The notes beneath the pieces are model-generated. The model did no database searches. It was not told the DNA's origin and saw only the letters and a program-made list of their open reading frames with translations. A stretch of DNA of 40,014 nt from Bacteroidales bacterium (lineage in GTDB: Bacteria > Bacteroidota > Bacteroidia > Bacteroidales > JAIPAP01): assembly GCA_021740045.1 (NCBI GenBank), contig JAIPAP010000028.1:1-40014 (forward strand), in the 5' to 3' direction. This document shows positions 1 through 40,014 of the stretch, piece by piece (within the stretch, counting starts at the first letter, position 1; each line of letters opens with the position of its first letter). The position numbers were made by a program, and so were the translations under genes.

Positions 1-1
1 A

Positions 2-24
2 GGAAAAAAGCTTCGCTTTTTTCC
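2..24. terminator. Terminator-like hairpin with A and T tracts
   Basis: A perfect 10-bp inverted repeat (2-11 and 15-24) encloses a three-base TTC loop. The stem is GG, six A, GC on the left and GC, six T, CC on the right. Because the A tract leads and the T tract follows, it could terminate transcription in either direction. The gene it would serve lies outside the window on the left. It could also be part of a longer repeat. Confidence 0.4.
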
Positions 25-207
25 GCCCCGCCGCCACCATCTTTTAAAACCATGATTGTCATTTCGATGGAGCTGACGTTAGGAGGCGACTGAGAAATCT
101 CCGTCGTAATGCAGTCACCTTTACATTTTTACCTAGCCCACTTTATCGGGAATAATTGATAACCATTTTACAATCAGTATCCAGTAAAAACTTGTCATTG
201 GTACAGA

Positions 208-233
208 AACAACCTCGCTATCGCGAGGTTGTT
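208..233. repeat. Perfect 11-bp inverted repeat (hairpin)
   Basis: AACAACCTCGC at 208-218 and its exact complement at 223-233 enclose a four-base TATC loop. No T tract follows, so an intrinsic terminator is less likely than a structural or REP-like element. It sits 8 bp before a second GC-rich palindrome at 241-260. Confidence 0.55.
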
Positions 234-240
234 GAGGGAG

Positions 241-260
241 CCCGCCTGCCGGCGGACAGG
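241..260. repeat. GC-rich palindromic (REP-like) element, copy 1
   Basis: The stretch begins CCCGCCTGCC and contains the stem CCGCC (242-246) / GGCGG (251-255) with a TGCC loop, inside an outer CCTG/CAGG pairing. The same ten-base opening occurs again at 12856 in another intergenic spacer, which suggests a dispersed element. Confidence 0.45.
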
Positions 261-537
261 AAATCTCCATGCTAAATGCAATTTCGCCGGACGCCAGTTA
301 TATCTTATATGCCTTATATAGTTCAACCTTATTAAAACTATTCAATACACTACCGATAAGAAAAGAGACATTATTGTTTAAGACGAATCAGGAGTCCTGA
401 ATTAAGTATCTTACCCTATTCCTTATGTAACCTGGTTGGATTTGTATTACAATATGCACATACCGCTTAGCGCTCTGCTGTGAAACATAGTACAATAATA
501 AATTGAGGTATTGAGCACTCATAAAAATTCCTGCTAA

Positions 538-1278
538 CTAATCCCGGTCTTTAAGATGGCCTACCAGTCTCAGCATATCCTCATAATGAGACCCTTTCCA
601 ATAAATCCGGCCACAATTCTTGCATTGGAAAAATTGCTCATAATACCGGGCCGTTTTCTCCGGCAGTTGATCCATAACCTCATTCTTCTTTACTTTCTTT
701 AAGGTTCCATTGCATACCATGCAAATGGTAAAAGGTCTGAACATTTCCTCAAGCTGAAATTTCCGGATTACCTCAATAAGCTGATCCTTGGTATCGGTGC
801 TCCTGATCCAATAACCCCGTGAAAGTTTTCTGATCTTGAGCAAACCACGGTCGCGGGTAAGGACAATGCGGTTTTCGGCCTCAGCCTTAATAACTATGGC
901 ATTATCGTCAATGAATTGCTCAAAAAGCGTATCGAAACCCAGCATGCGTAGGTACTTGGTCAGTGTACCCAGGTGGGCATCGGTAATGAATTTTGGTTCG
1001 CGCAAAGGTTCCGGTCTCAAACGGGTAACATTGGAAATATCGAGGCTTTCAAACACGGGATACACAGCAATGCGTTCACCATTGCGCGGATGATAATCGA
1101 AATTAACCGAAGTGCCGTTTGCCAGTATCAAATCGATTTCGGTGTGCGGCACCCCCAGGCCTTCAATAACATCTTTAACCGTGGGTGTTCCGGGAACATT
1201 CACTTCGAACAATCGCTTCCGGCGATGCGAAGGCAAAAAATCATTCAGCTCCTCATAAAACCTGATCCAAAGACGCAT
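538..1278 (-). CDS. Mut7-C RNase domain protein with ubiquitin-like N-terminus
   Basis: The 246-residue product has a ThiS/ubiquitin-like N-terminal part (about residues 1-80, opening RLWIRFYEELNDFL). A Mut7-C PIN-like RNase domain follows, seen in FITDAHLGTLTKYLRMLGFD near residue 100 and VLTRDRGLL near residue 140. The C-terminus is a zinc ribbon with CMVC and CKNC pairs. This is the usual Mut7-C_ub plus Mut7-C architecture, and the predicted activity is RNA cleavage; the substrate is unknown. The frame stays open to a TTG at 1326, but the ATG at 1278 is preferred because AAGGAG sits just upstream of it and the ubiquitin-like fold begins there. The gene stands alone, divergent from the moxR operon. 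Confidence 0.85.
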   Translation of the reverse strand: MRLWIRFYEELNDFLPSHRRKRLFEVNVPGTPTVKDVIEGLGVPHTEIDLILANGTSVNFDYHPRNGERIAVYPVFESLDISNVTRLRPEPLREPKFITDAHLGTLTKYLRMLGFDTLFEQFIDDNAIVIKAEAENRIVLTRDRGLLKIRKLSRGYWIRSTDTKDQLIEVIRKFQLEEMFRPFTICMVCNGTLKKVKKNEVMDQLPEKTARYYEQFFQCKNCGRIYWKGSHYEDMLRLVGHLKDRD

Positions 1279-1381
1279 ACGCTCCTTATCGAGTATTTTG
1301 ATGTTAACAAGATAAGAAAAACTCAAAAATTGGTGAGCTTAGTGTGGATTTATCTTTTGGTAAACATGCATGGAGCATGGA

Positions 1382-1441
1382 ATTGTAGATTGGAGATTGA
1401 CGATTGGAGATTGTAGATTGTAGATTGTAGATTGTAGATTG
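1382..1441. repeat. TAGATTG heptanucleotide microsatellite
   Basis: Four exact tandem copies of TAGATTG lie at 1414-1441. They are preceded by imperfect copies (GATTGGA, GATTGAC) back to about 1382. The repeat sits in the spacer between the divergent Mut7-C gene and the moxR operon. Copy number could vary by slippage. Confidence 0.85.
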
Positions 1442-1471
1442 AGGTGGGGATTGGAGAATGCGAGACGAGAC

Positions 1472-1504
1472 TGTTCAAAAACCTGGGGATTGTTCAAAAA
1501 CCTG
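1472..1504. repeat. 14-bp direct repeat TGTTCAAAAACCTG
   Basis: Two exact copies at 1472-1485 and 1491-1504 are separated by five bases (GGGAT). No coding sequence or known site explains them. They may be remnants of tandem duplication in the same slippage-prone spacer. Confidence 0.7.
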
Positions 1505-1603
1505 TGTCATTTTTTTCAATCTTCCTCAATCTTTTTAACCCTTTCATAATACTCAATAAATTAATATTGAGGGGTTTAGCCCCGACAGCCATGTGGGATT
1601 TGC

Positions 1604-1631
1604 TACCAACTACCAACTACCAGCTACCACT
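1604..1631. repeat. TACCAAC heptanucleotide microsatellite
   Basis: Two exact copies of TACCAAC (1604-1617) are followed by the variants TACCAGC and TACCACT (1618-1631). This is a second, unrelated 7-bp unit in the same spacer. The shared unit length is notable. The rest of 1279-1729 is AT-rich and holds no convincing gene. Confidence 0.75.
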
Positions 1632-1700
1632 CATTCGTACCTTATCCTGGGTTTAACATTTTTTAACAGGGAATATGCCAGTCACAGCAAGGCTTATCCC

Positions 1701-1708
1701 TATTTTTG
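1701..1708 (+). promoter_or_regulatory. Candidate -7 box for the moxR-bat operon
   Basis: TATTTTTG matches the Bacteroidota -7 consensus TAnnTTTG and lies 21 bp before the moxR ATG at 1730, giving a very short leader. No exact TTTG is seen about 20 bp upstream (a TTTTTT run lies there), so the call is tentative. Confidence 0.4.
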
Positions 1709-1729
1709 CCTGCATAAAATCGATGCATT

Positions 1730-2722
1730 ATGACGGATGTAAATATAAGAGAGCTTAACGAAAAGATAGAGCGGGAAAGCACTTTTGTGGAGAAGATCAC
1801 CGCTGAGATGAACAAAGTGATCGTGGGACAGAAGCATATGGTCGAAAGCCTGATGATCGGTTTACTGTCCAGCGGGCATGTGCTTTTGGAAGGCGTTCCC
1901 GGCCTGGCGAAAACCCTGGCCATCAGCTCGCTTTCAAAAACCATCAATGCCGGCTTTAGCCGCATGCAATTCACCCCCGACCTGCTCCCGGCCGACTTGC
2001 TGGGAACCATGATCTACAGCCAGCGTAAGGAAGAGTTTGTGGTGCGTAAAGGCCCTATCTTTTCCAACTTCATCCTGGCCGATGAGATCAACCGCGCCCC
2101 GGCAAAAGTGCAGAGCGCATTACTCGAGGCCATGCAGGAACGGCAAGTTTCCATTGGCGATCATACCTATAAGCTGGAAGAACCTTTTCTGGTGCTGGCA
2201 ACCCAAAATCCCATCGAGCAGGAAGGGACCTACCCCCTGCCCGAGGCCCAGGTTGACCGTTTTATGCTGAAGGTGGTGATCACCTATCCCACCAAAAACG
2301 AGGAGAAATACATCCTCAGGCAGAATATTGCACAGGAATTTCCAGCCACTCAGGCAGTTGTTGAACCCAATGATATCCTGAAAGCCCGCAAAGTGGTGAA
2401 GGAAGTTTACCTGGATGAAAAAATCGAGAATTACATTACCGACATCGTTTTTGCCACCCGCTTCCCGGATGACTATAACCTGGGGCAATTCAAAAACCTG
2501 ATAAGCTATGGTGCATCGCCCCGTGCCAGCATCAACCTGGCATTAGCGGCAAAGTCTTTTGCTTTTATTAAGCGGCGTGGTTATGTAATCCCCGAAGACA
2601 TACGGGCTGTGGCTCAGAATGTATTGCGCCACCGCATCGGTTTGACTTATGAAGCGGAAGCCGAAAATATGACTTCGGAGGACATTATCAAGGAGATACT
2701 GGAAACCATTGAAGTACCGTAG
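1730..2722 (+). CDS. moxR: MoxR-family AAA+ ATPase
   Basis: The 330-residue product is a MoxR-type AAA+ ATPase. Visible motifs are Walker A GVPGLAKT (residues 55-62), Walker B ILADEI (115-120), and the family block LLEAMQERQVSIGD followed by sensor-1 ATQNPIEQEGTYPLPEAQ (about 131-174). MoxR proteins act as chaperone-like ATPases for vWA-domain partners. Here the DUF58, BatA and BatB proteins encoded downstream are the obvious partners. It is the first gene of a nine-gene operon and starts at an ATG 21 bp after a TAnnTTTG-type box. Length and motifs are typical and nothing is missing. Confidence 0.95.
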   Translation: MTDVNIRELNEKIERESTFVEKITAEMNKVIVGQKHMVESLMIGLLSSGHVLLEGVPGLAKTLAISSLSKTINAGFSRMQFTPDLLPADLLGTMIYSQRKEEFVVRKGPIFSNFILADEINRAPAKVQSALLEAMQERQVSIGDHTYKLEEPFLVLATQNPIEQEGTYPLPEAQVDRFMLKVVITYPTKNEEKYILRQNIAQEFPATQAVVEPNDILKARKVVKEVYLDEKIENYITDIVFATRFPDDYNLGQFKNLISYGASPRASINLALAAKSFAFIKRRGYVIPEDIRAVAQNVLRHRIGLTYEAEAENMTSEDIIKEILETIEVP

Positions 2723-2741
2723 AACCTAAAAACCCCTGGCT

Positions 2742-3617
2742 TTGGAAACATCGGAAGTACTCAAAAAGGTTCGGAAAATAGAGATCAAAACGCGCGGTCT
2801 GTCGAGGCAGATTTTCTCGGGGCATTACCACAGTGCCTTTAAAGGCCGTGGTATGACCTTTAGCGAAGTCAGGGAATACCAATATGGCGATGATATCCGC
2901 AATATCGACTGGAATGTGACGGCCCGTTTCAGTCATCCTTATGTAAAAATATTTGAGGAAGAAAGGGAGCTTACGGTCATGCTTCTGGTGGATGTGAGCG
3001 GTTCAAACGAATTCGGTACGCAGCAGCAACTCAAAGAGGAGATGATGACTGAAATAGCGGCAGTGCTCGCTTTTTCAGCCATTCAGAACAATGACAAAGT
3101 GGGGGTGATCTTTTTCAGCGATAAAATCGAAAAATGGATACCCCCGAAGAAGGGCACCTCACATATCTTGCGCATTATTCGCGAATTGATCGATTTTAAG
3201 CCTGAAAGCCAGAAAACCGATTTAAGTGAAGCCTTGCGATACCTCACCAATGCCATCAAGAAAAGGTCAACCGCTTTTATCATTTCCGATTTTATCGACC
3301 GGAATTTTGAAAATGCGCTTCAAATTGCATCCAACAAGCACGACCTGGTGGCTTTACAAGTTTATGACCAACGTGAAACCGAGTTACCGAAAATGGGCAT
3401 GGCAAGGGTTTACAATAAGGAAACCGGAAAATATTTATGGGTCGACACCTCCGATTCCCTAACCCGGAAAAATTACCACAAATGGTGGCTGGAACATGAG
3501 CATTATTTGAAAACTGTGTTCAGAAAAAGTGCTGTAGACACAGCCCGCATCCATACCGGTGAGGATTATGTGAAACCATTGATGAACTTGTTCAGAAGAA
3601 GGGAAGAACGACATTAA
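2742..3617 (+). CDS. DUF58 domain protein (MoxR partner)
   Basis: The product has 291 residues. The DUF58 signature is clear around residues 30-70: FKGRGMTFSEVREY, then GDDIRNIDWNVTARF. A vWA-like core follows, with LLVDVSGSNEF near residue 85. DUF58 proteins regularly follow moxR and are thought to be soluble partners linking the ATPase to membrane vWA proteins. The start is a TTG at 2742; the next methionine (residue 38) would delete the conserved N-terminus, so TTG is preferred. The gene lies 19 bp after moxR and one base before the next gene, so it is almost certainly cotranscribed. Confidence 0.92.
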   Translation: METSEVLKKVRKIEIKTRGLSRQIFSGHYHSAFKGRGMTFSEVREYQYGDDIRNIDWNVTARFSHPYVKIFEEERELTVMLLVDVSGSNEFGTQQQLKEEMMTEIAAVLAFSAIQNNDKVGVIFFSDKIEKWIPPKKGTSHILRIIRELIDFKPESQKTDLSEALRYLTNAIKKRSTAFIISDFIDRNFENALQIASNKHDLVALQVYDQRETELPKMGMARVYNKETGKYLWVDTSDSLTRKNYHKWWLEHEHYLKTVFRKSAVDTARIHTGEDYVKPLMNLFRRREERH

Positions 3618-3618
3618 T

Positions 3619-4632
3619 ATGTGGAAGATCATTAAACAATTGCTCATCATCAGCTTGTCATTACTTTTATGGGAAAATGCAAGTTCCCAGGAGGTGAAAG
3701 CTGTATCCAGCCTCAGCAAGGATTCCATCCTGATCGGTGACCCGGTTACCATGGAAATTACCGTGGAAGCACCGGCGGGTTACAAGGTATTTTGGCCGGG
3801 AATTGGTGACACCCTGACCGGTAAAATAGAGGTCCTGGAAAAAACCCCGGTTGATTCGAGCCTATCTTCCGGCAAAAACCACAAAAGCTATTACCGGCAA
3901 TTAACCATCACTTCTTATGATTCAGGTTACCATGCCATTCCACCGGTGGAGTTTCGGTATCGCCAGGCAGATGACACCACTGTTAATAAGGTGGAAACCG
4001 ATGCCCAATTGCTTTATGTGAACATTCCCCAGGTTGATCTGGCCAAAGACATTAAAGACATTAAAGACCCGATGGAAGCCCCGGTTACTTTCCGCGAGCT
4101 GCTGCCATATATCGGAGGCGGTTTGTTGCTGATCCTGATTGCAGTGGCTGTGTGGTATTGGCTTAAGAAACGTAAGAAACATGAAGAACAGCCTGTTTTC
4201 ATCAAACCCAAACCCAAGGAACCGCCGCACAGGACTGCCCTAAACAAGCTGGAAGAATTGATGAATAAGAAACTGTGGCAATCAGGAAAGATCAAGGAAT
4301 ATCATACGGAACTAACCGATATACTAAGGCGTTACATTGAAGATCAGTTTGAGGTGCGGGCTGTGGAGATGACTTCCGACGAGATATTGAATGCTTTCAG
4401 GCATCGGTTGGCCAAAGAGACTTATAAAATGCTGGAGGATACCCTCAAGACTGCCGACTTGGTAAAATTCGCCAAATATCAGCCCATGCCCGAGGACCAT
4501 GAACGCAGTGTGAAAAATGCCTATGAGTTCGTAAGAAATACTATGCCGGCAGCGCAACCGGTATACAAAGAACAAAGCGATGAACCGTCGCAGGAAACAA
4601 ACAACAGCGATAACAGGAGAATAACAGAATGA
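3619..4632 (+). CDS. Short BatD-like membrane protein
   Basis: The product has 337 residues. It has a signal peptide (about 1-23), a predicted extracytoplasmic Ig-like part (25-150) containing GYHAIPPVEFRY, one transmembrane segment (about 164-183), and a basic cytosolic tail. The tail (about 205-310) carries YHTELTDILRRYIED and ADLVKFAKYQPMPED. These echo the C-terminal module of BatD encoded downstream (LKALWVYLGDRF, CEFARYAPGDKDY). It is therefore read as a shortened BatD paralogue that presents one module on each side of the membrane. The last four bases overlap batA (ATGA), indicating translational coupling. No precise function is known. Confidence 0.8.
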   Translation: MWKIIKQLLIISLSLLLWENASSQEVKAVSSLSKDSILIGDPVTMEITVEAPAGYKVFWPGIGDTLTGKIEVLEKTPVDSSLSSGKNHKSYYRQLTITSYDSGYHAIPPVEFRYRQADDTTVNKVETDAQLLYVNIPQVDLAKDIKDIKDPMEAPVTFRELLPYIGGGLLLILIAVAVWYWLKKRKKHEEQPVFIKPKPKEPPHRTALNKLEELMNKKLWQSGKIKEYHTELTDILRRYIEDQFEVRAVEMTSDEILNAFRHRLAKETYKMLEDTLKTADLVKFAKYQPMPEDHERSVKNAYEFVRNTMPAAQPVYKEQSDEPSQETNNSDNRRITE

Positions 4633-5627
4633 TGTTTAGCGATATAACATTTGCCAATCCCGGATTTCTCTACCTGCTCATCATCATACCCCTGATGGTG
4701 GGATGGTACATTTGGCGCCGTCATCGCAACAAAGCAGAGATACAGGTATCGACCACCGAGGTGTTTGAGAACACCCGCAAAAGCGCCAGGCAATACCTGT
4801 ATCACCTGTTATTTGCATTCCGGATAATTGCATTGGCACTGCTGGTCATTGCGTTTGCCCGGCCACAATCATCATTGAGCCGGAAAAACATCTCTATTAA
4901 AGGTATTGATGTGGTGATTGCCAGCGACATCTCGAGCAGTATGCTGGCCCAGGATTTCAAGCCCAACCGCCTGGAAGCGTCCAAAGATGTGGCTATCGAG
5001 TTTATAAAAAACCGGCCCAACGACCGCATTGGCCTGGTGGTCTTTAGCGGGGAGAGCTTTACGCAATGTCCGCTAACAACCGATCATTCGGTGGTTGTCA
5101 ATTTATTGAATGATATTGAAAGTGGCATGATCGAGGATGGAACCGCCATCGGTGACGGATTGGCAACTTCGGTTGATCGCTTGCGCAACAGCAAGGCTGT
5201 CAGTAAAGTGATCATTCTTCTAACCGATGGTGTGAACAATGCCGGTTCGGTTGATCCCCAATCGGCTGCCGAAATTGCAGAACTATACGGGGTGCGCATT
5301 TATACCATAGGCGTGGGATCCAAAGGAACAGCCCCCTACCCGGTAAAAACACCTTTCGGGATCAGGCATCAACAAATGGATGTGAATATCGATGAGGAAA
5401 TGCTGCAAAAAGTAGCGCAGATATCCGGGGGCAAATATTTCAGGGCCACCGATAAGGAGAAGCTCCAGGACATCTACAGCGAAATAGACCGCATGGAAAA
5501 ATCCAAGATCGATGTAACTGAATATAAAAAGAAGAATGAGGAATTTTTAATATATGCCTTGTTTGCGGCAGGATTGCTGCTATTAGAATTTATACTGCGA
5601 AATACGGTTTTCCGTTCAGTACCTTAG
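4629..5627 (+). CDS. batA: BatA, membrane-anchored von Willebrand factor A protein
   Basis: The 332-residue protein has two N-terminal membrane segments (about 13-29 and 58-78), a periplasmic or cytosolic-face vWA domain, and a C-terminal membrane segment (about 308-326). The metal-ion adhesion site is intact: DISSS with Asp100, Ser102 and Ser104, the threonine of DGTAIG near residue 172, and TDG at 199-201. BatA belongs to the aerotolerance operon first described in Bacteroides fragilis and is a likely client of MoxR. It overlaps the upstream gene by 4 bp and lies 4 bp before batB. Confidence 0.95.
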   Translation: MMFSDITFANPGFLYLLIIIPLMVGWYIWRRHRNKAEIQVSTTEVFENTRKSARQYLYHLLFAFRIIALALLVIAFARPQSSLSRKNISIKGIDVVIASDISSSMLAQDFKPNRLEASKDVAIEFIKNRPNDRIGLVVFSGESFTQCPLTTDHSVVVNLLNDIESGMIEDGTAIGDGLATSVDRLRNSKAVSKVIILLTDGVNNAGSVDPQSAAEIAELYGVRIYTIGVGSKGTAPYPVKTPFGIRHQQMDVNIDEEMLQKVAQISGGKYFRATDKEKLQDIYSEIDRMEKSKIDVTEYKKKNEEFLIYALFAAGLLLLEFILRNTVFRSVP

Positions 5628-5631
5628 TCTT

Positions 5632-6672
5632 ATGGAAATGATCAGATTCGAACATATCGATTTATTATACGGACTGGCATTGCTACCGGTTTTCATTATC
5701 CTGTTTTGGCTGGCTGTAAGGTGGAAGAAGCGGGTATTGAAAAAATTCGGCCAGTATCAGGTGATCAGCCGTTTGATGCCCAATGCTACTAGCGGCAGGC
5801 CATTGGTAAAATTTATCTTATTCCTGCTAGCTTTCGGATTTTTAGTGATCGGATTGGCCAATCCTCAAGTAGGCTCCAGGCTGGAAGAAGCCGAGCGCAA
5901 GGGTATTGATATAATGATCGCACTGGATGTTTCGAAAAGCATGCTGGCACAAGACATCAAGCCAAGCCGCCTGGAAAAGTCAAAGCAAGCTATTTCAAGG
6001 CTTCTCGACCGCCTAAGGGGCGACCGTATCGGCATGGTGGTATTTGCCGGACAAGCTTATGTACAACTGCCCATCACCACCGATTATGCGGCCGGAGAGA
6101 TGTTTCTGGCCTCGGTATCACCTGACGCTGTGCCCACACAAGGCACTGCCATTGGTGCAGCCATAGAAACCAGCATGGAATCGTTCCAGGAGAATGATCA
6201 CAGCAAAGCTATCATCGTTATCACCGATGGAGAAAACCATGAAGACGATGCCCTAGAACAGGCCAGGAAAGCCCGGGAAGAAGGTATTACTGTTTACACC
6301 ATCGGAATGGGGCTGCCTGAAGGAGCACCCATACCGGTTTACCAGGGTGACCGGCAGGTCGGGTTCAAGAAAGATAAAAACGGTAATACTGTGGTAACCC
6401 GCCTGAATGAGTCATTACTCAAACAAGTGGCCGACGCAGGCGATGGCAGTTATGTCAGGGCTAATAATGTGCAGGCCGGTTTGAACCAGATCTTCGATGA
6501 GATCAATAAGCTGGAAAAGAAAGAGTTTGAAACCAGGGTGTTTTCCGATTACGAAGACAGATTCCAGTACTTTATCGGTGCGGCATTATTGTTGCTCATC
6601 ATCGAACTGCTGATCCCGTCGCGGAAAAGCAAGCTGGCAAAGAGATTTAACTTGTTCGAAAATCGATCTTAA
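5632..6672 (+). CDS. batB: BatB, membrane-anchored von Willebrand factor A protein
   Basis: The 346-residue protein is a paralogue of BatA with the same plan: two N-terminal membrane segments, a vWA domain and a C-terminal membrane segment near 314-330. The MIDAS is complete (DVSKS from Asp99, GTAIG near 171, TDG at 198-200). BatA and BatB share SMLAQD(F/I)KP(N/S)RLE right after the MIDAS. The ATG at 5632 is followed by another ATG at 5638, and either could start translation. Its position directly after batA matches the standard operon. Confidence 0.95.
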   Translation: MEMIRFEHIDLLYGLALLPVFIILFWLAVRWKKRVLKKFGQYQVISRLMPNATSGRPLVKFILFLLAFGFLVIGLANPQVGSRLEEAERKGIDIMIALDVSKSMLAQDIKPSRLEKSKQAISRLLDRLRGDRIGMVVFAGQAYVQLPITTDYAAGEMFLASVSPDAVPTQGTAIGAAIETSMESFQENDHSKAIIVITDGENHEDDALEQARKAREEGITVYTIGMGLPEGAPIPVYQGDRQVGFKKDKNGNTVVTRLNESLLKQVADAGDGSYVRANNVQAGLNQIFDEINKLEKKEFETRVFSDYEDRFQYFIGAALLLLIIELLIPSRKSKLAKRFNLFENRS

Positions 6673-6701
6673 CATTTATCGTTCAAAAAATAAAAGCGCT
6701 T

Positions 6702-7457
6702 ATGCTGAAAACTTTGATCCACATATTATTAATTGCTATCGCTTTATTGATCAGCCTGTTTACCGAAGCACAGAATCCCAACAAGCTGGTCAGAAAAGGC
6801 AATAAAGCTTTTGAAGAAGGTGAATACAAAGCAGCCGAGCAAAACTACCGCAATGCCCTCGAAAAGGATGAAGACAATTATAAGGGCATGTATAACCTGG
6901 GTAATTCACTTTACAAACAGGAAGGCTACAAAGAAGCTGCTCAAAACTATTCCCGGATGACAAACAAAAAGGTGGATAAGAAATCTCTGGCACAAGCTTA
7001 TCACAACCTGGGCAACAGCCTGTTGAAATCGAAAAAAATACAGGAAAGCATCGATGCCTATAAGCAGGCGCTAAAACTGAATCCTGACGATCAGGAAACC
7101 AAATACAACCTGGCCTATGCAAAGAAGCTGAAACAGCAGCAACAACAGCAAAAACAGAAAAACCAGCAACAACAGAACCAGGATCAGCAACAAAAAGACA
7201 AGCAGAAACAAGATCAACAGCAGCAGGACAAGCAAAAGCAGCAACAGGATCAACAGAAACAACAACAGCAGAATCAGCAGCAGAAGAAAGGGGATCAGCA
7301 AGAGCAGCAACAACAAAAAATGGAGCAGCGTAAGATCTCCAAAGAAGATGCCCAGCGCATGCTGCAAGCTTTAAAAAACGATGAGAAAAAGCTGCTGAAG
7401 GAGATCAGGCGGCAAAAACTAAAGCGTAAGAAGATAGAATCGGAGAAAGACTGGTAA
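6702..7457 (+). CDS. batC: BatC, TPR protein with glutamine/lysine-rich tail
   Basis: The 251-residue product begins with a signal-peptide-like stretch (1-23). Three TPR units follow: KLVRKGNKAFEEGEYKAAE, the MYNLGNSLYKQEGYKEAA unit, and the AYHNLGNSLLKSKKIQESI unit with DAYKQALKLNPDDQE (about 27-140). From about residue 144 to 210 the sequence is almost only Gln, Lys, Asp and Asn, encoded by CAG/CAA runs. A short charged helix with EDAQRMLQALKNDEKKLL ends the protein. The TPRs probably bind other Bat proteins. The low-complexity tract is typical of BatC, although its length is probably variable. Confidence 0.92.
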   Translation: MLKTLIHILLIAIALLISLFTEAQNPNKLVRKGNKAFEEGEYKAAEQNYRNALEKDEDNYKGMYNLGNSLYKQEGYKEAAQNYSRMTNKKVDKKSLAQAYHNLGNSLLKSKKIQESIDAYKQALKLNPDDQETKYNLAYAKKLKQQQQQQKQKNQQQQNQDQQQKDKQKQDQQQQDKQKQQQDQQKQQQQNQQQKKGDQQEQQQQKMEQRKISKEDAQRMLQALKNDEKKLLKEIRRQKLKRKKIESEKDW

Positions 7458-7484
7458 TTTAGCGCAATTAATATAAACCCGGTA

Positions 7485-9314
7485 ATGAAGCGGATCATTC
7501 ATATACTTCTTTTCATACTTGGTACGGCAAGCATGGCTCAAGCCCAGGATGTGCAATTCAAGGCTTCGGCGCCCAAGCAGGTTACTGCCGGGCAGCGGTT
7601 CCAGTTAACGTATTCGGTCAATGCCGAGGCCTCGGATTTTAGCCCTCCCGATTTTGAAGGATTCCGCATTTTATCGGGCCCTAACCAGTCTTCAAGCTCA
7701 AGCATACAGATCATCAACGGTAAGATGAACCGGTCGGTGAATTATGAGTTCTCCTATTGGCTGGTTGCCCGGGAACCGGGAACCCATACCATTCCTCCGG
7801 CTAAGGTAAAAGCCGAAGGTGAAGCTTATGAATCTAATCCCTTAACGATCAGGGTTACCGGCAGCTCACAGGGAACTTCACCCCAGGGACAACAACAGCA
7901 AAAGCGGCAACACCGGCAGACGGAAGAGCCGGATGTGGACGATGATATCTTTATCCGCGCCACGGTTAACAATAAAAATCCCTATTTGGGCGAAGAGGTC
8001 ATTATAACCTATAAATTATACACCCGCGTTAATATAGCCGATCATAAATCGAAAAGTGAGCCAGCTTACCCCGGTTTTTGGGTACAATCCCTCACCGACC
8101 AAAATAGCAGGGCCAATCAATATTACCGCAATATTAAAGGGCATCGCTACCTGGTGGCCGAAATCCGCTACGACGCACTATACCCACAAAAAACCGGCGA
8201 ACTCACAACCGAACCCCTGGAAATGGAGATCATGGCCCGCGTAAAGAAGCAACAACGCTCACGCCGGAGTTTTTTTGATGATTTTTTCGACAGCTACGAT
8301 AATGTCCGCCTGGATATAGCTTCCAATCCCGTAACCATCGATGTTAAACCGCTTCCTATGTCCAATCGCCCGGCCTCATTCAATGGAGCTGTAGGAAAAT
8401 ACAATTTCAGTTCCAGCATCAATAAAAAACAGGTTAAAACCAACGAAGCCATCAACCTGAATTTTAGCGTAAGGGGAAGCGGCAATATCAAGCTACTGGA
8501 AGAACCTGATATCAAGTTCCCCCCTGATTTCGAGGTGTATGACCCGGAGATCAATTCCAATATCAATAAATCAGTCAACCAAGGCATATCAGGAACAAAA
8601 ACATTTGAATACACCATCATTCCAAGGATGGCTGGTAATTACAGCATAGGGCCGGTAACATTTACTTATTTCGATCCGGTGAAGGAAAAGTACATTTCGC
8701 AAAGCGCTCCTGAATTTGAAATAGAAGTGACCAAGGGAACAGGCGGAGCACCGGGGACAACATATTCGGGTACCAGTCAGGAGGATATCCAATACCTGAG
8801 CAAGGATATCCGGTTTTTAAAAACACCACCCTTTAACTGGCAGCGACAGGGGGCATGGTTCATTGGCTCGGGTTTGTTTTACATCCTTTTAGCCATCCCT
8901 GTGCTAGGAATCCTTATTGCCTTGCTGGTGCGCTATGAGCAAAAACGCCGGAGCCGTGAGGCTGATTTTATTAAAACCCGCAAGGCCACCAAGGTTGCGC
9001 GCAAGCATCTGAAATTCGCCCGAAAGAAAATGAAGGCCAATGAAGAGGATATGTTTTATGAAGCTGTGTTGAAAGCGCTGTGGGTATACCTGGGCGATCG
9101 CTTCAATATCCCCCAAAGCGAGCTTTCGGGCGATAAAGCTGTGGAAATATTAAGCAATCACCAGGTAAGCCACGAAAATATTGATGAATTGACGGATATT
9201 ATCAACCAATGTGAGTTTGCCCGCTATGCCCCCGGGGATAAGGATTACACTATGGAGAGGGTATATCAGCGGGCATTGGCGGTAATTACCCGGATAGAAA
9301 AGGAATTGAAATAA
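7485..9314 (+). CDS. batD: BatD, large Ig-like membrane protein
   Basis: The 609-residue product has a signal peptide (about 1-20) and a long extracytoplasmic part with the BatD pattern: AGQRFQLTYSVNAEASDF near the N-terminus and a Ser/Gln-rich linker around 125-145. Further Ig-like repeats extend to about 430, for example SFNGAVGKYNFSS. A membrane segment (about 458-482) and a cytosolic helical module (about 520-605) complete it. BatD is the scaffold-like member of the aerotolerance operon. The cytosolic module resembles that of the short paralogue at 3619-4632. Start ATG at 7485, 27 bp after batC. Confidence 0.93.
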   Translation: MKRIIHILLFILGTASMAQAQDVQFKASAPKQVTAGQRFQLTYSVNAEASDFSPPDFEGFRILSGPNQSSSSSIQIINGKMNRSVNYEFSYWLVAREPGTHTIPPAKVKAEGEAYESNPLTIRVTGSSQGTSPQGQQQQKRQHRQTEEPDVDDDIFIRATVNNKNPYLGEEVIITYKLYTRVNIADHKSKSEPAYPGFWVQSLTDQNSRANQYYRNIKGHRYLVAEIRYDALYPQKTGELTTEPLEMEIMARVKKQQRSRRSFFDDFFDSYDNVRLDIASNPVTIDVKPLPMSNRPASFNGAVGKYNFSSSINKKQVKTNEAINLNFSVRGSGNIKLLEEPDIKFPPDFEVYDPEINSNINKSVNQGISGTKTFEYTIIPRMAGNYSIGPVTFTYFDPVKEKYISQSAPEFEIEVTKGTGGAPGTTYSGTSQEDIQYLSKDIRFLKTPPFNWQRQGAWFIGSGLFYILLAIPVLGILIALLVRYEQKRRSREADFIKTRKATKVARKHLKFARKKMKANEEDMFYEAVLKALWVYLGDRFNIPQSELSGDKAVEILSNHQVSHENIDELTDIINQCEFARYAPGDKDYTMERVYQRALAVITRIEKELK

Positions 9315-9321
9315 AACACGC

Positions 9322-10089
9322 ATGAAAAAAGCAATTGTACTTATATTCTTCAGTATGAGCATAAGCCTGGGCTTTGCCGATGAATCAAACCGGCAGCTTG
9401 ACACCCTGGTTTCGCAAGCCAACCGGCTTTATACCGAAGGTATGTACAATGATGCCATTTCGCTGTACCGGCAGGCCATCGATACCGGATATGTTTCGTC
9501 CGAATTGTATTACAACCTGGGGAATGCATTTTTCAAGAAGAACGATATGCCCTGGGCTATCCTCTATTATGAGCGTGCCCTGCAAATGGCACCCAATGAC
9601 CAAGACATAAAACACAACCTGGAAATGGCGCGGGAACAGATACCGGACAAGATCGATAAAGTTCCTGAGCTTTTCTACATCCGCTGGTGGAAAGATCTTA
9701 AAAAGGTATTTGCACCCGATGAATGGGCCAAAGTCAGCATGGCAGGTTTCTTTTTGCTGGCGATCAGCTTTATCATATTTATCCTGGGAAAAGGATACAA
9801 TACCCGTAAAACAGCTTTCTGGATGGGTGTGGTTTTTACTTTCCTCACGCTTGTTGCCACCGGTATTACCTATGATCAATACCGGGAAGTGAAAACGGAA
9901 ACCCAAGCCATCGTGTTTACGCCTTCGGTAACTGTGAAAAGTGAACCCGACGAGGATAGCGGCGATTTATTTGTGATCCATGAAGGAACCAAAGTGGAAG
10001 TAAAAAGAAAGATCGGCGACTGGCGGGAGATCAGGATTGAAAATGGCTCCGAAGGCTGGATCAGGGCTTCAGATATTCGCAATATATGA
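9322..10089 (+). CDS. batE: BatE, TPR and SH3-like domain protein
   Basis: The 255-residue protein has a signal peptide (1-19), two TPR units (YTEGMYNDAISLYRQAID and YYNLGNAFFKKNDMPWAIL, about 28-100), and two membrane segments (about 137-155 and 163-183). It ends in a bacterial SH3-like domain (about 195-255) with VTVKSEPDEDSGDLFVIHEG and GSEGWIRASDI. The order TPR, membrane, SH3b is the usual BatE plan. The gene begins 7 bp after batD and its stop overlaps the next ATG (ATGA), so the downstream phosphodiesterase is translationally coupled. Confidence 0.93.
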   Translation: MKKAIVLIFFSMSISLGFADESNRQLDTLVSQANRLYTEGMYNDAISLYRQAIDTGYVSSELYYNLGNAFFKKNDMPWAILYYERALQMAPNDQDIKHNLEMAREQIPDKIDKVPELFYIRWWKDLKKVFAPDEWAKVSMAGFFLLAISFIIFILGKGYNTRKTAFWMGVVFTFLTLVATGITYDQYREVKTETQAIVFTPSVTVKSEPDEDSGDLFVIHEGTKVEVKRKIGDWREIRIENGSEGWIRASDIRNI

Positions 10090-10586
10090 CACGGATTGGT
10101 TTACTATCAGACACGCATGGCTACTTGCCCCCCGATGTTTTTGAAGCCTTTGGCAAAGTGGATGAAATATGGCATGCCGGCGATATAGGCACCATTGCCC
10201 TGGCAGATAAGTTAAGCGGCTTTAAACCCTTGCGCGCTGTGTATGGAAACATCGACGGGCAGGACATACGCTCCGTGCATCCCAAAAACCAGCTTTTTTA
10301 TTGTGAAGGGGTAAAGGTGTTTATGACGCACATTGGCGGCTATCCCAAGCGCTATGAAAGGGAAGCCCGGCAAATCATCGATAAAGAAAAACCACAATTA
10401 TTCATCAGCGGGCATTCCCATATTTTAAAGGTCATGAATGACCATAAACGCAAAATGCTTCACATAAATCCAGGCGCTGCCGGCAAATCGGGCCTTCATA
10501 AAATGATTACCATGGTACGGTTTTATATAGACGGCAACCGCATTGAAGACCTCGAAGTTATTGAGATGAAACGGAGTAAAGGCTAA
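10086..10586 (+). CDS. YfcE/MJ0936-type metallophosphodiesterase
   Basis: The 166-residue calcineurin-like phosphoesterase carries all metal-binding blocks. These are LLSDTHG (Asp9, His11), HAGDIG (Asp33), VYGNIDG (Asn55), THIGGYP (His82) and SGHSHI (109-112). This family hydrolyses phosphodiester bonds with Mn2+ or similar metals; the physiological substrate is not settled. It is the last gene of the bat operon, overlapping batE by 4 bp, and its stop codon interlocks with that of the convergent DUF4293 gene (CTAA at 10583-10586). Confidence 0.92.
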   Translation: MTRIGLLSDTHGYLPPDVFEAFGKVDEIWHAGDIGTIALADKLSGFKPLRAVYGNIDGQDIRSVHPKNQLFYCEGVKVFMTHIGGYPKRYEREARQIIDKEKPQLFISGHSHILKVMNDHKRKMLHINPGAAGKSGLHKMITMVRFYIDGNRIEDLEVIEMKRSKG

Positions 10587-11065
10587 CGGATGCGGTCGGC
10601 GGCCCGTACAATCTTCTCATCTTTCTTAATACCTCTGTGCGCCAGTATTAAAAAAATCAATGAGATAAGCGGCAAATAGATGCCAATTTCCCTCCCATAT
10701 TCGGGGGCTACTCCTATGGCATCTTCCACCACCGGCATATATAACAGGAAAAACAGTCCGATGAGTAAAACATTAACTAAAATATCGATCTTGATCAACT
10801 TTATTTGCAGCAAGCGATTCTTATACAGGAAAATAGTCACCAGTGCGATGAAACCAAGTGCAACTCCCAAAATAATAAGGGGTACGGTGTACCATTGATT
10901 GATGATATAGGCGTTGCCGGCTTCGGGAGCCATGTTTTCAAGGCCGTATATGTAAAATTTATAATACTCCATATCGCTCAGAAAACTGGCCATAGGAAAG
11001 AAAAATAAAAGTAAAGCTGCTACAAATGCAACAAATAAATAAATACTTTGTAAACGCTGGATCAT
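10583..11065 (-). CDS. DUF4293 family membrane protein
   Basis: The 160-residue product opens with MIQRLQSIYLFVAF, the signature start of DUF4293, a family I know only from Bacteroidota. Four hydrophobic segments are visible (about 7-27, 58-80, 92-114 and 123-143), with a short extracytoplasmic loop after the first. Function is unknown. It converges on the bat operon with a 4-bp overlap of stop codons and no room for an intergenic terminator, so readthrough antisense transcription is possible here. Confidence 0.88.
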   Translation of the reverse strand: MIQRLQSIYLFVAFVAALLLFFFPMASFLSDMEYYKFYIYGLENMAPEAGNAYIINQWYTVPLIILGVALGFIALVTIFLYKNRLLQIKLIKIDILVNVLLIGLFFLLYMPVVEDAIGVAPEYGREIGIYLPLISLIFLILAHRGIKKDEKIVRAADRIR

Positions 11066-11215
11066 AGTTTTGTGATTTATATCGATTATTCCTTAATAAT
11101 TCTCTACCTGTTTTGTTAACCCTGCCAATAACTTTCTTACAATTAACAACATATGCTCATCATTTATGTTGATAATGACCCCATCCCTTCTTGCGGCAAA
11201 TATACAGAATAGAGA

Positions 11216-11980
11216 TCAATCCAAATCCAATGATTTTTTCTTTTTCTTCACATCTACCGAATCAGGCCATTTTTCAGGTTCAATAAAGGTGCTGTCGCTA
11301 AGCTTATAGCCATTTTTATAAACTTCTTGCCTGGCCTTTTCACCTGTTTCGGTGTAATAGGTCCACTGGCCTGTTTTCAAGCCGTTATTATAATGACCTT
11401 TGATCTTAAGCGTTCCATCCATATAATAAAACCGCGCTTTTCCATCCTTTTTATCATTCCGGTACTGGATATGGGATTTTAGATTTCCATTGGTAAAAAA
11501 GGCCTTTTTGGAACCATGCTGTTGGCCATTTTGATAATGGGTTTCCACCGCTACCGTACTGTCGGGATAAAAGGTGTAGGAAATACTATCCTTTATGCCC
11601 TTATCATAATATTCGGCCGAGGCTGGGTCGCCTCGCCGGTTATAGAACATCCACAGGCTGTCTTTTTGTTTGTCGATGTATTTTCCCCGGGCCATCACCT
11701 TTCCATCGGGATAAAAGGTGGTGGTATATGCCACCCGGCTATTATCAATAAAGTGGGTTTTGGCCTTAATTTTTCCACTGGGATAGTAATACCGGAAAAT
11801 GCCAACAGGTTTGCCGTCTTCAAACCGGCCCTCATATTGCAAAACCCCTTCTTCTTTCTTTTGCCAATATCCTTGTTTCCGGCCTTGTTCATCGGTCTTA
11901 TTCAGGGTATCGGGTTGTTGACCGAAAAGATAACCGGAGAACACCATTGAGATGATCAATAACACCACTTTTATTCGCAT
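11216..11980 (-). CDS. Secreted YwqK/MORN-repeat protein
   Basis: The 254-residue product has a signal peptide (about 1-21, ending YLFGQQ). It is then built of MORN-like repeats of about 22 residues: GRKQGYWQKKEEG, GKPVGIFRYYYPSGKIKA, NGQQHGSKKAFFTNGNLKS, KDGKARFYYMDGTLKIKG, LKTGQWTYYTETGEKA. Annotation pipelines call this family toxin-antitoxin system YwqK family antitoxin, but a secreted protein with no toxin beside it is unlikely to be an antitoxin. The short tail is Lys-rich. A TAnnTTTG box lies upstream on the minus strand at 12035-12042. Confidence 0.8.
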   Translation of the reverse strand: MRIKVVLLIISMVFSGYLFGQQPDTLNKTDEQGRKQGYWQKKEEGVLQYEGRFEDGKPVGIFRYYYPSGKIKAKTHFIDNSRVAYTTTFYPDGKVMARGKYIDKQKDSLWMFYNRRGDPASAEYYDKGIKDSISYTFYPDSTVAVETHYQNGQQHGSKKAFFTNGNLKSHIQYRNDKKDGKARFYYMDGTLKIKGHYNNGLKTGQWTYYTETGEKARQEVYKNGYKLSDSTFIEPEKWPDSVDVKKKKKSLDLD

Positions 11981-12034
11981 AAACAGACATTTTTCTAATC
12001 AAACGCTTTCGTTTCCTGATTATTTAAGGGTTTC

Positions 12035-12042
12035 CAAAATTA
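12035..12042 (-). promoter_or_regulatory. Candidate -7 box for the YwqK-type gene
   Basis: Read on the minus strand this is TAATTTTG, an exact TAnnTTTG match, about 55 bp before the ATG at 11980. No TTTG partner is visible at the expected distance. It is back to back with the recR promoter, and a 17-bp dyad at 12045-12061 lies between the two. Confidence 0.35.
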
Positions 12043-12044
12043 GT

Positions 12045-12061
12045 GAATTCATTATGAATTC
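12045..12061. promoter_or_regulatory. 17-bp perfect dyad between divergent promoters
   Basis: GAATTCAT and ATGAATTC flank a single central T. The palindrome ends two bases before the TTTG element of the recR promoter and begins two bases after the minus-strand -7 box. That position suits an operator for a dimeric regulator, but no regulator is identified and an AT-rich palindrome can arise by chance. Confidence 0.35.
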
Positions 12062-12062
12062 T

Positions 12063-12094
12063 TTTGAGGAGAATGATGAATCAGGTTAACTTTG
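12063..12094 (+). promoter_or_regulatory. Bacteroidota-type promoter of recR
   Basis: TTTG at 12063-12066 and TAACTTTG at 12087-12094 are separated by 20 bp. This matches the -33/-7 promoter pattern (TTTG and TAnnTTTG) used by the primary sigma factor of Bacteroidota. Transcription would begin near 12100, just upstream of a strong Shine-Dalgarno at 12104-12111. Confidence 0.65.
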
Positions 12095-12103
12095 CAGCAG
12101 CTA

Positions 12104-12111
12104 AAAGGAGG
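12104..12111 (+). promoter_or_regulatory. Strong Shine-Dalgarno fixing the recR start
   Basis: AAAGGAGG stands 7 bases before a TTG at 12119. Together with the promoter it rules out an upstream TTG at 12092, which lies inside the -7 box. A perfect Shine-Dalgarno is unusual in this window, where most genes have none. Confidence 0.75.
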
Positions 12112-12118
12112 AAATAAA

Positions 12119-12739
12119 TTGACCGAATATCCATCGAAATTACTTGAAGAAGCTGTTAATGAGCTTTCCAAGCTACCGGGCGTAGGCCGGAAAACCGCCC
12201 TCAGGCTGGCGCTGCATTTGCTTAAGGAGGATAAAAAAGATGTGGAGTTACTGGGTAATGCACTTATCAAGATGAGCCAGGAGGTCAAGTATTGCAAAAC
12301 CTGTCATAATATTTCCGATAAGGAAATCTGTGATATATGCTCCAATCCGGCTCGCGATCATACCAAAGTATGTGTGGTGGAAGATGTAAGGGATGTAATG
12401 GCCATTGAAAATACATCGCAGTACCAAGGGGTTTATCATGTGCTGGGGGGCATCATTTCGCCCATGGATGGCATAGGTCCTTCCGATCTTAGCATAGAAG
12501 CGCTGGTAAACCGCATCAGAAACAACGGGGTAAATGAGCTGATCCTGGCACTGCCCACCACTATGGAAGGCGACACTACGAATTTCTACATCTATAAACA
12601 AATAAAGGAGCTTGATTTAAAGATCACCACCATTGCCCGCGGTATCTCTTTTGGTGATGAGTTGGAATATGCCGATGAGGTCACCCTGGGCCGGTCCATT
12701 GTTAACCGTACACTTTATAAGGATTCATTGTCGGAATAA
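12119..12739 (+). CDS. recR: Recombination mediator protein RecR
   Basis: The 206-residue protein (family length about 200) has an N-terminal helix-hairpin-helix ([20 protein letters not shown], about 16-35) and a four-cysteine zinc finger (Cys59, Cys62, Cys71, Cys74 in [16 protein letters not shown]). A Toprim domain begins [14 protein letters not shown] near residue 84 and continues into [16 protein letters not shown]. RecR works with RecO (and RecF) to load RecA on single-stranded DNA during gap repair. The start is TTG at 12119, set by a Shine-Dalgarno at 12104-12111 and a promoter at 12063-12094. The gene is monocistronic. Confidence 0.96.
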
Positions 12740-12855
12740 AAACAGAACCCCAGGTTCGCATCAAAAGAAACTGTACCTTCAGAAGCCTACATTATCGTAA
12801 ATCCTTTCATGCAAACGGATTGAATGGGGCAAGAAAATTTTCGGCGTTATTTTTA

Positions 12856-12877
12856 CCCGCCTGCCGCGGCCAGGTGG
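12856..12877. repeat. GC-rich palindromic (REP-like) element, copy 2
   Basis: The stretch opens with the same CCCGCCTGCC as the element at 241-260 and contains an imperfect CCTGCCGCGG/CCAGG dyad. It lies in the spacer between the ends of recR and the convergent small gene at 12882, a usual place for REP-type or terminator elements. Confidence 0.4.
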
Positions 12878-12881
12878 TCAT

Positions 12882-13184
12882 TTAATCCCCTCGGGGGTTA
12901 AATTCCTCAACATTCCGAACATCTTCCTCCTCCGGGGATTCTTCCACATCGCCGTTATCATCGGGATCGAATAGCTTGAGCTGGTTTTCGAGGATAAAGT
13001 CCGCTTCCTTCATTTCGGAGTTGTTCTGAAGGTACTCACGGATGGCAGTTTTGTAGAATTTATTCGGAGTTATGCCGTTGGTCCGGCAAAAGCGATCGAT
13101 AACAGATTTTTCCTTGGTCGACAGTTTAAAGGTGATCTTCCGGTACCTGACCTTCCTGCGTTTGCTCGACGAGTTACCTGCCAT
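12882..13184 (-). CDS. Small ribbon-helix-helix-like protein with acidic tail
   Basis: The 100-residue product has a basic N-terminus (NSSSKRRKVRYRK). A segment follows that looks like a ribbon-helix-helix DNA-binding unit: KITFKLSTKEKSVIDRFC as strand plus helix, then GITPNKFYKTAIREYLQNN as second helix (about 17-55). A strongly acidic C-terminus holds PEEEDVRNVEEF. The fold assignment rests on pattern only. The basic front and acidic back are typical of small nucleoid or regulatory proteins. It is transcribed away from glmM's 3' end with a 79-bp gap, so it could be the distal gene of a glmM transcript. Confidence 0.7.
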   Translation of the reverse strand: MAGNSSSKRRKVRYRKITFKLSTKEKSVIDRFCRTNGITPNKFYKTAIREYLQNNSEMKEADFILENQLKLFDPDDNGDVEESPEEEDVRNVEEFNPRGD

Positions 13185-13263
13185 AGTTCAGTAATTCAGT
13201 TGTTAAAGGTGCGTAAAATTATGAAAAATAGCCGGAACAGTATGCTTATTTGCTCCTATCATT

Positions 13264-14658
13264 CTACTCCCCCCGGATGATCTCCCTGATATCACTCATG
13301 ATCTTTTCGCCCAGTACCTCGGCACTATGCTGGTTTTCAGCTTCGGAATAGATCCTGATAATGGGTTCGGTGTTTGATTTGCGCAAATGCACCCAAGAAT
13401 TTTCAAATTCTATTTTTAACCCATCAATGGTATTTTGAGGATGGCGTTTATATTTTTCAGCCATGGTTTTGAGAATTAAATCCAGCTTAATTTCCGGGGA
13501 AAGCTGAATTTTATTTTTCGAGATGGCATAATCAGGATAGGTTTTACGCAAGCGTGAAATACTCTTCCCCGAAATAGCCATGTAACTTAATATCAGGGCT
13601 ATCCCTACCAGGGCATCACGGCCGTAGTGGAGATCGGGATAAATTACCCCACCGTTTCCTTCTCCACCGATTACCGCCTGGGTTTCCTTCATTTTTTCAA
13701 CCACATTCACTTCTCCAACTGCCGAAGCCACATAGCTTCCACCGGCTTTTTCGGTAATATCGCGTAAAGCCCTTGTTGAAGAAAGATTGGAAACCGTGTT
13801 GCCTTTCTTATGCTGCAATATATAATCGGTTACCGCCACCAGGGTGTATTCTTCACCGAACATTTCACCATCTTCCTTTACAATCGCTAACCGGTCCACA
13901 TCAGGATCAACGGCAAAACCTACATCTACTTTCTTCTTGTCGATCAAATCGGATATTTCCGAGAGATTTTCAGCGAGTGGTTCGGGATTGTGGGGAAAAC
14001 GTCCGTTGGGCTCGGTAAATATTTCTTCAATGTTTTTCACACCTAATCTTCTAAGCAATTTGGGTATAGCCAACCCGCCGGTGGAGTTCACACAGTCGAT
14101 GGCCACTGTAAAGTTAGCCTTTGCAATGGCATCGGCGTTCACCAAAGGCAATGCCAATATTTTATCAATATGACGCTCAATAGCGTTATGATCGGTTTGG
14201 TATATTCCAAGCTTGTCGACATTGGCATATTCCCAGCCACCTTGCCCGGCCAGTTCCAGGACTTTTTCACCGTCATCACCGGAGATAAATTCACCCTTGT
14301 TATTCACCAATTTAAGGGCATTCCAATGTTTTGGATTATGGCTGGCGGTGATGATAATGCCGCCATCAGCCTGATGGTCTGTAACGGCCACTTCGACAGT
14401 TGGTGTTGTGGAAAGGCCAAGATCAACTACATCCACACCAATGCCCATCAAGGTACCTGTAACCAAATGATTGACCATATCTCCCGAGATGCGGGCGTCG
14501 CGTCCGGTTATTATTTTTACTTTTTTTCCTCTGTTCTTTTCCTGGATGAACAAAGCAAAAGCCGTAGTAAACTTCACAATATCAAGCGGCGTAAGGTTAT
14601 CGCCCTCTTTTTTCCCAATGGTTCCCCTGATACCCGAGATCGATTTTATAAGTGTCAT
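13264..14658 (-). CDS. glmM: Phosphoglucosamine mutase
   Basis: The 464-residue protein has the alpha-D-phosphohexomutase plan. The phosphoserine loop is TASHNP (104-109, Ser106), the metal loop DPDVDR (251-256), the sugar-specificity loop GGEGNGG (331-337), and the phosphate-binding loop RKSNTEP near 430. It should convert glucosamine-6-phosphate to glucosamine-1-phosphate for UDP-GlcNAc, feeding peptidoglycan and lipopolysaccharide. GEGNGG and KSNTEP favour GlmM, although bifunctional phosphomannomutase activity cannot be excluded from sequence. ATG at 14658 opens directly on the conserved SISGIRGTIG. Confidence 0.92.
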   Translation of the reverse strand: MTLIKSISGIRGTIGKKEGDNLTPLDIVKFTTAFALFIQEKNRGKKVKIITGRDARISGDMVNHLVTGTLMGIGVDVVDLGLSTTPTVEVAVTDHQADGGIIITASHNPKHWNALKLVNNKGEFISGDDGEKVLELAGQGGWEYANVDKLGIYQTDHNAIERHIDKILALPLVNADAIAKANFTVAIDCVNSTGGLAIPKLLRRLGVKNIEEIFTEPNGRFPHNPEPLAENLSEISDLIDKKKVDVGFAVDPDVDRLAIVKEDGEMFGEEYTLVAVTDYILQHKKGNTVSNLSSTRALRDITEKAGGSYVASAVGEVNVVEKMKETQAVIGGEGNGGVIYPDLHYGRDALVGIALILSYMAISGKSISRLRKTYPDYAISKNKIQLSPEIKLDLILKTMAEKYKRHPQNTIDGLKIEFENSWVHLRKSNTEPIIRIYSEAENQHSAEVLGEKIMSDIREIIRGE

Positions 14659-14829
14659 GTAATTAGCCGTTTTATTTAAGAGCCTGCAAAATTAAACCTT
14701 CTTTGTTAAGAACAATTGTTTACCCGGTTAAGTTTCGGGGCATACTTTAATGAATTGCTAAGTTAGGGATTAGAATTATACCGTGGGAGCAAAAATAAAT
14801 GAATACAAAGCATTAGGATGTAATGCTAC

Positions 14830-14955
14830 TCAGGCTGCATCTATCTTAATTTCCCTGCCGTGTTTAAGTATCTCATAAACGATCGGGCTGGAAGGATCGA
14901 AATATCTTTTTCAGCGTTTCGCGATAATATGCAATTGTCTTCAGAACCTGGCATT
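14830..14955 (-). pseudogene. Possible decayed gene fragment
   Basis: On the minus strand one frame reads LKTIAYYRETLKKIF and another, ending at the TGA at 14830-14832, reads FDPSSPIVYEILKHGREIK. Joined by one frameshift they would give a plausible helical C-terminus. Neither frame has a start, and I cannot name the parent family. The composition is protein-like, but chance is a real alternative. Confidence 0.2.
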
Positions 14956-15212
14956 ACTTGACTAAAACCTAAATCACATATACAAGCCAGGAGGCCTGCT
15001 ATTCTATACACTACGCCCTGATTTCCAGTCTATTTCCGACCTTCCTCAATACCACAAGTGGAATTCAACATCAATAGGCTCCTACAATCCTCACCCTCCT
15101 GTTGAAAACTTTTGTAAACCGTTAATAAATAAAAAGGAATTTAATTGGGTGGTAATAATAATTCAATATTTTTGTTATGTGAGGTAAATGCTGGCAGACA
15201 ATATAAAATGCT

Positions 15213-15220
15213 TAATTTTG
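15213..15220 (+). promoter_or_regulatory. Candidate -7 box for the TPR-comA-DUF368-aroE operon
   Basis: TAATTTTG matches TAnnTTTG and lies 35 bp before the ATG at 15255. A second match, TATTTTTG, stands at 15167-15174. Neither has a perfect TTTG at the ideal spacing, so which one is used, if either, is open. Confidence 0.4.
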
Positions 15221-15254
15221 CATAATGAAAACGGTTTGAATATGAAAATAAACC

Positions 15255-16673
15255 ATGAACAACGACTTTAATCAACATAATGATCAGTACAGCGAATTGC
15301 TTGTAAGGCGGTTTGAAGAGATGATCGATCACGGATCACAATACTTTTTTGATGTGGAGGACTTCGAGGCGATCATCGATCATTATTTCGAGAATAAAGA
15401 TATTAATAAAAGCCGTCTTGCCCTCGATTACGCCCAACAACAACATCCCACCAGCGTGAGCTTCCAGTTAAAACGGGCCAAACTCTTTGTATCGCTCAAC
15501 CAGGCTTCTAAGGCGCTTAACCTACTGAATGACATTGAGAATATCGACCCGTTCAATACAGAGATCTTTATGACCAAAGGCTCCATATACAGCCAGTTGC
15601 GCAACTATAATAAAGCGATTGAAGAATATAACAAGGCCATTAAGGAAGCTGAATCACCCGAGGAGGTCTATTCGAACATTGCCTTCGAATATGAAAACAT
15701 GGGCGATTATGACCGGGCCATTTATTTCCTGAAGCGAGCCCTGAAATACAGTCCCGAAAGCGAGTCGATACTGAACGAACTGGCTTTTTGCTATGAAATT
15801 ACCAACCGGCTTGAGGAAAGCGTAAGCTTTTTCACCACTTTTATCGATGAGCACCCTTACTCCAGAGCTGCATGGTTTAATCTGGGAGTAGATTACAACA
15901 ACCTGGATATGAGCGAAAAAGCCATAGACGCTTTCGATTTCGTAATTGCCATTGATCCATCCTATACCCCGGCATATTTCAATAAGGCCAACTCGCTGGC
16001 AACTATGGATAAACATACCGAAGCTATCCAGGCCTATACCGATTCCTTTGAATTCGAGGACCCGGATTCCATGACCTATTATTACATTGGTGAGGCTTAC
16101 GAAAAATTGACAAATTATAGTCAGGCAGCTTTTTATTATCGTAAATCCATTGAAAAGGATGAGATGTTTGCCGATGCATGGATGGGCATTGGAATGGTTA
16201 AGGATGAGATCGGTCATCATTTCCAGGCACTGCATTACATGTATAAAGCCATTAAGCTTGAGCCTGATAATCCGGAATATTGGTATATGTATGGCGACAC
16301 CTTATACAAAGCCGGTAAGATCAGTGAGGCCGAAAAGGCCTATAAGAAAGTGATCCGTCTCGATCCGACCAATAATGACATATGGGCTGATTATTCATCC
16401 CTCTACGATCAGCAGGGATCTTATGATAAAGCCCTTGAAATTATCGATCAGGGCATTAACCAGCAACCCGATAACGTGGATCTGGTATACCGCAAGGTAG
16501 CTTACCTGATGAGCGGCGGCAAGGTTAATGAAGCCATTAAACAATTTGCCATCGGGTTAATTATGAACCCTAAAGCTTATGGGGATCTGTTCGAATATGC
16601 GCCCGAACTCTCGGGTAACCCTGCCTTGATTCAGTTGATCCGCGAAGCCGATAGCGATAATAGTGAAAATTAA
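15255..16673 (+). CDS. Tetratricopeptide repeat protein
   Basis: The 472-residue product is made almost wholly of TPRs, about ten to twelve units from residue 35 to 450. Examples are RNYNKAIEEYNKAIKEAESP, GDYDRAIYFLKRALKYSPES, HFQALHYMYKAIKLEPDNPE and KISEAEKAYKKVIRLDPTNN. There is no signal peptide and no membrane segment, so it is probably a cytoplasmic scaffold. It is the first gene of a four-gene operon, 33 bp before comA. No enzymatic domain is visible, and a specific partner cannot be inferred beyond the operon neighbours. Confidence 0.88.
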   Translation: MNNDFNQHNDQYSELLVRRFEEMIDHGSQYFFDVEDFEAIIDHYFENKDINKSRLALDYAQQQHPTSVSFQLKRAKLFVSLNQASKALNLLNDIENIDPFNTEIFMTKGSIYSQLRNYNKAIEEYNKAIKEAESPEEVYSNIAFEYENMGDYDRAIYFLKRALKYSPESESILNELAFCYEITNRLEESVSFFTTFIDEHPYSRAAWFNLGVDYNNLDMSEKAIDAFDFVIAIDPSYTPAYFNKANSLATMDKHTEAIQAYTDSFEFEDPDSMTYYYIGEAYEKLTNYSQAAFYYRKSIEKDEMFADAWMGIGMVKDEIGHHFQALHYMYKAIKLEPDNPEYWYMYGDTLYKAGKISEAEKAYKKVIRLDPTNNDIWADYSSLYDQQGSYDKALEIIDQGINQQPDNVDLVYRKVAYLMSGGKVNEAIKQFAIGLIMNPKAYGDLFEYAPELSGNPALIQLIREADSDNSEN

Positions 16674-16706
16674 TTTAACATAGGGACATTTAAAGCACAA
16701 AAACTT

Positions 16707-17522
16707 ATGAAGGAATTGCTGTCATATTTACCGGAGCGCCCGGAAAAGCCAAGAAATACCGGCGTAACCATGGTAATGGACAAAGGATTGAGTGTACGTG
16801 AGGCAGAAGACCTTGTTGACACAGCCGGAGAATTGATCGATTTTATCAAGCTCGGATTCGGCACTTGCATGGTAACCAATCATGTGGAAAAGAAAATCAA
16901 GATATATCAAAATGCCAATATTAAGGTATATTTAGGAGGAACCCTGTTCGAAGCTTTTTTGATCCGAGATAAATACGAAGAATTCAAAAAGTTCGTAAAA
17001 AAGCTTAAAATCGATGTGGTTGAAGTCTCCGACGGCTCCATCTACATTGATCATGATCGTAAATGTGAACTGATCAATGATCTATCGAAGGATTTCACGG
17101 TGCTTTCGGAGGTAGGCTCCAAGCAATCGGGCATCCTCATTGCCCCCACCAAATGGATCAATATGATGGAAACCGAATTGCAGGCCGGTTCTTTCAAGGT
17201 TATTGCCGAGTCGCGCGAAAGTGGGACGGTCGGGATATACAGGCCAAGCGGAATGCCCCATGTAGCGCTGGTAAGTAAAATTCTCTCCAAAATACCACTG
17301 GATAAGATATTGTGGGAATCTCCCCAAAAATCGCAGCAGGTATGGTTTATCAAGGAGTTTGGGGCAAATGTCAACCTGGGTAACATTGCACCTCACGAAA
17401 TCATCCCCCTGGAAACATTAAGGCTGGGATTGCGCGGCGATACTTTCTTCCTTAACCTGCCGGAGGAAATGAAAGAACTTGAACTCAAAGCCGAGGATTC
17501 AGAAGAAGATCAAGAAGAATAA
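16707..17522 (+). CDS. comA: Phosphosulfolactate synthase-like protein (ComA family)
   Basis: The 271-residue protein matches the ComA/YitD family. It shows the (beta/alpha)8 hallmarks GVTMVMDKGLSVREAEDLVD (about 20-39), IDFIKLGFGTCMV (46-58), KVYLGGTLFEAFL (73-85), VVEVSDGSIYI (103-113), VLSEVGSK (about 132-139) and VIAESRESGTVGIY. ComA adds sulfite to phosphoenolpyruvate, giving (2R)-phospho-3-sulfolactate, the first step of coenzyme M synthesis in methanogens. A bacterium of this group does not make methane, so the product may serve sulfonate or sulfonolipid (capnine-type) synthesis, or the enzyme may have another substrate. The acidic tail (SEEDQEE) is an ordinary extension. It lies between the TPR and DUF368 genes. 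Confidence 0.85.
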   Translation: MKELLSYLPERPEKPRNTGVTMVMDKGLSVREAEDLVDTAGELIDFIKLGFGTCMVTNHVEKKIKIYQNANIKVYLGGTLFEAFLIRDKYEEFKKFVKKLKIDVVEVSDGSIYIDHDRKCELINDLSKDFTVLSEVGSKQSGILIAPTKWINMMETELQAGSFKVIAESRESGTVGIYRPSGMPHVALVSKILSKIPLDKILWESPQKSQQVWFIKEFGANVNLGNIAPHEIIPLETLRLGLRGDTFFLNLPEEMKELELKAEDSEEDQEE

Positions 17523-17545
17523 CTTCCAAACGCTAATTGAACATT

Positions 17546-18472
17546 ATGTTGAGGCATGTTTTCACTGTCCTGAAAGGGATAGCTATGGGCGCCGCCAATG
17601 TGATCCCCGGGGTTTCGGGAGGAACCATCGCCTTGATCACCGGCATTTTTGAGCGATTGATCAATGCGATCAAATCATTTAATCTTACAGCCGCTAAGCT
17701 GCTTTTTTCGGGCAGGATTAAAAGTTTTATCCAGCATACCGACCTGTATTTCCTTTTTGCTGTATTTGGCGGGGTGATCATTGCCATTGTGACCCTGGCC
17801 CGGCTGTTCGACTTTCTTTTTCAACATTACCCCGTTTACATTTGGTCCTACTTCTTTGGACTGATCCTCGCCTCGGTTTATTTTGTAGGAAAAACAGTCA
17901 ATAAATGGACTGCCAGCGTAGTGATCACCTTTATTATTGGAACTGCAGCGGCAATTTCCATTACCATGCTTAATCCGGCAACCGAGAACGATGGTTTTAT
18001 TTATTTGATGCTTTGCGGGGTGGCGGCCGTTTGCAGCATGATACTGCCCGGGCTGTCAGGCTCGTTTATATTGATTTTAATGGGCAATTACCAACTGGTC
18101 GCCATTGATGCCATAAATAATGTGAGGCTCGATATACTATTTCCGGTTCTTATTGGGGCTATTGTTGGATTGCTGGGTTTTTCCCATTTGCTTTCATGGA
18201 TCTTCAAAAAATACAAAGATCAAACAATCGCTTTGCTCACCGGTTTTATTTTAGGATCACTCAGTGTGATCTGGCCCTGGAAAAACACCATTTATGCTAT
18301 GAACGAAGCGGGCGAACCACTTATAAAAGATGGGGAAAAGATCATAGCAAGGTATCAATTGACCTCACCCGGGCAATTCGACAATCATGTATTATTTGCA
18401 CTGGTGTTGATGGTCATTGGGTTTATCAGTATCGCACTTATAGAAAAATACGCCGAAGTAAAAGAAGGATAA
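17546..18472 (+). CDS. DUF368 polytopic membrane protein
   Basis: The product has 308 residues. The DUF368 signature is right at the start: GIAMGAANVIPGVSGGTIAL, followed by a second, related GxxxxxPGLSGS block (CSMILPGLSGSFILILMGNY) near residue 170. This pseudo-symmetric repeat is typical. Eight or nine membrane segments are apparent. The family has been linked to polyprenyl-phosphate flipping (PopT proteins); that role is from family knowledge and not visible here. The ATG at 17546 is preferred, with TTG at 17537 adding three residues as an alternative. The gene lies 23 bp after comA and 4 bp before aroE. Confidence 0.9.
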   Translation: MLRHVFTVLKGIAMGAANVIPGVSGGTIALITGIFERLINAIKSFNLTAAKLLFSGRIKSFIQHTDLYFLFAVFGGVIIAIVTLARLFDFLFQHYPVYIWSYFFGLILASVYFVGKTVNKWTASVVITFIIGTAAAISITMLNPATENDGFIYLMLCGVAAVCSMILPGLSGSFILILMGNYQLVAIDAINNVRLDILFPVLIGAIVGLLGFSHLLSWIFKKYKDQTIALLTGFILGSLSVIWPWKNTIYAMNEAGEPLIKDGEKIIARYQLTSPGQFDNHVLFALVLMVIGFISIALIEKYAEVKEG

Positions 18473-18476
18473 CAGT

Positions 18477-19226
18477 ATGACATTATACGGTCTTATCGGA
18501 TTTCCCCTTTACCATTCCTATTCGCAGGATTATTTCCGGCATAAGCTCGAGCGCGAGGGCATCACCGATGCGGCCTACCGCCTGTTTCCCATTGAAAACC
18601 TGGCAATGCTCCCCGAGATGGTGAGGGCTTATACCAACCTCAAAGGTCTTAATGTGACCATTCCATACAAAGAAGCGGTAATCAAATACACTCATCAGCT
18701 TTCGGAGCACGCGCGGAATATAGGTGCGGTGAATGTGCTGCACATCAGCAGGAGTGGTGAACAGCCAAAACTTACCGGTTTCAATACCGATTGGATCGCC
18801 TTTAGCGAATCATTGCAGCCCTTGCTTAAGGAACACCATCAACATGCCTTGGTACTGGGGACCGGTGGTGCAGCCAGGGCGGTTATTTATGCCCTGATCA
18901 AGCTGGGGATATCCTACCAGGTGGTAAGCCGTCAACCCTATGCCGGAAAGCACCTGGGGTATGGCGAGCTGAACCGGCAGATCATGAGAAAACACCGCCT
19001 TATTATTAATGCTACCCCGGTAGGAATGCATCCCGAGGAAGAGGAAGCCCCAGCCCTGCCCTATGAAATGCTCACACCTGATCACCTCTGTTATGATTTG
19101 ATCTATAACCCCGCTCTCACCGCATTCCTAAAGACCGCCCGCCGTTATGGGGCCGATACAAAAAACGGCCTGGAGATGTTTAAACGCCAGGCCGAAGAAT
19201 CGTGGAAAATCTGGAATGAGACTTAA
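18477..19226 (+). CDS. aroE: Shikimate dehydrogenase
   Basis: The 249-residue enzyme reduces 3-dehydroshikimate to shikimate with NADPH. Visible residues are the substrate loop GFPLYHSYSQDYF (8-20), LNVTIPYKE with catalytic Lys65, GAVNVL (Asn86), FNTDW with Asp105, and the nucleotide-binding loop GTGGAAR (128-134). NATPVGMHPEEEE and NGLEMFKRQAEESWKIW close the protein. The usual HSxSPxxHN is HSYSQDYF here, a variant I believe common in Bacteroidota. The short length suits a plain AroE without fusion. It is the last gene of the TPR-comA-DUF368-aroE operon and converges on the AsmA gene 10 bp away. Confidence 0.94.
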   Translation: MTLYGLIGFPLYHSYSQDYFRHKLEREGITDAAYRLFPIENLAMLPEMVRAYTNLKGLNVTIPYKEAVIKYTHQLSEHARNIGAVNVLHISRSGEQPKLTGFNTDWIAFSESLQPLLKEHHQHALVLGTGGAARAVIYALIKLGISYQVVSRQPYAGKHLGYGELNRQIMRKHRLIINATPVGMHPEEEEAPALPYEMLTPDHLCYDLIYNPALTAFLKTARRYGADTKNGLEMFKRQAEESWKIWNET

Positions 19227-19236
19227 TTCCTTATGA

Positions 19237-22119
19237 TCAACCACCGCCGGCTTTTTCGCGGGCTTCTTCCCGGATTTTTTCAGCTTGTTTTTCAGCTTTT
19301 TTAACTATGTTGTCGGCTCGCTGGTCGGCTTCTTTAACCACTTTATTGGCTTTTTTGTCAGCTTCATTGCGAATCTTTTCCGCCGCTTTTTTGGCAGCCA
19401 TCTCTTGGAGCATACCCTTACCCTCGGCTTCGTTGATCACCTTTTGGGCCTGGCGGTCAGCTTCGTTGCGGATTTTCTGTGCCTGCCGGCGGGCTTCCTT
19501 CTTGATGTTCTCAGCCTGATTACGGGCCTGGTTCAAAATCTGTTCGGCCCGCTCATTGGCTTTTTTGATGAGTTCCCCGGCTTTTTCTTTGGCTTCTTTT
19601 TTTACCTGTTCCTTCTTTTCTTCTATTTTTTCCTCGATCTTTTCCTTTACCTGCTCCTTTACCCGTTTACCAGTTCCTTTCAAACTGGTTGAAATCTTCG
19701 GATCGGAAGTGGTACCGGTAACATCAACCTTTACGTTTACCGAAGAGGCATCACCTATCTTAATACCTTGTCCCAGCGACTTTTGAGCCAGATCATTCAG
19801 TACACCGGTGGCTTTCTTGCCAAATGAACCTTTGGGCAAGGTGAAATCGAGGGTATAATTTATGGATTGATCAAAGGAAGTCCATCCCTGTACTTCCGAT
19901 TTGATGTTCCCCACCTGTATGTCAAATGGATCAACATGCAATTTTCCGTTTTCAAATGTAAAGGATAAATTCACCCGGTTCAGATCCAGGCTTTCTAGCT
20001 GATCCATTTTCAGGGAGCCGGCAATTTTTTGCAATGTGTTTACATTGTTAACTTTTACCGGTGATGTTTGAAGACGTCCACCGCCATTCAGGGTTTCATA
20101 TACCGGCATCATGTCATTGCCCAGTTTGGTGGTAAATTGAAAACCTGTGGAAAAGGTTCCCTGTATCTTTTCGGCTATGGGAGCGAACTTTTCAACCACC
20201 ATAAAGGTATTATACGCCTGCCTAAAATCAATGGTGTTAATATCCAGGTCCATCCTCACCTCAGGTTGCTCCACGCGGTAAGTGTTATACTCACCTTCCA
20301 TCATTACTTTACCGCCGGCAATTTGGCTTTCTATGCCTTCGATGATCACCTTTTGATTGGCAATACGCAGGGTTCCCACCGCATTCTTCATGGTGATATT
20401 ATCATAAACCAGTTTATCGAATTCGGCATTCATCAGGAAATTGATACGCTCAGGCACCCTAAATACGCCCTCGCGGGCGCCGATGGTATCTGATACGGTT
20501 TCACCGGTCGATGGTGCATCTTGCTCTCCGGGATCTTCGCTTTCTTCAGATTCGGGGATAAACTCATCCATATTAAAATACTCCGACCGCAATTCCAGGT
20601 TGCCATCCAGGGTACCATCCTGCATGGCATAAGCCAGGTAGTTGTTCACCTTACCCCTGGCCTTAAGAGAACTTCGTCCATACTTAAAATCAAGGTTGAC
20701 CAGGTCGAGATACTGTGGCGAAACATTTATCTGGGCAGCAGGTATGCTCAGGCCCTGCGGAAAATCGAGGCTTTGATAGGAAAAATCCTTGGCATGGAAA
20801 TATCCCAATGCTTTAAACTGATCATATTGTTTCTTTTCAATGGAAGACATATTACCCTGGAGGGCCAGATCAACATTCACCTCTCCCGAAATCTTCATAT
20901 CCTCCGGCAGGGGATAAATGCTTTTCACCGTCTCCAGGTTGATGGTTCCTTTCATATCGGCATCGATGTAAGGATCGCTAATGGGGGTTTTAACATAAAC
21001 CCCGGCCTTAAAAGGATTATCGGCCATTTTCATACGAAACTGCTTCACATCAACCACCGTATTATCCACATCATAACCGTTATTGCGGATGTGGGTATTG
21101 ATAAAAATCTCACTGACCTCTGCATTCATTTCAGGATAACGGAAAAAGCCATCTTTTACCCCGATATTCAGTTCAAAGCCGGGGATACGCTCCCCGGTAT
21201 AGAGGCCTCTGACAAATCCGTCAAACGCCAGCTTACCGCTAGTTTTTATCGATTCGAAATTTTTGGCATAAATGGGGGGAACCAGTGAGAGGAAACTTCT
21301 GAAATCACTCTCTTCGGCTTCAAATGCAATATCCATATCATATCCCTGATCCATCAACATAAAATATCCGTCAATTAAAAGTCCAAGATCATTAATGGAT
21401 AAGGCCCCTTTTTCAAAACCGAATTTATATTTGTTCAAATCCGCTTCAAAATCAGTATCAAGTGCCACCTTGGCGCCATCGACATAATTCACCCCCTGGT
21501 AGCCCAGCAGGAAACGGCCAATGATAGCTTTGGTTTTAAGGGTGGTAACCCCGGCTGTAAAATCACCGCTCACCGAAAGGTCCAGATCACGCATAGCCAC
21601 TATGGTATTGATATCCTCAGCCCGGTAGGCAAATTCACCACCGGTCACACTAATATTATTTAGTTTGATGCTAACCCCGCCGGTGGTATCGGTTTTAGCT
21701 TCCGGAGGGGCTTCCTCTTCGGGGGCTGCTACTATGTTCCAATTGGCTTTGCCACTTTTAAGCACCCGCAGCATGATCTCGGGCTTACTCAGTTCAAGGC
21801 GTTTCAGCACATACTGATCACCGCCAAAAACACTAAACAAGTCAACCGTTACAAAAAGCGACTGCATGTTTACAAGTGTATCTCCCTCAAACTCGTTAGC
21901 GCCGACAATACTGAAATCATTTACCGCCAGACTGAAATCGGGGAACGCCCGGATAAGGCTCAAATTGACACCGGTAAATTCGATTTGGGCATCCACTTGC
22001 TTATTGGCCTCCTGCTTGACCCGTTCGGCTATCTCATCTTCGAAAAACATGGGAATAATGAACAGTGCCAACACGATCAGGATGATCACAATGAATAAAA
22101 CTCGTAAGAAAGCTTTCAT
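19237..22119 (-). CDS. AsmA-family protein with long coiled-coil tail
   Basis: The 960-residue product has one N-terminal membrane anchor (about 5-24) and a long beta-rich body with the AsmA start pattern (VNLSLIRAFPDFSLAVNDFS near 49-68). The AsmA C-terminal region follows (about 560-815), for example LDLNRVNLSFTFENGKLHVD. AsmA/TamB-like proteins are thought to carry lipids across the periplasm. After the core come about 143 residues (818-960) of Lys/Glu/Ala heptad or 11-residue repeats (VKEKIEEKIEEKKEQ, ANERAEQILNQARNQAE, EADRQAQKVINEAEG), ending in GGG. That amphipathic tail resembles apolipoprotein or LEA-like helices and is not part of the standard family. The gene is 65 bp downstream of aroC. 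Confidence 0.88.
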   Translation of the reverse strand: MKAFLRVLFIVIILIVLALFIIPMFFEDEIAERVKQEANKQVDAQIEFTGVNLSLIRAFPDFSLAVNDFSIVGANEFEGDTLVNMQSLFVTVDLFSVFGGDQYVLKRLELSKPEIMLRVLKSGKANWNIVAAPEEEAPPEAKTDTTGGVSIKLNNISVTGGEFAYRAEDINTIVAMRDLDLSVSGDFTAGVTTLKTKAIIGRFLLGYQGVNYVDGAKVALDTDFEADLNKYKFGFEKGALSINDLGLLIDGYFMLMDQGYDMDIAFEAEESDFRSFLSLVPPIYAKNFESIKTSGKLAFDGFVRGLYTGERIPGFELNIGVKDGFFRYPEMNAEVSEIFINTHIRNNGYDVDNTVVDVKQFRMKMADNPFKAGVYVKTPISDPYIDADMKGTINLETVKSIYPLPEDMKISGEVNVDLALQGNMSSIEKKQYDQFKALGYFHAKDFSYQSLDFPQGLSIPAAQINVSPQYLDLVNLDFKYGRSSLKARGKVNNYLAYAMQDGTLDGNLELRSEYFNMDEFIPESEESEDPGEQDAPSTGETVSDTIGAREGVFRVPERINFLMNAEFDKLVYDNITMKNAVGTLRIANQKVIIEGIESQIAGGKVMMEGEYNTYRVEQPEVRMDLDINTIDFRQAYNTFMVVEKFAPIAEKIQGTFSTGFQFTTKLGNDMMPVYETLNGGGRLQTSPVKVNNVNTLQKIAGSLKMDQLESLDLNRVNLSFTFENGKLHVDPFDIQVGNIKSEVQGWTSFDQSINYTLDFTLPKGSFGKKATGVLNDLAQKSLGQGIKIGDASSVNVKVDVTGTTSDPKISTSLKGTGKRVKEQVKEKIEEKIEEKKEQVKKEAKEKAGELIKKANERAEQILNQARNQAENIKKEARRQAQKIRNEADRQAQKVINEAEGKGMLQEMAAKKAAEKIRNEADKKANKVVKEADQRADNIVKKAEKQAEKIREEAREKAGGG

Positions 22120-22184
22120 AATGCTTTATTTTTATGCCATTTATAGAGTTTATAAAACAAATTGTCTTGCACCGGGGTTCATGC

Positions 22185-23267
22185 TCAGGAATATCTTTTA
22201 TTGAGCAGGTAATGATCGGCCAGCACCAAAGCAGCCATGGCTTTAACGATAGGCACTGCCCTTGGGACCACGCACACATCGTGGCGGCCCTGGACCTGAA
22301 AACTTTGCGACTTCCCCTTTTTATCAACGGTTTGCTGTTGTTTACCTATGGAAGATACCGGTTTAAAGGCCACATTGAAAAAAATCTCCTCCCCGTTGGA
22401 GATCCCTCCCTGAATACCCCCTGAATAATTGGTGCGGGTTCTGATGTTGTTTCCCGCTTTATCATAATAAAACTCATCGGCATGCCGTGAACCTTGCATG
22501 GAAGCAGCTGAAAAGCCCGAACCGTATTCAAAGCCCTTAACGGCATTAATGCTTAACATAGCTTTGCCAAGGTCGGCGTGCAACTTATCAAAAACCGGTT
22601 CGCCCCATCCGGCCGGAACCTTGATTATGGAGCAGCTAATGATACCTCCGGCCGAATCGCCTTGCTGGCGAAGTTCATCAAGATAAGCTTTCATTTTTTG
22701 CGAAGCTTCCTGATCAGGACAATAAAGGGGATCGCCGGCGGCAACTTCAATTTCTTCCCTTGTGGGTTGTTTATTGCTTTGTATCACGCCAATCCGGCTC
22801 ACCCAGGCTGCAATATCCACCTTCTTTTCCCAAAGCAGTTGCTGCGCAAGGGCTCCTCCCACTACCCGGGCCACGGTCTCACGAGCAGAAGCCCTTCCCC
22901 CGCCTTTATGATCGCGGATACCGTATTTGCTTTGATAGGTATAATCGGCATGAGAAGGGCGGTAAAGGTCTTTAAGATGGCTGTAATCCTTGGAGCGCTT
23001 GTCTTTATTCCTGATCAGGAAAGCAATGGGCGTTCCCAGGGAAACACCTTCGGCAATTCCGGATAAAAATTCCACCTCATCCGCTTCGCGTCTCTGTGTG
23101 CTTCCTGCTTTGCTCCCGGGTCGTCGTTCCCGGAGCATAGCATCTATAAAATTAAAATCGATCCGGATACCGGACGGAAAGCCATCGAGCACACCACCTA
23201 TGGCAACACCATGCGACTCACCAAAAGTGGTAAGCCGGAGTATATGTCCAAATGTATTTGCTGCCAT
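22185..23267 (-). CDS. aroC: Chorismate synthase
   Basis: The 360-residue protein makes chorismate from EPSP using reduced FMN. Conserved blocks are TTFGESHGVAIGGVLDGFP (13-31), RRPGS (48-52), QRREADEVEFLSG (58-70), GIRDHKGGGRASARETVARV (117-136) and GRHDVCVVPRAVPI near the C-terminus. Family length and motifs are complete. The second aromatic-pathway gene of the window, it lies on the opposite strand from aroE with the AsmA gene between them. The gap to the upstream DUF349 gene is 69 bp, so cotranscription is possible. Confidence 0.96.
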   Translation of the reverse strand: MAANTFGHILRLTTFGESHGVAIGGVLDGFPSGIRIDFNFIDAMLRERRPGSKAGSTQRREADEVEFLSGIAEGVSLGTPIAFLIRNKDKRSKDYSHLKDLYRPSHADYTYQSKYGIRDHKGGGRASARETVARVVGGALAQQLLWEKKVDIAAWVSRIGVIQSNKQPTREEIEVAAGDPLYCPDQEASQKMKAYLDELRQQGDSAGGIISCSIIKVPAGWGEPVFDKLHADLGKAMLSINAVKGFEYGSGFSAASMQGSRHADEFYYDKAGNNIRTRTNYSGGIQGGISNGEEIFFNVAFKPVSSIGKQQQTVDKKGKSQSFQVQGRHDVCVVPRAVPIVKAMAALVLADHYLLNKRYS

Positions 23268-23336
23268 GGTTTATGATGTTTTTCCGTGCTTTCTTTATGT
23301 TGCTATTGCGTGGTAACCAAAGCCGGGCTTGCCGCC

Positions 23337-25604
23337 TTAGTCGTTATTCCTTGTCGTTCTAAGCACCTTCAGCTTGGCTTTAAGGGTTTTAAGTTCCTGC
23401 CGGGCTTTATCGATCTTTTGCTCGAATTCCTGTTTGAGCACATTGGCATTTTTCGAGTTGGCCAAAAAACCAATGTTGTTTTCCCAAAGCTGCAAATCCT
23501 CTTCCAACTTACTGATCTTATTTTGAATGATCTTGCGCTCTTTGTTCAGGATGCGATCAGCTTCATTGGAGTCTTTGGATTCCCTGATGGATTCCAGGTG
23601 GGTTTGATAATTTAGTGCACGAGCTTCCACAGCGTTGACTTTAAGCCTTTCGAACTGCTCATTAATGGCTTCGCGGAACTGCTGCTGCACTTTATCTTTT
23701 TCTTTGATGGGAACATAGCCTACTTCCATCCATTGCCGCTGGAATTCCTTAAGTGCATCCAAATTGGCTTTACGATCCTCGCCCAGTTCAAAGTTCTTCA
23801 CCTTGTCGATCAGTTCACGCTTGATTTTGAGGTTTTCGGCTTCCCGCTCATTAATGTTGGAGAAATAATCCTGCTTGCGGTTAAAAAATTCATCGCAAGC
23901 CGCCCTAAAGCGCTTCCAGATCTTATCGGAATGCTTACGGGGTACCGGCCCGATCTTTTTCCATTCCTTTTGCAGGTTGATCAAGTCACGGGTAGCATTC
24001 TTCCAGTCGGTGCTGTCTTTAAGCGCTTCGGCCTGCTGGGTAAGATCCAGTTTCAGGTTGTAGTTTTCCAGTTGCTGCTGTTTGATCTTGTTGAAGAATA
24101 CCTTCTTGTTGGAGAAAAAAGTATCCAGGTAGGCCTTGAATCGGTTCCAAATCTCTTCGTTATGCTTTTTGGGCACCCGGCCGATGGACTTCCAGATACG
24201 CAGTAGTTCGTTGATCTCATCGGTTTTTTTCTGCCATTCCTTAATGGTTTGGGGTTCCTCTTCCAGGAGCTGCTCAGCTTTTTCGCAAAGGGCTGCCTTT
24301 GACGCCAGGTTTTTTTCCTGCTCTTCGCGCATCTTGGCAAAATACTCGCGGCGGCGCTGATTGATCTTATCGGAAGTAGCTTTGAAGCGCTCCCAAATAT
24401 TATCCTTCTGATCACGTGGAACGGGGCCTATCTCGCGCCACTTATCATGAAGCTTTTGTAATTCCTTAAATGATTTAGTGATGGAAGACTCGATCAACAA
24501 TTCCTCGGCTTTTTCACAAAGCTCCACCTTGGCCTCGAGGTTTTTCTTCATATCGAGATCACGCAGCTCTTTGTTGATCTTAACCTTATCGAAAAACTTT
24601 TCTACCAGGAAATGATAGTTCTGCCACAAGTTATTCACTTCGGCTTTGGGCACCATGCCTGCATGTTTCCAACGTTCCTGCAGATCACGGAAGTCATCGT
24701 AGGTTTTTTTAAGCGATTCTTCGGAATTGATCAGCTCCTTGAGCTCTTCCAGTATCTTTTTCTTTTCTTCCAGGTTAGCCTGCTTGACCTTTTCCTGCTC
24801 TTCTATGTGGCGGGCTTTCTTCTCCTTGTATATGTTAAAGGCTTGGTTAAAGCGCGTTTCGACCTCATCTTCCACTGCCTGGAAATCTTCGGCATTACCA
24901 CCGTCTGAAAGAAAATCATTGTAGCGTTTTTCGCGGGCTTCTTTGTTCAGCTTGTGGAAAGTAACCTTGATCAGGGCCACCCTGGTTTTGATGGTATTAA
25001 TATTATCTTCTTGCACCAGCTCTTCCAGCTTACTCACCAGCTCTTCCCTGGAAAGCTTGTCGTAACTGGCCTCTATTTCTTCTTCGCTGGCTGGTTCCTC
25101 TTCCTCAAGTTCTTCATCATCATGATCTTCACCTTCGGTTTCGCCTGAAGTTTCAAGTGGTTCCTCATTTTCCCCAGGTTTTTCCGGTTCGTCGGGCGAT
25201 TTTTCCTTTTCCGGTTGCCCCGAATCCCGTGTAACGGGTTCTTGCTCCCCTGGCTTTTCTTCATTCTCCGGCGGGGCTTCAATCCCCCCCGAAGTTGACT
25301 CCTCCTGTTGACTTGCAGAAGTTGTTTCTTGCGGGCTTGTTTCTTCGGAACCTTGCTCAGGCTGTTCACCCGATTCGGGCTGAGCAGTTTCGGCCGATGG
25401 TGATTCGGCTTCGGTTGGTTCTTGAGAAGCTTCTACAGGATTGCTTTCTTCGGCTACCGTTTCCTCCTGAGGGGGTTCACCGGTGGTTTGTGTTGAGTCT
25501 TCGGCTTGTTCCGGCTTTTTTTGCTGTTCTGGCTGGGGATTGTTTTCCGGTTCTTTTCCTTTGGCTTCCTGATTGGTTACAGGTGAATGCTTTTGCTCTT
25601 CCAT
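23337..25604 (-). CDS. Multi-DUF349 protein with acidic N-terminal extension
   Basis: The 755-residue product starts with about 170 residues rich in Glu, Pro, Gln, Ser and Thr, predicted to be disordered. Five DUF349 helical repeats follow, each marked by W-x4-G-x-VP: ERWKHAGMVPKAEV, DKWREIGPVPRDQKD, RIWKSIGRVPKKHNEE, KEWKKIGPVPRKHSDK and RQWMEVGYVPIKEKD. A coiled coil closes the protein. DUF349 proteins are abundant in Bacteroidota and of unknown function. The frame runs up to an ATG at 25634; the ATG at 25604 (MEEQKHSPV) is chosen because the extra ten residues are hydrophobic and unlike the acidic start. A long structured leader lies upstream. Confidence 0.87.
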   Translation of the reverse strand: MEEQKHSPVTNQEAKGKEPENNPQPEQQKKPEQAEDSTQTTGEPPQEETVAEESNPVEASQEPTEAESPSAETAQPESGEQPEQGSEETSPQETTSASQQEESTSGGIEAPPENEEKPGEQEPVTRDSGQPEKEKSPDEPEKPGENEEPLETSGETEGEDHDDEELEEEEPASEEEIEASYDKLSREELVSKLEELVQEDNINTIKTRVALIKVTFHKLNKEAREKRYNDFLSDGGNAEDFQAVEDEVETRFNQAFNIYKEKKARHIEEQEKVKQANLEEKKKILEELKELINSEESLKKTYDDFRDLQERWKHAGMVPKAEVNNLWQNYHFLVEKFFDKVKINKELRDLDMKKNLEAKVELCEKAEELLIESSITKSFKELQKLHDKWREIGPVPRDQKDNIWERFKATSDKINQRRREYFAKMREEQEKNLASKAALCEKAEQLLEEEPQTIKEWQKKTDEINELLRIWKSIGRVPKKHNEEIWNRFKAYLDTFFSNKKVFFNKIKQQQLENYNLKLDLTQQAEALKDSTDWKNATRDLINLQKEWKKIGPVPRKHSDKIWKRFRAACDEFFNRKQDYFSNINEREAENLKIKRELIDKVKNFELGEDRKANLDALKEFQRQWMEVGYVPIKEKDKVQQQFREAINEQFERLKVNAVEARALNYQTHLESIRESKDSNEADRILNKERKIIQNKISKLEEDLQLWENNIGFLANSKNANVLKQEFEQKIDKARQELKTLKAKLKVLRTTRNND

Positions 25605-25855
25605 AATCACAATGTTAAAAGTTAGACTTCTCATCTCGCCTCGGGCGAGAATTTGATCACACGATCCGTCGTATAAATTAATGTGTTAGTATCCTTTAAA
25701 ACTGGTTTTTAAGTGTTTACGTTAAATTTCATTTAACACGCCGGAAAACATTCACAGTGTGAACGTTACCCTAGGCTTACAAAAATAGTAATATTTGACT
25801 AGTCACGAACCCCTTGAAACTAATTTCTTATTAAATGTTCTAAAATTTAACATGA
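25605..25855 (-). promoter_or_regulatory. Long leader of the DUF349 gene with dyads and a -7 box
   Basis: On the minus strand TATTTTTG (25780-25787) matches TAnnTTTG. Just downstream lie a 13-bp dyad TTCACA-G-TGTGAA (25751-25763) and an inverted repeat GTTAAAT-TTC-ATTTAAC (25721-25737). A TCTCGCC/GGCGAGA hairpin stands at 25634-25650. If the -7 box is used the leader is about 170 nt. No known riboswitch is recognised. Confidence 0.35.
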
Positions 25856-28204
25856 TCATTGAAATGCCTTCTTATTAAACAGCGTGTATCCCATATTAAA
25901 CAAGAAGCTGAAGTTTTCGATCCGTTCGCTATAGTAACTTATGGAAAGGCTTATGGGGCCCAGGGGGCTGTGAAACACCAGTGACGAACCGGCTATATAA
26001 TGCCGGCGGGCAAACTCCTCCCCATAAGCAGCCCTAAAATCATATTCCCGAACTATGGCCCGGTATGGTTGGAATATATAGGCCTCGATACGCCAATCAA
26101 AATTTCCACCCAAGTTATAAACCCCCATCAGGCCTCCCCCGGCATAATTATTAGCCCGGTATTCGGGTAAAAATAAAGTTTTACTCTCAGGAATGGGCTG
26201 ATAAGGCGAAGCAAACAACTGGCTTACCGTATGATTGCGAAACAGGCTTCGATTAGATAGAAATACCTCTGAAGAAAAGCCCAGGTTAAACCGGTTTAAT
26301 TTTTTGAAAAAATTCATGTAATTTAATCGTAGTTGTAGCCACTGATGGTTCTCACTTCCCCTTGCTTCATTGGGATTAGTGGTGCCGGGGATAGTATTTT
26401 CCGATCCCGAAACATATTTTAGCCCGACGTTGAGCAGCGACCCTTCGCTGGCATATTGTTTCCGGTCGAGGGTGTTGCGTTCATAACCAAATTGCGGACT
26501 GCTGAACCGGTAAGTGGTCTTATCCGGTGTATCAGAGCGGCTAAAGGTATTGGTTTGGTAATAATCTTCATTCATTTCACCAAAAGCCATTGCAGCAATA
26601 AAGCGCCCCCTGCTTCCCGAGGGAAAGCCAAAGCCCAGTTTCAGGTGATCTTCCTGGTCAACCAAAAAAGCCGGCGTTTCATCCTCGAAAAAGTAAGTCC
26701 TGGTTTTAAAGTAGTTCCATTTATTATAGGTAAAGGAAGCCTCGAAGTAATAGGGAAGTTTCCTGGGATAATCGATCCGCAGGGAAGCCATCCCCGAATT
26801 ATAAAAACGCCCGAAATAACCGTTTCCTCTTAGTCGCATCAAATTCCTTCCCAGGTGATTGTATTGCAGTTGCAAAAATATCTCATTTACCGCGCTCGAT
26901 GACACCATACCTCCGATGTCGGCAGCGATCTTTTTATTATTGGCCGTCAGTTTCAGGTTCAGGTCATAAAAACCGGTTTGCTCATTATAAACCAGTTGCG
27001 GATAAATATGATCGAGGCTGTTTTCGGCGATCAATTTAAAATATTCACTCTTGAGGTTTTGCAGCGAAAGCTTTCCCGCCAGCGAATCATGGTCCGTTTC
27101 ATCAATTTCAAAGACATTCTTTCGCAAAACCCGGTTTACATATACAAACTGCTTATTATCCAACCCGTTTATATAGAATTTATCGATCAAATAAGGCGGT
27201 TGTTTCTCCTTGAATCTCATCCGTTTGGCCTTGAGTTCGGCCGGGGTAACCGAATCCACCAAAAACGACCGTATTTCAGGAATTTTACGCAAGGTAGCCC
27301 GGTACCCCGAGTCGATGAATTTCTCGGTATGGCTGAAATCAATCACATTCACCCGTTTCAGGGAAGGCTCAACCAGCACACTACTTTCGCAAAGCACATC
27401 ATAATCGGTATTTTCCATAAGCATGGTTTGTATCTGCGAGAGCAGATCATCCTCGCGGGGCGGGCCGGTATTGGAAGCCGCTTTACTGCCGATGATCATA
27501 TCGGGCAAAAACTCTTCATACATCACGTCACTCGGAAAATTGTTATACATTCCCCCGTCGAACAGCAGCTTCCCATCGATGGTGATGGGTTTGAAATAAA
27601 ACGGGTACGTACTCGATGCCCTCACAGCCGCTCCTAAATTACCCTCACCAAGCATTACCGGTTCATTTTCAGCCACATCGGCAGCCATGCAGCGGAAGGG
27701 AACCATCAGGCTATCAAAATCGTAACCGGCGGCCGCACTGGCCCCTGAAAAAATCTCCATAAGCGCAAAGTCCATCTGCACGGGCGAAACAATATTGGTG
27801 GGCAACCTGGATTTAAGAGTGGAATCATATTCAAACTTAAAAGAAGCCCAGGAAGCATCGGGTTGCATTTTTTTAAAATAGTAGTTGTATTCATCGGGGA
27901 TATCGCCGCTCAGCCAGTTATCGAACGCATCGGAGGTAAAAATGGCTTCCATCTCGCCGGGGCTGTAACCTGCCGCATACAAGCCACCGATGATAGCCCC
28001 CATAGAAGTGCCGGTAACATAATCGATGGGAATATGATGCTCCTCCAGGGCTCTGATCACACCTATATGGCATAAGCCTTTGGAACCACCACCGCTCAGT
28101 ACTAATCCCACTTCCTGGCGCTGGGCATAAGCGGGAAACCAAGCCGAAAGCAGCACCATTAAAAGAAATGGGAATACGCCAAAACTGTTGAAACCAAATT
28201 TCAT
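25856..28204 (-). CDS. Patatin-like phospholipase fused to POTRA and outer-membrane barrel
   Basis: The 782-residue product has a signal peptide (about 1-28) and a patatin domain: oxyanion loop GGGSKG (38-43), nucleophile motif GTSMG with Ser67, and DGG with catalytic Asp216. A POTRA-like segment (about 345-400, KFYINGLDNKQFVYVNRVLR) and a C-terminal region rich in alternating and aromatic residues (about 410-782) follow. The latter is typical of a 16-strand Omp85 barrel. The architecture equals that of PlpD-type (type Vd) proteins: a secreted Ser/Asp phospholipase carried through its own barrel. The terminus ends in Q rather than the common aromatic. The enzyme probably acts on lipids at the cell surface. 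Confidence 0.93.
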   Translation of the reverse strand: MKFGFNSFGVFPFLLMVLLSAWFPAYAQRQEVGLVLSGGGSKGLCHIGVIRALEEHHIPIDYVTGTSMGAIIGGLYAAGYSPGEMEAIFTSDAFDNWLSGDIPDEYNYYFKKMQPDASWASFKFEYDSTLKSRLPTNIVSPVQMDFALMEIFSGASAAAGYDFDSLMVPFRCMAADVAENEPVMLGEGNLGAAVRASSTYPFYFKPITIDGKLLFDGGMYNNFPSDVMYEEFLPDMIIGSKAASNTGPPREDDLLSQIQTMLMENTDYDVLCESSVLVEPSLKRVNVIDFSHTEKFIDSGYRATLRKIPEIRSFLVDSVTPAELKAKRMRFKEKQPPYLIDKFYINGLDNKQFVYVNRVLRKNVFEIDETDHDSLAGKLSLQNLKSEYFKLIAENSLDHIYPQLVYNEQTGFYDLNLKLTANNKKIAADIGGMVSSSAVNEIFLQLQYNHLGRNLMRLRGNGYFGRFYNSGMASLRIDYPRKLPYYFEASFTYNKWNYFKTRTYFFEDETPAFLVDQEDHLKLGFGFPSGSRGRFIAAMAFGEMNEDYYQTNTFSRSDTPDKTTYRFSSPQFGYERNTLDRKQYASEGSLLNVGLKYVSGSENTIPGTTNPNEARGSENHQWLQLRLNYMNFFKKLNRFNLGFSSEVFLSNRSLFRNHTVSQLFASPYQPIPESKTLFLPEYRANNYAGGGLMGVYNLGGNFDWRIEAYIFQPYRAIVREYDFRAAYGEEFARRHYIAGSSLVFHSPLGPISLSISYYSERIENFSFLFNMGYTLFNKKAFQ

Positions 28205-28294
28205 GTGTATGCAACTGATCAGTTAATCAACATGCTGCAAAGGTGGAAAAGTATTTTTAATTTCGCACACCTTTGTAACAAAATTTGTAACCAA

Positions 28295-28861
28295 ATGCCA
28301 CGCTTAACAGCTGAATTTAAAGAAGAAATTAAAAACCTTCCACCGGAAGAGCTTAGAAAGATAGTTTTGAAGGTAGCTGCAAAAGATAAAATGGTACATG
28401 ATTTCATTACGGTTAATTATCTTGATAAAAAATTTGGGGAACAGGATATGTATGAAGATACCCTTCACGATCTTGAGAAGCTTATTCTGAATAGGTACAT
28501 TGGAAGAACCGAACCCACGCACTTAGCCAAACTGCTTGAAGCATGTATTAAACGGATCAACGAATTTACCCGTATATCCAAAAACAAAAAGCTGGAAGCC
28601 GACCTGCTTGTTTATGTCCTTTCCATTCCCCTATCCTATTCTGAAAAGAATTTCGGTACATGCTTTACAAGATATGACAATAAAGTTGCGCAAATTGTTA
28701 AAAGGCTTATAAACATCGTCACTAAGAAGCTACATAAAGACTATCGGCTTGATTATGAGGAAATCATCAACCGGTACCTTACCATCCTTCATACCCATTC
28801 GCACCATCTCGATAGTGTGTATACCATGCCAAAAAGCTTATCGGAAGTGTTCCAGGATTAA
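28295..28861 (+). CDS. Conserved-looking helical protein of unknown function
   Basis: The 188-residue product is soluble and almost wholly helical, with no signal peptide. It opens MPRLTAEFKEEIKNLPPEEL. Distinct segments are VLKVAAKDKMVHDFITVNY, EACIKRINEFTRISKNKKLE and RLDYEEIINRYLTILHTHSH. I do not recognise the family. The reading frame is open back to a GTG at 28205, but that codon abuts the divergent patatin start, so the ATG at 28295 is preferred. It is convergent with the DUF2442 gene. Confidence 0.7.
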   Translation: MPRLTAEFKEEIKNLPPEELRKIVLKVAAKDKMVHDFITVNYLDKKFGEQDMYEDTLHDLEKLILNRYIGRTEPTHLAKLLEACIKRINEFTRISKNKKLEADLLVYVLSIPLSYSEKNFGTCFTRYDNKVAQIVKRLINIVTKKLHKDYRLDYEEIINRYLTILHTHSHHLDSVYTMPKSLSEVFQD

Positions 28862-28946
28862 ATATGATGTTATTTCTCCGTTGTATCATAGAAATTCATA
28901 TTCCGGGGGCACAACAAAACAAGACGATATGACAGCATGCTTCGGG

Positions 28947-29210
28947 CTAGCAGAAATGTTCCATAACCGATTCATCAACCGGTTGTCCTATCTCATAAAG
29001 ATACTCCGGAGCCAAGTCAGCGCCATTTTCCCATTCGATGGTATTAAAATTTATTGAAAAGCGCTTGAATACCTCTTTATTCCTTAGGGGTTGAAACACT
29101 TCAGCTTCCAGTTCATCTTTAAGATCAACCTGCTTTCTCTCTCCGTTATTGAATTCGATCAATATCCGATAATCTCTGATATGTTTGGCATTTGTTATTT
29201 CTATAAACAT
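28947..29210 (-). CDS. DUF2442 family protein
   Basis: The product has 87 residues, beginning MFIEITNAKHIRDYRILIEF, then NGERKQVDLKDELEAEVFQPL, and later INFNTIEWENGADLAPEYLY. This is the DUF2442 pattern (strand, GE.R.vdl, EW.NG.DlaP..Ly). DUF2442 genes often pair with a DUF4160 gene in putative toxin-antitoxin modules, but none is found within the upstream 130 bp or downstream. An in-frame ATG at 29216 would add two residues. Function is unknown. Confidence 0.82.
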   Translation of the reverse strand: MFIEITNAKHIRDYRILIEFNNGERKQVDLKDELEAEVFQPLRNKEVFKRFSINFNTIEWENGADLAPEYLYEIGQPVDESVMEHFC

Positions 29211-29340
29211 GTGCATTAATGTAGGGGTTCTATTTTAAATAACGGTTTACCCTTTTTCATTTTGATGCATTTTGCTTTCCTTCATTTTAGTGCACGAATC
29301 AGTACTAAGCTAAGTGAATATGCTGGTTTTCAAACTCCTG

Positions 29341-30405
29341 CTAATCCATCTTATAAAACAACCCAAAACTCATGGAATACGGCAGGGTTTCATTCATCCC
29401 ATAGGGCAGTTCACCCGTCAATACCGTCATGGGGGCATCCATCGACAGGTTGAAGCTCAGCTCCCAACGCTCGGAAACCGATGCCATAAAGCCCGTTTGC
29501 AAAGAGCTTACAAAATAGATCCCGGTCGGATAGCCGAAGGCCAGGGTGGGCTTTATAGGGCCTTTGCCAAAAACATACTGTAAACTGACGGGTAATTTCA
29601 CATTGAATCGTTTCTCCGGGTAGCGCCTGCTTTTCTTAAAGGAAGAGGCTTCGGAGTATAGAAAACCGGTTTTTACAAACATATTCACATTGCGCAGGGG
29701 CAGCCAAAGATGAGTTATGATGCCATATTGCGGTGTTACGTACTCGTTATGGTGATTCAGCCCGGTAACGAAACCGATCCGGTTGGAGTTTTCGGTAGTT
29801 ACGGCGGCATAGGTTGTACACCGGTATTCATCACATACAACATTATGATAGTCTTCCGAAAGGTCGATGAGCTTGCGGTAATCCAGGTTCTCCAGTTCAT
29901 CAATCTGGTTATACAGTTGTGGAGCATCTTTCATGTAATACCTCAGATAGCCCAGGTAGGTGTAGTCTTTGGTCATGTATTCCTCGCCGTATTTCTCGAA
30001 TTCTTTCTTTTGCTCGTCATTCAGCTCCAATAAGGGTTTCCCTTCCATATCAATAAAATATCGACCATCAAAATGGATGGTAAATAAATCCAACTCTCCA
30101 TCAACCAGGTATTCCAGAAAATAAACCGCCTCATTCCCGGAGCGGTCGGTGATCTTGCGGGAAACATAATACCTGCCATCAATAATGCGAAAGGCATCCA
30201 CCTCCTGTGCATAGACCTTCCGTAGTTCTTTTTCATGATTCGCTCTGAAATAAATATACTTTTGGTCCTTGTTCATTGAACCGACACCGTAAATGGTATC
30301 GGCCTTACCCTTTACAATATAGGCAGGCTTTGTTCTTCCCTGTGGATAAACAGCGCTAACGGCAAGGCAGAAGATGACCGGGAGCAGTAATAATTTGGCT
30401 TTCAT
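29341..30405 (-). CDS. Secreted protein of unknown function
   Basis: The 354-residue product begins with a clear signal peptide (MKAKLLLLPVIFCLAVSAVYPQG). The N-terminal half has the repeated pattern DTIYGVGSMNKDQKYIYFRA and VDAFRIIDGRYYVSRKITD, common in Bacteroidota proteins of unknown role. The C-terminal half (about 200-354) shows alternating patterns such as PTLAFGYPTGIYFVSSLQTG that may be an outer-membrane beta-barrel, ending in FGLFYKMD. I cannot name a family. The ATG at 30405 is chosen over a GTG at 30411. Confidence 0.75.
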   Translation of the reverse strand: MKAKLLLLPVIFCLAVSAVYPQGRTKPAYIVKGKADTIYGVGSMNKDQKYIYFRANHEKELRKVYAQEVDAFRIIDGRYYVSRKITDRSGNEAVYFLEYLVDGELDLFTIHFDGRYFIDMEGKPLLELNDEQKKEFEKYGEEYMTKDYTYLGYLRYYMKDAPQLYNQIDELENLDYRKLIDLSEDYHNVVCDEYRCTTYAAVTTENSNRIGFVTGLNHHNEYVTPQYGIITHLWLPLRNVNMFVKTGFLYSEASSFKKSRRYPEKRFNVKLPVSLQYVFGKGPIKPTLAFGYPTGIYFVSSLQTGFMASVSERWELSFNLSMDAPMTVLTGELPYGMNETLPYSMSFGLFYKMD

Positions 30406-30676
30406 ATGCACATGATTTTAGTATACGGATATTTAATTTGCCCTCAATTGATACGGGACAACATAATTTAGCTCATTTGAATTATTCTCTGATGTATGCA
30501 GCAATGGTCAATAAGCTTTAATACTCATCCAAAGATAAAAAACAAATCCAGATTATGAAAAAGATACTATGGGGTAAGCCTTATTTATCATTTTTCCAAA
30601 TAAGCCATCATGGAACATGTAAGCATAAAATAGTATCCTGATAAGAATTTTATTGTAAAGAGCTTTATGTTGATGA

Positions 30677-31729
30677 TCATAGTATACAAAAGCCATCACC
30701 TTTCACCCTGTTCCCAACCAACTTTCCAGTTAATACCACAACCAATACAAGCACCAACCAGTTAATAATTCGCAACATAATACCTTCGGCAAAAAAATTT
30801 TCCGATGAAGTTATATAGGGTATGCCCGGAGGAGTAGCTAAGAGGAAATGCAAAACAGGAAGCCCTACATAGGCTATTGCTAAAGCACTTTTAATCAGTG
30901 CTGCGTTGCCAGGCCTATGATTTCTGAAAACCCTTAACAAAGCCAATAACCAAACAAATCCACCTACTATAGCAAAAATCACATAAGATAGGGCTGTTTG
31001 CAGAGACATAATTCCCCTCCCGGGCAATTCAAGGCTACGAAATAACAACAGTATTGGTACCAATCCCAGTGCAATAATCAGGTTTATCAGTCCTGACCGG
31101 GTATGTGTGATCAAATTGCCGGCAAGATCAAAACCAAGGAATAGACCGATGATCAGTGACAGGGAGGAACTTATAGCTATCCAAAAAGGCATTGTCGGCT
31201 CTCCCAGGGTCATGCTTATTATTGTTGTACCCACAACCGCTGGAAAAAATGCATATTTTGCTATTGTTTTCAAAGAGATTATACCTGACCTGACAAGTAA
31301 CCTCCTGATGAAAAGCCATATGAAAAAACCAATACTAAGAAATCCGCTCAGCACAAAACCCGCCATCCAGTATCTTCCCGTAGTCAATTTATCAAAAGGT
31401 AATGATCCGAGATGATCATACAGAAATACAATCCTGCGGTCAGCACAGGCAAATAGATAATAATATACTCCAAATGAAACCAGGGTAACTACTATTGATA
31501 TGGTCATTACTTCTTTTCTTGATGACATTGTTCTCATTATTTTGCTGAACCAGGGATCATCAATAGTGGCTCTCAGCTCATATTTTTCAAAATACAGCCT
31601 CATCAATGAATCCGTCTCCCATTCAAAAGGTTCTTCCGTTATTACGATCATATGACTGCGATCGAGGCTGTCGGGTGCCCGAAGTGTAAGGCTGTCCTTG
31701 TTGTTAATCCTAAAGTTTAAAGATTTCAA
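30677..31729 (-). CDS. Chimeric membrane protein with glycosyltransferase-derived N-terminus
   Basis: The frame has 350 codons. Residues about 17-61 match the C-terminal tail of the glycosyltransferase encoded at 32421-33980 (about 30 of 44 residues identical, ending ATIDDPWF). From residue 65 (IMRTMSSRKEV) the sequence is unrelated: a polytopic membrane protein with about seven hydrophobic segments, for example KEVMTISIVVTLVSFGVYYY and MLRIINWLVLVLVVVLTGKL. I do not recognise that part. The TTG at 31729 overlaps the toxin gene by 20 bp; ATG at 31651 or 31537 are alternative starts. If 31537 is used, the glycosyltransferase-like part is an untranslated remnant. Confidence 0.6.
   Translation of the reverse strand: MKSLNFRINNKDSLTLRAPDSLDRSHMIVITEEPFEWETDSLMRLYFEKYELRATIDDPWFSKIMRTMSSRKEVMTISIVVTLVSFGVYYYLFACADRRIVFLYDHLGSLPFDKLTTGRYWMAGFVLSGFLSIGFFIWLFIRRLLVRSGIISLKTIAKYAFFPAVVGTTIISMTLGEPTMPFWIAISSSLSLIIGLFLGFDLAGNLITHTRSGLINLIIALGLVPILLLFRSLELPGRGIMSLQTALSYVIFAIVGGFVWLLALLRVFRNHRPGNAALIKSALAIAYVGLPVLHFLLATPPGIPYITSSENFFAEGIMLRIINWLVLVLVVVLTGKLVGNRVKGDGFCIL
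31547..31680 (-). repeat. Copy A of duplicated glycosyltransferase tail
   Basis: This 134-bp block aligns without gaps to 32532-32665. It encodes APDSLDRSHMIVI through TDSLMRLYFEKYEL to ATIDDPWF. Differences from copy B are mixed but leave the frame open, so the copy was probably coding when it diverged. It lies at the start of the chimeric membrane gene. Confidence 0.85.
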
Positions 31730-32027
31730 TAAGGTTCCGGTTTATCGCCTGAATATTATGTTTATCGACTCTACCAATTAACCCAAGAGCTAAACCTTTA
31801 TCAATTGTAGCAAGTTTCGCAAGCCTGATAATTGAATCCCTTTTAAGTCCGTTTTCATTTGTAGGTTTTAATAAGATATCCGTTGGTTCTTTCCATTTTA
31901 ACTGAGTTGAAATAAAGGCAACTGTTATATCCAATTCTCTACCTACCAATACAAGTGCTGGTCTCTTCTTGTTACCTGAAAGATCGGAGAATGGAAATTG
32001 AATCAAAACAATATCGCCTTTTTGCAT
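31710..32027 (-). CDS. PemK/MazF-type toxin
   Basis: The 105-residue product has the PemK/MazF fold pattern: start QKGDIVLIQFPFSDLSGNKK, then RPALVLV, TVAFISTQL, and LKRDSIIRLAKLATIDKGLA with LIGRVD. These toxins cleave mRNA at short motifs. The usual KRPALVL and the S-x-I-R-x-x-K-L segment (SIIRLAKL) are present, so it may be active. It begins with ATG directly after the TAA of the antitoxin-like gene (TAAATG), so the pair is translationally coupled. Confidence 0.88.
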   Translation of the reverse strand: MQKGDIVLIQFPFSDLSGNKKRPALVLVGRELDITVAFISTQLKWKEPTDILLKPTNENGLKRDSIIRLAKLATIDKGLALGLIGRVDKHNIQAINRNLIEIFKL

Positions 32028-32261
32028 TTAGAATTTCTTTTTTAAATCATCGATTGTATAGAGCTCTTCTTCCTCCTTGAGAAATTCAAATGACTTGGAT
32101 TTCTCAACCAGTTTTTCAATGCCTTCCTGTAATAATTCTTCTTCATGCTGTTTCCACATAAATTCTGTGAAATCCGATATTTCTTTTACCTTATCTTGCG
32201 GCAATTTCGAAAGCGTTCTAAGTGTCTTTTTTATTAAGATATCACGATTCATAATGTTCAT
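32028..32261 (-). CDS. Antitoxin-like partner of the PemK/MazF toxin
   Basis: The 77-residue product is charged, helical and small. KLPQDKVKEISDFTEFMWKQ (about 20-40) resembles the DUF2281-type antitoxin front. The acidic C-terminal half with FEFLKEEEELYTIDDLKKKF would wrap the toxin. There is no visible ribbon-helix-helix or AbrB motif. ATG at 32261 is chosen; GTG at 32270 and ATG at 32252 are alternatives. It directly precedes the toxin gene with no gap. The assignment is by position and composition. Confidence 0.75.
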   Translation of the reverse strand: MNIMNRDILIKKTLRTLSKLPQDKVKEISDFTEFMWKQHEEELLQEGIEKLVEKSKSFEFLKEEEELYTIDDLKKKF

Positions 32262-32420
32262 CTTTTTCACAAAAATAAATAATTATTCGCCTCAAAGGCA
32301 ATCAACATAACTACTATTAATAAATTGCTTCTTGTCCCTATATCATTTTTCTCATTATTTTACTAAATCAACCACCAGTCAGGATAGTTTAATGCCTTAT
32401 GAATGCCAAAAATTCCCTGT

Positions 32421-33980
32421 CTATGGCCTTTTCCTGTATAAAGCTTTAGCCTCCTCAGCCCACTGTTTATAATCAGATTCGAGTTGCGGCGTTGGATTTT
32501 CACCCAGAAAAATGCCGGTCCCGTTTTCGCGGAACCAGGGATCATCGATAGTGGCGCTTAACTCATAGTTTTCAAAATACAACTTCATTAATGAGTCGGT
32601 TTCAGGGGCACGGGCGTTTTCAATAACGGCGATCACATGGCTTTGGCTCAGGCTGTCTGGCGCCCAAAAGGTAAAGCTACCGGTAAAGCACATGGGCTTG
32701 GGCAATCCATGGGATTTACCATGAAACATAAGCGCACCGGCTTGCGCGTATAGCTCACAATAAATAGCGCAGTTCTGCTGTTCTTTGGGGCTCAACTCCT
32801 CGTATATTTTTATAACCTCTCCGGCAATAGTGTTCCAACCCCGCATATCGGAGAGGTCCTGTGGAATATCATGCATTTGGCCGTCTTCCCAGCGGAAGGC
32901 CTTTTCACGAGCTACCTGTTCCGGCTTTAAAAAGGGGATGCCATCCATATAAAGCCCTCCTGCGATTCCGGTAAGGAGAAAGGCCACAACAATAGTTACA
33001 GCGAATTTATAGGAACGGCCCCGAAAATATTTTTCCAGGTAATAGGCCCCAAAGGCAAAGTAAATGGGATACAACCCCAGCGTATAATACGCTTTTCCGC
33101 TACCGAGCAACAACAAGAGGATCACCCCCAAAAATACCAATCCAAAAACACGGTAATTCCTTTCCTTCGGGTGAAACAGTAAAATACCCAAAGCTCCCAA
33201 CCACAGAGGCAGCGCCTGTGCATTCATGATCAGTTGGTCGAGAAGAAAATCTGTATAGCTAACGTGCACCAGTTGGGTTCTCCTGAGTTCTTCCATATGG
33301 TGCAGCACCGGCCAGTTATGATTGTATTGCCAGATCAGGTTGGGAAGGATGATCAACAGGCCGGCAACAGCACCTATGAGGAAATGCTTTGACCAGAGCA
33401 GCTTCCGGTGGCGGGATATCAACATGGCTATGCCCAGGGCGGCATAGAAAAACACGATGGAATATTTATTCAAAAAAGCGATCCCAAACACGATACCGAT
33501 CAAAATCCAGATTCGGGTATCTTTTCGTCTCACCAAAAGCAACAACAGGTACCCCGACAGCAACCAATAAAGGTGATTAAAACTTACCGGCTGAAACAAG
33601 GTGTTCACATGCAAATAAGCAAAGCCGGCCAGGTAAGCCAGGCAAGCTATAAGGATGGCCAGGGCCTTTCCGCCCAGTTCCTTTACCATTGCCCCGATGA
33701 TCAGCACGTTGATAGCACCTACAATGGCCGGTACCAGGCGCAGGGCAAAGACCGTATCGCCGAATATGCCGGTAAAAAGCCAGGAGAAAAATCCGATGGA
33801 GGGCGGCACGGCTACAAATCCCCACGCCAGATGCTCACCCTGTGCATAATACAGGTAGGCATCGCGGTGTAGCTCGTAATTATCGAAGGTGAGGAGGTGT
33901 ATAAGGAGCTTTACCATGGCCAGAATAATAATCAGTAGCCATTCCCGGTTTAAACTAAGATTGCCGTTGTTTAGCTTCAT
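32421..33980 (-). CDS. ArnT/GT39-like integral membrane glycosyltransferase
   Basis: The 519-residue product has about ten to twelve membrane segments after a short basic N-terminus. The first loop holds FDNYELHRDAYLYYAQGEH (32-50) followed by LAWGFVAVPPSIGFFSW, the dolichyl/undecaprenyl-phosphate sugar transferase (PMT_2) pattern with acidic residues at the active loop (Asp33, Asp40). It probably moves a sugar from a polyprenyl-phosphate donor to a lipid or protein outside the inner membrane. The C-terminal 120 residues are extracytoplasmic. A 134-bp part of that tail is duplicated at 31547-31680. Confidence 0.86.
   Translation of the reverse strand: MKLNNGNLSLNREWLLIIILAMVKLLIHLLTFDNYELHRDAYLYYAQGEHLAWGFVAVPPSIGFFSWLFTGIFGDTVFALRLVPAIVGAINVLIIGAMVKELGGKALAILIACLAYLAGFAYLHVNTLFQPVSFNHLYWLLSGYLLLLLVRRKDTRIWILIGIVFGIAFLNKYSIVFFYAALGIAMLISRHRKLLWSKHFLIGAVAGLLIILPNLIWQYNHNWPVLHHMEELRRTQLVHVSYTDFLLDQLIMNAQALPLWLGALGILLFHPKERNYRVFGLVFLGVILLLLLGSGKAYYTLGLYPIYFAFGAYYLEKYFRGRSYKFAVTIVVAFLLTGIAGGLYMDGIPFLKPEQVAREKAFRWEDGQMHDIPQDLSDMRGWNTIAGEVIKIYEELSPKEQQNCAIYCELYAQAGALMFHGKSHGLPKPMCFTGSFTFWAPDSLSQSHVIAVIENARAPETDSLMKLYFENYELSATIDDPWFRENGTGIFLGENPTPQLESDYKQWAEEAKALYRKRP
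32532..32665 (-). repeat. Copy B of duplicated glycosyltransferase tail
   Basis: This block lies in the intact glycosyltransferase gene (encoding APDSLSQSHVIAV through TDSLMKLYFENYEL to ATIDDPWF). It pairs with 31547-31680. The PemK toxin-antitoxin genes lie between the two copies. Confidence 0.85.
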
Positions 33981-34043
33981 CCTGCTTTTTTTGCCAAAAA
34001 TAGTTATTTACACCATGTTTGATTTTAAAAAGCTAATCGTTAA

Positions 34044-35741
34044 TTATCGGATGATCAGCTTTTGGGTGTAATCCGATTTACCATTGGTTAGCCTTATAAC
34101 GTAGATACCGGCTGTGATCCCGTCAAGATGAGCTTTATACACTTCCCCCGGTGAAAAAACACCTGTGTAAAGGGTTTTAACAAAACCTCCATTTTGGTCA
34201 AACAACTCGATGGTAACCTCTTCCATTTGATTGAAGTTAGATGCTATTGTTACTTGTTTAGAAGCGGGATTGGGGAAAACGCTTACCAAACCGGCATCAT
34301 CGCGCATCTTACCAGGAATTCCTGCCGTGTAAACACTATAATAAAGTTCAACTTCATAAGCGTAGCCCGAATATAATAGTTGCCCCATCAGGCTTACATC
34401 CATATTACTGGCAGTAGTAATCCAATTTTCATCTTGCTTTAAATAAGCTTTTGCTATGATCTTTTGCCCTTCCAGGTCATAGGTGTATTCAATTTTGACG
34501 GTTTTCTCATAGTTATCGCCAATATTAGTGTTCATTAATACTTTTGACAGATCTCCGGCATCATTATAAATCCATGTTGAATAATGATGATCTTGCCATT
34601 CGGAATTTTCCCAGATTTGACAGTGTTCAGTGGTCATTTTTCCCAAATCATCATAAGACCAGGTATGCTGCTCCTCTCCTATCCATTCTTCATTACCCCA
34701 TACGTAATTAATTCTGTTTAGAAGATTTCCGTGCTCATCATAGTCATATATGATCTTTGTATCATTTTCCCAGATGGTGTCCTGCCAAAAACGGAAACGA
34801 TAGATGGCAAGATCACCGTCTTCGTATGTCCAGGTTTTATCCCAATGGTTTACCCATGAATCATTTTTCCAATCCTGGTAACGTTGAGTTAACCGGCGTC
34901 CTTCACTGTTATAAGTTAATTCGTGCTGGCTTGTATATACCCATTCACTTCCGTCCCAACGTTGATGACGCTGATTGGTCTTGTTTCCGAACTCATCATA
35001 AGAATTGATAAATTTGGAAAAATTAACCAGTGTGCCATTTTGATTAGTCTTCTTCAATTCAATAAGGTAATTACCATTGTCGTTATAAGTCCAGGTTGTT
35101 TCATAGATTGTAACCCATTCACCATCGGTCCAGTCCTGATAGGTTTGAACTATCTTGTTACCATCATCATCGTATTCCATGGTAAGTTTGCCCACGGTAA
35201 TCCAGGATAAGTAGTTGCCGTCTTCCACAAGCCAACTGATTATATTTCCGTCATCATCATATTTATATGAATTTCTTTCATGATTGAGCCATTCCCCTTC
35301 ATATACCTGAACAGTTTCGCACAGTAGATTCCCGTCCGTATCATATTCCCATGTGTTCAGGTCATCATTATTCCATTGTTCATTATACCATGCCAGCTCT
35401 AACTCCCGTATTGTTCGCCCCAAATGATCGCGAGTGAAAAGGCTTTTACGGTCGGCACCTTGTTCACTAGGTATAATTATACTATCCAACCTGTACCAGG
35501 TGCTGTCTTCATCCATCATATTTTTAAAGGCTTTGAATTGTTCCAATTTCGCCATTTGATATTGAAGTAGTGAAAGATCACCGGTTTGTTTACCGGTAGC
35601 CTTTTTAAGATTTTCCAAAGGAGAGGGTTTATCGTCTTGATGCAAAGTGCCCGGAACGGACTGCGCCATTGCCGGAATTAACAAATTAATACTCATCAAC
35701 AGACTAATGATGGAAACAAACGCTACTTTTACAATTTTCAT
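34044..35741 (-). CDS. Type IX-secreted protein with twelve W-rich repeats
   Basis: The 565-residue product has a signal peptide (about 1-26) and ends with a Por/T9SS sorting domain (about 488-565: FPNPASKQVTIAS, GITAGIYVIRLTNG, KLIIR). Between them lie about twelve units of 28-30 residues, each headed by an aromatic-x-YD-x-x-GN motif. Heads start near 102, 131, 159, 188, 217, 247, 275, 304, 332, 361, 390 and 419 (for example WEYDTDGN, YKYDDDGN, WSYDDLGK). Each unit has a W near its middle (for example GEW) and often another at its end. The YD pattern recalls Rhs YD repeats, but these units are longer. Probably a cell-surface adhesin or binding protein. Confidence 0.85.
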   Translation of the reverse strand: MKIVKVAFVSIISLLMSINLLIPAMAQSVPGTLHQDDKPSPLENLKKATGKQTGDLSLLQYQMAKLEQFKAFKNMMDEDSTWYRLDSIIIPSEQGADRKSLFTRDHLGRTIRELELAWYNEQWNNDDLNTWEYDTDGNLLCETVQVYEGEWLNHERNSYKYDDDGNIISWLVEDGNYLSWITVGKLTMEYDDDGNKIVQTYQDWTDGEWVTIYETTWTYNDNGNYLIELKKTNQNGTLVNFSKFINSYDEFGNKTNQRHQRWDGSEWVYTSQHELTYNSEGRRLTQRYQDWKNDSWVNHWDKTWTYEDGDLAIYRFRFWQDTIWENDTKIIYDYDEHGNLLNRINYVWGNEEWIGEEQHTWSYDDLGKMTTEHCQIWENSEWQDHHYSTWIYNDAGDLSKVLMNTNIGDNYEKTVKIEYTYDLEGQKIIAKAYLKQDENWITTASNMDVSLMGQLLYSGYAYEVELYYSVYTAGIPGKMRDDAGLVSVFPNPASKQVTIASNFNQMEEVTIELFDQNGGFVKTLYTGVFSPGEVYKAHLDGITAGIYVIRLTNGKSDYTQKLIIR

Positions 35742-35955
35742 GGTTTGTGGTTTTTAAAAGGTTATGCAATAAGCTTCTCATTGAATATGATTCGGTAAAT
35801 AATTTCTAAAATTAGTAAAAATTTAATATCGAATTACGTTGTTTGTCACCAATGTATCTTAAACTCTTTCTAACCAAAAAATATAAGTATTGATGAAATT
35901 ATTGAGTGCAGTCTAATAACTGGTTTAGCCCCCTATAAATCGGACAACTACGTTC

Positions 35956-37101
35956 TTAAAACCGCTCATAGGCCTCTTCCACTTGCCTGGCTTCCTTTTT
36001 GATAAATTCCTGCATCTCTTCCAGGCTGTTGATATCGCCATGCCAACCGGGATCGGGGAAATTGCGGAGGGCTTCACCTATGTTCTGTTCATTTACAAAG
36101 TCATTGATTACGGAGCAGCCTTCCAGTTCACCCAGCGGGGCTAAAAAAAGGTAACCGTCAAAAAGCATTTCCAAGTTGAAATCCTCATAGCACATACTGT
36201 ACCGGCTATAATCGCGCAGCTTTCCCATGGGTGAGTTCAGCAGGTCGAAGCCCAACGGGCGGTTGTTGTTCATGTCCATGAGCTTTTCAATACGGCCACC
36301 GGCAGGGGAAAGCAAATTGGGACTTTCGCCGGGCATATTGTAAAAAGCCTGGTGAAGCAGGATATTACAGACCTTTCCGGGATATTTACGATAAAGCCGG
36401 TTACCCAACCATTGATCGTCATAGGTGCAAAAATCATCAGCATTATAACGCAATTCGGGCATGGCATAGCGGGTAAAAGCATGATAAACACCCAGCAGGG
36501 CCAACAACTTTTCATCCTTCCGGATGATCTCTTTTTCAATAAGCCGGGCACGGAACTGATCGGCAGTACCCCTGTGAAAAACATGCTTTAATTTTTCCGG
36601 TGTGCGCGGCGGTTCAAAATCTTCCCAATTGTAGCGGTAGCTTAGATTTAAAATGCGAAACGGCCGCTCCCCCTCGCCAAGCTTACTATTAAATTCCCAG
36701 GCTGCTTTATACACATCGATGTATTCCCGGTAGGCCCAGGCCACATTATAATTGAACATAATCTCCTTTGCCACCTCCTCGCTGTATGCAGGAGCGGTTA
36801 ACAGCGAATCAAGCCGCTGCTGATCCTCTTCGGCCCCAAACTCCATCCCGAATGTGTAAATCCCGTTTTCATACAGCTTTGGAATAAGTTCCTGCACAAA
36901 TTCCAGGTTTTGCTTAATGCGGTGGATCTCACCCAGCAATACCACATCATGCACCCTGAATTGCTCGATGACATATTCCGCCGGCGATGCGCCTTCTTTC
37001 TCCAGGTATTTTAAAAGCGTCTTATCGTTATTCTCCTGTGCCGAAGCCCGCAGAAAGATAAAGGTAAACAGGATGAGGAATGGGATGGTGATGGTTTTCA
37101 T
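35956..37101 (-). CDS. Secreted ChaN/EreA-like protein
   Basis: The 381-residue product has a signal peptide (MKTITIPFLILFTFIFLRASAQ). The body begins with VVLLGEIHRIKQNLEFVQEL and FGMEFGAEEDQQRLD, which fits the ChaN/erythromycin-esterase/TraB superfamily: a GE-x-H block followed by an acidic block. Later GVYHAFTRYAMPE may give a further histidine. Members bind haem or act as hydrolases. The exact ChaN GEqHxxxxHH is not complete, so haem binding is unproven. ATG at 37101 is preferred over 37119, which would put a charged MHRQKT before the signal peptide. Confidence 0.75.
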   Translation of the reverse strand: MKTITIPFLILFTFIFLRASAQENNDKTLLKYLEKEGASPAEYVIEQFRVHDVVLLGEIHRIKQNLEFVQELIPKLYENGIYTFGMEFGAEEDQQRLDSLLTAPAYSEEVAKEIMFNYNVAWAYREYIDVYKAAWEFNSKLGEGERPFRILNLSYRYNWEDFEPPRTPEKLKHVFHRGTADQFRARLIEKEIIRKDEKLLALLGVYHAFTRYAMPELRYNADDFCTYDDQWLGNRLYRKYPGKVCNILLHQAFYNMPGESPNLLSPAGGRIEKLMDMNNNRPLGFDLLNSPMGKLRDYSRYSMCYEDFNLEMLFDGYLFLAPLGELEGCSVINDFVNEQNIGEALRNFPDPGWHGDINSLEEMQEFIKKEARQVEEAYERF

Positions 37102-37228
37102 GGTTTTTTGTCTATGCATTTATATTGGCCTCAAAGATAATATTAGAAGAAGGTAAATTTTACTTAGGAATAAAAACAGCATTCTAGTCACTTAGGATCA
37201 GCCCTCAAAACGCCTATTAAATGGTATT

Positions 37229-37684
37229 TCATTTTAAGTTTAATGCATTTCTCAATTCATACAACTTATCAGAGCCGGTTAGTTCATTCCAATGGAGCTT
37301 CAAAACCGGATCAGAATGAAAATCTCCATTTGCTTTACCATAAACCCAAACAAAATCCCGGTCGGCTAATACGATTTTTTCTGATTGTAACCTTAAACCA
37401 TACGAACGTGCCTGATCAAAAGCTTCTTGCAGATCTTTTTCAGAATTTATTGAATACTTTGCCTCCAGCACTATTCTGGCTTTTTCTCTTTTCAGGGCTT
37501 CTGTTGCCTCATGGTATGGTTTAAAAGACTGAAGATCTTGATTGGCATCATGGTATTTCATTTCAATACTGAAACCGAATCTTTCTGATAAGGATGCAAT
37601 ATCGATATTCTGAAATATACTTATATCTTTTTGGCCTTCAATTGAATTACGGTATAAATCCCATATGTATCTTATGAATTTCAT
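37229..37684 (-). CDS. Small protein resembling a type I restriction R N-terminal nuclease fold
   Basis: The 151-residue product contains ARIVLEAKYSINSEKDL (around 70-86), then QARSYGLRLQSEKIVLADRD and FVWVYGK. The E-x-K followed by Q-A-x-x-Y matches the PD-(D/E)xK plan of the HsdR N-terminal and related restriction-like nucleases. The upstream acidic residue of the PD motif is not clear (KYHD is a distant candidate), so catalysis is uncertain. The ATG at 37684 is chosen over TTG at 37693. The gene lies 19 bp downstream of the nucleotidyltransferase gene and is probably cotranscribed with it. No helicase part exists. Confidence 0.6.
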   Translation of the reverse strand: MKFIRYIWDLYRNSIEGQKDISIFQNIDIASLSERFGFSIEMKYHDANQDLQSFKPYHEATEALKREKARIVLEAKYSINSEKDLQEAFDQARSYGLRLQSEKIVLADRDFVWVYGKANGDFHSDPVLKLHWNELTGSDKLYELRNALNLK

Positions 37685-37703
37685 TATAGGCAAAACTAAA
37701 ATT

Positions 37704-38006
37704 TTAAACCACTTCTATCCCGTTCCTCTCAATCTCTTCCAGGAATCCGGCTGTATCATTTTGCTGTTCGATAAGTATGGGTTCAATCCGATCGTCAACT
37801 TGCCGGCGCAACCTCCATAATAGGGGTTCAACTGAAAAATAGTCTCCTTCAATTTTCCGAACAACTACTGCTACATCAATATCACTATCTTCATGGTTAT
37901 TATCTTTCGCATAGGAACCATACAGGTATACTTTTTCCACAGGAAAATATTTCCTAAGCAGATCACTATAAACTTTTACTTTATTTATAACCTCTTCTTT
38001 ATCCAT
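37704..38006 (-). CDS. MntA-type minimal nucleotidyltransferase
   Basis: The 100-residue product carries the nucleotidyltransferase signature LYGSYAKDNNHEDSDIDVAV, i.e. GS-x(n)-D-x-D (about 27-46). RRQVDDRIEPILIEQQ follows, with the third acidic residue. The family transfers nucleotides to proteins; MntA AMPylates its HEPN partner (HepT). Here no HEPN gene is found next to it: upstream is acyl-CoA dehydrogenase, and downstream is the restriction-fold-like gene. The ATG at 38006 is supported by the domain start. Confidence 0.87.
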   Translation of the reverse strand: MDKEEVINKVKVYSDLLRKYFPVEKVYLYGSYAKDNNHEDSDIDVAVVVRKIEGDYFSVEPLLWRLRRQVDDRIEPILIEQQNDTAGFLEEIERNGIEVV

Positions 38007-38152
38007 TCCTGCAGGCTTTCTGTTTTAGTAATAATGTCTCTACATTTTTCTTCGGTCAGGCTTTGAGCTATTGAGATAATTATACTACACGTGTTTGGCT
38101 CCCCTGCTCATAAATTCCTGCATTCTCTCAAAGCTACCGGTTTCACATGTTT

Positions 38153-39664
38153 CTAAGAAAAATCCATCCATGAGCTTTTATGGCTGTATTCTTCCACGGG
38201 CACAACACGGGGGCTGTATTTGAAGGAACTCACCAGTGACGCGACTTCCTGCCTGATCATATCCATGGTATCCCTTACAAGATCTGAACGGAATCCTTTA
38301 TCAGCCATACTTGCCACATGATCGGCCGAAATAATCCGGCTTAGTATTTTTCCCAGTCCCACCTGCTTGCGTTGTGGCATGTTATCGTCAACCGTAAAAT
38401 CGGTCAACTTTTGAAAATGACCGGCCGTAAGCTGCGTTAGTTTATAGGCTTTGAGAAACGAAGCCAGGTTCATGTCTTTGAGGAGCCGCATTTGTTTCAT
38501 TACCATTTCGGCAATTTGGGTGTAGAGCATTTCATTGGAGCCTTCGAACACCTGGAAAGGCCTTGAGTCGATAGCGCCTTTCGAAGCGATGCTTTCTTCT
38601 TTATAACCGTTGGCGCCATATAGTTGGGTAAGGGTTTGTGCCGATTCCTGCATTAATTCGATCACATATACTTTCATGGTATTGGCCTCCACGGTGGCCA
38701 TGGTAAGGTTATGCTCCAGTCCGCTGGCCCCGGCACTTCGCGAACACATGGCAGAGCTTATCGTAAACGCACTTTGTATACGGGCAATTTGATGCTTGAC
38801 CTGGTCCAGCGCCAATAAGGGTTTACCGCGAATAAAGCGCGTTTGGGTATGCTGAATAGCATCATCGAGCATGCGGCGAATAAAACCGATGGCCATGCCC
38901 GGAAACTGGAACCTGCTCCGGTGCAGTAAGTCCATCATTAACTTTAAACCGGTAGTGTGCGGGTGCAGTTTATATTCTTCGGGGACAAGGATATCAATTT
39001 TGTTTTTCCCGTATGGGATAGGATACAAGCCAATGTTATTGTAAATTTCTTCCACTTCGATTTGTTGCTCGGGATGCCGGGCATCGGTGATAAAAAAGTC
39101 GATATCACGGCTCAGCTCACCGCCGGGGAGTTTCCGGCGTGAGGTCATCAGCCAGTAATCGGCCATGCCTGTGAGTCCCTGCCAGTGTTTAACGCCATGG
39201 ATATGATATTTTGAATCCATGCGCTCATTGTAGGTTTGCATATTGAGCGCATCACTGCCATAGCCCGGTTCCGTTATCATCAATCCGCCCATGTTCTGCT
39301 TTTCCAGGAAACGTTTGAATATATCCGGTTTGATGGTTTCGCGGGCATATTTTACCACCGGTCCTAAAAACAGCCCGATGTTAATGCCAAACATTAACGA
39401 AAGGGATAAGGAATGGTAGGAAGCCTCGTCGAGGAGACCGAGAATTTCTTTTGTATTGCCGCCCCGGCCGCCGTATTGCTTCGGGATGGCTACCGAAAAA
39501 GGATTGGTGGCCATAATATCGCGCAGCACTGTTGCGGGGAAACCACGCCAACGGCTAAATTCCGTTATATCATCTCGTTCATAAAAAACGCGCTTCAACG
39601 TTTGTTTAAAGGCCTCAATAAAATCGCTAAAAGGAAGCAGTGTTTCGTTTCCGGAAAATGTCAT
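38153..39664 (-). CDS. Acyl-CoA dehydrogenase family protein
   Basis: The 503-residue flavoprotein shows TEPGYGSD (131-138, FAD/substrate loop), IDFFITDARHPE (middle beta domain), an RSRFQFPGMAIGFIRRMLDD helix, QLYGANGYKEE, and FEGSNEML near the C-terminal third. These match the acyl-CoA dehydrogenase fold. It is longer than ordinary short-chain dehydrogenases (about 380 residues), the extra part being C-terminal, which resembles the FadE-like or very-long-chain type. The exact substrate cannot be read. No other beta-oxidation gene is in the window. ATG at 39664. Confidence 0.88.
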   Translation of the reverse strand: MTFSGNETLLPFSDFIEAFKQTLKRVFYERDDITEFSRWRGFPATVLRDIMATNPFSVAIPKQYGGRGGNTKEILGLLDEASYHSLSLSLMFGINIGLFLGPVVKYARETIKPDIFKRFLEKQNMGGLMITEPGYGSDALNMQTYNERMDSKYHIHGVKHWQGLTGMADYWLMTSRRKLPGGELSRDIDFFITDARHPEQQIEVEEIYNNIGLYPIPYGKNKIDILVPEEYKLHPHTTGLKLMMDLLHRSRFQFPGMAIGFIRRMLDDAIQHTQTRFIRGKPLLALDQVKHQIARIQSAFTISSAMCSRSAGASGLEHNLTMATVEANTMKVYVIELMQESAQTLTQLYGANGYKEESIASKGAIDSRPFQVFEGSNEMLYTQIAEMVMKQMRLLKDMNLASFLKAYKLTQLTAGHFQKLTDFTVDDNMPQRKQVGLGKILSRIISADHVASMADKGFRSDLVRDTMDMIRQEVASLVSSFKYSPRVVPVEEYSHKSSWMDFS

Positions 39665-39846
39665 CAGTCACTTATTTTCGTTTGTTCATTCTCCCTTGCT
39701 TACCAACGGCTACTGCCATTAGTCAAAAGGGAGTAATTTTTCTGCACATTTAACAATTTCCTCGGCGGGATGTTTATTGCCGGAATTAAGGCCAGTGGTT
39801 TAATTTTCTATATGGAAAAATAGCAGTAAAAAGTACGGAGACGGGA
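39665..39846. other. Non-coding spacer upstream of the acyl-CoA dehydrogenase gene
   Basis: This stretch contains CTCCCTT at 39691-39697 and AAGGGAG at 39727-39733, a weak long-loop stem followed by a short T run on the + strand. A minus-strand frame in the same part ends in KHPAEEIVKCAEKLLPFD and a stop but has no start. No gene is called. Confidence 0.4.
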
Positions 39847-40014
39847 TTAGTCAGAAGTGGTATGAAGTCGGAAACATGCTTTATTAGCGCTTAATTGTAA
39901 AACTTTTTTAAGATATGTCTTTAGGCTATTTTCTTTATCGAGGTTTAACGCTATTTTAATTTCTGCACGCGATTCTTTTCTCCTTACCGTTGGATCTTGT
40001 CCAATAAACACCAA
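39847..40014 (-). pseudogene. Partial uracil-DNA-glycosylase-like fragment at the right edge
   Basis: The minus-strand frame is open from the window edge and ends with TAA at 39847-39849 after 55 codons. It reads VFIGQDPTVRRKESR, then ALNLDKENSLKTYL. The GQDPT front resembles the active-site loop of uracil-DNA-glycosylase-superfamily proteins, which would normally continue much further. After SLKTYLKKVLQ the sequence becomes unlike a glycosylase and stops, so the gene is probably truncated or shifted. The start lies outside the window. Confidence 0.4.

Follow-up and report, generated by a model that had tools for sequence, protein, structure and literature searches.

A ComA-type protein as a putative source of cysteate for sulfonolipids in Bacteroidota

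Introduction

What might a ComA-type phosphosulfolactate synthase be doing in a Bacteroidales bacterium, in an operon with a shikimate dehydrogenase gene? The question is raised by a 40,014-nucleotide stretch of DNA (here called the window) that makes up the whole of one contig, C25, of a 3.90-Mb assembly with 161 contigs (97.0% complete, 2.8% contamination). Sulfonolipids are tied to gliding, inflammation and signals to choanoflagellates in the portions consulted of PMC11211663 and PMC3463246, and the portion consulted of PMC10191378 describes two sources for the cysteate from which they are built: CapA (Capnocytophaga) and an archaeal-type cysteate synthase (Alistipes, Odoribacter). Because many Bacteroidota that carry the next enzyme, CapB, lack CapA, a third cysteate route would fill a gap. 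The genes that we found, and their co-occurrence across the phylum, make it likely that the window protein is a phosphosulfolactate synthase that would supply cysteate for sulfonolipids.

Results

The open reading frame at 16707–17522 (+ strand) is intact, begins with ATG and encodes a putative phosphosulfolactate synthase of 271 aa. Its original assignment as ComA-type stands: the protein covers the full PF02679 (ComA) profile at 1e-89 (300.6 bits against a cut-off of 25.2), a profile that does not by itself separate a divergent type 2 that also scores far above the cut-off, and the closest solved structures are the B. subtilis phosphosulfolactate synthase 1u83 (8.9e-54) and M. jannaschii 1qwg (1e-45). 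A Foldseek search with an AlphaFold2 model, for which 22 related proteins were used (mean pLDDT 89.1), ranked the same two TIM-barrel structures first, with values of 5.1e-24 and 3.1e-23 and TM scores by target of 0.94 and 0.88. The archaeal ComA equivalog TIGR03849 gives the window protein 263.3 bits, under its cut-off of 280, so we assign it to the ComA family and not to that equivalog. Three further ComA proteins from Bacteroidota also score under the cut-off (252.0, 268.2 and 243.9 bits).

Forty-three residues of the window protein are identical in all 24 aligned sequences (1u83, 1qwg, the window protein and 21 other Bacteroidota proteins). Among them is Lys139, which aligns with M. jannaschii Lys137, presumably the catalytic lysine. 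Across 140 ComA loci, in which the window gene is counted a second time as L222, Lys139 is always kept; all 43 residues are kept in 103 loci, and the other 37 differ in at least one. Loss of the residues that bind phosphoenolpyruvate or Mg2+ was named beforehand as grounds for abandoning the proposal; judged by sequence conservation, no such loss is apparent. The window protein has both the fold and the conserved residues of a phosphosulfolactate synthase. Promoter-like and terminator-like sites around comA were no more frequent than in shuffles.

The divergent type 2, represented by L046:2250–3203 (G003, family f14) and L047:2268–3092 (G282, family f24), shares about 25% identity with the window protein. 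It scores highly against Pfam, has Gln at the Lys139 position, lacks Arg170/Glu171 and is probably not a phosphosulfolactate synthase.

As originally described, comA lies in a tight operon on the + strand. A TPR-repeat protein gene recognized by TPR models (15255–16673) ends 33 bases before comA; a DUF368, or undecaprenyl phosphate translocase-like, gene (17537–18472; PF04018, 1e-88) starts 14 bases after it; and aroE, for shikimate dehydrogenase (18477–19226; PF08501, 7e-18), follows after a gap of 4 bases. The best NCBIfam models for the aroE product are shikimate dehydrogenases, every one of them scoring under its cut-off, and the chorismate synthase gene aroC (22185–23267) is found 3 kb away on the − strand.

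To place this arrangement among its relatives, we counted neighbors in 80 named comA loci, which are the top-ranking 80 out of at least 592 stretches and thus biased to close relatives, using as denominators the loci with enough sequence. Upstream, 74 of 79 loci have a TPR gene at most 300 bp from comA, and downstream we find a rhodanese gene within 900 bp (39/77), DUF368 within 1.5 kb (21/64) and aroE within 2.8 kb (29/64). The proposal that comA is functionally tied to shikimate metabolism, through aroE in the operon and the shared use of phosphoenolpyruvate, found no support beyond gene order: aroE is a neighbor in the 29 of 64 loci just given, and sugar-polymer genes, named by eye, adjoin comA in three loci of other lineages (L002, L020 and L024). 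The slot before aroE can be filled by DUF368, as in the window (17537–18472), or by a DedA-family gene (L066:7138–7770), both being relatives of undecaprenyl phosphate transporters.

Small rhodanese genes directly follow comA in, for example, L066:6774–7088, L083:6771–7073 and L057:6804–7121, and in four rhodaneses from comA loci the loop reads CRSGKR or CKSGKR. Enzymes of this kind are able to liberate sulfite from thiosulfate, and one beside comA is a possible sulfite source for a sulfite-requiring enzyme. There is no rhodanese between comA and DUF368 in the window.

Searching the rest of the genome, as had been suggested, returned ComB, a truncated ComC-family dehydrogenase and CapB/SulA. 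Each is a single match, on contigs C120, C67 and C71 (E ≤ 1e-80 for CapB), respectively, which agrees with the earlier observation that the window itself (C25) holds no ComB, ComC or capnine synthase gene. The ComB gene scores 213.2 bits against PF04029 (cut-off 26.4) and 115.7 bits against TIGR00298 (cut-off 175.05), with the other NCBIfam ComB models also under their cut-offs. The gene on C67 belongs to the Ldh_2 family, which includes ComC, reaches the PF02615 cut-off and is truncated by the contig end. Its best NCBIfam model is the L-sulfolactate dehydrogenase NF040650 (155.5 bits, 500 needed); a malate dehydrogenase is the closest structural match and ComC the third. For a full-length relative in genome G076, NF040650 is again the best model (261.7 bits against 500) and ComC comes second among structures. 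The C67 protein may thus act like ComC, though it is not filed as ComC.

The CapB/SulA gene is much closer to the solved cysteate-C-fatty acyltransferase 28eh (3e-184) and to 7u7h (7e-184) than to the serine palmitoyltransferase 3a2b (7e-69). Its Lys293 stands at SulA position 281, 30 residues after the PLP lysine, where a lysine has been proposed as a mark of SulA in the part consulted of PMC9304779. The same lysine is present in CapB of all 42 genomes checked, and two Kbl controls from the window genome have Asn there.

A cysteate synthase was not detected in the window genome, where four members of the PALP family, to which cysteate synthases belong, were found, none scoring as CapA. These were scanned against NCBIfam, and an archaeal-type cysteate synthase is absent from the models listed for them (for two of the four, the best 25 of 39–40 models). 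The CapA model NF053679 requires more than 600 bits, and its best score in the genome is 236.4 bits, for a CysK that is 38% identical to a CapA; there was no CapA match at E ≤ 1e-100. As the genome is 97% complete, these searches do not prove CapA absent.

We then asked how these genes are distributed among 296 genomes sampled from across the phylum, 73 of them from the window's class (a size deduced from list ordering). ComA outside methanogens had been singled out for notice and proves to be common, with matches in 76 of the 296 genomes (75 above the Pfam cut-off) and, in an order-level set, in 69 of 247. The count of 76 includes a sub-cut-off match in G019 (19.3 bits), which was dropped from the ComA/CapA/CapB table, a divergent ComA in G200 (126.8 bits), and G050 and G058, whose sole ComA match spans like type 2, judged by length. 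ComB occurs in 162 genomes, including all 76 with ComA; because it occurs without ComA in the other 86, ComB must have other roles or partners. B. subtilis, the control in both searches, has both genes.

Within the class, CapB is present in 70 of 73 genomes, and the three without it (G002, G230 and G238) also lack ComA and ComB. The 70 CapB genomes divide into 29 with ComA and no CapA, 36 with CapA and no ComA, and 5 with neither, so that other cysteate sources must exist. Ldh_2 genes accompany ComA in 27 of the 29 genomes (missing in G041 and G045) compared with none of the 36 CapA genomes; the best score is at least 391 bits in 26 of these 27, the window copy being a fragment. Ldh_2 genes of 310–343 bits are found in four class genomes without ComA, and the G261 gene is assigned by model to 3-dehydro-L-gulonate dehydrogenase. 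G261 (f3) has kept ComB and CapB and lacks ComA and a high-scoring Ldh_2, both of which its congeners G099 and G214 have, a small separate event of joint absence. Four f7 genomes (G064, G158, G162 and G178; L195, L196, L197 and L198) have CapB without ComA, ComB or CapA.

In family f24, from a different class, the 35 genomes with ComA are also the 35 with CapB. Only three of these (G171, G211 and G227) have an Ldh_2 match, so the sulfolactate step in this family would need another enzyme. Two further genomes outside the window's class, G179 and G219, also have ComA together with CapB. Nine others (five f14, three f36 and G200) have ComA but no CapB match at E ≤ 1e-80, and in G254 CapB is present and ComA missing. 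Contamination is an unlikely cause of the overall pattern, since ComA, ComB, Ldh_2 and CapB all lie on one contig in the single-contig genomes G033, G249 and G269.

Clustering of comA with comB or capB was not found, and no ComA-pathway genes were recognized in 19 CapB neighborhoods by all-against-all comparison and by eye. In two loci, CapB forms part of an ORF of about 1,100 aa, apparently a fusion (L208:5571–8897 in G219, f42; L209:2145–5576 in G254, f45), and a gene for a VOC-type protein, named by eye, adjoins the fusion in both.

The association is retained when families are taken as units: of 51 families, 11 have ComA and CapB, 3 ComA only, 4 CapB only and 33 neither (P = 8e-6), and ComA and CapA do not overlap in the 15 CapB families (P = 0.009). 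A CapB tree was built from 42 of the 108 CapB genomes (the 30 best-scoring plus 12 chosen, with one of the 35 f24 genomes, no f5 genome and no G037). On it the CapA label requires one change and the ComA label three, which makes the mutual exclusion of ComA and CapA close to a single switch, and the rows with CapA or 'neither' form a cluster that has ComA rows all around it.

As a control on CapA, 29 proteins were placed in a second tree, where the f6 CapA, the CapB-adjacent f5 proteins and the G037 protein, which has a long branch, cluster with support of 96/94. CBS-type proteins from eight ComA genomes fall outside this cluster, as do the second copies in f5, f6 and f7. We also accepted as CapA seven genes that score under the model cut-off (508–552 bits), since by coordinates they lie next to CapB; the tree places four of the seven in the CapA cluster. 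An order-level CapA search (0 of 247 genomes at E ≤ 1e-140) had a strict threshold and gave no match to a control, and it is not used as evidence here.

Discussion

Taken together, these genes suggest a route from central metabolism to a membrane lipid. ComA would join phosphoenolpyruvate and sulfite, in a Mg2+-dependent step, to give (R)-phospho-3-sulfolactate, from which ComB would remove the phosphate to leave sulfolactate. The ComC-family dehydrogenase, with sulfolactate as its presumed substrate, could oxidize this to sulfopyruvate, an ordinary aminotransferase might convert sulfopyruvate to L-cysteate, and CapB/SulA would condense cysteate with acyl-ACP to form 3-ketocapnine, the sulfonolipid base. 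In Bacteroidota that have CapB and lack CapA, such a route would replace CapA, which acts on phosphoserine and sulfite. The original proposal that ComA supplies the carbon–sulfur bond of sulfonolipids thus gains support of a comparative kind, from a gene set that recurs across the phylum. Several findings count against the route. The C67 gene is a fragment with malate dehydrogenase as its nearest structure and model scores far below cut-off; Ldh_2 is missing in two ComA genomes of the class (G041 and G045) and in all but three of the 35 in f24; a CapB match is missing in nine ComA genomes from outside the class, and ComA in the CapB genome G254; five class genomes with CapB must draw on some other cysteate source; the ComA/CapA exclusion is close to a single event; and comA is not clustered with comB or capB.

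Compared with the coenzyme M pathway (ComA–ComB–ComC), the window protein shares family, fold and conserved residues with the methanogen (1qwg) and Bacillus (1u83) enzymes, and its genome also has ComB and a ComC-family gene; it differs in falling under the archaeal equivalog cut-off and in its proposed end use, cysteate for a membrane lipid. With the CapA–CapB–CapC capnine pathway of Capnocytophaga and Chryseobacterium, the window genome has CapB/SulA in common, whereas no CapA was found in it and the carbon–sulfur bond would be made on phosphoenolpyruvate rather than phosphoserine. Alistipes and Odoribacter, offered originally as sulfonolipid-making relatives, are reported in the sections consulted of PMC10191378 to use an archaeal-type cysteate synthase. 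That route also feeds a CapB/SulA enzyme, and no such synthase appears among the models listed for the four PALP proteins found in the window genome. Judged by its genes, the route proposed here is probably a third cysteate supply for sulfonolipids, different from the two described.

It is also conceivable that ComA and ComB end at (R)-3-sulfolactate, as a solute or excreted sulfonate, with no part in sulfonolipids. Sporulating B. subtilis, which has ComA and ComB, makes sulfolactate according to the portion consulted of PMC11382572, the nine ComA genomes without a CapB match would fit such an end product, and the ComC step is the weakest link of the cysteate route. There is little reason, however, why a solute pathway should follow the source of cysteate, and in the class ComA is always found with CapB (29/29), never with CapA (0/36), and is accompanied by an Ldh_2 gene in 27 of 29 genomes, which leaves sulfolactate as an improbable end point. 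We give somewhat less credence still to the idea that CapB draws its cysteate from another, unrecognized enzyme, for instance one resembling cysteine or cystathionine synthase, and that ComA and CapB are associated through shared ancestry only. The ComA/CapA split does follow families, the CapB tree needing roughly a single switch, CBS-type CapA relatives do occur in ComA genomes, and in five class genomes CapB is present without either ComA or CapA. Yet the ComA–CapB association survives with families as units and is seen in two classes, the CBS-type proteins sampled from eight ComA genomes sit outside the CapA cluster with the f5, f6 and f7 second copies, and the window genome has no CBS-type CapA relative above E 1e-100.

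Least probable of all, and in our estimate very unlikely, is that the window protein is a ComA-family member with a different function, perhaps tied to its TPR/DUF368/aroE operon. Scores under the archaeal equivalog cut-off, here and in three other Bacteroidota proteins, could be taken that way, as could the TPR gene that precedes comA in 74 of 79 loci, and the divergent type 2 without the conserved lysine indicates that the family is able to drift. Against this stand the 43 residues identical in archaeal, Bacillus and 22 Bacteroidota proteins, Lys139 in 140 of 140 loci, and a ComB gene in every ComA genome.

Returning to ComA as a supplier of cysteate, we can extend the proposal to its history: ComA–ComB–ComC might be the ancestral cysteate supply for sulfonolipids in Bacteroidota and a neighboring class, with CapA having taken over later in a single lineage (families f5 and f6 and some of f7). 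We regard this as about evenly balanced between true and false; because the CapB tree is midpoint-rooted and has long branches, an ancestral ComA is a reading of that tree rather than a result. If true, most Bacteroidota that make sulfonolipids would be producing a membrane lipid by way of the first reactions known from coenzyme M synthesis in methanogens.

The individual enzymes are known; their combination for sulfonolipid cysteate, or any link between ComA and sulfonolipids, was not found in print among the open-access literature matches listed. One published case may bear on the proposal. In Labilibaculum euxinus, capnine lipids account for 24–33% of relative lipid abundance, and the reported 'CapA' is 32% identical to its query, according to the part consulted of PMC12927429. 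That identity is lower than the 38% between the window-genome CysK and a CapA, so a true CapA may be missing in this organism. A record from Marinifilum sp. (L122), a member of the Marinifilaceae, the same family as Labilibaculum, holds ComA.
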